Shown here: positions 1 to 64,000 of the stretch, piece after piece | Layout: every line of letters begins with the position of its first letter | Position numbering within the stretch: the stretch's first letter is position 1 | Assembly (NCBI RefSeq): GCF_900104685.1 | Contig: NZ_LT629755.1 | Location: 1,240,001-1,304,000 of the forward strand | Reading direction: 5' to 3' | DNA: 64,000 nucleotides | From: Agromyces flavus | GTDB lineage: Bacteria > Actinomycetota > Actinomycetes > Actinomycetales > Microbacteriaceae | The notes under the pieces: generated by a model | What the model was told of the DNA's origin: nothing | What the model saw: only the letters and a program-made list of their open reading frames with translations | Database searches by the model: none | Program-made: the position numbers and the translations under genes

Positions 1-746
1 GCGTCCGGCGTGACGTTCCGAGCGATGCGGTTCTCGCGCTCGGTGGCCACTCCCGTCGGCAGCACGTGGAGGCGGACCCCCGCGGGCAGCGACGCGGAGT
101 CGCGCGCGAAGCGGTGCCTCCGCGCGATCTCGAAGGCCACGCGGGCGTTGTCGAGCTGGTGTCGTGGCGCGGCGAGCGGGAACTCGATCCGACCAACCTG
201 CAGCACGTGGATCTCGGTGGCTCCGGCTGCGGCCGCCTCGCTGATCGGGATGGAGTTCACGATCCCGCCGTCGAGGAAGTGCTCGCCGTCGATCTCGACC
301 GCGGGGAACACGCCCGGCAGCGCAGCGGAGGCCAGCACGGCCGGGATCAGCGCGCCCTCGCTGAACCAGTGCTCGGCTGCTCGTTCGATGCTCGCGGCGC
401 AGCAGCGGAACTCGACTTCGAGGTCGGCGAAGGTGCGTGCCGTCGGCAGGCCGGTCTTCAGCAGGCGCAGGAGGGGGCCGGTCGACATGACATGCGTCCG
501 CCCGGGCCTGATCCCCGCCCCATTGGTCAGCGCCCTTGCCTCGCGCGACGTCCAGGCCCGCTCCAGCCGGGCGACGCTGAGATCCACGCCGGCGGCGATG
601 ATCGCGCCGTTGATCGCGCCGATCGATGTGCCGACGATCAGATCGGGGCGGACCGCGCGCTCGAGCAGCGAGCGCAGCATTCCGACCTGCACGGCGCCCA
701 GCACGCCGCCCCCACCGAGCACGAACGCCACCTTCGCCGAGCCCAT
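1..746 (-). CDS. Patatin-like phospholipase (C-terminus beyond the window)
   Basis: Predicted serine acyl hydrolase of the bacterial patatin/RssA type, acting on lipid esters, probably in the cytosol or at the inner membrane face. Reading leftward from an ATG at 746, the visible 248 residues show the glycine-rich oxyanion loop GGGG at residues 11-14, the nucleophile elbow GTSIG with Ser41, and the dyad motif DGG with Asp159. The C-terminus runs off the left edge. It diverges from the AraC-type gene that starts at 857. A GAGAAT hexamer lies six bases before the ATG, a weak fit to the leaderless layout seen elsewhere in the window. A second, only distantly similar patatin gene lies at 7262-8203. 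The substrate cannot be read from the sequence. Confidence 0.9.
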   Translation of the reverse strand, partial: MGSAKVAFVLGGGGVLGAVQVGMLRSLLERAVRPDLIVGTSIGAINGAIIAAGVDLSVARLERAWTSREARALTNGAGIRPGRTHVMSTGPLLRLLKTGLPTARTFADLEVEFRCCAASIERAAEHWFSEGALIPAVLASAALPGVFPAVEIDGEHFLDGGIVNSIPISEAAAAGATEIHVLQVGRIEFPLAAPRHQLDNARVAFEIARRHRFARDSASLPAGVRLHVLPTGVATERENRIARNVTPD

Positions 747-856
747 GGCGCCATTCTCCCACCGGGGTGTCCGCCCGGCGAGTGACGTTCGACCCGCCTC
801 GCGGCGAACCGCATCGGAGGTGGACATCGCCGTGTGGAGGTGGCACGATCACCCAC

Positions 857-1324
857 GTGAGCAGCAGTCCCGACTCGCGCGCGCCGCAGCTCGACGACCT
901 CGTCCGCCTGCGGCGCGTCCGCGACCGGATCGACCGCGAGTACGCACAGCCGCTGGATGTCGCGGCGCTCGCCCGCGGCGCGAACATGTCGTCCGGGCAC
1001 CTGAGCCGGCAGTTCCGACTCGCCTACGGCGAGTCGCCGTACTCCTACCTCATGACGCGTCGCATCGAACGGGCGATGGCGCTCCTGCAGCGGGGCGACC
1101 TGAGCGTGACGGACGTGTGCTTCGCGGTCGGCTGCTCGTCGCTGGGCACCTTCAGCACCCGGTTCACCGAACTCGTCGGCGTGCCGCCGAGCGTCTACCA
1201 GCGTCAGGCACGTCAGCCCACCGATGGTGTTCAGTCGGTCGTGGCCGGCGTGCCGTCCGTCCTCGCCAAGCGGGTCGCGCGTCCGGTCAGGAATCGAGAA
1301 GCGACCGCCGGGGGGCGCCGATAG
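857..1324 (+). CDS. AraC-family transcriptional regulator, DNA-binding domain only
   Basis: A 155-residue regulator made almost entirely of an AraC-type double helix-turn-helix. The first helix pair is in the region LDVAALARGANMSSGHLSRQ, and the second is around SVTDVCFAVGCSSLGTFSTRF. There is no attached sensor domain, so the signal is not obvious. The GTG at 857 is chosen because upstream codons in this frame run back into the divergent patatin gene. The VOC protein gene starts 10 bases after its stop and a UvrA-like gene follows. This order is, to my knowledge, recurrent in actinobacteria and suggests that the regulator controls a small stress or detoxification module. The DNA-binding assignment is secure; the regulon is inferred. 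Confidence 0.92.
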   Translation: MSSSPDSRAPQLDDLVRLRRVRDRIDREYAQPLDVAALARGANMSSGHLSRQFRLAYGESPYSYLMTRRIERAMALLQRGDLSVTDVCFAVGCSSLGTFSTRFTELVGVPPSVYQRQARQPTDGVQSVVAGVPSVLAKRVARPVRNREATAGGRR

Positions 1325-1334
1325 CGTGACGGGC

Positions 1335-1745
1335 ATGGACATCACGATTCAGTACACGTTCCTCCCGCACACCGACCCCGAGGCCTCGCTCTCCTTCTAC
1401 CGCGACGTCCTCGGGTTCGAGGTGCGCAACGACGTCGGATACGAGGGCATGCGGTGGATCACCGTCGGACCGACCGGCCAGCCCGGGACATCCGTCGTGC
1501 TGTACCCGCCCACTGCCGACCCGGGCGTCACCGAGGACGAGGGGCGCACGATCGCCGAGATGATGGCGAAGGGCACGTTCGCGAGCATCGTCCTCGCCAC
1601 GCCCGACGTCGACGGCACGTTCGAGCAGGTGCAGGCCAGCGGCGCCGAGGTCGCACAGGAGCCGATCGACCAGCCCTACGGCGTGCGCGACTGCGCATTC
1701 CGCGACCCGGCGGGCAACATGGTCAGGATCCAGGAGCCGCGCTGA
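1335..1745 (+). CDS. VOC (glyoxalase/bleomycin-resistance) superfamily protein
   Basis: A 136-residue single-domain vicinal-oxygen-chelate protein with the paired beta-alpha-beta-beta-beta modules typical of glyoxalase, dioxygenase and drug-binding proteins. The N-terminal module is recognisable from [17 protein letters not shown], and the C-terminal one from [19 protein letters not shown], which carries the usual last metal or ligand-binding Glu. The ATG at 1335 is preferred: TAGCGT at 1322-1327 lies seven bases before it and there is no Shine-Dalgarno sequence, so the message may be leaderless. It sits between the AraC-type regulator and the UvrA paralogue and may bind or modify a small toxic compound. 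Whether it is an enzyme or a binding protein cannot be decided here. Confidence 0.88.
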
Positions 1746-1789
1746 TCCCGCACGATCACGAGACGACCACGACGGAGGGTGCCGTTCCG

Positions 1790-4150
<2,361 letters not shown>

Positions 4151-4251
4151 GGACGCGGAGTCGACACCAGAACTGGGGAGGGTGAGGTTCCCTCAGGAAC
4201 ACTACGCTTCGGGTGGTCGCACGTCCGCGTCGACACGAAGGTGGTGCTGTC

Positions 4252-5619
4252 ATGCGCAACTCGACTGAGCAGGAACCACGGCGTTCACGATGGATCGGCG
4301 GGGGTGCAGTGATCGTTGCGGCGCTGGCACTGGCTGCATTCTCGACCACACCCGCGGCCGCGGCGGCGGGCGGCCCCGAAACCGTCACCGATGACTACGA
4401 ATCCGTGAACTGGTCCTGCGGGTACCCGATGCAGATCGAGGGGACCTCGACCTCGACGTTCCGCGAACGGTCGGACCCGCACGGGGGCGACCGAACCCTC
4501 TCGTACGAGCGCTTCGAGTATCACGAGACCTGGACGAACGAGGACGGCGAGAAGTTCAGCATCTCCGGGAGAGCGCTCCAGAAGGACCTGAAGGTCACGC
4601 CGCTCGGTGGTTCCCTCTACCAGGTCACCGCGCAGCTCTCGGGCCAGAGAGGGGTGGTGATGGCCGGGGATGAGGTTCTCGCCCGCGACCGTGGCCTCGT
4701 TCGGTTCACGTTCACGCACGACATCGAAACCGGCGCGAGGGAGTTCCTCGGCGTTCGGTTCAACGGCCCCCACCCCGGATTCGAAACCGATCTCTGCAAG
4801 ATCGTCGCACCCGTCGTCGGCACGGCGTCGGCCGAGTTCCACACACCACGCCCGCTCGGCACGACCGAGGCGTCGATGGGCTATTACGAGTACCTTCCGC
4901 CCTCGTACGGCGAGGTCGGGGGAGGCAGCCCGCTGCTCGTCGTCGCGAACGGATACGGCGAGAACGGCGACGGGTCGGCCGAGGGGCTCGACCGCCTGTT
5001 GTTCACCGGCATTCCGCGATTCATCGACGTGGGCGGATGGCCGCTCGACCGTCCGCTCGTGGTGCTCTCGACCCAGCACATCGAGCAGCCGCCGGGGCTC
5101 GGTCCCGTCTGCGAGGACGTGCCGTGGTTCGGCTCGTGCGTCATGCAGCTCCAGCACGACCTCGGGCATCCGCCGGTGTCGCCCTGCACGACGCCGGACG
5201 AGCTCCGCGACTTCATCGAGTTCGCCACCGGCCGGTACGACGTCGATCCCGACCGCGTGTACCTCACCGGCCTGTCCTGCGGTGCGTTCGGGACCTGGGA
5301 GTACTTGGCCGAGTTCGGCGACGACCAGGTCGCAGCCGCCGTACCCATCGCGGGAGAGGGCCGCCCTGCCTGGGCGACGAGCGCATGCGCGCTGGGCGAC
5401 GTCGCGATCTGGGCGATCCACGGCGAGCTCGACCCCGACGTGAATCCCGCCGGCAGCATCGAGCCCATCACGTCCCTCAGCGGATGTGCCGGGGTCGCGC
5501 CGGAGCGCGCGAAGCTGTCGATCTACCCCGGCCTCGGGCACGACGGCTGGGATCAGGCCTACAGCGGCAGCGAGGGCGACGACATCTACTCGTGGATGCT
5601 CGGGTTCACCCGGGACTGA
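4252..5619 (+). CDS. Secreted alpha/beta-hydrolase (esterase-like)
   Basis: A 455-residue exported hydrolase. The N-terminus has a twin-arginine-like basic patch (PRRSRW), a hydrophobic stretch and an Ala-rich cleavage region ending near residue 44. The first half (about 50-215) is an uncharacterised beta-rich domain. The second half is an alpha/beta-hydrolase with the nucleophile elbow GLSCGAFG (Ser342), a likely acid in GELDPDV and a likely catalytic His in GLGHDGW. The layout resembles predicted extracellular esterases and peptidases of the polyhydroxyalkanoate-depolymerase or feruloyl-esterase type. The ATG at 4252 places the signal peptide correctly; a further in-frame start upstream would add 13 residues. 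Two other exported proteins follow. The substrate is unknown. Confidence 0.8.
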   Translation: MRNSTEQEPRRSRWIGGGAVIVAALALAAFSTTPAAAAAGGPETVTDDYESVNWSCGYPMQIEGTSTSTFRERSDPHGGDRTLSYERFEYHETWTNEDGEKFSISGRALQKDLKVTPLGGSLYQVTAQLSGQRGVVMAGDEVLARDRGLVRFTFTHDIETGAREFLGVRFNGPHPGFETDLCKIVAPVVGTASAEFHTPRPLGTTEASMGYYEYLPPSYGEVGGGSPLLVVANGYGENGDGSAEGLDRLLFTGIPRFIDVGGWPLDRPLVVLSTQHIEQPPGLGPVCEDVPWFGSCVMQLQHDLGHPPVSPCTTPDELRDFIEFATGRYDVDPDRVYLTGLSCGAFGTWEYLAEFGDDQVAAAVPIAGEGRPAWATSACALGDVAIWAIHGELDPDVNPAGSIEPITSLSGCAGVAPERAKLSIYPGLGHDGWDQAYSGSEGDDIYSWMLGFTRD

Positions 5620-5700
5620 GCCATAAGGGGAGCGGAGGAAGTTCTCCACATCTGCGCGCAAGTTGGAATCGGGGGAGTCCCATCCGACTAGGGTGCGGTC

Positions 5701-6528
5701 ATGATGCGCACGAGTCGATCGGGCCGACGGATGGGTATCGCCGTCGTGCTGCTCACCAGCCTGGTGGGCTGCTCGGCGACCGGACCTCGCACGGCGCCCG
5801 TCGATGCTGTGGTCGGAACCAGCGAGGCCAGGCCCGAGATCGCGTCCGAGCCGACCGAGACGCGTCCACGCCTGTCGGATCTCGCGCCGGGCACCATCGT
5901 GGCCACCGGCGACTTCGATTCCCGGGGCGTCACCGGGCGCATCGAGATCAAGGCGAACGGCACCGACGAGGGGTTCGACGTTGCGTTGATCGGTATCTCG
6001 CCGCTTCCACCCGTCGGCACCTCACTCGAACTGAACGCCCTCCCGGCGACTGCGACCGATGCCGAGCTCCAGCAGGGCTTCAGCTTCTACACGTACGACG
6101 CGCTCCGGGGATCGGCCGATCAGACCTTCTCGATGCCGGGCGCTGGGTACGGGGGATTCGAGACGAACGACCCCAGCTACATGCGGACGGCGGTGATCTG
6201 GGCCGCGCCGCCCGGCGCACCGATCGGCCTCGGAAGCGTCGTCGCGACCGCGCAGCTGACCTGGGACCTTCCCGACATGAATCAGGGTCTCGAGCTGGTC
6301 GATCGCGGAACGGCGGATGGAGCACGCGGAGCGGTGACCGTCGGTTCGGACGGCACGCCGTCGACCTATCGGGTCGCCCGCGGTGATACGCCCGAGGGCA
6401 TCACCGAGCGCTTCGGCATCACCATGGAGGACCTGGAGTGGCTGAACCCGGATCGGCTGACCACGCGACTCGTGCTCGCCGACCTCACGATCAACCTCTC
6501 GCGGGATGCTCGCGGGCTTCGGGGTTGA
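5701..6528 (+). CDS. Lipoprotein with C-terminal LysM-like domain
   Basis: A 275-residue membrane-anchored lipoprotein. A type II signal peptide ends at the lipobox LVGC, with Cys24 as the lipidated residue. The middle part is an uncharacterised beta-rich domain. The C-terminus, from about residue 221, looks like a LysM peptidoglycan-binding module (the YRVARGDTPEGITERFGI region followed by LEWLNPD), so the protein may bridge membrane and cell wall. TAGGGT at 5689-5694 lies six bases before the ATG and there is no obvious ribosome binding site, consistent with a leaderless message; a second ATG follows at once. The LysM call rests on pattern similarity and is less sure than the lipoprotein call. 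Confidence 0.78.
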   Translation: MMRTSRSGRRMGIAVVLLTSLVGCSATGPRTAPVDAVVGTSEARPEIASEPTETRPRLSDLAPGTIVATGDFDSRGVTGRIEIKANGTDEGFDVALIGISPLPPVGTSLELNALPATATDAELQQGFSFYTYDALRGSADQTFSMPGAGYGGFETNDPSYMRTAVIWAAPPGAPIGLGSVVATAQLTWDLPDMNQGLELVDRGTADGARGAVTVGSDGTPSTYRVARGDTPEGITERFGITMEDLEWLNPDRLTTRLVLADLTINLSRDARGLRG

Positions 6529-6725
6529 ATAGGGCGGCGGTGCGCAACAGCACCGTCCAGCGTCAGGGTGAGCGTAGGCGAGTGTTCGACGAGCCGCGGC
6601 CGCTGAGCGAGTTCCCCGAGTCTTCCGCACCCGCGCTCCGATGACTGACCAAGTTGTCGCGGGGGACTCCGCGCGCGGCGATTCGGCGCCTAGCATTCCG
6701 ATACCCGAACACTTGGAGGAACATC

Positions 6726-7100
6726 GTGCTCACACGAATCCCGGCCGCCGTCTCGGCCACGCTGCTCGCAACCGTCCTGATCGCCGCAGGAGCATCGACG
6801 GCGAACGCCGACAGCATGAGGCTCTGCGGCGAGGAGCTTCTTCAGCTGCAGAACGATGTCGGCTCGGTGCCGATCACCGGGGGCAAGGTCGAGAAGGAGC
6901 GCGCTGGGCTGGTGAAACTCGTCGAGGCCACGATCACCCTGGTCGACGACGGCAAGACGACCGATGCGGTCGTCAAACTGGGGAACCTGCAGACGAAGGT
7001 CGACGACCTGGAGGCGGCCGAGCGGATCAGCGCGGAGTCCGCCGCGTTGCTGACGGACGACACCACGTCTGCGACCCTGTGCCTTTCCAGCGCCGGGTGA
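6726..7100 (+). CDS. Small secreted protein with FIMAH-like helical domain
   Basis: A 124-residue exported protein with a clear Sec signal peptide, about 28 residues ending near ANA-DS. The mature part has two cysteines (in RLCGEE and near the C-terminus in ATLCLSS) that could pair. It also has a helical pattern around LVKLVEATITLVDDGKTTDA that resembles the FIMAH domain found at the ends of extracellular actinobacterial and firmicute proteins. The GTG at 6726 follows a strong GGAGGA and puts the signal peptide at the very N-terminus. It is the last of three exported proteins in a row. FIMAH-type domains are normally attached to enzymes, so a free-standing one is unusual. No function is claimed. 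Confidence 0.72.
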   Translation: MLTRIPAAVSATLLATVLIAAGASTANADSMRLCGEELLQLQNDVGSVPITGGKVEKERAGLVKLVEATITLVDDGKTTDAVVKLGNLQTKVDDLEAAERISAESAALLTDDTTSATLCLSSAG

Positions 7101-7189
7101 GGTCGGCGCCCGCGCCGTAGTGCGGCGCTCGCGACCCGGTGGTGTGCGCCTCACAAGACATGACGTCCTGCGAGTTCCTGGAAGCGCCG

Positions 7190-7203
7190 ATAATGCGCAT
7201 TAT
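7190..7203. repeat. 14-bp perfect AT-rich palindrome
   Basis: ATAATGCGCATTAT is a perfect 14-base palindrome in a GC-rich setting, flanked by CCG on the left and GTCGG on the right. It lies in the 161-base gap between the convergent FIMAH-like gene and the second patatin gene, where no promoter is expected. With no loop it is a poor terminator. It looks more like a dimeric protein-binding site, but its owner is unknown. Confidence 0.6.
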
Positions 7204-7261
7204 GTCGGTTCGGCTCTGGAACTCCCTCCCCGGCTGGAACGCTCGCCGCCCGCGAGAGCCG

Positions 7262-8203
7262 TCAGCTCCACAGCTCGGCGAGCTGAACAGCAATGCGCTT
7301 GCCCTGCTCGTATCCGGCTCGCGCTGCGGGCGGTCGCGTCGACGGATCCATCATGTCGTCGCCGAACGCCGCTCGCGAGGCATCGTCCGGGAAGACGGTT
7401 TCCACGACGCTCCCCTCGGCGCGGAGTGCATCGACCTGGTCGGTGAGATGCGTGCCCCATTCCACCGGAGTCAGGGACCTGCCGCCCAATGGCGACAATA
7501 CGAGCACTCGGGCACATCCGGCCGCGAGGTCCGCGTTGTCCGCGTTGGCCCGATACCCGCCGTCGATGTATCGCCGGTCGCCGACGCGGTAGGCGAACCC
7601 GCCGGCGCAGCTGGCGGCGACCGCGTCAACGAGATCCACCCCGCTGCGACGATCGAAGACCACCGGTTCACCGGAATCGGCATCCACCGCGGTGATGAGC
7701 AATCGTCGCATCGGCCAGTCCCGGGTCGGAAAGCGCGCTGCCACCGTGGCGCGCCAGCGCTCACTCGTCAGATCGTCGGATGCCGCGTCCGACGCGAGCG
7801 CCGCACCCATCCTGCGGCGCCAGTCCACGGCATCCTCCGACGCTGCGATGATCGCCCTCAGTCGCTCCAGGTGGTTTATGGTGAGCCGGGCCCGGCCCCG
7901 CGCAGGACCGGTTCCGCTCCCCCGTGCCGGTGGCGGTGCCGGAGGGGTCAGGACGGCATCGAGCAGATCCGACGCCGTTGCGCCCAGGATCTGCGCGGCG
8001 GCCGTCGATCCCGCCGAGGTTCCCACTACGACATCCGCTCGGGTCGGATCCGCCCCGCCCTCGGACAAGCCCGCCAGGACGCCGATCAACCAGGCATTGC
8101 CGGCGGACCCTCCGCCGCCGAGGACCAACGCGGTTCGAGCCGAGTCGTCCGGCGGCCTCCCACGAACCGCTGGACCCACCTCATCGTGAGGTCGCTTCAT
8201 CAT
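7262..8203 (-). CDS. Patatin-like phospholipase
   Basis: A complete 313-residue patatin-domain acyl hydrolase. It has the oxyanion loop GGGGSAG at residues 29-35, the nucleophile elbow GTSAGS with Ser63, and DGGYRAN carrying the catalytic Asp. The stretch before the DGG motif (SCAGGFAYRVGDRRYIDGG) departs from the usual small-hydrophobic-Pro-Gly run and lacks its proline. There is no signal peptide or membrane segment. The first two codons are both ATG; the first is used here. It is only weakly similar to the truncated patatin at the left edge, so this is not a recent duplication. Lipid-ester hydrolysis is expected from the family; substrate and role are unknown. Confidence 0.9.
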   Translation of the reverse strand: MMKRPHDEVGPAVRGRPPDDSARTALVLGGGGSAGNAWLIGVLAGLSEGGADPTRADVVVGTSAGSTAAAQILGATASDLLDAVLTPPAPPPARGSGTGPARGRARLTINHLERLRAIIAASEDAVDWRRRMGAALASDAASDDLTSERWRATVAARFPTRDWPMRRLLITAVDADSGEPVVFDRRSGVDLVDAVAASCAGGFAYRVGDRRYIDGGYRANADNADLAAGCARVLVLSPLGGRSLTPVEWGTHLTDQVDALRAEGSVVETVFPDDASRAAFGDDMMDPSTRPPAARAGYEQGKRIAVQLAELWS

Positions 8204-8302
8204 GCAGGTGACTCAGATGGACGCTGACACGCGCGGAGACGCCGCCCGACCCCCCAGGTCCGGACGGTGCGTGTGGTCACGCGGCCTTGGGCCGTGGCGT
8301 CA

Positions 8303-8641
8303 TCAGCCGCCGTATCGCTCCTCGTGTCGCCGGATCTTCTCGAGGCGCTTCTCCCCCGCCGGCATGCCGAACTCGTTGAGTGGACCGGTCGCCGCCCGTT
8401 CTGGCAGGCGTTCATCGGTCGGGCATTCGAGCAGGACATTCGACGTGGATTCGTCGACGCGGTGCTCGAACATCGGGTGCCCGCAGACGGGGCACGGCTT
8501 CTCCCCCAGCTGACTGCGGTCATCTGGGTCTTCCGGGGCCATCTCCGGCGATGCGAATGCTGGACTGAGGGTCCGGTCCACGCGATCGAAGAACCGCGTG
8601 AACGCATTCCGGTCGTCAGGGCCCGCATCCTCGCGTGCCAT
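8303..8641 (-). CDS. Small conserved hypothetical protein with zinc-knuckle-like motif
   Basis: A 112-residue protein of unknown function. It is hydrophilic, with CPVCGHPMFEH in the middle followed about 15 residues later by a single Cys (LLECP), which together could bind a metal ion. The acidic N-terminus and basic C-terminus (EKRLEKIRRHEERYGG) have no recognisable domain. TACCAT lies seven bases before the ATG at 8641, fitting a leaderless promoter. It stands between the patatin gene and dhaM, reading leftward like both. Codon use and GC match its neighbours. I recognise the pattern as a plausible actinobacterial conserved hypothetical and offer no function. Confidence 0.65.
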   Translation of the reverse strand: MAREDAGPDDRNAFTRFFDRVDRTLSPAFASPEMAPEDPDDRSQLGEKPCPVCGHPMFEHRVDESTSNVLLECPTDERLPERAATGPLNEFGMPAGEKRLEKIRRHEERYGG

Positions 8642-8731
8642 GGCGCCGATGGTACTCCCGAGGTCGTGGGACGCGCGAGCACTCGAACGGATAGTTCCAG
8701 TATCGATTCCGATGGCCCCGGGTCCCCCGAG

Positions 8732-9448
8732 TCAGTGCTCGCCGAAACCCGACTCCGCCAAGTCGGCGATCGCGTCGACTGCCGGTGCTCCATCGGGATC
8801 CTCGCTCGCGATCTCGACCTCATCTCCCCTGACGAGGCCGAGCGCCATGATCGCGAGCAGGCTCTTCGCGTCGGTGCCGTTGACGGTCACACGCTGCGGG
8901 AACGTCCCGGCGAGCTTCACGAGCTCGGCCGCAGGGCGCGCGTGGAGACCGTCGGCATTGGCGAGCGTGACGCGTCGACGATGAACGGGCGTCGCGGCGG
9001 GCGCGACGCCGGCGCCGGCGTGGGCGTCCTCGACCGATCGAGGCCCGGCTCCCGCCGCCGTCTCCGCGGCACGCAGGACCGCGTCCAGCGGGTCGCCCGA
9101 CTCTGCTGCGACGGATGCCGCGACGCCGCCCTCCACGAGCGGTGCGTCGGCGATCCGCACGCGTGCCCGCTGGTCGTCGTCGAGGAAGTCGAGCGCCGTG
9201 TCGGCGGTCAGGATCGCCGATCCGAGGTCGCAGAGCACCACGACGCCGACCCCGTCGTCGGCGGCCTGGATGGCCGACGAGACGAGATCGAAGCTCGTCC
9301 CGATCCGTCCGTCGTCGGTGCCTCCGGCCGCTTCGAGCCGCGCGGTCGGCGCCATCTGCCTGGCGAGCTCGACGAGCCCGTCCGCGAGTCGTCGGGAGTG
9401 CGAGACGAACACGATGCCCACCCGAGCGTCGCGCACGGGGTCAGGCAC
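8732..9448 (-). CDS. dhaM: Dihydroxyacetone kinase phosphoryl-donor subunit DhaM fused to HPr
   Basis: A 238-residue phosphocarrier for the PTS-dependent dihydroxyacetone kinase. Residues about 8-130 are an EIIA-mannose-like domain with the phospho-accepting His17 in VFVSHS. After a short Ala/Pro linker comes an HPr-like domain (about 155-238) with active His169 in GLHARPA. Unlike E. coli DhaM, there is no third, EI-like domain. Phosphate should pass from enzyme I to the HPr part, then to the EIIA part and on to DhaL. The GTG at 9448 overlaps the end of dhaL by eight bases, indicating translational coupling; a second GTG at 9436 is possible. It is the last gene of the dhaK-dhaL-dhaM operon. 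Confidence 0.92.
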   Translation of the reverse strand: MPDPVRDARVGIVFVSHSRRLADGLVELARQMAPTARLEAAGGTDDGRIGTSFDLVSSAIQAADDGVGVVVLCDLGSAILTADTALDFLDDDQRARVRIADAPLVEGGVAASVAAESGDPLDAVLRAAETAAGAGPRSVEDAHAGAGVAPAATPVHRRRVTLANADGLHARPAAELVKLAGTFPQRVTVNGTDAKSLLAIMALGLVRGDEVEIASEDPDGAPAVDAIADLAESGFGEH

Positions 9449-10088
9449 TGGTGCCGTTCGTGGCCGCGGCGGCGGCGGCCTCGAGCAGGTAGGCAGTGGA
9501 CTGCGCTCCGGGATCCCGGTGGCCCGCGGACCGCTCCCCCAGGTAACTCGCTCGCCCCTTCCGCGCGACGAGCGGCTCCGTCGCGACCGCTCCCGCGGCC
9601 GCGGCGTCCGCTGCCGCCCGAAGCGCCTCGGCGGCGGTCGCTCCGCGCTCGGCGGCGTCGCGGGCCGCGTCCACCGCAGGCGTCCAGGCATCGACCATGG
9701 TCTTGTCGCCCAGCTCAGCCTTGCCGCGCGCCACGATGCCGTCGCGGCCCGCCTCGAGCAGCGCCGCGACGCCGCCGGCGTCGATCGAGGTCTCCCCCGC
9801 GGCGGCCCCCGACGCCTTCAGGTAGGCCGTCCCGTACAGCGGACCGGCCGCCCCGCCGACGGTCGAGATCAGGGTCGTCGCGACGAGCTTCAGGACGTCG
9901 GCCGGCGTGGAACCGGCTGGCAGGTCGTCGAGCTTCGGAAGCACCGCCTGGAAGCCGCGATCCATGTTCTCGCCGTGATCGCCGTCACCGATCTCGCGAT
10001 CGAGCGTGATGAGCTCGATCCGATGCTCCGACATGGCCTCCGCGCTGCGCCGAATCCAATCGACCGCCCACGTGATGTCCAGTCCCAC
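9441..10088 (-). CDS. dhaL: Dihydroxyacetone kinase ADP-binding subunit DhaL
   Basis: A 215-residue nucleotide-binding subunit of PTS-dependent dihydroxyacetone kinase. It carries a tightly bound ADP that is rephosphorylated by DhaM and donates to the substrate held by DhaK. The metal and nucleotide motifs are plain: REIGDGDHGENMDRG near residue 35 supplies the Asp cluster that binds magnesium, STVGGAAGPLYG binds the phosphates, and KTMVDAW and the later DPGAQS complete the fold. The GTG at 10088 lies 11 bases after the dhaK stop. The length fits the family (about 210). The stop codon lies inside the dhaM start region. Confidence 0.95.
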   Translation of the reverse strand: MGLDITWAVDWIRRSAEAMSEHRIELITLDREIGDGDHGENMDRGFQAVLPKLDDLPAGSTPADVLKLVATTLISTVGGAAGPLYGTAYLKASGAAAGETSIDAGGVAALLEAGRDGIVARGKAELGDKTMVDAWTPAVDAARDAAERGATAAEALRAAADAAAAGAVATEPLVARKGRASYLGERSAGHRDPGAQSTAYLLEAAAAAATNGTSA

Positions 10089-10099
10089 CGTCCGGCCCC

Positions 10100-11101
<1,002 letters not shown>

Positions 11102-11201
11102 GGACGTCCCTTTCCCCTCGAACTGCCCGCGCCGGGCCCACGCGCATCGACGCCGTCGGCAGCACTCCCCGCAAAACTACCCCCGCCGCCGCAGCGCATG
11201 A

Positions 11202-11233
11202 AAGGGCTCTCCGCGAAAAGCGGAGCGGCCCTT
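11202..11233. promoter_or_regulatory. Inverted repeat between dhaK and glpF
   Basis: Two six-base arms (AAGGGC/GCCCTT and CTCCGC/GCGGAG) nest around a GAAAA loop with a small internal mismatch. The element sits between divergent genes, so a terminator role is unlikely. It ends directly upstream of a possible glpF promoter (weak -35 near 11232, TATGGT at 11256-11261). An operator for a glycerol or dihydroxyacetone regulator, or an RNA hairpin in a longer leader, would both fit. Confidence 0.5.
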
Positions 11234-11320
11234 CCGCGTGACTTCGCGACGCGAGTATGGTTGGCGCCATCCGCCCCAGGGGCGCGGCCCTCGGGCTCGG
11301 CGAAAGGATGGAAGGTCGAC

Positions 11321-12094
11321 GTGGACAATCTCGGTGTACTGTTCCTGTCCGAACTCGTGGGCACAGCGATGCTGGTGCTCCTCGGCTGCGGCGTCGTGGC
11401 GAACGTCGCCCTCGCGAAGACGAAGGGCTTCGCCGGCGGCTTCCTCATGGTGACGTTCGGCTGGGGCTTCGCCGTCTTCGCGGGCGTCATCGTGGCGTAC
11501 GCGTCCGGTGCCCACATCAACCCCGCGGTGACGCTCGGCCTGGTGGCCAACGGCGCGACGGAGTTCGGGAACGCCGGCCTCGGCCTCACGGTGCCGGTCA
11601 CGGTGCTCAGCGTCATCGCCTACATCGGCGCTCAGCTGATCGGCGCGATCATCGGCGCCGTGATCGTGTGGCTCGCCTACAAGCAGCACTTCGACGAGGA
11701 GCCCGACCCGGCGCCCAAGCTCGGCACGTTCTCGACGGGCCCCGGCATCCGCAACTACGCGTGGAACCTCGTGACCGAGGTCATCGGCACCTTCGTCCTG
11801 GTGTTCGTCGTCATCGGATTCGGCCGCCAGGGCGACCCCTCGGGCCTGGCCTCTCTGGGTGCACTGCCGGTCGCCCTCCTCGTGGTCGGCATCGGCGTCT
11901 CCCTCGGTGGTCCGACCGGGTACGCGATCAACCCCGCACGCGACCTCGGCCCTCGCATCGCACACGCGTTCCTGCCGATCCGCGGCAAGGGCGCGTCCGA
12001 CTGGGCCTACTCGTGGGTTCCGGTGGTCGGTCCCATCGTCGGCGGCCTGCTCGCCGGCTGGACCGCCATCTGGCTGCTCCCCATCATCACCTGA
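11321..12094 (+). CDS. glpF: Glycerol uptake facilitator / aquaglyceroporin (MIP family)
   Basis: A 257-residue channel with six membrane spans and the two half-helix NPA boxes of major intrinsic proteins: HINPAVTL in the first half and INPARDLGPR in the second. The Asp after the second NPAR is the mark of glycerol-conducting members. It should let glycerol (possibly also dihydroxyacetone and water) cross the membrane. The GTG at 11321 is preceded by GAAAGGA and starts the protein just ahead of the first span; a much longer upstream reading frame is antisense to dhaK and not real. A perfect hairpin separates it from glpK. Confidence 0.93.
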   Translation: MDNLGVLFLSELVGTAMLVLLGCGVVANVALAKTKGFAGGFLMVTFGWGFAVFAGVIVAYASGAHINPAVTLGLVANGATEFGNAGLGLTVPVTVLSVIAYIGAQLIGAIIGAVIVWLAYKQHFDEEPDPAPKLGTFSTGPGIRNYAWNLVTEVIGTFVLVFVVIGFGRQGDPSGLASLGALPVALLVVGIGVSLGGPTGYAINPARDLGPRIAHAFLPIRGKGASDWAYSWVPVVGPIVGGLLAGWTAIWLLPIIT

Positions 12095-12101
12095 CCATCC
12101 G

Positions 12102-12131
12102 GCGGGGCCGGTCCTCCGGGACCGGCCCCGC
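12102..12131 (+). terminator. 13-bp GC hairpin between glpF and glpK
   Basis: GCGGGGCCGGTCC at 12102-12114 pairs perfectly with 12119-12131 around a four-base loop, seven bases after the glpF stop. No U-run follows, as is common in high-GC actinobacteria. It could terminate glpF, or reduce read-through into glpK 80 bases downstream. Confidence 0.7.
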
Positions 12132-12210
12132 TTCCGTTCCGCACGCATGCAGTCGTGCGCCCGTTCGGCATCGACGCCGACGGGACATCCGCAACATTTG
12201 AGAGGACGTC

Positions 12211-13731
12211 ATGGCGGACTACATCCTGGCGATCGACCAGGGAACCACCAGCACGCGGGCCATCATCTTCGACAAGAAGGGCTCGATCGTCTCGAGCGGG
12301 CAGCTCGAGCACGAGCAGATCTTCCCGAGGCCCGGATGGGTCGAGCACGACCCCATGGAGATCTGGCGCAACACGCGTGAGGTGATCGGCCAGGCCCTCG
12401 GCAAGGCCGATCTCACGCGCCACGACATCGCCGCGGTCGGCATCACCAACCAGCGCGAGACGGCGGTCGTGTGGGACAAGAACACGGGCGAGCCCGTCTA
12501 CAACGCCATCGTCTGGCAGGACACCCGCACGCAGCCGATCGTCGACCGGCTCGCCGCCGACGGCGGCGTCGAGCGGTTCAAGCAGGACGTCGGGCTGCCG
12601 CTGGCGACGTACTTCTCGGGCACGAAGATCGTCTGGATCCTGGAGAACGTCGACGGCGCACGCCAGAGGGCCGAGGCCGGCGACCTCCTGTTCGGCACCA
12701 CCGACTGCTGGGTGCTGTGGAACCTCACGGGCGGCACCGAGGGTGGCGTGCATGCCACGGATGTCACGAACGCGAGCCGCACGATGTTCATGGATCTCGA
12801 GTCGCTCTCCTGGCGGGATGACATCCTCGAGGCGTTCGGCGTGCCGCGCTCGATGATGCCCGAGATCCGGGCGTCGTCCGAGGTGTACGGCAACGTGGAG
12901 CCCTCGAGCCTCCTGCGCGAGGTCCCCGTCGCCGGCATCCTCGGCGACCAGCAGGCCGCCACGTTCGGCCAGGCGGCGTTCGACGCGGGCGAGTCGAAGA
13001 ACACCTACGGCACGGGCAACTTCCTCATCTTCAACACCGACACCGAGATCGTGCACTCCAAGAACGGCCTGCTCACGACCCTCGGCTACAAGATCGGCGA
13101 CGAGCCGGCGCACTACGCGCTCGAGGGCTCCATCGCCGTGACCGGTTCGCTCATCCAGTGGCTGCGCGACAACCTGGGGTTGATCTCCAGCGCACCCGAG
13201 GTGGAGGAGCTCGCCAAATCGGTGGAGGACAACGGCGGCGCGTACTTCGTGCCGGCCTTCTCGGGCCTCTTCGCGCCGTACTGGCGTCCGGACGCGCGCG
13301 GCGCGCTCGTGGGCCTGACCCGCTACGTGAACAAGGGCCACATCGCGCGAGCGGCGCTCGAGGCGACCGCGTTCCAGACCCGCGAGGTGCTGGACGCCGT
13401 GAACGCGGACTCGGGCGTGGAGTTGGAGGAGCTCAAGGTCGACGGCGGCATGATCGCGAACGACACGCTCATGCAGTTCCAGGCCGACATCCTCGGTGTG
13501 CCCGTCGTGCGCCCGGTCGTCGCCGAGACCACCGCGCTCGGCGCGGCGTATGCGGCCGGCCTCGCGGTCGGCTTCTGGTCGGGCCTCGACGACCTTCGCG
13601 CCAACTGGCAGGAGGATCGTCGCTGGGAGCCGAAGATGGATGCCGAGGAGCGCGAGCGCCAGCTCCGACTGTGGAAGAAGGCCGTCTCGAAGACGTTCGA
13701 CTGGGTCGACGCCGACGTGTCGCACGAGTGA
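12211..13731 (+). CDS. glpK: Glycerol kinase
   Basis: A 506-residue FGGY-family kinase converting glycerol and ATP to sn-glycerol 3-phosphate in the cytosol. The N-terminal phosphate-binding motif [10 protein letters not shown], the substrate segment [14 protein letters not shown], and the C-terminal FGGY signature around [22 protein letters not shown] are all present. Length equals that of known GlpK proteins. The ATG at 12211 has a GAGAGGA about nine bases upstream. It follows glpF, so uptake and trapping of glycerol are linked, and dhaKLM covers the dihydroxyacetone branch. glpD is not in the window. A bidirectional terminator at 13738-13777 closes the unit. Confidence 0.97.
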
Positions 13732-13737
13732 CCTGAT

Positions 13738-13777
13738 GCATGACGAGGGCCCCGCCGCGGCGGGGCTCTCGTCATGC
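13738..13777. terminator. Bidirectional terminator between glpK and trpD
   Basis: A near-perfect palindrome of about 40 bases (GCATGACGAGGGCCCCGCC pairing with the following GGCGGGGCTCTCGTCATGC). It begins seven bases after the glpK stop and lies about 40 bases beyond the convergent trpD stop, so it can serve both genes. Confidence 0.85.
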
Positions 13778-13815
13778 GCCCGAGGGGCGGGACCGTGCGG
13801 CGTGCGCCGGAGCGG

Positions 13816-14868
13816 TCAGCGACGGGTCGCTGCGACCCAGTCCTCGAGCTTGCGTGCGGCGGCACCGCTGTCGATCGCGCCCTCGGCGACGGCCATCTTC
13901 TCGTGGAAGCGCTCGAGGATCGTCCGCTGCAGCTGGCTCGGGTCGTTGGCGAGCTCGAACGCGACCAGTCCCGCCGCGGCGTTCAGCACGACGATGTCGC
14001 GGACCGGCCCTCGGGCACCGGCGAAGACCTCGCGCACGATGTGCGCGTTGTGCTCGGCGTCGCCGCCCTGCAGCTGGTCGATCGTCGCTCGCGGCAGGCC
14101 GAGCTCGCGCGGGTCGAGGTCGTGCTCCTTGACCGTTCCGCGCGACACCTCCCAGATGTGGCTGTGCCCCGTCGTGGTGAGCTCGTCGAGCCCGTCGTCG
14201 CCGCGGAAGACGAGCGCCGTGGCCCCACGCGTCTGGAAGACGCCGACGATGAGCGGGACGCGATCGAGCTGGGCGACGCCGACGGCGGATGCCTCGGGTC
14301 GTGCGGGATTGCACAACGGGCCCAGGAAGTTGAACACGGTCGGCACGCCGATCTGCGACCGCACGGGACCGGCATGCTTGAAGCCGGGATGGAACGCCGC
14401 CGCGAATGCGAACGTGATGCCCGCCTCACCGAGGATCTCGGCGACCCGGTGCGCCGGAAGCGCGAGGTCGATCCCGAGCGCGCCGAGCACGTCGGACGAT
14501 CCCGACGCGGAACTCGCGGCCTTGTTGCCGTGCTTGATCACGGGGACGCCCGCTGCCGCGCAGATCACCGAGGCCATCGTCGAGACGTTCACCGTGCCGA
14601 ATCGGTCGCCGCCGGTGCCGACGATGTCGAGCGCCATCGGATCGACCGGGAGCTCGACGGCGTGCTCCAGGATGGCGTCGCGGAAACCGACGATCTCGTC
14701 GACGGTCTCGCCCTTGAGTCGCAGCGCGATGAGGAATGCCGCGAGCTGCGCGTCGGTCGCGACCCCCGTCATGACCTGCTCCATGCACCACGCAGCATCC
14801 GACACGCTGAGGTCTTCGCCCTCGATGAGGGTGTTCAGGACGGCGGGCCAGGACTGGGCTGGGGACAT
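13816..14868 (-). CDS. trpD: Anthranilate phosphoribosyltransferase
   Basis: A 350-residue enzyme transferring the phosphoribosyl group of PRPP to anthranilate, the second committed step of tryptophan synthesis. The PRPP-binding loop [14 protein letters not shown] (about residue 84), KHGNKAASS and the metal-binding DD pair in [10 protein letters not shown] are intact. Length is normal. TAGGAT at 14875-14880 (read leftward) lies six bases before the ATG with no ribosome binding site, so translation may be leaderless. No other trp gene is nearby. Its place next to the cytochrome c oxidase operon is a gene order typical of this group and not a functional link. Confidence 0.96.
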
Positions 14869-14995
14869 GCCTCGATCCTATCCGCGGGGATTCGAGGCGG
14901 ATTCACGGCACCTCATCAGCCCCACCGCAGGCTCCGAACGAGCGAATCCGCCTGCGAACGAGCTTCGACGTCAAAAACTCGGGCGCCGGATCAGC

Positions 14996-15001
14996 CATAA
15001 T
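14996..15001 (+). promoter_or_regulatory. Candidate -10 element of the ctaE-qcrCAB operon
   Basis: CATAAT seven bases before the GTG at 15009. An ATG at 15000-15002 overlaps it, which would make that ATG part of the promoter and not the start codon. No convincing -35 hexamer is visible at the usual distance. Confidence 0.5.
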
Positions 15002-15008
15002 GGGGAGC

Positions 15009-15638
15009 GTGACGAGCACCTCATTGACGTATCAGGCGACCGCGCCCGTGATCAAGCGTCCCAACACCGTTGCTGTGGGCACGATCGTGTGGCTCGGCAG
15101 CGAGGTGATGTTCTTCGCGGGACTCTTCGCGATCTACTTCACCCTGCGTTCGACGTCCCCCGAGCTGTGGGCGTTCGAGGCCGATCGCCTGAACTTCCCG
15201 TTCTCCCTGACGAACACGATCATCCTCGTGGCGTCGTCGTTCACGTGCCAGTTCGGCGTCTTCGCCGCCGAGCGCAGCCAGCCCTACCGCACGGGCTGGC
15301 GGCCGACGCAGTGGGGCATGGTCGAGTGGTTCTTCCTGACCTACGCCATGGGCGCGATCTTCGTCGCGGGCCAGGTCTGGGAGTACGCGCAGCTCGTGTC
15401 CGAGGGCATCGCCATCGACTCCAACGCCTACGGCTCGGCCTTCTACCTCACCACGGGGTTCCACGGCCTGCACGTCACCGGCGGCCTGCTCGCGTTCCTG
15501 TTCGTGATCGGGCGCACGTTCGCGGTCAAGAACTTCGGCCACCGCGAGGCGACCAGCGCGATCGTCGTGTCCTACTACTGGCACTTCGTCGACGTCGTCT
15601 GGATCGGCCTGTTCCTCGTCATCTACGTCCTCAGATAA
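15009..15638 (+). CDS. ctaE: Cytochrome aa3 oxidase subunit III
   Basis: A 209-residue integral membrane subunit of the terminal oxidase in the actinobacterial bcc-aa3 supercomplex, with five predicted spans. Subunit III features are clear: [20 protein letters not shown] at the start, [21 protein letters not shown] in the middle, [11 protein letters not shown] and a final [14 protein letters not shown]. The GTG at 15009 is preferred to the ATG three codons upstream because a CATAAT hexamer overlaps that ATG. qcrC follows about 50 bases later and qcrA and qcrB continue the operon; ctaC, ctaD and ctaF are convergent at 20816-23899. Confidence 0.94.
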
Positions 15639-15689
15639 GGCCGAGTCCAGGAGCGTCATCCCGCAATGCCCGTGAACAGGAAGAGATCA

Positions 15690-16481
15690 ATGACCCGCTC
15701 GAAGCGACGCACCGGCCGCCGGCACCCGCTCGCCACCGCCGCGCTGCTCGCGCTCGGCCTCGTGTTCACGGGTGGCGCGTACGCCGCCTTCAGCACGACC
15801 ACGGCGCAGGCCGAGGCCTCCCCCACGTCGCAGGAGACCATCGACGAGGGCCAGAAGCTGTTCCAGGCCAACTGCGCCACGTGCCACGGCCTCGAGGCGC
15901 AGGGCACCGAGGCGGGGCCGAGCCTGGTCGGCGTGGGCGCCGCCGCCGTCGACTTCCAGGTCGGCACCGGCCGCATGCCCATGCAGATGCAGGGCCCGCA
16001 GGCCGAGCAGAAGCCGGTCCAGTTCACCGACGAGCAGGTCAAGCAGCTGGCGTACTACGTCGCCTCCCTCGGACCGGGCCCCGACATCCCCGCCGACAGC
16101 CTCGTCAACGGAGGCGGCGACGCGGCCAACGGCGCAGAGCTCTTCCGCGTCAACTGCGCGATGTGCCACAACGTCGCCGGCGCGGGCGGCGCGCTCACCG
16201 AGGGCAAGTACGCTCCCCCGCTCACGGATGTCTCGGGCGTCCACATCTACGAGGCCATGGTCACCGGTCCGCAGAACATGCCGGTCTTCAACGACCTGAA
16301 CATCACGCCCGAAGACAAGCGCGACATCATCACCTACCTGCAGTACGTGCAGGACAACCGTTCGCCCGGAGGCTTCGAGCTCGGCTCGCTCGGTCCGGTC
16401 GCGGAGGGCCTGTTCATCTGGATCTTCGGTCTCGGCGCCATCGTCGCGATCACCGTGTGGATCACGGCGAAGTCCAACTAG
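15690..16481 (+). CDS. qcrC: Cytochrome bc1 complex diheme cytochrome c subunit
   Basis: A 263-residue diheme cytochrome c of the actinobacterial bcc complex. It replaces the separate soluble cytochrome c and passes electrons directly to the aa3 oxidase. An N-terminal anchor or signal helix is followed by two class I heme domains with CATCH (Cys62) and CAMCH (Cys156), and a C-terminal membrane helix (GLFIWIFGLGAIVAITVWIT) tethers it. The ATG at 15690 has AGGAAGAG just upstream; an ATG eight codons earlier (15666) is the alternative. It lies between ctaE and qcrA in one operon. Confidence 0.94.
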   Translation: MTRSKRRTGRRHPLATAALLALGLVFTGGAYAAFSTTTAQAEASPTSQETIDEGQKLFQANCATCHGLEAQGTEAGPSLVGVGAAAVDFQVGTGRMPMQMQGPQAEQKPVQFTDEQVKQLAYYVASLGPGPDIPADSLVNGGGDAANGAELFRVNCAMCHNVAGAGGALTEGKYAPPLTDVSGVHIYEAMVTGPQNMPVFNDLNITPEDKRDIITYLQYVQDNRSPGGFELGSLGPVAEGLFIWIFGLGAIVAITVWITAKSN

Positions 16482-16511
16482 GGCCGACCGAAGAAGCGAA
16501 GAAGGAGAACC

Positions 16512-17588
16512 ATGGCACAGGACGACCACAGCGGCTCTGAACTCGCCGCTGCCGACTCGTCGCACGCCGCGAACGTTCCCGCCGTCAAGGCGGGCACCGC
16601 ACTCGTCCAGACCGACACGTTCGAGAACCCCGGCTTCGAGCCGCACCGCCCTCGCGTCACCGATGAGGATCCGGCGCGTGAGAAGCGGGCCCAGCGCACG
16701 GTCTACACCCTGTTCTACCTGTCGATCCTCGGCAGCGTCTGGGCGATCGCGGCGTACATGCTCTTCCCGATCGAGTCCAATGACGTCGGCGCGGTCCGGC
16801 TCAACAACATGTTCATCGGCCTCGGCTCGGCGCTCGCGCTCCTCGGCATCGGCTTCGGCGCGGTGCACTGGGGCAAGACCCTGATGACCTCGGCCGAGTC
16901 CATCGACATCCGCCACCCGATCGGCTCGACGGAGACGACCAAGCAGGGCGCGGTCGAGGTGTTCCGCCAGGCCGACGAGGAGTCGGGCTTCTCACGGCGC
17001 AGCGTGATCCGGAACAGCCTCATCGGAGCGCTGCTCGTCATGCCGCTTCCTGCCGTCGTGCTCTTCCGCGGGCTGGCGCCGCAGGACCAGCACCCGGTCG
17101 AACTGCTCAGCCACACCATGTGGAAGAAGGGCACCCGCCTCACGCTCGACCCCTCGGGCGTCCCCATCAAGGCCGCCGATGTGACCATCGGCAGCGCCTT
17201 CCATGTCATCCCCGAAGGCCTCAGCGAGCTCCACGAGGGCCGCCTCGAGGAGAAGGCCAAGGCGGCCGTCCTCCTCATGCGGCTCAATCCCGAGGAGCTC
17301 AACGAGACCGAAGAACGCAGTACCTGGTCGTACGACGGCATCGTCGCCTACTCCAAGATCTGCACGCACGTGGGCTGCCCCGTCGCCTTGTACGAGCAGC
17401 ACACGCACCACCTGCTCTGCCCGTGCCACCAGTCGCAGTTCGACGTGGCCAACCACTGCGAGGTCATCTTCGGACCGGCCGCACGACCGCTTCCGCAGCT
17501 GCCCATCGAGGTCGACGACGAGGGCTACCTCGTCGCGCAGAGCGACTTCACCGAGCCCGTGGGCCCGAGCTTCTGGGAGCGTCATTGA
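16512..17588 (+). CDS. qcrA: Cytochrome bc1 complex Rieske iron-sulfur subunit
   Basis: A 358-residue Rieske protein of the actinobacterial type, with three N-terminal membrane helices in place of one and a periplasm-side [2Fe-2S] domain. The cluster motifs are CTHVGC (Cys284 to Cys289) and CPCHQSQF (Cys303, His306). It takes electrons from menaquinol at the QcrB site and hands them to QcrC. The ATG at 16512 has a strong AAGGAG. Its stop codon overlaps the TTG start of qcrB, coupling their translation. Confidence 0.96.
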   Translation: MAQDDHSGSELAAADSSHAANVPAVKAGTALVQTDTFENPGFEPHRPRVTDEDPAREKRAQRTVYTLFYLSILGSVWAIAAYMLFPIESNDVGAVRLNNMFIGLGSALALLGIGFGAVHWGKTLMTSAESIDIRHPIGSTETTKQGAVEVFRQADEESGFSRRSVIRNSLIGALLVMPLPAVVLFRGLAPQDQHPVELLSHTMWKKGTRLTLDPSGVPIKAADVTIGSAFHVIPEGLSELHEGRLEEKAKAAVLLMRLNPEELNETEERSTWSYDGIVAYSKICTHVGCPVALYEQHTHHLLCPCHQSQFDVANHCEVIFGPAARPLPQLPIEVDDEGYLVAQSDFTEPVGPSFWERH

Positions 17589-19195
17589 GCACCGCAACCA
17601 CCCGTCCGCCAGCGCCGACTCGGCGCTCGTTCACCGCTGCAGCGTCGGAGTACGTCAACGACCGCACCGGCATCGCCGTCGCCGTCAAGGGGCTCGGTCG
17701 CAAGGCCTTCCCCGACCACTGGTCGTTCCTCCTCGGTGAGGTCGCGCTCTTCAGCTTCATCGTCATCCTGGTCACCGGAACGTTCCTGACGTTCTTCTTC
17801 CAGGCCTCGATGGCCGAGGTCGAGTACGACGGTTCGTACGTGCCCCTCAAGGGCGTCGAGATGTCCGTGGCGATGGCGTCGACGCTCGACATCTCGTTCG
17901 ACATCCGCGGCGGCCTCTTCGTCCGCCAGATGCACCACTGGGCGGCGCTGCTGTTCGTGGCCGCGATCGGCCTGCACATGCTGCGCATCTTCTTCACGGG
18001 TGCCTTCCGCAAGCCGCGCGAGATCAACTGGGTGTTCGGGTTCATCCTGTTCATCCTCGCGATGGGCGAGGGCTTCACGGGCTACTCGCTCCCCGACGAC
18101 CTGCTGTCGGGCAACGGCCTCCGCATCATCGACGGCATGGTCAAGGGCATCCCGATCATCGGCACGTGGATCTCGTTCCTCCTCTTCGGCGGTGAGTTCC
18201 CCGGCACGGCGATCGTCGGGCGCCTGTACACGCTGCACATCCTGCTGCTGCCGGCGATCCTCGTCGCGCTCATCGCGGTCCACGTCGGCTACGTGTTCAT
18301 CCACAAGCACACCCAGTTCGCCGGCCCCGGCCGCGACGTCACGAACTCGGTCGGTCCGCCCATCCTGCCGATCTACGCGGCCAAGGCCGGTGGCTTCATG
18401 TTCATCATCTTCGGTGTGGTGGCCGTCATCGCGTCGCTGTTCACGATCAACCCGATCTGGAACTACGGTCCGTACGACCCCTCGCCCGTGTCGGCGGGTA
18501 CGCAGCCCGACTGGTACATCGGCTTCGCCGACGGCGCGCTGCGCCTGATCCCGCCGGGCTGGGAGTTCGTGCTGTTCGATCGCACCTGGTCGTTCAACAT
18601 CCTCGTCCCGCTGATCGGGCTCGGCCTGTTCATCGTCACGGTCCTCATCTACCCCTTCATCGAGGCATGGGTGACCGGCGACAAGCGCGAGCACCACATC
18701 GCCGATCGCCCGCGGAACATGGCGACGCGCACCGCGATCGGTGCGGCGGGCGTGACGTTCTACGCGGTCCTGTGGGCCGCCGCGAGCTCCGACCTCATCG
18801 CCACGCACTTCAAGCTCACGATGGAGGGCGTGATCCACGCGCTGCAGGCCCTGGTCTTCATCGGGCCGATCGTCGCGTACTTCGTGACCAAGCGCGTCTG
18901 CATCGCCCTGCAGAAGAAGGACCGCGAGATCGTCCTCCACGGCTACGAGTCCGGACGCATCGTCAAGCTTCCGGGAGGCGAGTTCATCGAGGTCCACCAG
19001 CCGCTCGACGAGTACGAGCGCTGGCGCCTCGTGAGCTACGACTCCTATGAGCCGCTCATGCTGCGTCCGAACGCGCGCGGCAAGATCACGGCGGGCGAAC
19101 GTCTTCGCGCGGGCATGTCGCGCTGGTTCTTCGAGGACCGCATCGCGCCCGTCACCAAGGGCGAGCTCGAGGCATCCCACTCGAACCACCACTGA
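17585..19195 (+). CDS. qcrB: Cytochrome bc1 complex cytochrome b subunit
   Basis: A 536-residue cytochrome b, the menaquinol-oxidising core of the bcc complex, with eight or more membrane helices and an actinobacterial C-terminal extension. The paired heme-ligand histidines are visible in MHHWAALLFVAAIGLHMLRI and in the later LHILLLPAILVALIAVHVG. The Qo-site loop appears as PPGWE in place of the common PEWY, as is usual for actinobacteria. The start is a TTG at 17585 whose last two bases belong to the qcrA stop codon (TTGA overlap), with GGGAG upstream; no ATG or GTG fits. It is the target site of Q203-type inhibitors in mycobacteria. It ends the ctaE-qcrCAB operon. Confidence 0.95.
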   Translation: MSTATTRPPAPTRRSFTAAASEYVNDRTGIAVAVKGLGRKAFPDHWSFLLGEVALFSFIVILVTGTFLTFFFQASMAEVEYDGSYVPLKGVEMSVAMASTLDISFDIRGGLFVRQMHHWAALLFVAAIGLHMLRIFFTGAFRKPREINWVFGFILFILAMGEGFTGYSLPDDLLSGNGLRIIDGMVKGIPIIGTWISFLLFGGEFPGTAIVGRLYTLHILLLPAILVALIAVHVGYVFIHKHTQFAGPGRDVTNSVGPPILPIYAAKAGGFMFIIFGVVAVIASLFTINPIWNYGPYDPSPVSAGTQPDWYIGFADGALRLIPPGWEFVLFDRTWSFNILVPLIGLGLFIVTVLIYPFIEAWVTGDKREHHIADRPRNMATRTAIGAAGVTFYAVLWAAASSDLIATHFKLTMEGVIHALQALVFIGPIVAYFVTKRVCIALQKKDREIVLHGYESGRIVKLPGGEFIEVHQPLDEYERWRLVSYDSYEPLMLRPNARGKITAGERLRAGMSRWFFEDRIAPVTKGELEASHSNHH

Positions 19196-19224
19196 CCGTT
19201 CCGGGCACCTTCGGGCACCGGGCC

Positions 19225-20073
19225 ATGTCGATCGACTCGACCTGGCTCCGGTGCCCGAACTGCTTCTCCGACCTGTCGCCCGTCGACGAGCGCGTGTTCG
19301 GATGTGACCGCGGACACCGGTTCGACCGTGCGAAGCAGGGCTACCTGACCCTGCTGCCGCCGAAGGCGCCGCGGACCGTCGGCGACGACCGGGCGATGCT
19401 CGATGCGCGGGCAGCGCTCCTGGGCAGCGGCGCCTACCGCCCCATCGCCGACGAGATCCTCCATGCCACGGCCATCGACTCCGCCGGTGGAACTCCGAGC
19501 ATCGCCGACCTCGGCTGCGGCACGGGCTACTACTCGCAGCGCATCGCGGAGGCGCATCCGGGAGCCCGGTTCCTCCTCGCGGATCGGTCGGCAGATGCGG
19601 TTCGCGCCAGCCTGCGGTCACTGCCCGACGGCACCGGCATCGTCATGGACATCTGGCGACCCTTCCCGATCCGCTCGGCCGTCGCCGATGTCGTGTTGAA
19701 TGTGTTCGCGCCGCGGAATCCCGCCGAGTTCGCGCGGATCCTGCACGCGTCCGGACGCGTGGTCGTCGTCGTGCCGCGCGTCGGCCACTTGGCCGAACTG
19801 CGTCGTGCCGGCCTACTGCTCGACGTGCCGCCCGAGAAGGCCTCGACCACGACCGAACGGCTCGACGACGCCGGGCTGATCCGCCGGAGCGCCGCCACGG
19901 TGGAGTATCGCATCGAGGCGGACGGGAATCTCCGCCGGATGCTCTCCGGGATGGGTCCGTCCGCGCATCACGCCGCCTCGACCGCCGACGTGTCCGATGA
20001 CACCAGCATCGAGGTGACGGTCTCGGTCGACGTGCTCGGCTTCGGTCATCGCAGTGGCTCTGCCTCTGGCTGA
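19225..20073 (+). CDS. 23S rRNA guanine methyltransferase, RlmA family
   Basis: A 282-residue SAM-dependent methyltransferase. The N-terminus holds the RlmA-type zinc finger (CPNC near residue 10, then CDRGHRFDRAKQGYLTLL). The Rossmann fold follows, with motif I ADLGCGTGYYSQ near residue 94. Members methylate G745 or G748 in helix 35 of 23S rRNA; the G748 version (TlrB/RlmAII) gives resistance to tylosin-type macrolides in some actinobacteria. Which base this one modifies cannot be told by eye, so I give no gene symbol. It follows qcrB by about 30 bases and may be read through from it. There is no clear ribosome binding site before the ATG at 19225. Confidence 0.88.
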   Translation: MSIDSTWLRCPNCFSDLSPVDERVFGCDRGHRFDRAKQGYLTLLPPKAPRTVGDDRAMLDARAALLGSGAYRPIADEILHATAIDSAGGTPSIADLGCGTGYYSQRIAEAHPGARFLLADRSADAVRASLRSLPDGTGIVMDIWRPFPIRSAVADVVLNVFAPRNPAEFARILHASGRVVVVVPRVGHLAELRRAGLLLDVPPEKASTTTERLDDAGLIRRSAATVEYRIEADGNLRRMLSGMGPSAHHAASTADVSDDTSIEVTVSVDVLGFGHRSGSASG

Positions 20074-20093
20074 TCCGGGTGCATACTGGGCCC

Positions 20094-20756
20094 ATGCCCG
20101 ACTGCTGCGATCCCGGCTGGGCGCGCTACGAGGATGTCTTCGACGCGAGATTCGCCCGGGATCTCGCCCGACGCTACCGGCGCCGCGGGCCGACCAGATC
20201 GGAACGCCGCATGGTCGAGCATCTCGCCGGCCTGGGGGTCGACGATCGCGCGGTCCTCGAAATCGGTGGCGGCGTCGGCGCGATCCAGCTCGAACTGCTG
20301 ACGCGCGGCGCCGCCCATACGACGAACGTGGAGCTCTCGGGCGCCTACGAGCGCGAAGCGGCCGCGCTCCTCGAGGAACGCGGACTCGAGCGCCGAGCAA
20401 CCCGGATCGTCGGAGTCGACGTGGCGGTCGAGGGCGATCGGGTGCCCACGGCCGACTACGTCGTCCTCCACCGCGTGGTGTGCTGCTACCCCGACGTGGA
20501 CAAGCTCCTGCTGGCCGCGGCAGGACACGCGCGGCGGGCGCTGGTGTTCAGCCATCCGCCCCGGACCTGGCTGACGCGAAGCTCAGTGGCGATGGGCAAC
20601 GGCTGGATGCGATTCCGCGGCCACGAGTACCGCGGGTTCGTCCACTCCCCCAGCCGAATGTACGACGTGCTCGCCGACGCAGGATTCGCGGCGTCGCCGC
20701 TCAGCACCGGTCTTCAGTGGTGGGTGGTCGCGGCGACGCGGTCGGCAGCCGCGTGA
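20094..20756 (+). CDS. Class I SAM-dependent methyltransferase
   Basis: A 220-residue Rossmann-fold methyltransferase of unassigned substrate. Motif I is VLEIGGGVGAIQLELL (about residue 58), the acidic motif II residue is in TTNVELSGAYE, and the post-II segment is DYVVLHRVVCCYPDVDKLL. The overall pattern recalls the Mg-protoporphyrin O-methyltransferase-like group often annotated in actinobacteria, but the tetrapyrrole link is not supported by any neighbour. CATACT at 20082-20087 sits six bases before the ATG at 20094, so the message may be leaderless. The 14-bp bidirectional terminator at 20768-20804 ends it. Confidence 0.85.
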   Translation: MPDCCDPGWARYEDVFDARFARDLARRYRRRGPTRSERRMVEHLAGLGVDDRAVLEIGGGVGAIQLELLTRGAAHTTNVELSGAYEREAAALLEERGLERRATRIVGVDVAVEGDRVPTADYVVLHRVVCCYPDVDKLLLAAAGHARRALVFSHPPRTWLTRSSVAMGNGWMRFRGHEYRGFVHSPSRMYDVLADAGFAASPLSTGLQWWVVAATRSAAA

Positions 20757-20767
20757 GCGACGGAGAC

Positions 20768-20804
20768 GACGAAGACCCCGGCACGGCGTCCCGGGGTCTT
20801 CGTC
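20768..20804. terminator. Bidirectional terminator, methyltransferase / ctaF
   Basis: GACGAAGACCCCGG (20768-20781) pairs perfectly with 20791-20804 around a nine-base loop. It lies 12 bases from the methyltransferase stop and 12 bases from the convergent ctaF stop. Confidence 0.88.
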
Positions 20805-20815
20805 TGAAGGTGGAC

Positions 20816-21265
20816 TCAGCGGGCGAAGTTGCCGCGGTAGTACTCGTACACCCAGCCGACCAGCGCGATCAGGGCGAGTGGGACCGCGATGAACGTGATC
20901 CACACACCGACCGCGAGGCCGAGGAACGCCAGTGCCGCACCGCCCGCGACGAGGATCGGCCACCAGCTCCACGGGCTGAAGAACCCGAGCTCGGCGTCGC
21001 CGTCGTCGATGTTCGCGTCGAGGCGGTCCTCGGGGAGCACGCCGCCCTGCTCCCGCCGCACGCGGCCGAGGTAGAAGGCGATGAACGCACTGAGGACGGT
21101 CGTCAGGCCGAGCGCGATGGTCCCCGCCCACTCCGGTCCGACGAGCTCGTGGGAGTTCGCGATGCGCGAGGCGCCGGCGTCGATCGCGGACCAGAAGCCG
21201 TACACGGCCGTCGCCAGGGCGAAGAAGCCGGCGAGGATCCAGAAGAGGATGACGTTGGCGCGCAT
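20816..21265 (-). CDS. ctaF: Cytochrome aa3 oxidase subunit IV
   Basis: A 149-residue actinobacterial subunit IV with two N-terminal spans (around NVILFWILAGFFALATAVYG and IALGLTTVLSAFIAFYLG) and two near the C-terminus. It assembles with CtaC, CtaD and CtaE. The conserved ELGFFSPWSWWPI segment is present. Its ATG directly abuts the ctaD stop codon (no spacer), so the two are translated from one message. Length is usual for the family. It is the last gene of the ctaC-ctaD-ctaF operon. Confidence 0.94.
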   Translation of the reverse strand: MRANVILFWILAGFFALATAVYGFWSAIDAGASRIANSHELVGPEWAGTIALGLTTVLSAFIAFYLGRVRREQGGVLPEDRLDANIDDGDAELGFFSPWSWWPILVAGGAALAFLGLAVGVWITFIAVPLALIALVGWVYEYYRGNFAR

Positions 21266-23002
21266 CTACTTGACTTCCTTCGTCTCAGCGTCGTACACGG
21301 GAGCCTCGGGGGCGTCCTTGGCCGGACCGATGCCGACCGGGATTCCGGCCTCGGGGTGGTTGAGGTCGAAGGCGGGGCGCTCCGAGCGGATGCGCGGGAT
21401 CGACGTGAAGTTGTGCCGCGGCGGCGGGCAGCTGGTCGCCCACTCGAGCGACCCGCCGTAGCCCCAAGGGTCGTTCACGGTCACCTTCGGAGCGCGACGC
21501 GCGGTGATGTACACGTTCAGGAAGAACGGCAGGAGCGAGATCGCGAGGATGAACGCGCCGATCGTGGACAACTGGTTCATCCAGGTGATGTTGTCTTCGG
21601 GCAGGTACGAGTAGTACCGGCGCGGCATGGCGACCACGCCCAGCCAGTGCTGGATGAGGAACGTCGTGTGGAAGCCGATGAACAGCAGCCAGAAGTGCCA
21701 CTTGCCGAGCGTCTCGTTCAGCATCTTGCCGGTCCACTTGGGCCACCAGAAGTAGAAGCCCGAGAACATGGCGAACACGACGGTGCCGAACACCACGTAG
21801 TGGAAGTGCGCCACCACGAAGTAGGTGTCGGAGACGTGGAAGTCGAGCGGCGGCGAGGCGAGGATGACGCCGGTCAGGCCGCCGAACACGAAGGTGACGA
21901 GGAAGCCGAGCGCCCAGATGAGGGGGGTCTCGAAGGTGATCGAGCCCCGCCACATCGTGCCGACCCAGTTGAAGATCTTCACGCCCGTCGGCACCGCGAT
22001 GAGCATCGTCATGAGTGCGAAGAAGGGCAGCAGCACGGAGCCGGTCACGTACATGTGGTGCGCCCACACCGAGACCGAGAGCGCGGCGATCGCGATCGTG
22101 GCGTAGATCAGCGTCTTGTAGCCGAAGATCGGCTTGCGGCTGAAGACCGGGAACACCTCGGAGACGATGCCGAAGAACGGCAGCGCGATGATGTAGACCT
22201 CGGGATGGCCGAAGAACCAGAACAGGTGCTGCCAGAGGATGACGCCGCCGTTCGCGGGGTCGTAGATGTGCGCGTTGAACACGCGGTCGGCAGCGGCGGC
22301 GAGCAGGGCGGCCGCCAGGACCGGGAACGCCATGAGCACGAGGATGGACGTCACGAGCGTGTTCCACGTGAAGATCGGCATGCGGAACATGGTCATGCCG
22401 GGTGCGCGCATCGTGATGATCGTCGTGATGAAGTTCACGGCGCCGAGGATCGTGCCGAAGCCCGACAGGCCGAGGCCGAGCATCCAGAGGTTGCCTCCGA
22501 TGCCCGGTGAGAACGTCGTCGACGCGAGCGGCTGGTAGGCGAACCATCCGAACGACGCCGCGCCCTGCGGGGTGAAGAAGCCGGCGACCGCCATCAGCGA
22601 GCCGAAGTTGAACGCCCAGTAGGCGAACGCGTTCAGTCGGGGGAAGGCGACATCGGGTGCGCCGATCTGCAGCGGCATCAGCACGTTCGCGAATCCTGCG
22701 AACAGCGGCGTCGCGAACATGAGCAGCATGATCGTGCCGTGCATCGTGAACAGCTGGTTGTACTGCTCACGCGTCTGCAGGATCTCGAGACCCGGCTCGA
22801 ACAGCTGCGCGCGGATGATGAGGGCCATCACGCCGCCGATGCAGAAGTAGACGAACGAGGTGATCAGGTACAGGTACCCGATGACCTTGTGGTCCGTCGA
22901 GGTGATCCACTTGACGAGGACGTTGCCCTTGCGCTCGACCTTCAGCGCGCCGAACTGCGGCGACGATGCGGTGGGACGAGCCGGTGCGGTCGTGGTGCTC
23001 AT
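21266..23002 (-). CDS. ctaD: Cytochrome aa3 oxidase subunit I
   Basis: A 578-residue heme-copper oxidase subunit I with twelve membrane helices. Catalytic features are present: the CuB ligand and Tyr-His crosslink region [15 protein letters not shown], the heme-ligand stretch [12 protein letters not shown], and [19 protein letters not shown] (heme a ligand His). This is the oxygen-reducing, proton-pumping core of the respiratory chain. The ATG at 23002 lies six bases beyond the ctaC stop. The long reading frame on the opposite strand is a GC-driven shadow. Confidence 0.97.
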
Positions 23003-23008
23003 CGCGGC

Positions 23009-23899
23009 TTACTCTTCCTCTTTCAGTTCGGGCGCGCCCGTGCCGGGCAGGTTCTGGTTGCGGTCGTACTCGGTCGACAGCTGGCCCTCCTGGCCGGCGT
23101 CGCGCAGCGACTCGATGTAGTCGTCGTACTCGCCCTGCGAGACGACCTCGACGTTGAAGAGCATGAGCGAGTGGTACTCGCCGCACAGCTCGGCGCACTT
23201 GCCGGCGTAGGTGCCCTCGCGCTCGGGGACGAATGACATGTAGTTCGTCTTGCCGGGGAACATGTCCTTCTTGTAGAGGAAGTCCACGACCCAGAACGAG
23301 TGGATCACATCGCGCGCCTGGAGCGCGATCTCGACGTTGGCGCCGACCGGGAGCACGAGCGTGGGCAGCTCCTCCTGGTTGACGGAACCGTCGCCGTCGA
23401 CCTCGAGCTGCGCCTGGATGCCGGCCGAGTAGACGTCTTCGTCGACGTAGTTGAAGTCCCACGCCCACTGCTTCGCGATGGCCTCGATCTTGACGTCGAC
23501 CTGGTCCTCCGCGAAGCGCTCCTCGATGACCGCCTGGTCGCGCGCGGTGAACGCGAAGAAGCCGAGGACCAGGATCAGCGGGACGACCGTGTAGAAGACC
23601 TCGATCGGCATGTTGTACCGCAACTGAACCGGGAGGCCCGTCTGCCCCTTGCGTCGGCGGTATGCGATCACGGCCCAGATGGTCAGGCCCCACGTGATGA
23701 TGCCGACGACGAGCAGCACGATCCAGGACGTCACCCAGAGGCCCGAGACGCGCTCCGTGTGGTTGGTCACGGGCGGCTCGCCCTCGACGAACCCGGGGAG
23801 GAATCCGTTCAGCTGTGCCTGCGTGCATCCGGCGAGGACGAGGCTGAGCGTCGCTGCGATCGGAACTGCAGCCCATCGGAGACGGCGATTGTGGCGCAC
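23009..23899 (-). CDS. ctaC: Cytochrome aa3 oxidase subunit II
   Basis: A 296-residue membrane-anchored lipoprotein carrying the binuclear CuA centre that receives electrons from QcrC. A lipobox (LAGC, Cys25) follows the signal peptide, two membrane helices lie around residues 50-115, and the cupredoxin domain ends with the CuA motif CAELCGEYHSLM (Cys235, Cys239, His243). The GTG at 23899 has AAAGGT upstream. A minus-strand TAGGCT at 23955-23960 is a possible -10 element and would give a leader of about 50 bases. It is first in the ctaC-ctaD-ctaF operon. Confidence 0.96.
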   Translation of the reverse strand: MRHNRRLRWAAVPIAATLSLVLAGCTQAQLNGFLPGFVEGEPPVTNHTERVSGLWVTSWIVLLVVGIITWGLTIWAVIAYRRRKGQTGLPVQLRYNMPIEVFYTVVPLILVLGFFAFTARDQAVIEERFAEDQVDVKIEAIAKQWAWDFNYVDEDVYSAGIQAQLEVDGDGSVNQEELPTLVLPVGANVEIALQARDVIHSFWVVDFLYKKDMFPGKTNYMSFVPEREGTYAGKCAELCGEYHSLMLFNVEVVSQGEYDDYIESLRDAGQEGQLSTEYDRNQNLPGTGAPELKEEE

Positions 23900-24046
23900 C
23901 GGTGACCTTTCGGGAGATTCGAAGGCGCTTCACAGAAGCGCATTGATCATCCCTAGCCTACTCCGAGTCGACCACCGGCTCGTGCACCCCCGACGCGCGT
24001 TCAGGCGGACGTGCGAGGAATCCCGAGTTCGGCCGCCGAAAATGCG

Positions 24047-24078
24047 GAAAGGGAGACCGCGCGAGCGATCTCCCTTTC
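24047..24078. terminator. Hairpin downstream of erpA
   Basis: GAAAGGGAGA (24047-24056) pairs with TCTCCCTTTC (24069-24078) around a 12-base loop, 15 bases beyond the erpA stop. It would terminate leftward transcription before it reaches ctaC. Confidence 0.75.
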
Positions 24079-24092
24079 TGCTTGCGGACGAC

Positions 24093-24443
24093 TCAGTGGA
24101 ACGAGTCGCCGCACGCGCAACTGCCCTGCGCGTTGGGGTTGTCGATGGTGAAGCCCTGCTTCTGGATGGTGTCCTCGAAGTCGATGGTCGAGCCGTCGAG
24201 GTACGGCACGCTCATCTTGTCGACCACGACCTCGACGCCCGAGAAGTCCACGACGGCGTCGCCGTCGAGCAGCCGCTCGTCGAAGTAGAGCTGGTAGATC
24301 AGCCCCGAGCAGCCGCCGGGCTGCACCGCGACGCGCAGGCGGAGGTCGTCCCGACCCTCCTGCTCGAGGAGGCTGCGCACCTTGTCGGCAGCCGGATCGC
24401 TCAGCTTCACGCCGTGGATGGCGTCGGTGATGGTGTCGCTCAT
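24093..24443 (-). CDS. erpA: Iron-sulfur cluster insertion protein (A-type carrier)
   Basis: A 116-residue HesB/IscA-type scaffold that delivers Fe-S clusters to apoproteins; LipA and the Rieske protein in this window are possible clients. The three conserved cysteines are present: Cys45 in GGCSG and Cys109/Cys111 in the C-terminal CAC. The ATG at 24443 is preceded by GAGGAG. A minus-strand TACAAT at 24473-24478 gives a short leader of about 23 bases. It stands alone, without other Isc or Suf genes. Whether it is strictly the ErpA orthologue or another A-type carrier is not certain. Confidence 0.92.
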   Translation of the reverse strand: MSDTITDAIHGVKLSDPAADKVRSLLEQEGRDDLRLRVAVQPGGCSGLIYQLYFDERLLDGDAVVDFSGVEVVVDKMSVPYLDGSTIDFEDTIQKQGFTIDNPNAQGSCACGDSFH

Positions 24444-24472
24444 GTCACTCCTCGAAGAGTACGGATGCCTCG

Positions 24473-24478
24473 ATTGTA
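24473..24478 (-). promoter_or_regulatory. erpA -10 element
   Basis: TACAAT on the minus strand, about 30 bases before the erpA ATG; the expected transcription start near 24466 leaves room for the GAGGAG ribosome binding site. Confidence 0.55.
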
Positions 24479-24552
24479 CCTGCGCCGGCTGGACGCTTCC
24501 CCAGTGCGACGCCGCGATCGCGCCTTCGGTGCACCGAGGCGGGTCGGCGGGC

Positions 24553-25998
24553 TCAGCCCTGCTCGCGCCGCTCCAGGCGCGCGAGGAACGCCGCCTCGGC
24601 GAGCACGGCGCGGCGGAAGACTCCGAGGTGCAGCGATTCGTTCGGGCTGTGCGCGCGCGAGTCGGGGTCCTCCACGCCCGTCACGAGGATCTGCGCGGAA
24701 GGGAACTCCTCGACGAGCTCGGCGATGAACGGGATGGAGCCGCCCACGCCGATGTCGACCGGTGCGCGCCCCCATGCCTCGGCCATGGCAGCCCTGGCCT
24801 CGGCGACCGCCCAACCGCTGGTGTCGACGAGGAACGGCTGACCGGTGTCGACGTCGTCGATCTCGATCCGAGCACCGAACGGCGCGTTCGCCAGCAGGTG
24901 CTCGCGGAGCACCTCGAGGGCCTGGCCGGCATCCTGTCCGGGCGCGATGCGGGCGCTGAGGCGCACTGCCACGCTGGGCAGGAGCGTGTTCGAGGCGTGT
25001 GCGACGGATGGCGCGTCGATGCCGGTGACCGTGATCGAGGGCTGCGCCCAGATCCGAGCGAGGATGCCTCCCCGGCCGATGGGCGCCACGCCGTCGAGCA
25101 GGCCGGTCTCGGCCCGCAGCTGGGCTTCGTCGTACTCGGGCGTCTCGAGATCGGCCGAGCGGAGGCCGGAGACGGCGACGGAGCCCTCCTCGTCCCAGAG
25201 CGAGTCGAGCAGCCGGATGGCGGCGAGCATCGCATCCGGCACCGCCCCGCCGAACATCCCCGAGTGCGACGCGTGGTCGAGGGTGGAGACGGTCAGCCGG
25301 AAGGTCACGTTACCGCGCAGCGCCACGGTGAGCGCCGGCGTGTCGACGTCCCAGTTGTTCGAGTCGGCGACCACGATGGCGTCGGCCTCGAGCAGGTCGC
25401 GCTGCTCGCGCAGGAAGTCGGCGAACGAAGGCGATCCGTCCTCCTCCTCGCCCTCGATGAAGAGCGCGAGGCCGAGGTCGAGGTCGTCGCCCACGACGTC
25501 GACGAGGGCCCGGATGGCGGCGACGTGGGCCATGACGCCGGCCTTGTCGTCGGCAGCCCCGCGCCCGTACAGTCGGTCGCCGCGGAGCGTGGGCTCGAAC
25601 GGCGCCGACTCCCAGTGCTCGTCGCGACCGGGAGGCTGGACGTCGTGGTGCGCGTACAGCAGCACGGTGGGCCGGCCGTTGCGCGCGGCGCGCCGCGCGA
25701 CGACGGCGGGCTGGCCGAGCTCGGCCCCGCCGGCGACCGCCGCCCGGCGGATGTCCACCTCGTCGAACACCTCAAGCCCGCGCACGAGCTCGGCCACGGC
25801 CTCGGCGCTGGCCGCGACGTGCTCGGGGTCGAACGCGCTCCACGAGACGGACGGGATGCGCACCAGGCGGGTGAGGTCGGCGATCGTGGAGGGGAACCCG
25901 GCCTCGACGGCCTCCCCCAGTCGATCGAGCGTGCCGCCCCACCCGTGGTCCGCTCGGGGTTCGCGGGCAGGCTGGACGTCGGTCGGGGTGTCGGTCAT
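24553..25998 (-). CDS. M20-family dipeptidase/peptidase
   Basis: A 481-residue metallopeptidase of clan MH. The first zinc-ligand segment is LLYAHHDVQPPG, with the bridging Asp in GRGAADDKAG and the catalytic Glu pair in IEGEEEDGSP; later ligands lie in VVADSNNWD and near the C-terminal RAHSPNESL. The lid domain is inserted in the middle as usual. It most likely cleaves dipeptides or small N-acyl amino acids in the cytosol; no signal peptide is seen. The ATG at 25998 is chosen because TAAGAT lies seven bases upstream and no ribosome binding site is present. Its promoter overlaps that of the divergent DUF3043 gene. Confidence 0.92.
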   Translation of the reverse strand: MTDTPTDVQPAREPRADHGWGGTLDRLGEAVEAGFPSTIADLTRLVRIPSVSWSAFDPEHVAASAEAVAELVRGLEVFDEVDIRRAAVAGGAELGQPAVVARRAARNGRPTVLLYAHHDVQPPGRDEHWESAPFEPTLRGDRLYGRGAADDKAGVMAHVAAIRALVDVVGDDLDLGLALFIEGEEEDGSPSFADFLREQRDLLEADAIVVADSNNWDVDTPALTVALRGNVTFRLTVSTLDHASHSGMFGGAVPDAMLAAIRLLDSLWDEEGSVAVSGLRSADLETPEYDEAQLRAETGLLDGVAPIGRGGILARIWAQPSITVTGIDAPSVAHASNTLLPSVAVRLSARIAPGQDAGQALEVLREHLLANAPFGARIEIDDVDTGQPFLVDTSGWAVAEARAAMAEAWGRAPVDIGVGGSIPFIAELVEEFPSAQILVTGVEDPDSRAHSPNESLHLGVFRRAVLAEAAFLARLERREQG

Positions 25999-26003
25999 GC
26001 GGG

Positions 26004-26011
26004 TAATCTTA
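26004..26011. promoter_or_regulatory. Overlapping divergent -10 elements
   Basis: TAATCTTA holds TAATCT on the plus strand (26004-26009) and TAAGAT on the minus strand (26006-26011). The leftward one is seven bases from the M20 peptidase ATG (leaderless layout); the rightward one gives a short leader with GACGAGGA for the GTG at 26039. RNA polymerase could open only one at a time. Confidence 0.6.
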
Positions 26012-26038
26012 AGGCGAACCGAATCGACGAGGACTCCC

Positions 26039-26623
26039 GTGGCCAAGCACCCCCGTACCGACTCCCCCGCACCCGAGAACGGCGCCGACGCCGCGCCCGA
26101 CGCTCCCAAGGCCGGCAAGGGCGCTCCGACGCCGAGCCGCGCCGCACAGGAGGCGGCCCGCAAGCGACCGCTCGTGCCGAACGACCGCAAGGAGGCGGCG
26201 CGCCAGGCGCGCGCCCGCTCGGCCGACGCACGTGAGCGCGCCCGGCTGGGTATGGCCGCGGGCGAGGAGAAGTACCTCCCCGTCCGCGATCGCGGTCCGC
26301 AGAAGAAGTACGTGCGCGACTACGTCGACGCCCGGTTCAGCATCGGCGAGGTGCTCATCCCCGTCATGTTCGCGGTGATCGTGCTGACCTTCATCCCGAG
26401 CTACGAGGTGCAGACCATCGGCATCTTCGCGCTCTGGGCGTTCTTCCTGATCTCGGTCGTCGACGTGATCATCCTCGGCACCGTGCTCAAGCGAAAGCTC
26501 GCCGCGAAGTTCGGCGCCGACCGGGTCGAGCGCGTCCGGTGGTACGCGGCGATGCGCGCGCTGCAGCTGCGCCCGCTGCGACTGCCCAAGCCGCAGGTCA
26601 AGCGGGGCCAGTACCCGTCCTGA
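26039..26623 (+). CDS. DUF3043-family membrane protein
   Basis: A 194-residue protein. Residues 1-95 are hydrophilic, Ala/Pro/Lys-rich and probably cytoplasmic, with a conserved core KRPLVPNDRKEAARQARARS and KKYVRDYVDARFSIGE. Two membrane helices follow (around IPVMFAVIVLTFI and IFALWAFFLISVVDVIILG), then a basic tail ending in LPKPQVKRGQYPS. This is the layout of actinobacterial DUF3043, whose function is not established to my knowledge. The start is GTG at 26039 behind GACGAGGA. It diverges from the M20 peptidase and converges on the phosphodiesterase gene. Confidence 0.88.
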   Translation: MAKHPRTDSPAPENGADAAPDAPKAGKGAPTPSRAAQEAARKRPLVPNDRKEAARQARARSADARERARLGMAAGEEKYLPVRDRGPQKKYVRDYVDARFSIGEVLIPVMFAVIVLTFIPSYEVQTIGIFALWAFFLISVVDVIILGTVLKRKLAAKFGADRVERVRWYAAMRALQLRPLRLPKPQVKRGQYPS

Positions 26624-26664
26624 TCCCGCCGGCGCAGTGGGCGCGCACCGGGTGCACCGACGGG

Positions 26665-27810
26665 TCAGCCGCGCGCGAACACGCCCGAGCGGATGAGCGG
26701 GATCCTGGTCTCCTCGTCGGTGAGCGAGCCGTGCTGGCCGATCATGCCCTCGCCGCGGCGGTCGGGATCCCGTCGGTCGTAGTACGCGATGCCCGAACGC
26801 GCGGCCACCAGGATGTCGGCGATCCGATCGCGATTGCCCGCGTCGACGGCGCCGTACAGCCCCGCCGCGATCGCCTCGTCGCCCGAGAGCACCCACGCGC
26901 GATCGCCCTCTGCGGCCCGCCACCGCTCGAGCAGCACCTGCCGCTCCCCCGCGTCGAGTCCGGGCTCGAGCACGAGGCCGAGGCACCGCGGCTCGCCCGC
27001 GACGTGCCGCACGCCATCGAGCAGCACGGGCGACGCGTCGATGAACACGTGGCGGTGCGCGGGCACGTCGATCACGCCGTGGTCGGCGGTCACGATCAGG
27101 CCCGTGCCACGCGGCATCCGTCGTTCGAATGCCGCGACCTCGGCGTCGAGCGCCTCGAGGGCGGCGATCCATCGGTCGGATTCCCAGCCGTGGGCATGGG
27201 CGATCTGGTCGAGCTCGGAGACGTAGACGTAGACGAGGGCCGGGCCCTCCTCGACGATCCGCAGCGCCTCGGCGAACCGGTCGGTCACCTTCGCGCCCGA
27301 CCGGTACTCGGAGCCCCGGAGCACGGCTCGGGTGAAGCCGGACGTCGCGTAGCGCGTGCCGCCCACGGCCACCGCGCGGAGACCCCGCTCGGTCGCGCGA
27401 TCGAAGACGGTCGGATGGCGCTGCCACTGCTCGGGCACCATCCGGTCGTCCCATCCGCTGAGCTGGTTGACGACGCGGTCGTTCGCCCGATCGGGGACGC
27501 GATAGCCCACCAGCCCGTGCTCACCGGGCATGATTCCGGTCGCGAAGCTCGCGATCGCCGCGGCGGTGGTCGACGGGAAGACGGTGCGGATCACGTCCCG
27601 CTTCGCCATCCGCCCGGCGAGGAACCTCGCGTGCCCGGCGCGCCCGCGCAGGTTGGCCGCGCCGAGGCCGTCGACGAGCACCACCACCGCGGAGTCCGCT
27701 CTGGGAAGACCGAACGGATTCGACGACCCGGCGAGCGAGTCGAGCGCGGCGCCGAGCACCGCGGTGAGCCTCGGGGCACCGTCGGCGGGCACCGGTAGCA
27801 TGGCAGGCAT
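26665..27810 (-). CDS. Alkaline-phosphatase-superfamily nucleotide pyrophosphatase/phosphodiesterase
   Basis: A 381-residue member of the type I phosphodiesterase/nucleotide pyrophosphatase family. The first metal-binding Asp lies in [13 protein letters not shown], the nucleophile Thr in [10 protein letters not shown], and further metal ligands in TADHGVIDV (Asp-His pair) and in the C-terminal GQHG. It should hydrolyse phosphodiester or pyrophosphate bonds. No signal peptide is evident, so it is probably cytosolic. The ATG at 27810 is preferred; a start 19 codons upstream would add an Arg-rich stretch with no conserved character. It diverges from parC, whose start lies 78 bases away. Confidence 0.88.
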
Positions 27811-27887
27811 CGCGCCCAGTCTCGCATAGGGGCGGCGCGCTCCCCGCTTCCCCCGCGTGCCCGGCACGCCCTGCGCAGAGACGACGA

Positions 27888-30356
27888 ATGACCCCAGGCA
27901 AGAACGAGCCCGCCCCCTCCCAGATCGCCGAACGGATCGACGACGTCGACGTCGCGGAGGAGATGCAGGGCTCGTTCCTCGAGTACGCCTACTCGGTCAT
28001 CTACTCGCGCGCACTGCCCGACGCGCGCGACGGCCTCAAGCCCGTGCAGCGGCGCATCCTCTACATGATGAGCGACATGGGGCTGCGCCCCGACCGCGGC
28101 CACGTGAAGTCCGCGCGCGTGGTCGGCGAGGTCATGGGGAAGCTCCACCCGCACGGCGACGCGGCGATCTACGACGCGCTCGTGCGCCTCGCGCAGCCCT
28201 TCACGCTGCGCGTGCCGCTCGTCGACGGGCACGGCAACTTCGGCTCGCTCGACGACGGCCCGGCGGCGGCTCGGTACACCGAGGCGCGGATGGCTCCCCC
28301 GGCCATGTCGATGACCGAGAGCCTCGACGAGGATGTCGTCGACTTCATCCCGAACTACGACAACTCGCACCAGCAGCCCGAGGTCCTGCCGGCCGCCATC
28401 CCGAACCTGCTCGTGAACGGCGCGAGCGGCATCGCCGTGGGCATGGCCACGAACATGGCGCCGCACAACCTCGTCGAGGTCGTCGCTGCGGCGCGCCATC
28501 TGCTGAGCACGCCCGAGGCGACGCTCGACGAGCTGATGGAGTTCGTGCCCGGACCCGACTTCCCGTCGGGCGGCACGATCGTGGGGCTCGCCGGCGTGCG
28601 CGACGCGTACGCGACCGGCCGCGGCTCCTTCAAGACGCGCGCGAAGGTGTCGATCGAGCAGCTCACGCCACGCAAGACGGGGCTCGTCGTCACCGAACTG
28701 CCGTACCTCGTCGGCCCCGAGAAGGTCATCGAGAAGATCAAGGACGGCGTCAACGCCAAGAAGATCACGGGCATCGCCGACGTCACCGACCTCACCGACC
28801 GCACGCGCGGACTGCGACTCGTGATCGGCGTCAAGACGGGATTCAATCCGCAGGCGGTGCTCGAGCAGCTGTACCGGCTCACGCCGCTCGAGGACTCGTT
28901 CAACATCAACAACGTCGCCCTCGTCGACGGGCAGCCGCAGACCCTCGGACTTCGCGAGCTGCTCGAGGTGTACCTCGCGCACCGCATCCGCGTGGTCACG
29001 CGGCGATCCGAGTACCGCCTCGCCCGCCGACGCGAACGGCTCCACCTCGTCGAGGGCCTGCTCATCGCCATCCTCGACATCGACGAGGTCATCCAGGTCA
29101 TCCGGTCCAGCGACGATGCGGATGCCGCGCGCCGCCGCCTCATCGAGGTGTTCGACCTCAGCGAGCTGCAGGCCGAGTACATCCTCGAGCTCAGGCTCCG
29201 CCGCCTGACCAGGTTCTCGCGCATCGAGCTCGAGGCCGAGCGCGACCAGCTCCTCGCCGAGATCGCCGCGCTCGAAGAGCTGCTCGGCAGCGACGTTCGG
29301 ATCCGCGCGCAGGTGGCCGACGAGCTCGATCGGGCCGCCGATCTCTACGGCACCCCGCGCCGCACGATGCTGACCGAGGCGCGCGTGATGCCCAAGACGC
29401 GCAAGGCGGTCGACCCGGCGACGCTCGAGCACGCCGACGTGCCCTGCCGGGTGATCCTCGGCGCGACGGGCCGGATCGCCAGGGTCGACGCGCCCGAGGC
29501 CGAGGCGGCGGTCGCGATCACTCCCCCGTCGCGGCGGTCGAAGCACGATGCGGTGCGCTCCGAGCTCGAGACCACGAGCCGGACCGAGATCGGCGCAGTC
29601 ACCTCGAAGGGCCGACTGATCCGTTTCTCGCCGCTCGACCTGCCGGTGCTTCCGCCCAACTCGGTGCAGCTCGCGGCGGGCGTCCGCGTGAGCGACTACC
29701 TGGCGCTGGCCGACCGCGACGAGCGCGTGCTCGCGGTGGTGTCGCTCGAGTCGAGCCGGCCCATCGTGCTCGGCACCGAGCAGGGCGTCGTCAAGCGCGT
29801 GGCGCCCGGGGGCTATCCGAACCGGCCCGACTTCGAGGTCATCGGCCTCAAGGCGGGCGACCGGGTCGTCGGCGCCGCCCAGGGCGGCGACGACGATGAA
29901 CTCGTCTTCGTCACGAGCGATGCGCAGCTGCTGCACTTCCCGGCCTCGTCCGTGCGCCCGCAGGGGTGTCCGGCGGGCGGCATGGCCGGCATCAAGCTGG
30001 CGTCCGGGGCAAAGGTGGTCGAGTTCACCGCGCTCGTCCGCGCCGATGTCGAGCGAGCGGTGGTCGTGACGGTCGCCGCGTCGAGCGACACGCTGCTGGG
30101 CGCCGACCCAGGTGCCGCGAAGGTCGCGGCATTCGCCGAGTACCCGAGCAAGGGCCGTGCGACCGGCGGCGTCCGGGCGCACCGATTCCTCAAGGGCCAG
30201 GACGCACTCTCGCTCGCCTGGGTCGGGCCCGGACCTGCGCACGGGCTCGGCGCCGACGGCTCGGTGCGGCCGCTGCCCGAGGCGAACGGCAGGCGCGACG
30301 GCTCCGGCCAGCCGCTCGAGGCGGTCGTGCAGGTCGTGGGGCGCGCCATCCGCTGA
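27888..30356 (+). CDS. parC: DNA topoisomerase IV subunit A (ParC-type)
   Basis: An 822-residue type IIA topoisomerase subunit that breaks and rejoins DNA. The breakage-reunion domain occupies roughly residues 30-480, with the catalytic Tyr130 in AARYTEARM, the quinolone-region [17 protein letters not shown], and a C-terminal beta-pinwheel from about 510. No GyrA box (QRRGG-type) is seen in the pinwheel, which supports a decatenating ParC and not a supercoiling GyrA. Blade-like repeats such as [14 protein letters not shown] and [15 protein letters not shown] are visible. It pairs with parE at 31856, on the other strand beyond a flavoprotein gene. The opposite-strand reading frame of over 1000 codons is a composition artefact. 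Confidence 0.92.
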
Positions 30357-30396
30357 CCGCATCACCACCCGCGGCACGAGAAGTCGGCCCGTTCGC

Positions 30397-30426
30397 TTGA
30401 CCTCACCGACGGTCGAGTGGCATCTT
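30397..30426 (+). promoter_or_regulatory. Candidate promoter of the flavin oxidoreductase gene
   Basis: TTGACC (30397-30402) and CATCTT (30421-30426) are 18 bases apart, 70 bases upstream of the ATG at 30496. This suggests the gene is transcribed independently of parC. Confidence 0.45.
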
Positions 30427-30495
30427 CGGCCCTGACCGGGCGACCCGAGGGGACACGGACGACATCGGGCGCCGCATCGAGGGACGGGGTGGTCG

Positions 30496-31836
30496 ATGTC
30501 GACGTCAGGTCGGATGCTGCGGAGCAGGGTCGAGGGACCGGTGCTCGAGCCGGGCGATGCGGGGTACGACGAGTCGCGGTCGGTGTGGAACGCGATGATC
30601 GACCGCCGGCCGAGGTTCGTCGTCCGGTGCGCGAGCGCCGGCGACGTCGCATCCGCGGTGCGGTTCGCGGTCGAGCACGAGCTCGAGGTCGGTGTCCGCT
30701 GCGGCGGGCACGGCATCGTGGGCCATGCCGTGCCCGACGACGGCCTCATGCTCGACCTCCGCCCGATGGGCGAGGTGCAGGTGGACGCCACGGCTCGCCG
30801 TGCCCGCGTGCAGGGCGGCGCACTCCTCGGGGCGCTCGACCTCGCGACGCAGGCCTACGGGCTCGCGACGACCGCGGGCAATGTGTCGCACACCGGCGTC
30901 GGCGGCCTCACCCTCGGCGGAGGGATGGGCTGGCTCGCCCGGCAGCATGGCCTTTCGTGCGACAACGTGGTCTCGTTCGAGGTCGTCACCGCCGGAGGCG
31001 AGATCCTCCGGGCCGATGCCGAGTCGCATCCCGAGCTGTACTGGGCGCTCCGCGGTGGCGGCGGCAACTTCGGCGTCGTCACGGAATTCGAGTTCGCCCT
31101 GCATCCCGAGCCCGGAGACGCGCTGTCCGTCGAGTTCCTCTTCCCCGTGTCATCCGCTGCGGGTCCGATGCGCAGATGGCGCGATGCGAGCCGCACGGCC
31201 GATCGACGCGCCACCTGGAACGCGACGATCGTCGAGCAGACGGTGTCGCTCGGATTCGTCTGGGTCGGCGACGCCGCAGCGGGTGCGGACCGGGCCGACG
31301 AGCTCGGCGCACTGCTGGCGACTGCCGGCCCCATCGCCCGTCGGATCGTCGAGCCGCTCTCGTACCTGGAGCTGCAGGTACGAGAGGACGACGTCGAGGG
31401 ACCCGCGCTGCGTCGCTACTGGAAGGGGCACTACTTCCGGGACCTCGGCGACGAGGTCATCGACGCCGTCCTCGCCCGCGACGGCGACGACGTGCCCGAC
31501 GTGAGCCTGCAGGCGTACGGCGGAGCGATCGCCGACGTGGCCGACGGGGACACGGCGTTCTCGCGACGCGACACCGCGTTCGAGTTCGTGGCCGCGTGCC
31601 GCTGGCACGAGCCCGCCGACGACGAGAAGCGGATGGTGGCGGCGCGCCGATACGCGGGCCCGTTGGAACGGTTCGCGAGCGGCGCCTACGTCAACGCGCT
31701 GGGCGACGAGGGCGCCGCAGGGATCCGGCGTGCGTACTCGGAGGACAAGCTCGCCCGCCTGCGCACCGTGAAGGACGCGTACGACCCGGCCAACGTGTTC
31801 CACCACAACCAGAACATCGCGCCGTCCCCGGCCTGA
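30496..31836 (+). CDS. FAD-linked oxidoreductase, berberine-bridge-enzyme type
   Basis: A 446-residue flavoprotein of the PCMH/vanillyl-alcohol-oxidase fold with a C-terminal BBE domain. The histidine in RCGGHGIVGHAVPDDG and the cysteine in QHGLSCDNV are the two residues that covalently tether FAD in bicovalent members. The FAD-binding TTAGNVSHTGVGGLTLGGGM and the terminal YDPANVFHHNQNI are also plain. Such enzymes oxidise sugars or secondary metabolites. No signal peptide is seen. It sits between parC and the convergent parE, where it has no evident functional link, and has its own candidate promoter. The substrate is unknown. Confidence 0.9.
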   Translation: MSTSGRMLRSRVEGPVLEPGDAGYDESRSVWNAMIDRRPRFVVRCASAGDVASAVRFAVEHELEVGVRCGGHGIVGHAVPDDGLMLDLRPMGEVQVDATARRARVQGGALLGALDLATQAYGLATTAGNVSHTGVGGLTLGGGMGWLARQHGLSCDNVVSFEVVTAGGEILRADAESHPELYWALRGGGGNFGVVTEFEFALHPEPGDALSVEFLFPVSSAAGPMRRWRDASRTADRRATWNATIVEQTVSLGFVWVGDAAAGADRADELGALLATAGPIARRIVEPLSYLELQVREDDVEGPALRRYWKGHYFRDLGDEVIDAVLARDGDDVPDVSLQAYGGAIADVADGDTAFSRRDTAFEFVAACRWHEPADDEKRMVAARRYAGPLERFASGAYVNALGDEGAAGIRRAYSEDKLARLRTVKDAYDPANVFHHNQNIAPSPA

Positions 31837-31855
31837 GGGGCCGGCGCTGAGCTGC

Positions 31856-33934
31856 TCAGGCGTCGATGCGGTCGCGCGTGAGCGCCGCCGCGCTGTCGAC
31901 GATGAACTCCTTGCGCGGCGCGACCTCGTTGCCCATGAGCAGCTCGAACACGCGCCCCGCGCTCTCGGCGTCGGCCACGCCGACGCGGCGGAGCGTGCGG
32001 TGCCGACGGTCCATGGTCGTCGTCGCGAGCTGGTCGGCATCCATCTCGCCGAGGCCCTTGTAGCGCTGGATCGGGTCCTGGTACCGCTTGCCCTGCTTGC
32101 GCAGCGTCGCGAGCACGCCCTGCAACTCGGCCTCGGAGTACGTGTACAGCACGTCGTTGGGTTTGGATCCGGGATTCAGCACCACGACCCGATGCAGCGG
32201 CGGGACGGCGGCGAACACGCGGCCGTCCTCGATCATCGGCCGCATGTACCGGAAGAACAGGGTGAGCAGCAGCGTCCGGATGTGCGCGCCGTCGACGTCG
32301 GCGTCGCTCATGATGATGACCTTGCCGTAGCGGGCCCCGGAGAGGTCGAACGTGCGGCCGGATCCGGCGCCGATCACCTGGATGATGGATGCGCACTCGG
32401 CGTTGCTCAGCATGTCGGCGATGCTCGCCTTCTGCACGTTGAGGATCTTGCCCCGGATCGGCAGGAGCGCCTGGTGCTCGCTGTCGCGCGCGAGCTTCGC
32501 CGTGCCGAGCGCCGAATCGCCCTCGACGATGAACAGCTCGCTCTGCGCCACGTCGCTCGAACGGCAGTCCACGAGTTTCGCCGGGAGCGACGAAGTCTCG
32601 AGGGCGTTCTTGCGACGCTGCGTCTCTTTGTGGGTGCGCGCCGAGATGCGCGCCTTCATCTCGGAGACGATCTTCTCGAGCACGAGAGAGGTCTGCGCCT
32701 TGTCGTCGCGCTTGGTCGAGGCGAATCGCTCGCCGAGGGCCTTCTGCACGACGGAGGCCACGATGGAGCGCACGGCAGGGGTGCCGAGCACCTCCTTCGT
32801 CTGGCCCTCGAACTGCGGTTCGGGCAGCCGGACCGTGAGGACGACCGTGAGGCCCGCGAGGACGTCGTCCTTCTCGAGCTTGTCGTTGCCGACCTTGAGG
32901 CGCCGCGCGTTCTGCTCGACCTGCTGGCGGAGGAACTTGAGGAGCCCCTGCTCGAAGCCCGCCTGGTGGGTGCCGCCCTTCGGCGTGGCGATGATGTTCA
33001 CGAAGCTGCGCATGACGGTGTCGTAGCCGATGCCCCAGCGGAGGGCGATGTCGACGTGGCAATGCCGTTCGACGTCGGTCGGGATCATCGCGCCGTGGTC
33101 GTTGAGCACGGGGACCGTCTCGGTGAAGCGACCGTCGCCCGTGATGCGCCAGACGTCGGTGACCGGTCCGTCGACGGCCAGGTGCTCGGCGAATTCGGAG
33201 ATTCCGCCGTCGAACTGGAAGCGGTGCGACTCGCGCTCCTCGCCCCGCTGGTCGACGACGGTGATCGCGAGGCCGGGCACCAGGAAGGCGGTCTGCCGTG
33301 CTCGGTTGAGCAGCTCGTCGACCTGGAACGACGCGCCCTTGGTGAAGATCTGCGGGTCGGCCCAGTACCGCACGCGGGTGCCCGTGACGCCCTTCGCGAC
33401 ACGCCCGACCTTGCGCAACTCGCTGGATTGCTCGAACGGACTGAACCGCGAGGCCGGCGACACGACCCCGTTGTCGGCGAACACGCCGGGCTCGCCGCGG
33501 TGGAACGACATCGCCCAGGTGGCACCGCCGCGATCCACCTCGACGTCGAGCCGCTCGGACAGGGCGTTCACGACCGACGCACCGACGCCGTGCAGGCCGC
33601 CCGATGCCGAGTACGAGCCCGATCCGAACTTGCCGCCCGCGTGCAGCTTGGTGAACACGACCTCGACGCCGGTGAGGCCGGTCTTCGGCTCGACGTCGAC
33701 CGGAATGCCGCGGGCGCGGTCGCGCACCTCGACGCTGCCGTCGGCGTGGAGGACCACGTCGATCTCGGTTCCGAAGCCGCCGAGCGCCTCGTCGACGGAG
33801 TTGTCGATGATCTCCCACAGGCAGTGCATCAGGCCGCGCGAGTCCGTCGAGCCGATGTACATGCCCGGTCGCTTGCGGACGGCCTCGAGGCCCTCGAGCA
33901 CGGAGAGATGGCGGGCGGAATAGTCGGAGCTCAC
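31856..33934 (-). CDS. parE: DNA topoisomerase IV subunit B (ParE-type)
   Basis: A 692-residue ATPase subunit. The GHKL ATP-binding site is present (EIIDNSVDEALGG with the Mg-binding Asn, then GKFGSGSYSASGGLHGVGAS as the lid), and the TOPRIM domain has EGDSALGTAK and DADVDGAHIRTLLL. It forms the heterotetramer with ParC that unlinks daughter chromosomes. The GTG at 33934 is the best start; upstream codons in frame are low in family character. A minus-strand TAGGCT eight bases before it hints at a leaderless or very short leader. Its stop lies 20 bases from that of the convergent flavoprotein gene. Confidence 0.93.
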   Translation of the reverse strand: MSSDYSARHLSVLEGLEAVRKRPGMYIGSTDSRGLMHCLWEIIDNSVDEALGGFGTEIDVVLHADGSVEVRDRARGIPVDVEPKTGLTGVEVVFTKLHAGGKFGSGSYSASGGLHGVGASVVNALSERLDVEVDRGGATWAMSFHRGEPGVFADNGVVSPASRFSPFEQSSELRKVGRVAKGVTGTRVRYWADPQIFTKGASFQVDELLNRARQTAFLVPGLAITVVDQRGEERESHRFQFDGGISEFAEHLAVDGPVTDVWRITGDGRFTETVPVLNDHGAMIPTDVERHCHVDIALRWGIGYDTVMRSFVNIIATPKGGTHQAGFEQGLLKFLRQQVEQNARRLKVGNDKLEKDDVLAGLTVVLTVRLPEPQFEGQTKEVLGTPAVRSIVASVVQKALGERFASTKRDDKAQTSLVLEKIVSEMKARISARTHKETQRRKNALETSSLPAKLVDCRSSDVAQSELFIVEGDSALGTAKLARDSEHQALLPIRGKILNVQKASIADMLSNAECASIIQVIGAGSGRTFDLSGARYGKVIIMSDADVDGAHIRTLLLTLFFRYMRPMIEDGRVFAAVPPLHRVVVLNPGSKPNDVLYTYSEAELQGVLATLRKQGKRYQDPIQRYKGLGEMDADQLATTTMDRRHRTLRRVGVADAESAGRVFELLMGNEVAPRKEFIVDSAAALTRDRIDA

Positions 33935-34080
33935 GTCGCACAAGCCTACTGAGGGCCACCCCCGATGCCGGCCAGGCGCTTCGCGCAGAGCGAAATGCAG
34001 GGCAGCACGGAAGTTTCCCGGCCCCGGCCGTGTTTTCATTGATGACAACGGAACGGATTGTGAGCTACGGAGGAGGCGCC

Positions 34081-34317
34081 ATGAACCAGACCACCGACAC
34101 CGCCGGTGCGGTCGACGAACTCGACACCCCGCACGAGCTCACGGCCCTCGACCGCTGCGACGCCTGCGGCGCGCAGGCCTACATCCGCGTGGTCGTCTCG
34201 AGCGGCGAGCTGCTCTTCTGCGCCCACCACGGCCGCAAGCACCAGGAGAAGCTCTCGCAGATCGCGCACAGCTGGCACGACGAGTCGAGCCGGCTCCTCA
34301 CCGACACGCGCGACTGA
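34081..34317 (+). CDS. Small zinc-ribbon-like protein (DUF7455-like)
   Basis: A 78-residue protein with RCDACGAQAYIRV and LLFCAHHGRKH, a CxxC plus C-x-HH arrangement that should hold one zinc ion. The pattern is common as a stand-alone small protein next to sigA/parE regions in actinobacteria and corresponds to what I recall as DUF7455; the function is unknown. The ATG at 34081 has an excellent GGAGGAGG. A rightward reading frame begins 17 codons earlier, but the ribosome binding site decides the start. A terminator at 34334-34365 follows. Confidence 0.85.
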   Translation: MNQTTDTAGAVDELDTPHELTALDRCDACGAQAYIRVVVSSGELLFCAHHGRKHQEKLSQIAHSWHDESSRLLTDTRD

Positions 34318-34333
34318 GCGCCCCCGACACGTC

Positions 34334-34365
34334 ACGAACGCCCCGGTGCCACCTGGGGCGTTCGT
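34334..34365. terminator. Bidirectional terminator, DUF7455-like gene / gatD
   Basis: ACGAACGCCCC (34334-34344) pairs perfectly with 34355-34365 around a ten-base loop. It lies 17 bases after the rightward stop and about 40 bases beyond the gatD stop. Confidence 0.82.
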
Positions 34366-34404
34366 CGTTCCTCGGGGGTATTCGAGCTGTGCTGCGGCGC
34401 AGCC

Positions 34405-35148
34405 TCAGGCGCCGACGGATGCCGCGACGCCGGCGGCACGCAGCTGCGCCGCTCGCGCGGAGTCGGCGTAGCGGTCGACGACCAGCGCCTGCGCTCCGGG
34501 CTCGTAGGTCGATCCGGCGCGCACGCATATGCGCTCGAGCATGGCGTCGGCCAGCTTCGGATTCTTCGCGAGCACGGGTCCGTGCAGGTGCGTGCCGATG
34601 ACGTCGCCCATCCGCAGGCCCTCCTGCCCCGAACCGCGCCCGTTGCCCGACCCCGCCTGGACGCGGCCGAGCGGGGAGGCCTCGGCGCCCACGTAATCGC
34701 GCGCGTGGTTCTCGAATCCGACCAGGAGGCCCAGCCCGCCGCCGGCCTTCACCACGAGATCGCCCGCGATGCGGCCCTCGCGCGCCACCGCTCGGCCGGC
34801 GACGATGCCGAGCCCCTCGACGGTGCTGCCGTCGGGGCGCTCGATGCCCCAGCTGAGCAGTTCCCATCCGGTGCCCACGGCGAGGATCGGCACGCCCTCG
34901 GTCCCCCAACGGCGGAGCTCGTCGTGCACCTCGAGCAGCCGCGTGCGGCTCGTCTCGAGCGACGCGTCGCTGCCGGAGCCGAGGATCACCGCGTCGACCT
35001 GGGACGGCAGGTCCTCGGCGCGCTCGACGGGCACGACGCGCGCGTCGTGCCCGGCCCAGCCGGCGCGCGCCGCGAGCACGGCGGCGTTCTCGGCATCGCC
35101 GTTCGTGTTCTGCAGCGAGGGCAGCAGGGAGACGATCGTCAGGGTCAT
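34405..35148 (-). CDS. gatD: GatD-like class I glutamine amidotransferase lacking its catalytic Cys
   Basis: A 247-residue protein of the CobB/CobQ-type amidotransferase fold, matching GatD, the glutaminase partner of MurT in lipid II isoglutaminyl synthase. Family marks include GFENHARD and GTHLHGPVLAKNP, which carries the conserved catalytic His (His189). The nucleophile elbow, normally AICGGYQ-like, reads AVGTGWE: the cysteine position is Gly92 (codon GGC). The only cysteine, in RICVRAG near the C-terminus, is not in an elbow. Glutaminase activity is therefore not expected. The ATG overlaps the murT stop by four bases (ATGA). In canonical systems this pair amidates the D-Glu alpha-carboxyl of lipid II; this version probably does something else. 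The gene symbol marks homology, not proven function. Confidence 0.85.
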   Translation of the reverse strand: MTLTIVSLLPSLQNTNGDAENAAVLAARAGWAGHDARVVPVERAEDLPSQVDAVILGSGSDASLETSRTRLLEVHDELRRWGTEGVPILAVGTGWELLSWGIERPDGSTVEGLGIVAGRAVAREGRIAGDLVVKAGGGLGLLVGFENHARDYVGAEASPLGRVQAGSGNGRGSGQEGLRMGDVIGTHLHGPVLAKNPKLADAMLERICVRAGSTYEPGAQALVVDRYADSARAAQLRAAGVAASVGA

Positions 35149-36401
35149 TCCGCTCCCGTGAGTCCGAGGTGGGCGCGCGTGCGCCGCATCGCGTCGGCCG
35201 AGAAGACGATGGTCTTCACGCCCGAGTGCGGCGAGGGCGCGGCGAGGAAGTCGTCGAGCGCGCGAGCGAGGTCGGGTTCGACCCGGTCGATCGCGACGCC
35301 GTCGTACGCGAGCATGAGCGCGGCCTCGTCGGCCTTGGACCCGCTCACGATCGCCACACGCCCGAGCGACGAGGCATCCGTCGGCCAGAAGTACGACGGG
35401 TCGCGCACGTCGGACCCGATCGCGAAGAGGATCTGCTCGGTGCCGGGCGCGATGCTGTCGACGTTGAGCTGGTAGCTCGCCGGGTTCTGGACCAGGACGA
35501 AGTCGACCTCGTGGCCGCGTACGGTGACGCGCTCGCCACGGCCGAACACCGCGGGGATGGCGCTGAGCGCGGCGGCCGCGGTCTCGGGCGCGAAGCGCTC
35601 GGCCAGCACCGCCTTCGCGGTGGCGTAGGCCGCGGCTGCGTCCACGGCGTAGTGCGTGCCCCGGGCGGGCAGGCCGATGGGGACGGATGCCGCGCCGTCG
35701 GCGAGTACTGCCGAGGCGCCGTCGACCGAATCGACCAGGGTTCCGTCACCCGGGTCGAGGCGCCGTGCGCTGGTCTCGGTGTGGCCGAGCCCGCGCGGTG
35801 CGGCGGCGAGCACCGCCTCGGACACGCCGAATCGCCGCACGCGCACCTCGGGTCGGAGTCCGCCCGCGAGTCGCTCGAGGTACGCGTCGTCGGCATTCAC
35901 CACGACCGTCTCGTGTGCGCGCGCCGCAATGCGCGCGAGCATGCCGGCGACCATCTCGGAGTCGTGGAAGCGGTCGATCTGGTCGACCATGACGTTCGTG
36001 AGCGTCACGACGCGTGCGTCGACCCCCTGCATCACCAGCGCGCCGTGGCCTTCGTCCATCTCGAGGACGGCCATGTCGCCCGGCACGCGGCCGCGCCAGT
36101 CGGCGCGTTCCAAGAGCGCCGACGTGAGCCCTTGGCTGATGTTCGCGGTCGACGGGTTCGTGAAGACGTCGACGCCGTGAGCGCGCAGGATGGCCACGAG
36201 CATCTTGGTGGTCGTCGACTTGCCGCTGGACCCCGAGACGACCACGAGGCCCTGCGGGAAGCCGGACAGGGTCCGCTTGAGGTAGCCGGGCGCGAGCCGG
36301 TTGACGATGAGGCCGGGAACGGCCGATCCGCCGCCGGGCTTGCGCAGCCGGGCGGCGAATCGGGTGAGCCTGCCGACGAGGATCGCCGGCGCGTAGCGCA
36401 C
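35145..36401 (-). CDS. murT: MurT-like Mur ligase without zinc ribbon
   Basis: A 418-residue Mur-ligase-family protein. The P-loop is SGSSGKSTTTKM (Lys61), the central ATPase motif is LEMDEGHG, and NADDAYLERL closes the middle domain, so ATP-dependent carboxylate activation looks intact. Canonical MurT has a four-cysteine zinc ribbon inserted in the middle domain; this protein contains no cysteine at all. The C-terminal signatures have also drifted: VQNPASYQLN stands where KNPAGWNE-type is usual, and SDVRDPSYFWPTDAS where DGRDVSWLWD-type is usual. The GTG at 36401 starts seven bases after the sigA stop, and gatD overlaps its end. Co-transcription of sigA, murT and gatD is likely. Confidence 0.85.
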   Translation of the reverse strand: MRYAPAILVGRLTRFAARLRKPGGGSAVPGLIVNRLAPGYLKRTLSGFPQGLVVVSGSSGKSTTTKMLVAILRAHGVDVFTNPSTANISQGLTSALLERADWRGRVPGDMAVLEMDEGHGALVMQGVDARVVTLTNVMVDQIDRFHDSEMVAGMLARIAARAHETVVVNADDAYLERLAGGLRPEVRVRRFGVSEAVLAAAPRGLGHTETSARRLDPGDGTLVDSVDGASAVLADGAASVPIGLPARGTHYAVDAAAAYATAKAVLAERFAPETAAAALSAIPAVFGRGERVTVRGHEVDFVLVQNPASYQLNVDSIAPGTEQILFAIGSDVRDPSYFWPTDASSLGRVAIVSGSKADEAALMLAYDGVAIDRVEPDLARALDDFLAAPSPHSGVKTIVFSADAMRRTRAHLGLTGAE

Positions 36402-36408
36402 CGCCGGC

Positions 36409-37839
<1,431 letters not shown>

Positions 37840-38000
37840 GCGTTAGAACCTCTTCCTCACCGTCGCGACCGGAGTCCGAGCCCGGACCCGCGGAGATCTG
37901 CGTCACGATTCGGTGATTTCGGACACGATGAGGACCCATGTCAAGTCCGCGAGACGTGCGGCTCGAACCGCACAGCGGACCAGAACGGGTCCTTCCCCCT

Positions 38001-38006
38001 ATTATA
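38001..38006 (-). promoter_or_regulatory. Candidate sigA promoter (-10 TATAAT)
   Basis: A perfect TATAAT on the minus strand, rare in this GC-rich DNA, about 160 bases before the sigA ATG. No good -35 hexamer is at the standard distance. A perfect TTGACA on the same strand at 37939-37944, closer to the gene, lacks a matching -10. Either way sigA seems to have a leader of over 100 bases, unlike most genes here. Confidence 0.55.
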
Positions 38007-38124
38007 CAGGGCCGCGCGCGCGAACCGATCCGCGACACCGCCGGATCCGGAGCGCCTCGCACCCGTCTCAAGATGGAACGCGACGGCACCGCGCCGCATT
38101 CCCGCAGGCGGGCGCCCGAGCTCG

Positions 38125-39042
38125 TCAGGCGCCGTCGTCCTCGCGGGTTCGCCGATGCGCCAGGAACTTCTCGAGTTCGGCGGCGATCTCGTCGGCGGAC
38201 GGCAGCTCGCCGTCCTCGTCGGTCAACGGGGAGCGGAGGGTCGTGCCCTCCATGTAGGCGTCGTGGCGCTCCTCGAGCGCGTGCACGAGCTTGGCGAGCT
38301 CGCCGTTCTCGGCGACCTGCTCGTCGATCCGCGCGGAGAACTCGCGGCCCTGCTCGCGCAGGGCATCGGTCGGGAAGATGCGGCCGGTCGACGCGCTCAC
38401 GGCCTCGAGCGCGGCGACGGCCGCCGACGGCCATTCGGCGTCGGAGAGGTAGTGCGGCACGAGCAGCACGAACCCGGTCGTGGGGTGGTCCCGCTCCTGC
38501 AGCCGGTACTCGACGAGGTGCAGGGCATTGGCCGGCACCTGGGTGGTGGGCTTCCAGACGGACATCGCGTCGATGAGGTCGGCCCGGTTCCCGCTCACGG
38601 TCACGCCGATCGGCCGGGTGTGCGGCACGGGCATGGGGATCGAGTTGATCCACGTCGTAGAGCCCACCTGCAGCTGCTCGATGAGGCCGAGCACGGCCGC
38701 GCCGAAGCGCTCCCACTGGAAGTCGGGCTCGAAGCCGGTGAGCAGCAGGAACGGCTGGCCGAGCTCGTCGCGCGCCAGGTCGAGCGACAGCCGCGGCGGT
38801 CGGTAGTCGGTGAGGTGGTCGCCCTCGAAGAGGATGATGGGACGTCGCGCGCGGTAGTCGAGCAGCTCGTCGGCGTCGAAGGTCGCCACCACGGTCGTGT
38901 CGAGCGTGCTCAACAGGTAGGACGAGGTCTGCGCGACCGCGCTCCCGGCGTCGGCGAAGCCCGTCAGCCCGGCGACGAGCGGCAGCCCGGCCGGCACCTC
39001 GACGTCGGCATTGAGCTCGTACAGGGAGCGTGGGTCGCGCAT
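38125..39042 (-). CDS. PAC2-family protein
   Basis: A 305-residue protein of the PAC2 family, named for the proteasome assembly chaperone 2 fold and widespread in actinobacteria; the bacterial role is not established. The core fold is recognisable from LVAGLTGFADAGSAVAQTSSYLL, the FEGDHLTDYRPPRL strand-loop and the PHTRPIGVTVSGNR segment. The C-terminal third is acidic and helical. TACCCT (minus strand, 39049-39054) lies six bases before the ATG with no ribosome binding site, so the message may be leaderless. It diverges from pepA, whose start lies 87 bases away. Confidence 0.9.
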   Translation of the reverse strand: MRDPRSLYELNADVEVPAGLPLVAGLTGFADAGSAVAQTSSYLLSTLDTTVVATFDADELLDYRARRPIILFEGDHLTDYRPPRLSLDLARDELGQPFLLLTGFEPDFQWERFGAAVLGLIEQLQVGSTTWINSIPMPVPHTRPIGVTVSGNRADLIDAMSVWKPTTQVPANALHLVEYRLQERDHPTTGFVLLVPHYLSDAEWPSAAVAALEAVSASTGRIFPTDALREQGREFSARIDEQVAENGELAKLVHALEERHDAYMEGTTLRSPLTDEDGELPSADEIAAELEKFLAHRRTREDDGA

Positions 39043-39129
39043 ACCTCAAGGGTACTGACGGGTGCGACGCCCACCGCCGGCCCACGCCCCCGCACGTGAT
39101 GCCCTGAGCGAACACCTAGCATCGAACGC

Positions 39130-40602
39130 ATGCCCGTTCCCACGCTCGAACTCACCGATTCCCCCGCCGTCGACTCGGACGCCGGCGCCGTCCTGCTCGC
39201 CGCACGTCGCACCGGGGACGGACCCGAGCTGCTCGCACCCGACGGCTTCGAGTGGGTGGCTGCGGCGCTCACGGCCTTCGGCGCGAAAGGCGCCGCCGAG
39301 GAGATCACGCGCCTGGTCGAGCCGGGCGAGCGGGGCCGGGTGGTCATCGTGGCCGGCGTCGGCGACGAGGCGGATGCCGCGACGCTCCGCCTCGCCGCGG
39401 GCGCCGCGGTGCGCACCATCCCGTCGCTCGACGCGGTCGCGATCGCCGTCCCGACGTCCGAGCCCGAGCCGGCCGCCGCCCTCCTCGAGGGGGCAGCCCT
39501 CGGCGCCTACGCGTTCACCGAGTACCGCGACGGTCCCTCGGGTCCGGGCCGGATCGTCCTCCACACCGAACACGCCGCGGACGCGATCCGTCTCGACCGC
39601 ATCCGCGCCGTCATCGCGGCGGTGGCACGCACGAAGGACCTCGTCAACACCGCGCCGAACGACCTGCCGCCCGCGGCGCTCGCCGAGCTCGCGGCCGAGG
39701 CGGCCTCGGCCGCCGGGATCGCCGTGCGCGTGCTCGACGAGCGCCTGCTCGCCGACGAGGGCTTCAACGGCATCCTCGCCGTCGGGTCCGGCTCGTCGCG
39801 TCCGCCGAGGCTCGTGCGCCTCGAGTACGCGCCGGCCGAGGCATCCGTGCACCTGGCCCTCGTCGGGAAGGGCATCACGTTCGATTCCGGCGGGCTCTCG
39901 CTGAAGCCGGGCGCCTCCATGGTCGGCATGAAGTCCGACATGGCCGGCGCGGCGGCCGTGCTGTCCGCGATCGTCGCACTCGCCGAGCTGCGCGTTCCCG
40001 TCCGCGTCACCGGCTGGCTCTGCCTCGCCGAGAACATGCCGTCCAGTCACGCCGTGCGCCCGAACGACGTGCTGCGCATGAAGGACGGCACGACCGTCGA
40101 GGTGCTCAACACCGATGCCGAGGGCCGGCTCGTCATGGCGGACGCGCTCGCCGCGGCCAGCGCGGAACAGCCCGACGCGATCGTCGACGTCGCGACGCTG
40201 ACGGGAGCGCAGGTCGTGGCGCTCGGCAACCGCATCGCGGGACTCATGGGCGACGACGACCTCGTCGCGCAGGTGCGCAGCGCGGCGGACGCGGTCGGCG
40301 AGCCGATCTGGCCCATGCCGCTGCCCGACGACCTGAAGGCCCTGCTGAAGTCGGATGTCGCGGACCTCGCGAACACCAAGCTGGGCACCGTCGTGCCGGG
40401 CATGCTGCTCGCCGGCGTCTTCCTGCAGCACTTCGTCGGGCGTCGCGACGAGGCCGACGAGGCCCGCATCCCATGGGCGCACGTGGACATCGCCGGCCCG
40501 TCGTTCAACAGCGGATCGCCGTGGGGATTCACCGGTTCCGGCGCCACCGGAGCGGCGGTCCGGACGCTCGTCCGGCTGGGCGAGCAGCTCGCCGCCAAGT
40601 AG
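39130..40602 (+). CDS. pepA: Leucyl aminopeptidase (M17)
   Basis: A 490-residue cytosolic dizinc aminopeptidase that removes N-terminal residues from peptides. The M17 signature NTDAEGRLVMADALA (near residue 327) supplies Asp and Glu metal ligands, and GKGITFDSGGLSLKPG the catalytic Lys and a second Asp; KSDMAGAAAV adds the further Lys/Asp pair. The N-terminal macro-like domain is poorly conserved, as usual. TAGCAT at 39117-39122, seven bases before the ATG, fits a leaderless start. lpdA follows about 95 bases downstream. Confidence 0.95.
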   Translation: MPVPTLELTDSPAVDSDAGAVLLAARRTGDGPELLAPDGFEWVAAALTAFGAKGAAEEITRLVEPGERGRVVIVAGVGDEADAATLRLAAGAAVRTIPSLDAVAIAVPTSEPEPAAALLEGAALGAYAFTEYRDGPSGPGRIVLHTEHAADAIRLDRIRAVIAAVARTKDLVNTAPNDLPPAALAELAAEAASAAGIAVRVLDERLLADEGFNGILAVGSGSSRPPRLVRLEYAPAEASVHLALVGKGITFDSGGLSLKPGASMVGMKSDMAGAAAVLSAIVALAELRVPVRVTGWLCLAENMPSSHAVRPNDVLRMKDGTTVEVLNTDAEGRLVMADALAAASAEQPDAIVDVATLTGAQVVALGNRIAGLMGDDDLVAQVRSAADAVGEPIWPMPLPDDLKALLKSDVADLANTKLGTVVPGMLLAGVFLQHFVGRRDEADEARIPWAHVDIAGPSFNSGSPWGFTGSGATGAAVRTLVRLGEQLAAK

Positions 40603-40696
40603 TAAGGTCATGTGGGGCGATCGTCGCCCCGAGGCCCGCCCCGGCCACGAGCCGCGGTGGATGGCGCCGCAGACCGATGCGCAAGGGAGATTCCGT

Positions 40697-42070
40697 TTGT
40701 CCGAGCAGAACTTTGACCTCGTCGTTCTCGGGGGCGGCAGCGGAGGGTACGCGGCGGCGCTGCGCGCCGTCCAGCTCGGCCTCACGGTGGCACTCGTCGA
40801 GAAGGACAAGCTCGGCGGCACGTGCCTGCACCGCGGCTGCATCCCCACCAAGGCGCTCCTGCATGCCGCCGAGGTGGCCGACAACTCCCGCGAGTCGGCG
40901 AAGTTCGGCGTGCGGTCGACCTTCGAGGGCATCGACGTGCCAGCGGTGACCAAGTACCGCGAGAGCATCGTCGCGAGCAAGTTCAAGGGCCTGCAGGGCC
41001 TCGTCAAGGCGCGCGGCATCACCGTGGTCGAGGGCGAGGGCCGCCTGGTCGCGGCGAACGCCGTCCAGGTCGGCGACCAGCGCCTCGTCGGCAAGAACGT
41101 CGTGCTCGCGACCGGTTCGTACTCGCGCTCGCTGCCGGGCCTCGAGATCGGCGGCCGCGTGATCACCAGCGAGCAGGCGCTCGAGCTCGACTTCGTGCCG
41201 CAGAAGGTCGCCGTCCTCGGCGGCGGCGTCATCGGCGTCGAGTTCGCGAGCGTCTGGAAGTCGTTCGGCGCCGAGGTCACGATCATCGAGGCCCTGCCGC
41301 ACCTCGTCCCCAACGAGGAGGAGGTGATCTCGAAGCACCTCGAGCGCGCCTTCCGCAAGCGCGGCATCGACTACAAGCTCGGCGTCCGCTTCCAGGGCGT
41401 CACCCAGCACGACGACGGCGTCGTCGTCACGCTCGAGAACGGCGAGACCGTCGAAGCCGAGCTCCTGCTCGTGGCCGTCGGTCGCGGGCCCGTCACGCAG
41501 AACCTCGGATACGAAGAGGCCGGCGTGACCATCGACCGCGGCTTCGTCATCACGGACGAGCGCCTCCAGACGAGCGTTCCCGGCGTCTATGCAGTCGGCG
41601 ACATCGTCCCGGGCCTGCAGCTCGCGCACCGCGGCTTCCAGCAGGGCATCTTCGTCGCCGAGGAGATCGCGGGCCTGAACCCGATCGTCGTCGAGGACGT
41701 CAACGTCCCCAAGGTCACGTACTGCGAGCCCGAGGTCGCGTCGGTCGGCTACACCGAGGCCCGCGCCGCCGAGAAGTTCGGTGCCGACAAGGTCTCCTCG
41801 TACGAGTACAACCTCGCCGGCAACGGCAAGAGCCACATCCTCGAGACGAGCGGCATCATCAAGGTCGTCCGCGTCGAGGACGGCCCGGTGGTCGGCGTCC
41901 ACATGATCGGCGCGCGCGTCGGCGAGCTCATCGGCGAAGCCCAGCTCGCGGTCAACTGGGAGGCGTACCCCGAGGACATCGCCCCGCTCATCCACGCGCA
42001 CCCGACCCAGAACGAAGCACTCGGCGAGGCGTTCCTCAAGCTCGCGGGCAAGCCGCTGCACGCGCTCTGA
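40697..42070 (+). CDS. lpdA: Dihydrolipoyl dehydrogenase (E3)
   Basis: A 457-residue FAD disulfide reductase that re-oxidises the lipoyl arms of pyruvate and 2-oxoglutarate dehydrogenases, passing electrons to NAD. The FAD-binding VVLGGGSGGYAAALRA, the redox-active pair GGTCLHRGC, the NAD-binding VAVLGGGVIGVEFAS, and the C-terminal His-Glu dyad IHAHPTQNEALGE are all present. The start is a TTG at 40697 behind AAGGGAGA; no ATG or GTG lies closer to the FAD motif, and upstream codons are non-conserved. sucB follows 66 bases later and belongs to the same machinery. Confidence 0.96.
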   Translation: MSEQNFDLVVLGGGSGGYAAALRAVQLGLTVALVEKDKLGGTCLHRGCIPTKALLHAAEVADNSRESAKFGVRSTFEGIDVPAVTKYRESIVASKFKGLQGLVKARGITVVEGEGRLVAANAVQVGDQRLVGKNVVLATGSYSRSLPGLEIGGRVITSEQALELDFVPQKVAVLGGGVIGVEFASVWKSFGAEVTIIEALPHLVPNEEEVISKHLERAFRKRGIDYKLGVRFQGVTQHDDGVVVTLENGETVEAELLLVAVGRGPVTQNLGYEEAGVTIDRGFVITDERLQTSVPGVYAVGDIVPGLQLAHRGFQQGIFVAEEIAGLNPIVVEDVNVPKVTYCEPEVASVGYTEARAAEKFGADKVSSYEYNLAGNGKSHILETSGIIKVVRVEDGPVVGVHMIGARVGELIGEAQLAVNWEAYPEDIAPLIHAHPTQNEALGEAFLKLAGKPLHAL

Positions 42071-42136
42071 GCCCGGCCCGCTGAAACACGACTGCAATAA
42101 GCTAGAACGCGTCAACGCTGTGAAGGAGACAAGCGC

Positions 42137-43789
42137 ATGAGCGAATCCGTCAGCCTCCCGGCACTCGGCGAGAGTGTCACGGAGGGCACGGTCACCCGCT
42201 GGCTGAAGAACGTGGGAGACCGTGTGGAGGTCGACGAGCCGCTGCTCGAGGTCTCGACCGACAAGGTCGACACCGAGATCCCATCCCCCGTCGCCGGAGT
42301 CATCGAGGCGATCCTGGTCCAGGAGGATGAGACCGTCGAGGTCGGCACCCCGCTCGTGACCATCGGCGACGGCTCCGGAGCGGGCGCCGCGCCCGCCGAG
42401 GCGCCCGCAGCCGAGCAGGCGCCGGCACCTGAGGCCGCCCCCGCCGAGCAGGCCCCGGCGCCGGCTCCCGAGGCGGCACCGGCCGCTCCCGAGGCGGCAC
42501 CGGCGCAGGCGCCCGCGGCGGCTCCGGCCGCACCGGCCCCGGCTCCGGAGGCGGCTCCGGCCGCACCGGCGCAGGCGCCCGCGGCACAGCCGGCCGCTGA
42601 GGCGGCACCCGCGCCGCAGGGCGGATACGAAGCCCCGGCTCCGGCCGCCGAGGCGCCGGCAGCCCCGCAGGCCGCTCCGGCTCCGGCTCCGCCCGCGCAG
42701 CCGGCCGCCGAGCCCGCGGCGGCGCAGGCTCCGGCCCAGCCCTCCCCGGCACCCGAGCAGCCCGCCCAGGCGCCCGCCGCACAGGCTCCCGCCGCTCCGG
42801 CGCCGGCTCCCGAGCAGCCGGCCGCACCGGCCCCGGCCGCCGAGGCCGCTCCGGCTCCGCAGGCCGGCGCCCACGCCGGCGCCTCCGGCTACGTCACCCC
42901 CATCGTGCGCAAGCTCGCGAACGAGCAGGGCGTCGACCTCGCGTCGGTGCAGGGCACGGGCGTCGGCGGTCGAATCCGCAAGCAGGACGTCATGTCGGCG
43001 GGAACCCCCGCGGCGGCACCGGCTGCGGCGGGCGCCCAGGCCAAGCCCGCTCGTCAGCCGCTCGAGACGTCGCCGCTCCGTGGAACCACCCAGCCGATGA
43101 CGCGACTGCGCAAGGTCGTCGCCGAGCGCGCCGTGGTCTCCATGCAGTCGACGGCGCAGCTCACCTCGGTCGTCGAGGTCGACGTCACGCGCGTCGCCCG
43201 CCTCCGCGATCGGGTCAAGGGCGCCTTCCACGAGCAGACGGGCACCAAGCTCTCGTTCCTTCCGTTCTTCGCCCTCGCGGCGGTCGAGGCGCTCCGCGCT
43301 TACCCGATCGTCAACTCGACGGTCGACGGCGAGTCGATCGTCTACCCCGAGCGGGAGAACCTGAGCATCGCGGTCGACACCGAGCGCGGCCTCCTCACCC
43401 CGGTCGTACGCGACGCGGGCGAACTCGACATCGCCGGCCTCGCCAAGCAGATCGCCGACCTGGCCGAGCGGACCCGCAACAACCAGCTCAAGCCCGACGA
43501 GCTCGCGGGCGGCACCTTCACGCTGACCAACACCGGTTCGCGCGGTGCGCTGTTCGACACGCCGGTCGTGTTCCTGCCGCAGACGGCGATCCTCGGCACG
43601 GGCGTCGTCGTGAAGCGGCCGGTCGTGATCTCGGAAGACGGCTCCGACGCGATCGCGATCCGTTCGATGGTCTACCTCGCGCTGTCGTACGACCACCGCA
43701 TCATCGATGGTGCCGACGCCGCGCGGTTCCTGACCGCCGTCAAGGCCCGCCTCGAGGAGGGCGACTTCGAGGGCGACCTCGGCATCTAG
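42137..43789 (+). CDS. sucB: 2-oxoacid dehydrogenase E2 (dihydrolipoamide acyltransferase)
   Basis: A 550-residue E2 core. Residues 1-78 form a single lipoyl domain with the lipoylated Lys in [11 protein letters not shown]. Residues about 80-248 are an Ala/Pro/Glu/Gln linker. About 250-290 is the E3/E1-binding domain ([20 protein letters not shown]), and the rest is the catalytic domain ending with [14 protein letters not shown] (catalytic His and Asp). In actinobacteria this protein is usually called SucB and can serve as E2 for the pyruvate dehydrogenase too, with AceE and LpdA. The ATG at 42137 has AAGGAGA. Its TAG stop shares a CTAG with the stop of the convergent pseudokinase gene. Confidence 0.93.
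42374..42880 (+). repeat. Ala/Pro-rich low-complexity linker within sucB
   Basis: About 500 bases of imperfect GCC/GCG/CCG-rich codons encoding a flexible swinging-arm linker of about 168 residues, nearly all Ala, Pro, Glu and Gln. Units such as [20 protein letters not shown] recur without a fixed period. Such tracts are prone to replication slippage and to assembly error. Confidence 0.85.
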
Positions 43790-45399
43790 TCGAACCACTC
43801 CCGCAACCGCCAACCGGCCTCGCTCCGCATGATGAGGAGCGAGGCCGGTTCGCGTTCGCCCGCGACATCCGGCACCGAGACGACCACCGCATCGCCCAGG
43901 TCGGCGACGACCCTGATCGCATCGAGGTCGGCCTGCGCCTCAGCGCTGGTGTCGCCCCGCTCGATGGCGGCGCGGTCCCTGGCCTCGATCGGCGAACCCG
44001 GCTGCACGACCGCGTCCAGGCAGGCGAGGTCGCGCGAGGCGAGACAGCTCGTACGGATCTCCAGCAGGGCCGCCGCCGCGGTGATCGCGTCGTCGGCGTC
44101 GGGCTCGGCGGCGCCGGGGTCGGTGGCCACGGCTGCCTGCTCGGCATCAGACCCGCCGCCATCGGGCTCGGGAGACGGCGGCGGGCTCTCCGGCTCGTGC
44201 GACGGCGCGATGGAGGCGGCGCTCTCGTCGCGGGGGCGCGAGGAAGGGTCGGCCGCGGACGGCGGAACTGCGGTGAGCAGGACGACCAGCGCACCGGCGC
44301 CCACGAAACCACCGGTGAGCAGCGCGCCACGGCGTCGCCGCACGACGTCACCGAGTCGCCCGGTCAGCGCCGCGCGCGGATCATGATCGAGCGCCTCCGC
44401 CATCTCGGCGGCGGCACCGGTGGGAAGTTGCGCGATCGCGGCGAGGCGTGCCCACCGGCCGGGGCGACCGGCTCGCGCGTCGGCGAGGTCATCGGCGTCG
44501 GTCTCGGCCGCGCGCGTCTGGGCCGGGCCCGGCGCGGTCGACGGCGCAGCGACACCCACGACGCGCGACGGCACCTCGCGTCGCAGCGTCGCCTCGGACG
44601 GGCGCCCGGGCAATGGCAGGGGTGCCGCGACGTCGAACAGGGCCTGCTCGAGCTCGAGCTCGCGTGGCACGAAGGGGCGCGCCTCGAGCGCGTCGCGAGC
44701 GATGCGGATGACGCCATCGAAGGCCCGTCGGTCGCGCGTGGCGGCGGCGACGTCCCCGATGAGCCGCAGCAGTGCGGCATGCCCCGTGCGGAGCAGGTCG
44801 GCGCGCACGCCTGCGGCGGCGGCGCGGTCGAGTCGCGCGAGGGCGCCCAGCCCGAGCAGTCGCGGCCGGCCGTCCGCGTCGATCGTCACATCGACGAGAT
44901 CGAGGCGCGTATGGACGAGCCCGCGCCCGGCGAGCTCGCGGACCGCGACCACGATCGGGGCCAGAGCGGTGACCGCCTGTCCAGGAAGCAGCCCGCCATC
45001 GGCCAGCACCGCCGCGAGCGACATGCCCGCGATGCGCTCGACGACGAGGCAGCATCGGCCCTCGGCGAGCCCGGCGACATCGAGGAGGGCGGGAGTCGCA
45101 CCGGATCCGTCGTGCTCCATGGCGAGCATCTCGTTCGCGATCGCCTCCTCGTCGGCGGCCGGGCCGTATACGCGAACGACCACGAGCGACCCGCTCGAGG
45201 TGGCCCCGATCGGGGGCGTCGCGGCCGGGTCGACGTGCGCCGTGGCGAGGTAGACGTCGGCTCGTTCACCCGTCGCGAGTCGGCGGATGAGCCGGTAGCC
45301 GGCGAGGACCGTCTCGATGCCGGCACCGCCCGACGCGGGGTCGCCGGCCGCCGTCGACGCCGAGGTCGCGGGTGACTGCGGGCGGCGGAAGCGTGGCAT
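43786..45399 (-). CDS. Membrane-anchored pseudokinase (Ser/Thr kinase-like)
   Basis: A 537-residue protein. Residues about 30-290 follow the layout of a bacterial Ser/Thr kinase ([19 protein letters not shown] is the start of the N-lobe), but every catalytic site is altered: the VAIK Lys is Arg76 (VVVRVY), HRDLKPEN reads HTRLDLVD (His163, Arg165, Asp167, Asp170) and DFG reads GLG (from Gly183). Phosphotransfer is not expected. One membrane helix ([19 protein letters not shown], about 360-378) leads to a Pro/Ser/Glu-rich spacer and an outer domain of about 100 residues with two cysteines. The ATG at 45399 is preferred to a start 38 codons upstream with an Arg-rich, unconserved extension. Between sucB and lipB it may be a scaffold or ligand sensor. 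The function is unknown. Confidence 0.82.
43812..43850. terminator. sucB terminator inside the pseudokinase coding region
   Basis: AACCGGCCTCGCTCC (43812-43826) pairs perfectly with 43836-43850 around a nine-base loop, 22 bases after the sucB stop. It lies wholly within the last codons of the convergent pseudokinase gene, so leftward messages also carry the hairpin before their stop codon. Confidence 0.8.
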
Positions 45400-45511
45400 A
45401 CCGGCAGGATCGGGCGAACGATCGTGGTTCCCGCCGACGCGACGGCCCACGGTGCACATCCTGCGCTTCCTGCGGACTGTGGAGGACGGGCCGCGACCTA
45501 GGATGGAGCCC

Positions 45512-46159
45512 ATGCTCGACTACGTCGTCACGGGGCTAAGCGCCAACTCCGTGCCGTATCTCGAGGGTCTCTCCCTCCAGCGCGCCGTCCATCAGGCGGT
45601 GGTCTCCGGTGATCGGCCGGACACCGTCATCCTCCTCGAACACGAGCCGGTCTACACCGCCGGCAAGCGGACCGCTCCCGACGAGCGACCGACCGACGGG
45701 ACACCGGTGGTCGACGTCGATCGCGGCGGCAAGATCACCTGGCACGGGCCCGGTCAGTTGGTCGGCTACCCCATCCTCCACCTCGAGGAGCCGATCGACG
45801 TGGTCGGCTACGTGCGCCGCCTCGAGGGCGTGCTCATCGACGTCCTTGCCGGCTTCGGCATCGAGGGCCGCCGGGTCGAGGGCCGCTCCGGCGTCTGGAT
45901 CGTCCGCGATGCGGTCGAGGAGAAGATCGCCGCGATCGGGATCCGCGTGGCCGAGGGCGTGACCATGCACGGATTCGCCCTGAACTGCTCGAACTCGCTC
46001 GAGCCCTACGGCAAGATCGTGGCCTGCGGCATCCGCGACGCCGGCATCACCACGATGTCGAGAGAGCTCGACCGCCCCGTCACGCCGGCCGACGTCGTCG
46101 ACGCGGTTCAGGCGCGGCTGTCCGCCGAGTTCGCCCCGGCCGAGGAGGCCGCCGCGTGA
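45512..46159 (+). CDS. lipB: Lipoyl(octanoyl) transferase
   Basis: A 215-residue enzyme moving the octanoyl group from acyl carrier protein to the lipoyl domains of E2 proteins, the first step of lipoate synthesis. The substrate-binding [17 protein letters not shown] with its conserved His, the catalytic Cys in IVACGI and the activating Lys in EEKIAAIGI are in place. TAGGAT at 45499-45504 lies seven bases before the ATG at 45512 with no ribosome binding site, a leaderless layout; an in-frame ATG at 45503 overlaps that hexamer. lipA overlaps its end by four bases. Confidence 0.96.
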
Positions 46160-47145
46160 GCGCCGATCCCGCCGGCCGCCGGATGCTCCGGCTCGAGGTC
46201 CGCAACGCCGAGACGCCGATCGAACGCAAGCCCGAGTGGATCAAGACGCGGGCGAAGATGGGTCCCGAGTACCGCCAGCTGCAGCAGCTCGTGAAGTCCG
46301 AGGATCTGCACACGGTCTGCCAGGAGGCGGGCTGCCCGAACATCTACGAGTGCTGGGAGGACCGCGAGGCGACCTTCCTCATCGGGGGCTCGCAGTGCAC
46401 GAGGCGCTGCGACTTCTGCCAGATCGACACGGGCAAGCCGGCCGACTACGACGTCGACGAGCCGCGGCGCGTCGCCGAGTCGGTCGTGCGGATGCAGCTG
46501 CGCTACTCCACCGTCACGGGCGTCGCGCGCGACGACCTGCCCGACGAGGGCGCCTGGCTGTACGCCGAGACCATCCGCGAGATCCACCGCCAGTCGCCCG
46601 GCACGGGCGTCGAGATCCTCGTGCCCGACTTCTCGGGCAAGCCCGAGCTGCTCGGCGAGGTCTTCTCGGCACGCCCCGAGGTGTTCGCCCACAACGTCGA
46701 GACGGTGCCGCGCATCTTCAAGCGCATCCGCCCGGCATTCCGGTACGTACGGTCGCTCGACGTGATCACGCAGGGTCGCGACGCGGGCCTGATCACCAAG
46801 TCGAACCTCATCCTCGGCATGGGCGAGGAGCGCGATGAGATCTCGCAGGCGCTCCGCGACCTGCACGATGCGGGCACCGACATCATCACGATCACGCAGT
46901 ACCTCCGCCCGAGCCCACGGCACCTGCCCGTGGCGCGATGGGTGCGTCCCGAGGAGTTCGTCGAGCTCAAGGCCGAAGCCGAGGACATCGGGTTCCTCGG
47001 AGTGCTCGCAGGCCCGCTGGTCCGCTCGTCGTACCGTGCCGGCCGCCTCTGGGCGCAGTCGATGCACGCCAAGGGCCGTGCGCTGCCGGCCGAACTCGCA
47101 CACCTCGCCGACGCCTCGCTCGGATTCGCTCAGGCCGTCGGCTGA
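46156..47145 (+). CDS. lipA: Lipoyl synthase (radical SAM)
   Basis: A 329-residue radical-SAM enzyme inserting two sulfurs into octanoyl-E2 to form lipoyl groups. Both cluster motifs are intact: the auxiliary cluster Cys55-x4-Cys60-x5-Cys66 ([12 protein letters not shown]) and the radical-SAM cluster Cys81-x3-Cys85-x2-Cys88 (CTRRCDFC). The GTG at 46156 overlaps the lipB stop (GTGA). Its clients are present in the window as the SucB lipoyl domain and AceE-linked complexes, and ErpA may supply its clusters. Confidence 0.97.
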
Positions 47146-47220
47146 GGCCGCACCTCTCACGGGACGTCCGGTCGTCATCCGACGGTCGGACGTCCCGTCA
47201 GCCGCCGGTATCCTTGTCGC

Positions 47221-47943
47221 ATGGCACGAACCAAGGACGCCGGGGCTGCCTCCAAGCCCCCGAAGGAGCCCGGCCGCATGAAGCAGATGTGGCAGGTCTT
47301 CCAGATGACCCGCCGCTACGACCCCACCGCGCAGTGGCTCATGCTCCTCGGATTCCTCGGACCCGTGCTCGTCGGCCTCGGCCTCGCCCTCTGGCTCAGC
47401 GAGGGCAACGGATTCACCATCGCGCTGTGGATCGTCGCGGGAGTGCTCGCGGGCCTGCTCGTGGCGCTCGTCATCCTCGGCCGTCGTGCCGAACGTGCCG
47501 CGTACTCCCAGATCGACGGACAGCCCGGCGCGGTCGGCGCGGTCCTCCGCAGCGGTCTTCGCGGCGGATGGGTCGGCAATGAGATGCCCGTCGCCGTCAA
47601 CGGCAAGACGCAGGACGCCGTGTACCGCGCGGTCGGCCGCGGCGGCGTCGTGCTCATCAGCGAGGGACCGCGTTCGCGCACCGAGCGCATGCTGACCGAC
47701 GAGCAGCGCAAGGTGACCCGAGTGCTCCCGAACGTGCCCGTGAGCACACTCTCCGTCGGCCACGAGGAGGGCTCGGTCGAGTTGCACCGCCTCGCCGCCG
47801 CCTTGCGCAAGCGCAAGCGCGTGCTGACCAAGCCCGAGGTGCTCGCGGTCACGAATCGCCTGAACTCGCTCCAGGCGCCGTTGCCGATCCCGAAGGGCAT
47901 CGACCCGATGAAGGTGCGCCCGCAGCGCGGCAAGATGCGCTGA
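47221..47943 (+). CDS. DUF4191-family membrane protein
   Basis: A 240-residue protein with a short basic N-terminus (KQMWQVFQMTRRYDPTAQW), two adjacent membrane helices (around LMLLGFLGPVLVGLGLALWL and IALWIVAGVLAGLLVALVIL) and a cytoplasmic C-terminal domain of about 150 residues (AYSQIDGQPGAVGAVLRSGLR onward). This is the layout of DUF4191, which regularly follows lipA in actinobacteria; the function is not established to my knowledge. TATCCT at 47209-47214 lies six bases before the ATG, a leaderless layout, so it has its own promoter despite the short gap from lipA. Confidence 0.9.
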   Translation: MARTKDAGAASKPPKEPGRMKQMWQVFQMTRRYDPTAQWLMLLGFLGPVLVGLGLALWLSEGNGFTIALWIVAGVLAGLLVALVILGRRAERAAYSQIDGQPGAVGAVLRSGLRGGWVGNEMPVAVNGKTQDAVYRAVGRGGVVLISEGPRSRTERMLTDEQRKVTRVLPNVPVSTLSVGHEEGSVELHRLAAALRKRKRVLTKPEVLAVTNRLNSLQAPLPIPKGIDPMKVRPQRGKMR

Positions 47944-47957
47944 CCCGCACGACTCCC

Positions 47958-47992
47958 CCGCGGCATCCGTTCTCTTCGAGCGGATGCCGCGG
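47958..47992. terminator. Bidirectional terminator, DUF4191 gene / RDD gene
   Basis: CCGCGGCATCCG (47958-47969) pairs perfectly with 47981-47992 around an 11-base loop. It falls between two convergent stops only 54 bases apart. Confidence 0.87.
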
Positions 47993-47997
47993 CTGTC

Positions 47998-48429
47998 TCA
48001 GCTCCGGAGGAGGATGGTCCCGGCGAGCTTGTCGTGGAAGCCGCGCTGGTCGGCATCCCAGATGAGCGCCGGGATGACGAGCACGAGCAGCAGCGTGCGG
48101 ACGACGGGCCGCCACAGGCCGACCCAGCCGCCGGCCATCGGCACGACCCGGAGTCCGAGGAACCGGTGGCCGACGCTGCCGCCGAGGGTCGGGATGAAGA
48201 GCACCTGCATGAGCGCGAAGATTCCGAGCGTCGCCCACGACTGCGCCGGCGATGCGTAGGGACCCGCGAGCAGGGCGATGACGTTCGCGATCGCCCAGTC
48301 GACGAGGAGGGCAGCGATGCGACGCCCGACCCGGGCGACGGATCCCGTGCCCTCCTCGGGAAGCCCGAGCCGCTCCCCCGGGTAGCGATTGGGCGTCAGG
48401 TCACCGGATGCGGGAGCGGGTTCGGGCAC
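47998..48429 (-). CDS. RDD-family membrane protein
   Basis: A 143-residue protein with the RDD domain. The first helix contains the Arg and Asp of the name (VGRRIAALLVDWAIANVIALL), a second span follows (ATLGIFALMQVLFIP), and SVGHRFLGLRVV plus a last span complete the fold. The N-terminal 35 residues are soluble. RDD proteins are of uncertain, possibly transport-related, function. The GTG at 48429 lies six bases after a minus-strand TAGAAT (48436-48441) and has no ribosome binding site: a leaderless GTG. It diverges from glnA1 across about 140 bases. Confidence 0.88.
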   Translation of the reverse strand: MPEPAPASGDLTPNRYPGERLGLPEEGTGSVARVGRRIAALLVDWAIANVIALLAGPYASPAQSWATLGIFALMQVLFIPTLGGSVGHRFLGLRVVPMAGGWVGLWRPVVRTLLLVLVIPALIWDADQRGFHDKLAGTILLRS

Positions 48430-48567
48430 CGGACGATTCTACCGAGGGCCGACCGCGTAACACGGTGGAAACATTCGCGTCACGGTCGGGAAACGCCGTC
48501 CGCGTAGCCTCGCTACCGGTCGAACGACTGCGTCCGCGCCCTCTACCCGCCCTTGGAGCATCGTCAC

Positions 48568-49992
48568 ATGTTCAGTGATTCTTCCGAAGTCCTCAAGTTC
48601 ATCAAGGAGACGGACGTCAAGTTCCTCGACATCCGTTTCACCGACCTCCCGGGCGTGCAGCAGCACTTCAACATCCCGGCCTCCACCGTCGACGAGGACT
48701 TCTTCACCGTCGGCCAGCTGTTCGACGGCTCCTCGATCCGCGGCTTCGCGTCGATCCACGAGTCCGACATGCAGCTGATCCCCGACGTCTCGACCGCGTA
48801 CATCGACCCGTTCCGTGCCGAGCGCACGCTGATCATGGTCTTCGACATCTACAACCCGCGCAACGGCGAGATCTACGGCAAGGACCCGCGCCAGGTCGCG
48901 AAGAAGGCCGAGAAGTACCTCGCCTCGACCGGCATCGCCGACACCGCGTTCTTCGCGCCCGAGGCCGAGTTCTACATCTTCGACGACGTCCGCTACGAGG
49001 TGAAGCAGAACGCGAGCTTCTTCTCGGTCGACTCCAGCGAAGGTGCCTGGAACTCGGGCCGTGAGGAGGAAGGCGGCAACCTCGCCAACAAGACGGCGTA
49101 CAAGGGCGGCTACTTCCCCGTCTCCCCCGTCGACCAGCACGCCGACCTGCGCGACGACATCGTGCTCAAGCTCATCGAGGCCGGCCTCGAGGTCGAGCGC
49201 TCGCACCACGAGGTCGGCACCGCCGGCCAGGGCGAGATCAACTACAAGTTCGACACGATGGTGCACGCCGCCGACGACATCCTGAAGTTCAAGTACATCG
49301 TCAAGAACACCGCCAACGAGTGGGGCAAGACGGCGACGTTCATGCCGAAGCCGCTCTTCGGCGACAACGGTTCGGGCATGCACACCCACCAGTCGCTCTG
49401 GAACGAGGGCAAGCCGCTCTTCTACGACGAGGCGGGCTATGGCGGTCTCTCCGACATCGCGCGCTGGTACATCGGCGGCATCCTGCGTCACGCCCCGGCG
49501 CTGCTCGCCTTCACCAACCCGACGGTGAACTCCTACCACCGCCTCGTGCCGGGCTTCGAGGCCCCCGTCAACCTGGTGTACTCGGCGGGCAACCGGTCGG
49601 CAGCCATCCGCATCCCCATCACGGGCACGAACCCCAAGGCCAAGCGCATCGAGTTCCGCGCGCCGGATGCCTCGGGCAACCCCTACCTCGCCTTCGCGGC
49701 GCAGCTCATGGCCGGCCTCGATGGAATCAAGAACCGCATCGAGCCGCACGAGCCGGTCGACAAGGACCTCTACGAGCTCCCGCCCGAGGAGGCCAAGTCG
49801 ATCCCGCAGGTGCCGGGTTCGCTCGACGCCGTGCTCGACGCGCTCGAGGCCGACCACGACTTCCTCCTCGAGGGCGGCGTGTTCACCAAGGAGCTCATCG
49901 AGACCTGGATCGACTACAAGCGCGAGAAGGAGCTGAAGCCGCTGGCCCAGCGTCCCCACCCGTTCGAGTACGAGCTCTACTACGGCGTCTGA
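48568..49992 (+). CDS. glnA: Glutamine synthetase type I (GlnA1)
   Basis: A 474-residue dodecameric enzyme making glutamine from glutamate, ammonia and ATP. Metal and substrate motifs are complete ([35 protein letters not shown] and NRSAAIRIP). The adenylylation site is present as [10 protein letters not shown] with Tyr402, so the enzyme should be switched off by GlnE, encoded on the opposite strand just downstream. The ATG at 48568 is preferred to one five codons upstream because GGAG is then correctly spaced. It is the main ammonia-assimilating enzyme, ended by a 15-bp hairpin. Confidence 0.96.
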
Positions 49993-50014
49993 TCTCTCCG
50001 CCCCGAGGGAGAGC

Positions 50015-50048
50015 CGAGGGCCCGTGTCGCGTGCGACACGGGCCCTCG
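50015..50048. terminator. Bidirectional terminator, glnA1 / glnE
   Basis: CGAGGGCCCGTGTCG (50015-50029) pairs perfectly with 50034-50048 around a four-base loop: 15 GC-rich pairs, 22 bases after the glnA1 stop and 40 bases beyond the glnE stop. Confidence 0.9.
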
Positions 50049-50088
50049 TCCGTACCGGGTCGAGCCGAGGCCGAGCGGATGGCGCGAT

Positions 50089-53000
50089 TCAGCCGGTCGT
50101 CGGTTCGCGTCGCGGCTCGACGCCGTAGAAGCCGCGCTCGAAGACCGCGCGCGCGCGACGCGTGACCTGCAGGTAGTCGTGCTCGAGGCGCGTCGCCGAG
50201 CCCGGCGGATAGCCCATGATGCGTGCGACGCCCTCGAGCTGCGTGCGCTCGACGGGAAGCACGTCGGTGGTCTTGTCGAGCCACAGTGTCAGCGCCGACC
50301 GCGCCCGGGATGCGAACACCCAGGCGGATCGGAGCGTCTCGGCGTCGACCTCGGCGACGAGCCCCGCGCCGACCGACGCCGAGAGGGCGTCGAGGGTCGA
50401 CGGCGTCCGCAGCTCGGGAACGCTCGAGGCGTGCTCGAGCTGGACGAGCTGCACGAACCACTCGACGTCGCTCAACGAGCCGCGCCCGAGCTTCAGGTGG
50501 CGGGTCGGGTCAGCACCCTGCGGGAGCCGCTCGTTCTCGACTCGCGCCTTGATGCGCTTGACCTCACGCACTTCCTGCTCGGCGATCGCTGCCGGATACC
50601 GCACCGCGTCGGCGAGTTCGGTGAAGTCGGCGATGAGCGCGGGATCGCCCGCGACGCCGCGTGCGCGCAGCAGGGCCTGCGCCTCCCACGTGAGCGACCA
50701 GCGGGCGTAGTAGGCACGGTAGGCGTCGAGGGAACGGGCGACGACGCCGTTGCGGCCCTCGGGACGCAATCCGGTATCGAGTTCGAACGGCAGCCGCGCA
50801 TCCTCGCTGACGCGTACGAGCTCGGACACGATCTTGAGCGCGCGCGAGTGGGCGGCATCGGGCTCGGCTCCTGCCGGGCGGTAGACGTACAGGATGTCGG
50901 CGTCCGACCCGATACCGAGTTCGCGCCCGCCGAACCGCCCCATGCCGATGACGGCGAACTCGATGCCGTCGTCGCCTCGCCGGATCGCCCGCACGAGCCC
51001 GTCGATGTGCGCCTCCACGACATCGCTCAGGCCGTGCCCGAGCTCCTCGATCGTGCAGACGTCGAGCATCGCCGCGAGCGCGAGCCGCAGTACCTCGCGC
51101 CGGCGCACGGCGCGCAGCACCTTCGCTGCCGGGTCGAGCTCGGAGTGGCGCGCGAGCACCGCCGACGTCTCCTCCCGAAGCGCCGACAGCGGCCGCGGGC
51201 GCAGTTCCTCGACGTCCTCGAGCCAGGCGACCGCCTCGGGGATGCGCTCGAGGAGCTCGCCGGCGAACCGCGAACCAGACAGGACGCGCGTGAGTCGCAA
51301 CGCGGCATCCGACGAATCGCGGAGCAGTCGCAGGTACCAGTGCGTCGTGCCGAGGCCGTCGCTGATGCGCCGGAACGCGAGCAGCCCGTAGTCGGGGTCG
51401 GCGCCGTCGGCGAACCATGAGATCAGCACGGGCATGAGGTGGCGCTGGATGGTCGCGCGCCGCGACACGCCCGCGGTGAGCGCCCCGATGTGCGCCAGCG
51501 CCCCTCGCGGATCCCGGAATCCGATGGCCGCGAGTCGCGCCTCGGCCTGCGCGCTGGTCAGCTCCAGTCCATCGGCGGGCAGCGCTGCCACCGCCGAGAG
51601 CAGCGGACGGTAGAAGAGGCGCTCGTGCAGTCCGCGCACGCGCCGGCGCGTGGCCTGCCACACCGAGGTCAGCTCGTCGGCATCGCGGCCGAGGCCGGAC
51701 GCCCGGGCGAGCGCACGCCGCGCCGCCGCGTCGCGTGGCATCAGGTGCGTGCGCCGCAGCCGCGCGAGCTGGAGCCGATGCTCGAGGACGCGCAGGATCC
51801 GGTAGTCGCGCGAGAACTCGGCGGCCTCCTCGCGTCCGACGTACCCGTGCTCGGCGAGTGCCGCGAGCGCGCCCAGTGTCCCGGGCTGGCGGATCGAAGG
51901 ATCGGTCGCGCCGTGCACGAGCTGCAGCAGCTGCACCGTGAACTCGATGTCGCGGAGGCCTCCGGGCCCGAGCTTGAGCTGCACGTCGACCTCGTCGGCG
52001 GGAATGTGCTCGGTGACACGTTCGCGCATGCGCTGCACCGACTCGACGAAGCCCTCGCGGGACGAGCTCGCCCACACCTTCGGCGCGACGCCGGCGGCGT
52101 ACCGATCGCCGAGGTCGCGGTCGCCGGCCAGCGGCCGGGCCTTCAGCAGCGCCTGGAACTCCCAGCTCTTGGCCCAGCGGTCGTAGTACTGCAGGTGCGA
52201 CTCGAGCGTGCGCACGAGCGCACCGTCCTTGCCCTCGGGTCGCAGGTTGGGGTCGACCTCCCAGAGCGGCGGTTCGATCCCGGGCTCGCCGATCAGCCGC
52301 ATCGCGGTCATCGCGAGCCGTGTCGCGACGTCGAGCGCGCGGGCGGATGACACGACATCGTCGTCGGCGGACTCGCCGACGAAGATCACGTCGACGTCGC
52401 TGACGTAGTTCAGCTCACGCGCGCCGGCCTTGCCCATGCCGATGATCGCGAGGTTCGTGGCAGCGACCTCGGCCGCCGGGAACCGGCCGGGACCCGCGGG
52501 CTCGTCGTCGCGCCGAGCGACCGTGCGGCGCGCGAGGTGCAGTGCCGCCTCCAAGGCGGCTCCGGCGAGATCGGCCAGGCCGGCGGCGACCGTGTCGACG
52601 GCCTCGACGGCGTCGGAGCGGGTCAGGTCCCACACCGCGATGCCGGCGAGCAGCCGCCGGTATCGAACCCGGAGGGCTCGGCCGCCCGCCTCGGCGAGCA
52701 TCGCCGGCGCCGCGTCGACCGAGGCGACCGCGTCGATGAGCTCGGCTGCCGCCGCCTCCGGCGACGGCGGCGGCAGGGGCGCGTCGCGCAGCAGGGCGAG
52801 CTCGTCGACGTTCCGGAGGAAGAACTCGCCGAATCCCCGTGACGCACCGAGCAGCCGGGCGGCCCGATCGAGCGATCCGGGGTCGTGCAGGATGTCGCGG
52901 ACCGCCGCGGGCGCCCGCTCGGACAGCCGCTGCAGCTCGGCGAGCGCCTGGTCGGGGTCGCCCGCGGCCGCGAACGCGTCGAGCAGCGACATCGGCGGCA

Positions 53001-53103
53001 GCCCGGCCGCCTCGGCGAGCTCGGCGAGCCCGCCCCCGGCCCGCTCCAGGTCGTCGAACCCAGCGCGAGCGAGTCCGCCGAGCGTGGGGACCTGTCGAGT
53101 CAT
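50089..53103 (-). CDS. glnE: Bifunctional glutamine synthetase adenylyltransferase/deadenylase
   Basis: A 1004-residue regulator that adds or removes AMP on Tyr402 of GlnA1. It has two nucleotidyltransferase domains, each with a GxxD-x-D signature: NYVSDVDVIFVGE in the N-terminal (deadenylating) half and GIGSDADILYVYRP in the C-terminal (adenylylating) half, each followed by a helical domain (KLGPGGLRDIEF and KLGRGSLSDVEWFVQ). Length is as in other actinobacteria. The ATG at 53103 starts 13 bases after the glnA2 stop, so glnA2-glnE form an operon. It converges on glnA1, its target. Confidence 0.96.
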   Translation of the reverse strand: MTRQVPTLGGLARAGFDDLERAGGGLAELAEAAGLPPMSLLDAFAAAGDPDQALAELQRLSERAPAAVRDILHDPGSLDRAARLLGASRGFGEFFLRNVDELALLRDAPLPPPSPEAAAAELIDAVASVDAAPAMLAEAGGRALRVRYRRLLAGIAVWDLTRSDAVEAVDTVAAGLADLAGAALEAALHLARRTVARRDDEPAGPGRFPAAEVAATNLAIIGMGKAGARELNYVSDVDVIFVGESADDDVVSSARALDVATRLAMTAMRLIGEPGIEPPLWEVDPNLRPEGKDGALVRTLESHLQYYDRWAKSWEFQALLKARPLAGDRDLGDRYAAGVAPKVWASSSREGFVESVQRMRERVTEHIPADEVDVQLKLGPGGLRDIEFTVQLLQLVHGATDPSIRQPGTLGALAALAEHGYVGREEAAEFSRDYRILRVLEHRLQLARLRRTHLMPRDAAARRALARASGLGRDADELTSVWQATRRRVRGLHERLFYRPLLSAVAALPADGLELTSAQAEARLAAIGFRDPRGALAHIGALTAGVSRRATIQRHLMPVLISWFADGADPDYGLLAFRRISDGLGTTHWYLRLLRDSSDAALRLTRVLSGSRFAGELLERIPEAVAWLEDVEELRPRPLSALREETSAVLARHSELDPAAKVLRAVRRREVLRLALAAMLDVCTIEELGHGLSDVVEAHIDGLVRAIRRGDDGIEFAVIGMGRFGGRELGIGSDADILYVYRPAGAEPDAAHSRALKIVSELVRVSEDARLPFELDTGLRPEGRNGVVARSLDAYRAYYARWSLTWEAQALLRARGVAGDPALIADFTELADAVRYPAAIAEQEVREVKRIKARVENERLPQGADPTRHLKLGRGSLSDVEWFVQLVQLEHASSVPELRTPSTLDALSASVGAGLVAEVDAETLRSAWVFASRARSALTLWLDKTTDVLPVERTQLEGVARIMGYPPGSATRLEHDYLQVTRRARAVFERGFYGVEPRREPTTG

Positions 53104-53116
53104 CCGCTCGCGCTCG

Positions 53117-54454
53117 TCAGAGGATCTCGAGGTTGCGCTGCAGCTCGAACGGCGTCACCTGCGAACGGTAGTCGCGCCACTCGGCCCGCTTGTTCGCGAG
53201 CACGTAGTTGAAGACCTGCTCGCCGAGCGTATCGGCGACGAGCTCGGATTCCTCCATGTACTCGATCGCGTGATCGAGGCTCGCGGGCAGCGGGTGGTAG
53301 CCGAGCGCCCGACGCTCGCTGTCGGTCAGGGCCCACACGTCGTCCTCGGCCTCGGGCGGAAGGTCGTAGCCCTCCTCGATGCCCTTCATGCCGGCGGCGA
53401 GCAGGAGCGAGAACGCGAGGTACGGATTGGCGGCCGAGTCGATCGCGCGGTACTCGACGCGCGCGCTCTGCCCCTTGTTGGGCTTGTAGAGCGGCACGCG
53501 CACGAGCGCCGAGCGGTTGTTGTGGCCCCAGCAGATGAAGCTCGGCGCCTCGTCGCCGCCCCAGAGGCGCTTGTATGAGTTCACGAACTGGTTGGTGACG
53601 GCCGAGATCTCGTTGGCGTGCCGCAGCAGGCCCGCGATGAACTGGCGGCCGATCTTCGAGAGCTGGTACTGCGCGCCGGGCTCGTAGAACGCGTTCGCGT
53701 CGCCTTCGAACAGCGAGAGGTGGGTGTGCATGCCCGAACCCGGATAGTGCGAGAACGGCTTCGGCATGAAGGTCGCGTACACGCCCTGCTCGATCGCCAC
53801 CTCTTTGACGACCGTGCGGAACGTCATGATGTTGTCGGCCGTGGTCAGCGCATCGGCGTAGCGGAGGTCGATCTCGTTCTGCCCCGGCCCCGCCTCGTGG
53901 TGGCTGAACTCGACCGAGATGCCCAGGTCTTCGAGCATGCGCACGGAGCGACGGCGGAAGTCGTGCGCCGTGCCTCCGGGCACGTTGTCGAAGTAGCCCG
54001 CCGAGTCGACCGGCTGCGGACCCTCGGGGCCGTACTTGCTCGACTTGAGGAGGTAGAACTCGATCTCGGGGTGCGTGTAGAAGGTGAAGCCCCGGTCGGC
54101 GGCGCTCGCGAGGGTGCGCTTGAGCACGTTGCGCGGATCGGCCACGGCGGGCTCGCCGTCGGGCGTCGTGATGTCGCAGAACATGCGCGCGGTCGGGTCG
54201 ATGTCGCCGCGCCAGGGCAGGGTCTGGAACGTGGTCGGATCGGGGAACGCGAGCAGGTCGGACTCGAAGGTGCGGCTGAGACCCTCGATCGCCGAGCCGT
54301 CGAATCCGATGCCCTCGGTGAACGCGCCCTCGACCTCGGCCGGGGCGATCGCGACCGACTTCAGGGTGCCGACGACATCGGTGAACCACAGCCTGACGAA
54401 CTTGACCCCTCGCTCCTCGATGGTCCGGAGAACGAAGTCGCGCTGCTTGTCCAT
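53117..54454 (-). CDS. glnA2: Second type I glutamine synthetase (GlnA2-like)
   Basis: A 445-residue glutamine-synthetase-family enzyme of the shorter I-alpha kind. Active-site motifs are complete ([36 protein letters not shown] and [10 protein letters not shown]), but the region where GlnA1 has its adenylylated Tyr reads [19 protein letters not shown] and lacks the KDLY site, so GlnE is not expected to modify it. Homologues in actinobacteria are called GlnA2 and contribute to glutamine or gamma-glutamyl chemistry. The ATG at 54454 follows AGGAAGG. It is first in the glnA2-glnE operon and diverges from panB. Confidence 0.92.
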
Positions 54455-54540
54455 GCACACCCTTCCTCGACGCTCTTCAGCGTACTGGGTCGCGCCCCCG
54501 CGCCCGGCCGGGTGACGGTCCGCTGTGCGAGGATGACGAC

Positions 54541-55428
54541 ATGTCCGACCACGCATCCAGCGACGCAGCGTCCGAAGCCGATTCCCCCGTGCCCGAGAAC
54601 CCGTACGGCGGCGCCTCGGCGGCCGTCGGGGGCCCCAAGCGCGTGCGAACCCGGCACTTCCAGAACGCCAAGCGCGAGGGCATCAAGATCACGGGTCTCA
54701 CGAGCTACGACCAACTCACCGCGCGCATCTTCGACGACGCCGGCATCGACTTCCTCCTGGTCGGCGACTCGGCCGGCAACAACGTGCTCGGCTACGAGAC
54801 GACGCTGCCCGTCACGGTCGATGAGCTGATCCCGCTGACCCGCGCCGTCGCCGGTGCGGTCACCCGCGCGTTCGTGATCGGCGACCTGCCGTTCGGCTCG
54901 TACGAGAACGGCCCCGACGAGGCGTTGCACACCGCCATCCGCTTCATGAAGGAGACGGGGGCCCACGCGGTCAAGCTCGAGGGCGGCGAACGCAGCCACA
55001 AGCAGATCCGACGCATCGTCGGCGCGGGCATCCCGGTGATGGCCCACATCGGCTACACGCCGCAGAGCGAGCACCAGCTCGGCGGTCACATCATCCAGGG
55101 TCGCGGCGAGGGCCTCAACCAGCTGCTCGCCGACGCCAAGGCGGTGCAGGATGCCGGCGCGTTCGCCGTCGTGCTCGAGATGGTGCCCGCCGACGCCGCC
55201 CGCGAGGTCACCGAACTGCTCGAGATCCCGACGATCTCGGTGGGCGCGGGCCCGCACTGCGACGGGCAGCTGCTCGTGTGGACCGACTGGGCCGGCCTCA
55301 CCACCGGACGCATCCCCAAGTTCGTCAAGCAGTACGCGAACCTGGCGGGCGTGCTGAGCGATGCCGCGACGGCCTGGCGAGCCGATGTCGCGTCGGGGGC
55401 CTACCCGACGGAGCAGCACTCGTACTGA
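54541..55428 (+). CDS. panB: 3-methyl-2-oxobutanoate hydroxymethyltransferase
   Basis: A 295-residue enzyme transferring a hydroxymethyl group from methylenetetrahydrofolate to 2-oxoisovalerate, the first step of pantothenate (coenzyme A) synthesis. Family signatures are intact: [20 protein letters not shown], the Mg-binding [33 protein letters not shown] with the catalytic Glu region, and [19 protein letters not shown] near the C-terminus. The first 35 residues are an Ala/Ser/Glu-rich extension. It stands alone; panC and panD are not here. A hairpin at 55441-55469 follows. Confidence 0.95.
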
Positions 55429-55440
55429 GGCGCGTCACCG

Positions 55441-55469
55441 GCCGGCGCGCGCCGATCGCGCGTGCCGGC
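55441..55469. terminator. Hairpin between panB and the SPOR-like gene
   Basis: GCCGGCGCGCG pairs with CGCGTGCCGGC (11 pairs, one of them G-T) around a short loop, 13 bases after the panB stop and just beyond the convergent small gene. Confidence 0.7.
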
Positions 55470-55475
55470 GGTGGT

Positions 55476-55661
55476 TCACTCCTCGGCGGCCTCCTCCTCG
55501 GCCCATTTCGCGCTGTTCGCACGGAGGATCTCGAGGGCGTTCTCGGCCTCGGCGCGCGTCTCGAACGGGCCCACGCGCTCGACCGCCGGAGAGACCATGC
55601 CCTCTTCGACCTGCCCCGTGGTGAGGTTGTACCAGAACTGATGCTCGGCGTCCCGCGACAT
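55476..55661 (-). CDS. Small SPOR-like protein
   Basis: A 61-residue soluble protein. The pattern FWYNLTTGQVEEGMVSP then RVGPFETRAEAENALEILRANSAKW resembles the glycan-binding SPOR-type beta-alpha repeat but is too short for a full SPOR domain, and there is no signal peptide or anchor. The C-terminus is acidic. The ATG at 55661 faces the map ATG at 55673 in the opposite direction with 11 bases between them. The minus-strand TAGGAT (55668-55673) is six bases upstream, so the message should be leaderless. I give no function; a link to the map gene is suggested only by the shared promoter block. Confidence 0.8.
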   Translation of the reverse strand: MSRDAEHQFWYNLTTGQVEEGMVSPAVERVGPFETRAEAENALEILRANSAKWAEEEAAEE

Positions 55662-55675
55662 AGGCTGATCCTATG
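55659..55675. promoter_or_regulatory. Back-to-back leaderless promoters of map and the SPOR-like gene
   Basis: CATAGGCTGATCCTATG is a near-palindrome containing both divergent start codons (55659-55661 leftward, 55673-55675 rightward) and both -10 hexamers: TAGGCT (55661-55666, plus) and TAGGAT (55668-55673, minus). Each hexamer lies six bases before its ATG and shares one base with the other gene's start codon. No good -35 elements are visible. Confidence 0.65.
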
Positions 55676-56536
55676 CCCAAGGACCCCGCCGGCCGCCTGA
55701 TCCCCGGCCGACTGTCGCCGACGCGCGCCGTGTCGTCGGCGATCCCCCGGCCCGAGTACGTGGGCCACGCCGCACCGACGCCGAACACCGGCGGCGACCG
55801 CTATTCCCCCCACGAGGTCGAGCGGATCCGGGCCGCCGGACGCGTTGCGGCTGGAGCCATCGAGGCCGCGGCGCGCGCCATCCGACCGGGTGTCACGACC
55901 GACGAGCTCGACCGGATCGCGCACGAGCACGTGCTCGCGCACGGCGCCTATCCCTCGACGCTCGGATACCGCGGCTACCCGAAGTCGTCGTGCACGTCGG
56001 TGAACGAGGTGATCTGCCACGGCATCCCCGACGACACCGTGCTCGAGGACGGCGACCTGGTCAACATCGACGTGACGGCGTACCTCGACGGCATGCACGG
56101 CGACCTCAACCACACCTTCCTCGTCGGCGAGTCGAGCGAGGAGGCGCGGCTGCTCGTCGAGCGCACGCGCGAGGCCCTGGCCCGCGGCATCCGCGCCGCC
56201 GCCCCCGGTCGGCAGGTCAACGTGATCGGGCGCGCGATCGAGTCGTACGCGAGGCGCTTCGGCTACGGGGTCGTGCGCGACTACACCGGACACGGCGTGG
56301 GCCGGGCCTTCCACACCGGTCTGGTCATCCCCCACTACGACGATCCGAACGCCACGACGGTGATGGAGTCGGGCATGGTCTTCACGATCGAGCCGATGCT
56401 CACGCTCGGCACGACCGAATGGGACCTGTGGGCCGACGACTGGACCGTCGTGACGCGGGATCGGTCGCTGACGGCCCAGTTCGAGCACACCGTCGTCGTG
56501 ACCGAGCGGGGGGCGGAGATCCTGACGCTGCCGTGA
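55673..56536 (+). CDS. map: Type I methionine aminopeptidase
   Basis: A 287-residue dinuclear metalloprotease removing the initiator methionine from new proteins. The metal ligands fall in [19 protein letters not shown] (two Asp), [10 protein letters not shown] (His), FTIEPML (Glu) and AQFEHTVVV (Glu); substrate-binding His is in INGV-type position [12 protein letters not shown] 40-residue N-terminal extension precedes the catalytic core, as in actinobacterial Map of the longer class. TAGGCT lies six bases before the ATG: a leaderless start shared back-to-back with the SPOR-like gene. ppgK follows with its own hexamer. Confidence 0.95.
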
Positions 56537-56569
56537 GTCCGCGCCCGGGCGCCGCGATAGTGTGGCCGC

Positions 56570-57325
56570 ATGGCGACTGAGCGCGCGATCGGCATCGATA
56601 TCGGCGGCACGGGCATCAAGGGCGCGGTGGTCGACCTCGGCACGGGCGGGCTCGTCACCGAGCGCGTGAAGATCAAGACGCCCGCGGGCGGACGACCCGC
56701 CGATATCGTCGCGGCCACCGGGCAGCTGCTCGGGATCATCGCCGGCCAGGGGCACTCGGCGCTGCCGCTCGGCGTGTGCTTTCCCGCCATCGTGAAGCAC
56801 GGTCGCACGCTCTCGGCGGCGAACGTCTCCGAGGAGTGGATCGGCCTCGAGGCCGAGCAGCTGTTCGAGCGCGAGCTCGGCAGCCCCATCCACTTCATCA
56901 ACGACGCGGATGCCGCGGGCTACGCCGAATCGCAGTTCGGTGCCGCCCGAGGCGAGCGGGGCCTCGCCATCCTCACGACGCTCGGAACCGGCATCGGTTC
57001 CGCGTTCCTGTACGACGGGGTGCTCGTGCCGAACACCGAGCTCGGCCACCTCGAGATCGACGGGCACGACGCGGAGGACCGCGCCGCCTACTCGGCGATG
57101 GAACGCAAGGGCCTCTCGTGGGCGCAGTGGGCGGAGCGGCTCCAGCGGTACTACTCGCACGTGGAGTTCCTCTTCTCGCCCGACCTCTTCATCGTCGGCG
57201 GAGGCGTGTCCAAGCACCACGAGCACTTCCTGCCGCTGCTCTCGCTGACGACGCCGATCGTGCCGGCGGCGTTCCGCAACAACGCGGGCCTTCTCGGCGC
57301 CGCCGCCCTCGCGGCGAAGTACTAA
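56570..57325 (+). CDS. ppgK: Polyphosphate glucokinase
   Basis: A 251-residue ROK-family kinase phosphorylating glucose with inorganic polyphosphate (and usually also ATP). The phosphate-binding AIGIDIGGTGIKGAVVD, the catalytic NDADAAGYAESQFG and the LTTLGTGIGSAFLYDG motif are present; the ROK zinc motif is absent, as in PpgK. Length fits the actinobacterial enzyme (about 250). TAGTGT at 56558-56563 lies six bases before the ATG, so the message may be leaderless. Its stop lies seven bases from the 3' end of the convergent rnpB. Confidence 0.94.
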   Translation: MATERAIGIDIGGTGIKGAVVDLGTGGLVTERVKIKTPAGGRPADIVAATGQLLGIIAGQGHSALPLGVCFPAIVKHGRTLSAANVSEEWIGLEAEQLFERELGSPIHFINDADAAGYAESQFGAARGERGLAILTTLGTGIGSAFLYDGVLVPNTELGHLEIDGHDAEDRAAYSAMERKGLSWAQWAERLQRYYSHVEFLFSPDLFIVGGGVSKHHEHFLPLLSLTTPIVPAAFRNNAGLLGAAALAAKY

Positions 57326-57332
57326 CGGGGTG

Positions 57333-57710
<378 letters not shown>

Positions 57711-57717
57711 CACGTCA

Positions 57718-57723
57718 AGGCTA
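57718..57723 (-). promoter_or_regulatory. rnpB -10 element
   Basis: TAGCCT on the minus strand, seven bases before the inferred 5' end of RNase P RNA at 57710; an independent check that the hexamer-to-start distance used elsewhere in the window marks real promoters. Confidence 0.6.
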
Positions 57724-57761
57724 GCGCCTCAGGCTGGGTACGCGCCGGGCACGGCGAGGGG

Positions 57762-58499
57762 TCAGAGGCCCGACTCGTCGGTGCGGACGAGGATGCGGTC
57801 GCACTCGGGGCACTGCACGACCTCGTCGGGCGCGGCCCGCCGCACGGCCTCGAGGTCGGATCCGGTGAGCGTGATCGTGCACCCCCCGCAGGTGCGCTGC
57901 TGCAGGAGTGCGGCGCCCACGCCTCCGCCGCGGACGCGGCGCTGCTCGTAGAAGGCGAGGAGGTCCTCGGGCACGGTGCCCGCGATGGCGGCGCGATCGC
58001 GCTCGGCGCCGTCGCGCTCGGTCGCCAGCCCGCCGGCCGCCTCGTCGCGCTCGCCCTCGAGGCGCGCCACGTCGGCCGCGATGTCGGCGCGCTCGGCGTC
58101 GACGTCGGCGACGTGCGCCTCGGCGGACTCGACCTTCTCCATGACGACGAGCTCCTGGTCCTCGAGGTCGGAGAGCCGCCTGCGGAGCGAGGCCAGCTCG
58201 GACTCGAGCGCCGCGACATCCTTCATCGACGACGTGTGGGTGAGCCGCTCGCCGTCGCGCGCGATGCGCTTCTCGACGACCTCGACATCGGACTCGATGC
58301 GGCTCAGCTCGCTCCGCGCGTCCTCGAGCGCACCGACGGCCTCGGCTCGCCGCGCGCGGACGGCGCCGTCGCGCTCGCCGAGCGCGGTGAGCTCCGCGGT
58401 CTGCGGGAGCGACCGGAGCCGATGCGCGAGCTGCTGGAGGCGCGTGTCGATCGACTGGAGACGCAGCAGCTGCTGCTGGTCGGCGGGGCTGGCCTTCAC
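57762..58499 (-). CDS. Coiled-coil protein with C-terminal C4 zinc ribbon
   Basis: A 245-residue protein of the CT398/CdsZ-like zinc-ribbon family. Residues 1-175 form a long antiparallel coiled coil rich in Leu, Glu, Arg and Ala. The C-terminus carries two CxxC pairs, CGGC (in QQRTCGGCTITL) and CPEC (in VVQCPECDRILVR), that bind zinc. The family is widespread but its role is poorly defined. The GTG at 58499 follows GAGGAG. It reads in the same direction as the Nif3-like gene that ends 37 bases upstream; the two are often adjacent and likely co-transcribed. Confidence 0.9.
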   Translation of the reverse strand: MKASPADQQQLLRLQSIDTRLQQLAHRLRSLPQTAELTALGERDGAVRARRAEAVGALEDARSELSRIESDVEVVEKRIARDGERLTHTSSMKDVAALESELASLRRRLSDLEDQELVVMEKVESAEAHVADVDAERADIAADVARLEGERDEAAGGLATERDGAERDRAAIAGTVPEDLLAFYEQRRVRGGGVGAALLQQRTCGGCTITLTGSDLEAVRRAAPDEVVQCPECDRILVRTDESGL

Positions 58500-58536
58500 G
58501 TGGTGCTCCTCGTGGGGGTCGTGGTCGGTCGGACGG

Positions 58537-59358
58537 TCACTGCAGGACCTGGAAGTCCCACGGATCGGTGCGCAGGTCGCTGACGACGACCTCGAGCTCG
58601 GGGTGGGCGGTGCGCAGCTCGGCGGCCGCGGAATCCAGCCACAGCCACTCGCTCGCCCAGTGCGAGACGTCGACGAGCGCGGGCCCGCCGCCGAGCACCG
58701 CCTGCTCGCGCGCCTCGGAGGCGGGATGGTGGCGCAGGTCGGCGGTGATGTAGACGTCAGCGGCCTGCACGAGCGGATGCGAGAGCAGCGAGTCGCCGGC
58801 GCCGCCGCAGACGGCGACCGTCTCGATCGGATCGTCGTAGCCGCCTGCGGCACGGACGCCGCTCGCCGTGGCGGGGAGGATCTCGGCGAGGCGGCGCGCG
58901 AGACGGCCGAGCGTCGTGGGTTCGGGGAACCGCCCGGCGCGACCGAGCCCGCGGCCGGGGTCTGCGGCGCTCGGTACGATGGGCACGGCATCGACGATCC
59001 CGATCCGCTCGGCGAGGGCGGCCGACGTGCCGGTCTCGACGACGTCGGCGTTGGTGTGCGCGGCGACGAGCGCGCAGTCGGCGCGGATCAGGCGCGCGAG
59101 GAGCGCCCCCTTGTAGCGGTCCTCGGCGATCGAGGTCACGCCGCGCAGGAGTAGCGGGTGATGCGTCACGAGCACGTCGGCGCCGGCATCGACCGCCTCG
59201 TCGACGGTGGCGGCGACTGCGTCGACGGCGAGGAGCACCCGGCCGATCTCCCGGCGCGGATCACCGGTCACGAGTCCCGGGGCGTCCCACGCCTCGGCGC
59301 CGGCGACCGGCCACAGGCGCTCCACGGTCGCGAGGAGGTCGGCGAGGAGGACGGGCAC
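58537..59358 (-). CDS. Nif3-like dinuclear metal-centre protein
   Basis: A 273-residue protein of the NIF3/YbgI family, toroidal hexamers with a two-metal centre and proposed GTP cyclohydrolase-like activity. Metal ligands are visible in DVLVTHHPLLLRG (His-His), in VAAHTNADV (His and Asp) and in the C-terminal LVDVSHWASE (His, Glu). The function in bacteria is uncertain. The GTG at 59358 lies six bases after a minus-strand TAGGCT (59365-59370) without a ribosome binding site: a leaderless GTG start. The tRNA-Val gene is 39 bases upstream. Confidence 0.92.
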   Translation of the reverse strand: MPVLLADLLATVERLWPVAGAEAWDAPGLVTGDPRREIGRVLLAVDAVAATVDEAVDAGADVLVTHHPLLLRGVTSIAEDRYKGALLARLIRADCALVAAHTNADVVETGTSAALAERIGIVDAVPIVPSAADPGRGLGRAGRFPEPTTLGRLARRLAEILPATASGVRAAGGYDDPIETVAVCGGAGDSLLSHPLVQAADVYITADLRHHPASEAREQAVLGGGPALVDVSHWASEWLWLDSAAAELRTAHPELEVVVSDLRTDPWDFQVLQ

Positions 59359-59397
59359 CCGCCCAGCCTAGCGCCGGGCGGTGATCGCCCCGGCGTG

Positions 59398-59473
59398 TGG
59401 TGGGCCCTGCCGGGCTCGAACCGACGACATCCACGGTGTAAGCGTGGCGCTCTACCAACTGAGCTAAGGGCCC
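59398..59473 (-). tRNA. tRNA-Val (anticodon TAC)
   Basis: Reading leftward from 59473: acceptor GGGCCC pairs with GGGCCC at the other end, a D-arm with AGCTCAGTTGGTAGAGC, anticodon stem CCACG/CGTGG with loop CTTACAC, and T-arm with GGTTCGAGCCC. The anticodon TAC reads GUA valine codons, the rarest valine codon in this GC-rich DNA. The CCA end is encoded (59398-59400). All 76 bases are accounted for. Confidence 0.97.
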
Positions 59474-59546
59474 CTCGCCGCGCCGGGCCGCTCGGCCCGC
59501 CGTGCGGCGCACGCCCATGGTATCCGAGCGGCCTAGACTCACGGGC

Positions 59547-60245
59547 ATGGAGGTGGCTGAGCGGCATCCGAGCCGGACGGCCGAGCCCGAGTACCGCTGG
59601 CCGGCCGTGGTCGCGCTGCTGGGCGCGCTCGCGCTGTACGCGTTGCTGCCCAACTCGCTCGTGGGCGTCCAGCGGTTCGTCGTCGTCGGCGCCGGCGTCG
59701 CCTTCCTCATCACGCTCTCGATCGTGAATCCGCACCGGCTGGTCCGCCAGCCGAGGTGGTACCGGATCGTCTCGGTCGGGTTCGCGCTGCTCCTCGTGCT
59801 CGTCAACCAGGTCGCGCTGGTCATCATCGTCTACAAGCTCGTCGGCGGGCATCACGACGCCCCCGAGCTGCTGCTCGCCGCGCTGCAGGTGTGGGTCGCG
59901 AACGTCATCGGGTTCGCCCTGCTGTACTGGGAGCTCGACCGCGGCGGGCCGGTCGTGCGGACCATGTGGGCGCGCACCGAGCTGCCGGCGGCCGACCTGC
60001 GCTTCCCGCAGGACGAGGACCACACCGCCGTGGCCGAGGTCGCCGCCCGATCGTCGGCGGTCATGGACTGGACGCCCCGCTTCGTCGACTACTTCTACAC
60101 GTCGCTGTCGAACAGCATGGCGTTCAGCGCGAGCGACTCCATCCCGCTCTCGCAGCGCATCAAGCTGCTCATGGGCCTGCAGGCGTTCGGCGGGTTCGTG
60201 ATCCTCGCGCTCGTGATCGCCCGGTCGGTCGGCATCCTCGGCTGA
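59547..60245 (+). CDS. Multi-pass membrane protein (DUF1345-like)
   Basis: A 232-residue protein with about six predicted membrane helices (for example around WPAVVALLGALALYALLP, FVVVGAGVAFLITLSIV and GFALLLVLVNQVALVIIVY). The C-terminal part, DYFYTSLSNSMAFSASDSIPLS then a final helix, recalls the DUF1345 family, which looks remotely like two-helix ion-channel modules. No function is known to me. TAGACT at 59534-59539 lies seven bases before the ATG at 59547, so this start is chosen over one 15 codons upstream that overlaps the tRNA flank. It converges on ahpE, whose stop lies 28 bases away. Confidence 0.82.
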   Translation: MEVAERHPSRTAEPEYRWPAVVALLGALALYALLPNSLVGVQRFVVVGAGVAFLITLSIVNPHRLVRQPRWYRIVSVGFALLLVLVNQVALVIIVYKLVGGHHDAPELLLAALQVWVANVIGFALLYWELDRGGPVVRTMWARTELPAADLRFPQDEDHTAVAEVAARSSAVMDWTPRFVDYFYTSLSNSMAFSASDSIPLSQRIKLLMGLQAFGGFVILALVIARSVGILG

Positions 60246-60272
60246 CGCGCGAGCGCGGCCCCCGACCATCCG

Positions 60273-60731
60273 TCACAACGCCGACAGCGCCTCGCGATAC
60301 GCGCCCATAGGGCGTGGTTCGCCCGGCCCGGTCATGAACGACGAGCGGATGACACCGTCGGCGCCGATCGCGAACGTGGCGCGTCGCGCGTGGCCGGCGC
60401 GTTCGTCGAAGGCGCCGTAGGCGCGTGCGACCGCGCCGTGCGGCCAGAAATCGGACACGAGCGTGAGGCCGACGCCCTCGGACTCGGCCCACGCGCGCAG
60501 CGCGTACTTGGCGTCGACCGAGGCGACGAGCAGGTCGGCACCGGATGCCGCGAACAGGTCGGCGTGCGCGTCGAGATCGTGCAACTCCCCCGTGCAGGTG
60601 CGCGAGAACGCGAACGGGACGAAGACGAGCACGACGCCACGGATGCCCCGGCGAGCGCCCAGCCGCTGCGGGGCGCCGAACTGGTCGGAAAGGTCGAACT
60701 CGGGCGCGATCGCCCCGGTGCCCAGGATCAC
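60273..60731 (-). CDS. ahpE: AhpE-type one-cysteine peroxiredoxin
   Basis: A 152-residue thioredoxin-fold peroxidase reducing hydrogen peroxide and organic peroxides. The peroxidatic cysteine is Cys46 in FSRTCTGEL, one residue from its place in mycobacterial AhpE; the usual P-x3-T-x2-C is relaxed to PFAFSRTC. No resolving cysteine is present elsewhere, so a thiol partner such as mycothiol/mycoredoxin is expected. The GTG at 60731 follows GAGGAGGG; the upstream 41 codons in frame are Arg/His-rich and not family-like. It diverges from aceE. Confidence 0.92.
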   Translation of the reverse strand: MILGTGAIAPEFDLSDQFGAPQRLGARRGIRGVVLVFVPFAFSRTCTGELHDLDAHADLFAASGADLLVASVDAKYALRAWAESEGVGLTLVSDFWPHGAVARAYGAFDERAGHARRATFAIGADGVIRSSFMTGPGEPRPMGAYREALSAL

Positions 60732-60898
60732 GTGGCCCTCCTCACGAGCGGGGGCTTGAATGCGCGGCCAGCCTAGCCCGGTCATACCCCGGCTTAGAAT
60801 CACTAGGATGGCGTGGTGCCCCCGACCGTGACCCGGTCGTTTCGGCGTGCGCACGCACGGAAACCGAAGGCACGATCTGCTGAAGAGAGAGGTCGAGT

Positions 60899-63625
60899 GT
60901 GACTGTCAACGACCAGGACCCGTACTCGGTCGAGGCGATGGACTCCGATCCGGAGGAGACCGGCGAGTGGGCGGAGTCCCTCGACGCGCTCGTCGCCGAG
61001 AAGGGCCACCAGCGCGGGCGCGAGATCATGCTCAGCCTGCTGAAGCGCTCGAAGGAGCTGCACCTCGGCGTGCCGATGGTGCCCACGACCGACTACCTGA
61101 ACACCATCGCGCCCGAGAACGAGCCCGAGTTCCCCGGCGACGAGGAGATCGAGCGCCGGTACCGCGCATGGATCCGCTGGAACGCGGCCATGCTCGTGCA
61201 CCGCTCGCAGCGTCCGGGCATCGCCGTCGGCGGCCACATCTCGACCTACGCCTCGTCGGCCGCGCTCTACGAGGTCGGCTTCAACCACTTCTTCCGCGGC
61301 CACGACCACCCGGGCGGCGGCGACCAGATCTTCGTGCAGGGGCACGCCTCCCCCGGCACCTACGCACGCGCGTTCCTCGAGGGCCGGCTCTCGACCGACC
61401 AGCTCGACGGCTTCCGGCAAGAGAAGTCGCACGCGCCGAACGGCCTCTCGTCGTACCCGCACCCGCGGCTCATGCCCGAGTTCTGGCAGTTCCCGACCGT
61501 GTCGATGGGCCTCGGCCCGATCAACGCGATCTACCAGGCGCAGCTCAACAAGTACCTCACCAACCGCGGCATCAAGGACGCCTCCGACCAGCACGTCTGG
61601 GCATTCCTCGGCGACGGCGAGATGGACGAGGTCGAAAGCCGCGGACAGCTCCAGGTCGCCGCGAACGAGGGGCTCGACAACCTCACGTTCGTGATCAACG
61701 CGAACCTGCAGCGCCTCGACGGACCGGTCCGCGGCAACGGCAAGATCATCCAGGAGCTCGAGAGCTTCTTCCGCGGCGCCGGATGGAACGTCATCAAGGT
61801 GATCTGGGGCCGTGAGTGGGACGACCTGCTCGCACGCGACCACGACGGTGCGCTCCGCAACCTGATGAACGTCACGCCCGACGGCGACTACCAGACCTAC
61901 AAGGCCGAGTCGGGCGCCTACGTGCGCGAGAACTTCTTCGGCCGCGACCCGCGGGCCCTCGAACTCGTGAAGGACCTCACCGACGACCAGGTGTGGGGCC
62001 TCAAGCGCGGCGGCCACGACTACCGCAAGGTGTACGCGGCGTTCAAGGCGGCCATGGAGCACAAGGGCCAGCCGACGGTCATCATCGCGAAGACGATCAA
62101 GGGCTACGGCCTCGGTCCGGCCTTCGAGGGCCGCAACGCGACCCACCAGATGAAGAAGATGACGCTCGACAACCTGAAGACCTTCAGGGACACGATGCGC
62201 ATCCCGATCTCCGACGCGCAGCTCGAGGAGAACCCCTACCTCCCGCCGTACTACCACCCCGGCGAGAACGACGAGGCCATCCAGTACCTGCACGAGCGTC
62301 GCCGCGAGCTCGGCGGCTACCTGCCCGAGCGCCGCACGAAGCACACGGCGATCTCGCTGCCCGACGACTCGGCGTACGCGATCGCCAAGAAGGGGTCGGG
62401 CACGCAGGAGATCGCCACGACGATGGCGTTCGTCCGGCTGCTCAAGGACCTGATGCGCGCCAAGGACTTCGGCAACCGCATCGTGCCGATCATCCCCGAC
62501 GAGGCCCGCACGTTCGGCATGGACGCGTTCTTCCCGAACGCGAAGATCTACAACCCGATGGGCCAGCACTACACGTCGGTCGATCGCGAGCTGCTCCTGG
62601 CCTACAAGGAGAGCCCGCAGGGCCAGATCGTGCACGTCGGCATCAACGAGGCGGGCGCGCTCGCCGCGTTCACCGCCGTCGGCACGTCGTACTCGACGCA
62701 GGGCGAGCCGCTCATCCCGATCTACGTCTTCTACTCGATGTTCGGGTTCCAGCGCACGGGCGACGCGATCTGGGCGGCCGGCGACCAGATGGCGCGCGGT
62801 TTCATGATCGGCGCCACGGCGGGCCGCACCACGCTGACCGGCGAGGGACTCCAGCACGCCGACGGCCACTCGCCGCTGCTGGCGTCGACGAACCCCGCGG
62901 TCGTCTCGTACGACCCGGCGTACGGCTACGAGATCGGGCACATCGTGCGCTCGGGGCTCGACCGCATGTACGGCGGCAGCCACCACGACCCGAACGTCAT
63001 GTACTACCTCACGGTCTACAACGAGCCGCTCGTGCAGCCCGCCGAGCCCGAGGAAGTCGATGTCGACGGCATCGTCCGCGGCATCCACCGCATCTCCGAG
63101 GGTTGGGGCGAAGGCCCCCGGGCCCAGCTGCTCGCATCGGGTGTCGCGGTCCCGTGGATCATCGAGGCGCAGCACCTGCTCGGACAGGACTGGGGCGTCG
63201 CGGCCGACGTGTGGTCGGTCACGAGCTGGTCCGAGCTGAACCGCGACGGACTCGCGGCCGACGAGCACAACTTCCTCCACCCCGAGGCCGAGCGCCGCGT
63301 GCCGTACCTCACGCAGAAGCTCTCGGGGGCGCGCGGTCCGTTCGTCGCCGTCTCCGACTACATGCGCGCGGTGCAGGAGCAGATCCGTCCCTATGTTCCC
63401 GGCCAGTACGCCACGCTCGGCGCCGACGGCTTCGGCTTCTCCGACACCCGCCCGGCCGCACGCCGCTGGTTCAAGATCGACGGTCCCTCGGTCGTCGTCC
63501 GGACGCTGCAGATGCTCGCCGACCGCGGCGAGGTCGACCGGTCCCTTCCGGCCCGGGCGATCGAGAAGTACCGCCTGCACGACGTCAACGCGGGCACGAC
63601 CGGCACCGCCGGCGGCGAGAGCTAG
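60899..63625 (+). CDS. aceE: Pyruvate dehydrogenase E1 component (homodimeric type)
   Basis: A 908-residue thiamine-diphosphate enzyme decarboxylating pyruvate and acetylating the lipoyl arm of E2. The TPP-binding signature is [21 protein letters not shown] with the GDG and downstream NAN (VINANLQRL). The active-site His-rich stretch ([17 protein letters not shown]) and the C-terminal LRAxDG-like module are recognisable. It works with SucB and LpdA, encoded 17-20 kb upstream. The GTG at 60899 lies behind GAGAGAGG. A TAGAAT at 60795-60800 is a candidate -10 and gives a leader of about 90 bases, so this gene is not of the leaderless type. Confidence 0.96.
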
Positions 63626-63639
63626 CAGGCGTCGAGACG

Positions 63640-64000
63640 GTGGCAACGAAGCCCAGGACCAAGGCGGAGACCCTCGCATGGCTGCGCACCATCTCCGGTG
63701 AGCTCTCCACGCAGACGCTGAAGCGTCTCGAGGACACCCTGCCCTGGTACGGCGAGATGCCGCCGAGCCGGCGCTCTGCGGTGGGCCTCGTCGCGCAGGC
63801 CGGCATCACCTCGTTCATCGCGTGGTTCGACGACCCGCGCTCGACGCCATGGATCGCCGCCGACGTGTTCGGAGCCGCGCCGCGCGAGCTCCTGCGGTCG
63901 GTGAGCCTGCAGCAGACCCTGCAGCTCATCCGCGTCACCGTCGAGGTCGTCGAGGAGCGGGTGAAGGACGGCGGCGAGCCGCTGCGCGAGGCGATCCTGC
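63640..64000 (+). CDS. PucR-type transcriptional regulator (N-terminal part)
   Basis: The first 120 residues of a protein that runs off the right edge. It begins with a GTG at 63640, 14 bases after the aceE stop, with a Lys-rich start (ATKPRTKAETLAWLRTIS). It then shows helical segments such as GLVAQAGITSFIAWFDDPRST and SLQQTLQLIRVTVEVVEERV. This pattern and its place right after aceE match the PucR-like helix-turn-helix regulator that precedes the fabD-fabH-acpP-fabF genes in actinobacteria and controls fatty-acid synthesis (FasR-like). The DNA-binding domain would be C-terminal and is not visible, so the call rests on the N-terminal pattern and synteny. Confidence 0.75.
   Translation, partial: MATKPRTKAETLAWLRTISGELSTQTLKRLEDTLPWYGEMPPSRRSAVGLVAQAGITSFIAWFDDPRSTPWIAADVFGAAPRELLRSVSLQQTLQLIRVTVEVVEERVKDGGEPLREAIL

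Follow-up and report, generated by a model that had tools for sequence, protein, structure and literature searches.

A sigA-adjacent MurT/GatD-like pair without the glutaminase cysteine in Agromyces flavus and other Microbacteriaceae: a candidate amino-acid ligase for group B peptidoglycan

Introduction

What might a MurT/GatD-like enzyme pair attach to its substrate when the glutaminase partner has lost the residue that releases ammonia? The question is raised by two adjacent genes in the window, by which we mean the whole 64,000-nucleotide stretch of Agromyces flavus DNA that was analysed. The wall of Agromyces is of the B2gamma type. Group B walls, an old class that reportedly goes back to Schleifer and Kandler in 1972, use the alpha-carboxyl of D-Glu as the bridging site. 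An excerpt from the literature describes group B peptidoglycan as linking positions two and four (PMC6721243). In our searches of the open-licence part of PubMed Central we found no paper naming an enzyme for the D-Glu bridge bond of group B walls, and no paper there holds the words MurT and Microbacteriaceae together. A preliminary description of this DNA had proposed that the pair may be a repurposed ligase, which joins an amino acid instead of ammonia to D-Glu. Our analysis partly supports that interpretation.

Results

The window GatD-like protein has glycine at the position of the catalytic cysteine

The murT-like and gatD-like genes overlap by 4 bp, and 7 bp separate the sigma-70 gene from the start of murT (Table 1). 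We refer to the gyrase-B/ParE-type gene at the other border as parE, the choice of ParE over GyrB being our own reading. Residues 3-218 of the GatD-like protein align with S. aureus GatD (E 2.9e-28). The alignment places Gly92 (GGC, 34873-34875) on S. aureus Cys94 and His189 (34582-34584) on S. aureus His189, which bears out the preliminary description on both the missing nucleophile and the retained catalytic histidine. Excerpts from a study of S. aureus GatD state that the C94S and C94G substitutions abolish lipid II amidation and that the fold of the C94S protein is intact (PMC6113224). The window protein naturally carries the residue of the dead C94G mutant. Glycine is also found at the nucleophile position in 120/120 database relatives (the best 120 of 588 scored), and the named close relatives among the matches listed are Agromyces.

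The MurT-like protein aligns with its S. aureus and S. pneumoniae counterparts chiefly through residues 1-178 (E 1e-18 to 2e-17). Its P-loop and acidic ATPase residues are in place (Lys61, Glu114 and also Asp116-Glu117), as had been noticed from the letters along with the lack of any cysteine. In Pfam searches, GATase_3 and Mur_ligase_M scored above cut-off in the pair, and MurT_C came near its cut-off in the MurT-like protein (27.8 and 24.4 bits vs 25). The NCBIfam isoglutaminyl-synthase equivalog cut-offs were missed by both proteins (GatD, 110.9 vs 450; MurT, 80.5 vs 800). Because the defining cysteine is absent, we do not file the pair as a glutamine-hydrolysing isoglutaminyl synthase. A second, intact murT/gatD pair in the genome would, by the preliminary description, count against its reading. 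We found no such pair in the Agromyces genome: there was one MurT_C match genome-wide, and among the four GATase_3 matches the GatD profile matched the window GatD-like protein only, the other three giving no match.

Table 1. Features of the window, and of loci from other contigs (prefix L)
Feature	Position	Strand	Remarks
gyrase-B/ParE-type topoisomerase gene	31856..34048	(-)	downstream slot border; Pfam DNA_gyraseB, Toprim, HATPase_c
GatD-like partner	34405..35148	(-)	247 aa; motif AVGTGWE; glutaminase nucleophile replaced by Gly92
MurT-like ligase	35145..36401	(-)	418 aa, 0 Cys
Asp334 of MurT-like	35400-35402	(-)	equivalent of S. aureus Asp349
Ser309 of MurT-like	35475-35477	(-)	in NPAx motif
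Glu114 of MurT-like	36060-36062	(-)	
Lys61 of MurT-like	36219-36221	(-)	P-loop
sigma-70 gene (sigA)	36409..37839	(-)	upstream slot border; Pfam Sigma70 regions 1.2, 2, 3, 4
consecutive genes for diaminobutyrate transaminase, class II MurT and a dead GatD	L319:2407-5772		
tandem racemase-like genes, one short	L408:3221-4887, L414:2127-3856, L415:7543-9251		between ligase and parE
ATP-grasp_ST protein	L408:2122-3138, L407:6986-8161, L413:3647-4666, L415:9335-10357	opposite	beside CofE-like or class II genes

Most cysteine-less GatDs of Microbacteriaceae accompany one MurT clade

We searched 199 Microbacteriaceae genomes with the GatD protein and with profiles for GatD, class II and CofE (the latter two are described below), and 48 of the 199 with a MurT profile. 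At the 148 GatD loci read, the nucleophile position was occupied by G in 88, A in 22, C in 22, S in 7, N in 4, T in 3 and H in 2. We designated as class I the 124 GatD loci with a nucleophile that is neither Cys nor His, so that the absence of Cys from this class holds by definition; nine genomes were put in class I by a MurT match alone, and their GatDs are outside the nucleophile tally. In a tree of 242 sequences, the class I MurTs formed one clade (123/123, support 1.0; one of the 124 was too short and was omitted) with no Cys-type pair inside, which supports class I independently of the nucleophile-based label. Sister to this clade is one lone Cys-type copy (support 0.88).

Lys61, Glu114, Asp116, Glu117, Arg144 and Asp334 of MurT are kept in 123/124 class I loci (about 99%), and the catalytic His of GatD is kept in only 84/124. 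Cys and His are both kept in 22/22 Cys-type GatD loci of the Microbacteriaceae and in 53/53 GatD loci read in nine further families of the order, grouped by family and not by wall type; the 53 loci come from 52 of the 78 GatD-positive genomes outside the Microbacteriaceae, one genome being represented twice. Among the GatDs read in the order, loss of the cysteine was found in the Microbacteriaceae only. The drift from the NPAG signature of MurT noted in the window proved general, as Ser replaces Gly in 121/124 class I MurTs. For the DxSW signature, also described as drifted, Asp is kept in 123 of the 124 class I MurTs and Ser in 118; the residue that follows is Trp in 82 and Tyr in 38.

Some GatD-like sequences of the family are irregular. 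Short, very divergent GatD-like partners adjoin MurT in small-genome lineages (L246-L253), and one Agromyces GatD match (G429) is split over two overlapping stretches.

The preliminary description had also taken the loss of the four-Cys zinc ribbon of MurT as a sign of the switch. We scored the ribbon as the pattern C..C-(10-45)-C..C and detected it in 0/124 class I MurTs, in 4/22 of the Cys-type MurTs of the family, in 9/53 of those from other families and in 10/12 class II genomes. Part of a published account likewise states that the MurT zinc finger is limited to some bacteria (PMC6113224). The pattern is thus scarce in Cys-type MurTs too, is kept in class II, and is uncoupled from loss of the GatD cysteine. 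We therefore reject it as a marker of the switch and drop it from the argument.

Three classes of ligase gene occupy the slot beside sigA

Class I loci have sigA as a neighbour in 114/124 cases, compared with 0/22 for the Cys-type copies, and a gyrase-B/ParE-type gene lies in the fetched stretch of 59/110 class I loci. Class II consists of 12 genomes with a GatD that lacks both Cys and His; sigA was within the fetched stretch in 10 of them. The class II MurTs form a clade of 18 (support 0.984) together with two further variants and four Clostridia MurTs that have Cys-less GatDs. This separate dead-GatD clade indicates that the GatD cysteine was lost at least twice. Among the 120 matches listed as database relatives of class II, the nucleophile position holds 118 Gly, 1 Asn and 1 Ser, and the catalytic His occurs in 0.

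Class III is a CofE-like protein of ~228 residues, present in 27/36 genomes without a class I or II pair. The one protein scanned scored 50.3 bits against Pfam F420_ligase (gathering score 25) and 34.9 bits against the cofE equivalog (cut-off 180.65), so by that test class III proteins are CofE-like and are not F420 enzymes. They adjoin sigA in the fetched stretch in 23/27 genomes, and in G020 one gene lies between.

In the main count over the 199 genomes, classes I, II and III never occur together within one genome (Fisher, 1.5e-6 for I vs II and 3.9e-16 for I vs III, with genomes treated as independent, though they are not). A weak CofE match (E 1.4e-40) lies beside the window-type pair of the class I genome G147; we left this match out of class III, and including it would produce one overlap. 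A CofE-like gene adjoins a dead-GatD MurT variant in G053 and G123, which belong to one genus. At least 15 genera mix solutions (g1, g7, g9, g13, g38, g43, g49, g54, g58, g59, g68, g75, g77, g84 and g85). One of the three classes is carried by 172/199 genomes, 18 have a Cys-type pair only, located away from the slot, and 9 have no pair and no CofE match. Genus g17 combines one Cys-type-only genome with two of class I.

Genus g54 twice has a CofE-like gene next to a MurT with the zinc ribbon and a variant of dead GatD; one of these loci is in the sigA slot and the other is not (L409:8816-11611 and L410:9607-12514). In three genomes of genus g50, a cystine-type ABC transporter fills the sigA-parE slot, with no MurT/GatD or CofE match (L398, L399 and L400).

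Some slots are flanked by racemase, ATP-grasp and transaminase genes

Racemase-like (Alr) genes were present in the fetched stretch of 37/110 class I loci, and ATP-grasp_ST genes in that of 22/27 class III and 7/12 class II loci. Racemase, ATP-grasp_ST and diaminobutyrate-transaminase genes occur at some loci only, and none is in the window. At L434 (G177), sigA, MurT and a Cys-less GatD are followed on the opposite strand by transaminase-like and Alr-like genes, and the diaminobutyrate-transaminase-like protein is 60% identical to that of L413 (G020), where a diaminobutyrate transaminase (601.8 vs the curated cut-off of 552.2) is encoded between sigA and CofE. On an Oscillospiraceae contig (L319), a diaminobutyrate transaminase gene precedes a class II, dead-GatD MurT by 28 bp; its product scored 543.3 vs 552.2, and 576.4 vs 438 for the subfamily model. 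The tandem racemase-like genes listed in Table 1 possibly encode a diamino-acid racemase. This gene context suggests that diaminobutyrate synthesis, racemisation and ligation are brought together in one place.

CofE-like domains of sister families are fused to an AsnB-like protein

Across 248 genomes of the order, 89 have GatD and 26 a CofE-like match, with 0 overlap; the 89 exclude five weak matches (G301, G315, G328, G341 and G393), and the same pattern holds within four families. Outside the Microbacteriaceae, the 19 CofE matches fall in open frames of 809-1016 aa. In the 12 of 19 that were fetched (L503-L514), the frame encodes a long AsnB-like protein with the CofE-like domain, assigned with our own profile, at its C-terminus. 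The domain stands there behind an asparagine-synthase-like protein, whereas the CofE-like proteins of the slot stand alone. Pfam searches of four fusions found the synthase domain in three and F420_ligase in one, below cut-off. The glutaminase start MCG and the motif SGGLD are both kept in 5/12 fusions and not in the other 7. Five of the six fusions from families f18 and f6 keep both and the sixth lacks the Cys; in f12 the Cys is absent from all six fetched, and partial reads of two further fusions keep SGGLDS. In part of the sister families, then, both kinds of ligase come with an apparent ammonia source, and in the sigA slot they come without one, although the seven fusions without Cys mean that this contrast is not a clean rule. 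The AsnB-CofE protein may be an alternative D-Glu amidase.

Wall type and genomes outside the scheme

Wall types were available from papers for very few of the surveyed genomes. The wall of Rhodoluna lacicola is typed as B2beta in an excerpt that reports D-Ala-D-Dab and Gly-D-Glu peptides (PMC4156110), and its GatD, encoded between sigA and parE, has Ala at the nucleophile position. Leucobacter points the other way. Parts of two papers give L. celer, L. musarum and L. chironomi as B-type with diaminobutyrate (PMC4804768, PMC4511665), and an excerpt from a third reports diaminobutyrate for L. salsicius (PMC4148977). Relatives of the Cys-type GatD profile have Cys in 120/120 cases among the matches listed, with names that include Leucobacter, Lysinibacter and Canibacter. 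From genus g15, which has GatDs resembling those of Leucobacter, we infer that Leucobacter lacks classes I to III. Given a B-type wall and a Cys-type GatD in Leucobacter, its bridge bond must come from a different enzyme, unless the assignment is mistaken. Classes I to III are lacking in Lysinibacter sp. HNR (G024) and Canibacter zhoujuaniae (G088); G005, with the same genus label as G088, has a Cys-less pair away from sigA.

A B-type species with a Cys-type GatD as its only pair had been named in advance as evidence against the ligase proposal, and our data go partly that way, with the 18 Cys-type-only and 9 pairless genomes of 199 and the Cys-type GatDs of named Leucobacter. A Cys-less pair in every B-type genome is rejected, as 27/199 genomes of the family lack all three classes. 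By Mur_ligase_M counts we found no extra Mur ligase in these 27: there were 6 matches in each of the 18 Cys-type-only genomes, and 5 in eight of the nine pairless genomes; the ninth, an 87% complete genome, had 3, and one CofE genome (G023) also had 6. ATP-grasp_ST was rejected as the missing ligase, being above cut-off in only 2/27 (G014 and G051). Given the Cys-type-only genomes and Leucobacter, the pair cannot be more than one route among several to the bond.

Erysipelothrix, Eubacterium limosum and Acetobacterium are B-type Firmicutes. A contig scan with a generic P-loop pattern, in which 55 of at least 80 loci were read, gave 47 loci with GatD, of which 43 had Cys and 4, on Clostridia contigs, had Gly.

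Discussion

We conclude that across one MurT clade of the Microbacteriaceae the glutaminase nucleophile has been lost and the ligase site retained, in one chromosomal slot, with near-exclusive replacement by class II and CofE-like proteins. From these comparisons of sequence and gene order, we read the pair as a ligase that joins an amino acid to D-Glu in the wall precursor, with a probability of roughly two in three. Its chemistry is probably that of a MurT ligase. MurT would activate the D-Glu alpha-carboxyl of the precursor, as lipid II or a UDP form, with ATP. The amine would come from an amino acid, since GatD no longer releases ammonia from glutamine; candidates are Gly and, for B2-type walls, a D-diamino acid, D-Dab for example. 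GatD would stay as a structural or amine-guiding partner, and the product would be the D-Glu alpha-amide that starts the B-type bridge. Substrate, donor and product are what we infer for the pair. The repurposed ligase of the preliminary description is favoured by the dead glutaminase beside a kept ligase site, by the confinement of Cys loss to one family among the GatDs read, and by a slot that also houses CofE-like ligases, with racemase and diaminobutyrate-transaminase genes next to it in some genomes. It is weakened by the pair not being universal, and most weight against it is carried by the B-type organisms with a Cys-type pair.

The window pair resembles the MurT-GatD of S. aureus (6gs2/7q8e) and S. 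pneumoniae (6fqb) in its two adjacent genes, in a ligase core with the P-loop, Glu/Asp and the Asp349 equivalent, and in a GatD fold by sequence; the acceptor carboxyl is likely the same. It differs in lacking the nucleophile Cys and the zinc ribbon, in having NPAS for NPAG, and in its fixed place beside sigA. CofE (F420-0:gamma-glutamyl ligase), whose distant relatives fill the sigA slot in genomes without the pair, belongs to a fold family unrelated to MurT-GatD. In an excerpt on its mechanism, CofE is described as forming an acyl phosphate, through which a carboxylate is linked to an amino acid (PMC10861534). Pseudomurein archaea are described, in part of one paper, as having a MurT homologue without a GatD homologue (PMC11915815); we liken this archaeal protein, which has no GatD at all, to the window pair by description only.

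The pair might instead still amidate D-Glu, using free ammonia, with GatD as a structural subunit. This would need the least change, as the whole MurT active site is kept, and it would fit the retention of GatD despite a dead glutaminase. Amidation would, however, block the D-Glu alpha-carboxyl, the bridging site of a B-type wall, and an amino acid is favoured as donor by the swap with the CofE family, whose known member joins one, and by the transaminase and racemase genes nearby, so we consider free ammonia unlikely. An amino-acid ligase could also serve another carboxyl of the wall peptide or another polymer. Nothing in the data fixes the acceptor, and the ATP-grasp_ST and racemase-like neighbours would also suit another cell-surface product; this choice of acceptor nevertheless seems improbable to us, given the invariant MurT residues and homologues that act on the carboxyl of D-Glu in lipid II.

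Two other readings would give the pair little or no role. A decaying, non-functional leftover is suggested by the very short, divergent GatDs of small-genome lineages and by the split G429 match, but it is very improbable for a pair with MurT residues intact in 123/124 loci and a slot fixed across the family. That the Cys-less pair is a minor accessory, with another enzyme making the bridge bond everywhere, would accommodate the 27/199 genomes without any of the three classes and the B-type Leucobacter with its Cys-type GatD. The presence of one class in 172/199 genomes, together with their exclusive replacement, implies instead a needed, shared function, and we regard the accessory role as the least credible of the alternatives.

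Extending the ligase reading to the whole locus, we tentatively propose, at odds a little short of even, that the sigA slot is a B-type bridge locus. One of three ligases without an ammonia source, together with the racemase, ATP-grasp and transaminase, would form the bond between D-Glu and an amino acid. Elsewhere both kinds of ligase plus a glutaminase would deliver ammonia, AsnB-CofE being a second D-Glu amidase, and loss of the ammonia source would be the switch.

If the ligase reading is true, the pair provides a testable gene for the defining bond of group B walls. It would also show how loss of the ammonia source converts a glutamine amidotransferase into an amino-acid ligase, and wall type could be read from the genome.
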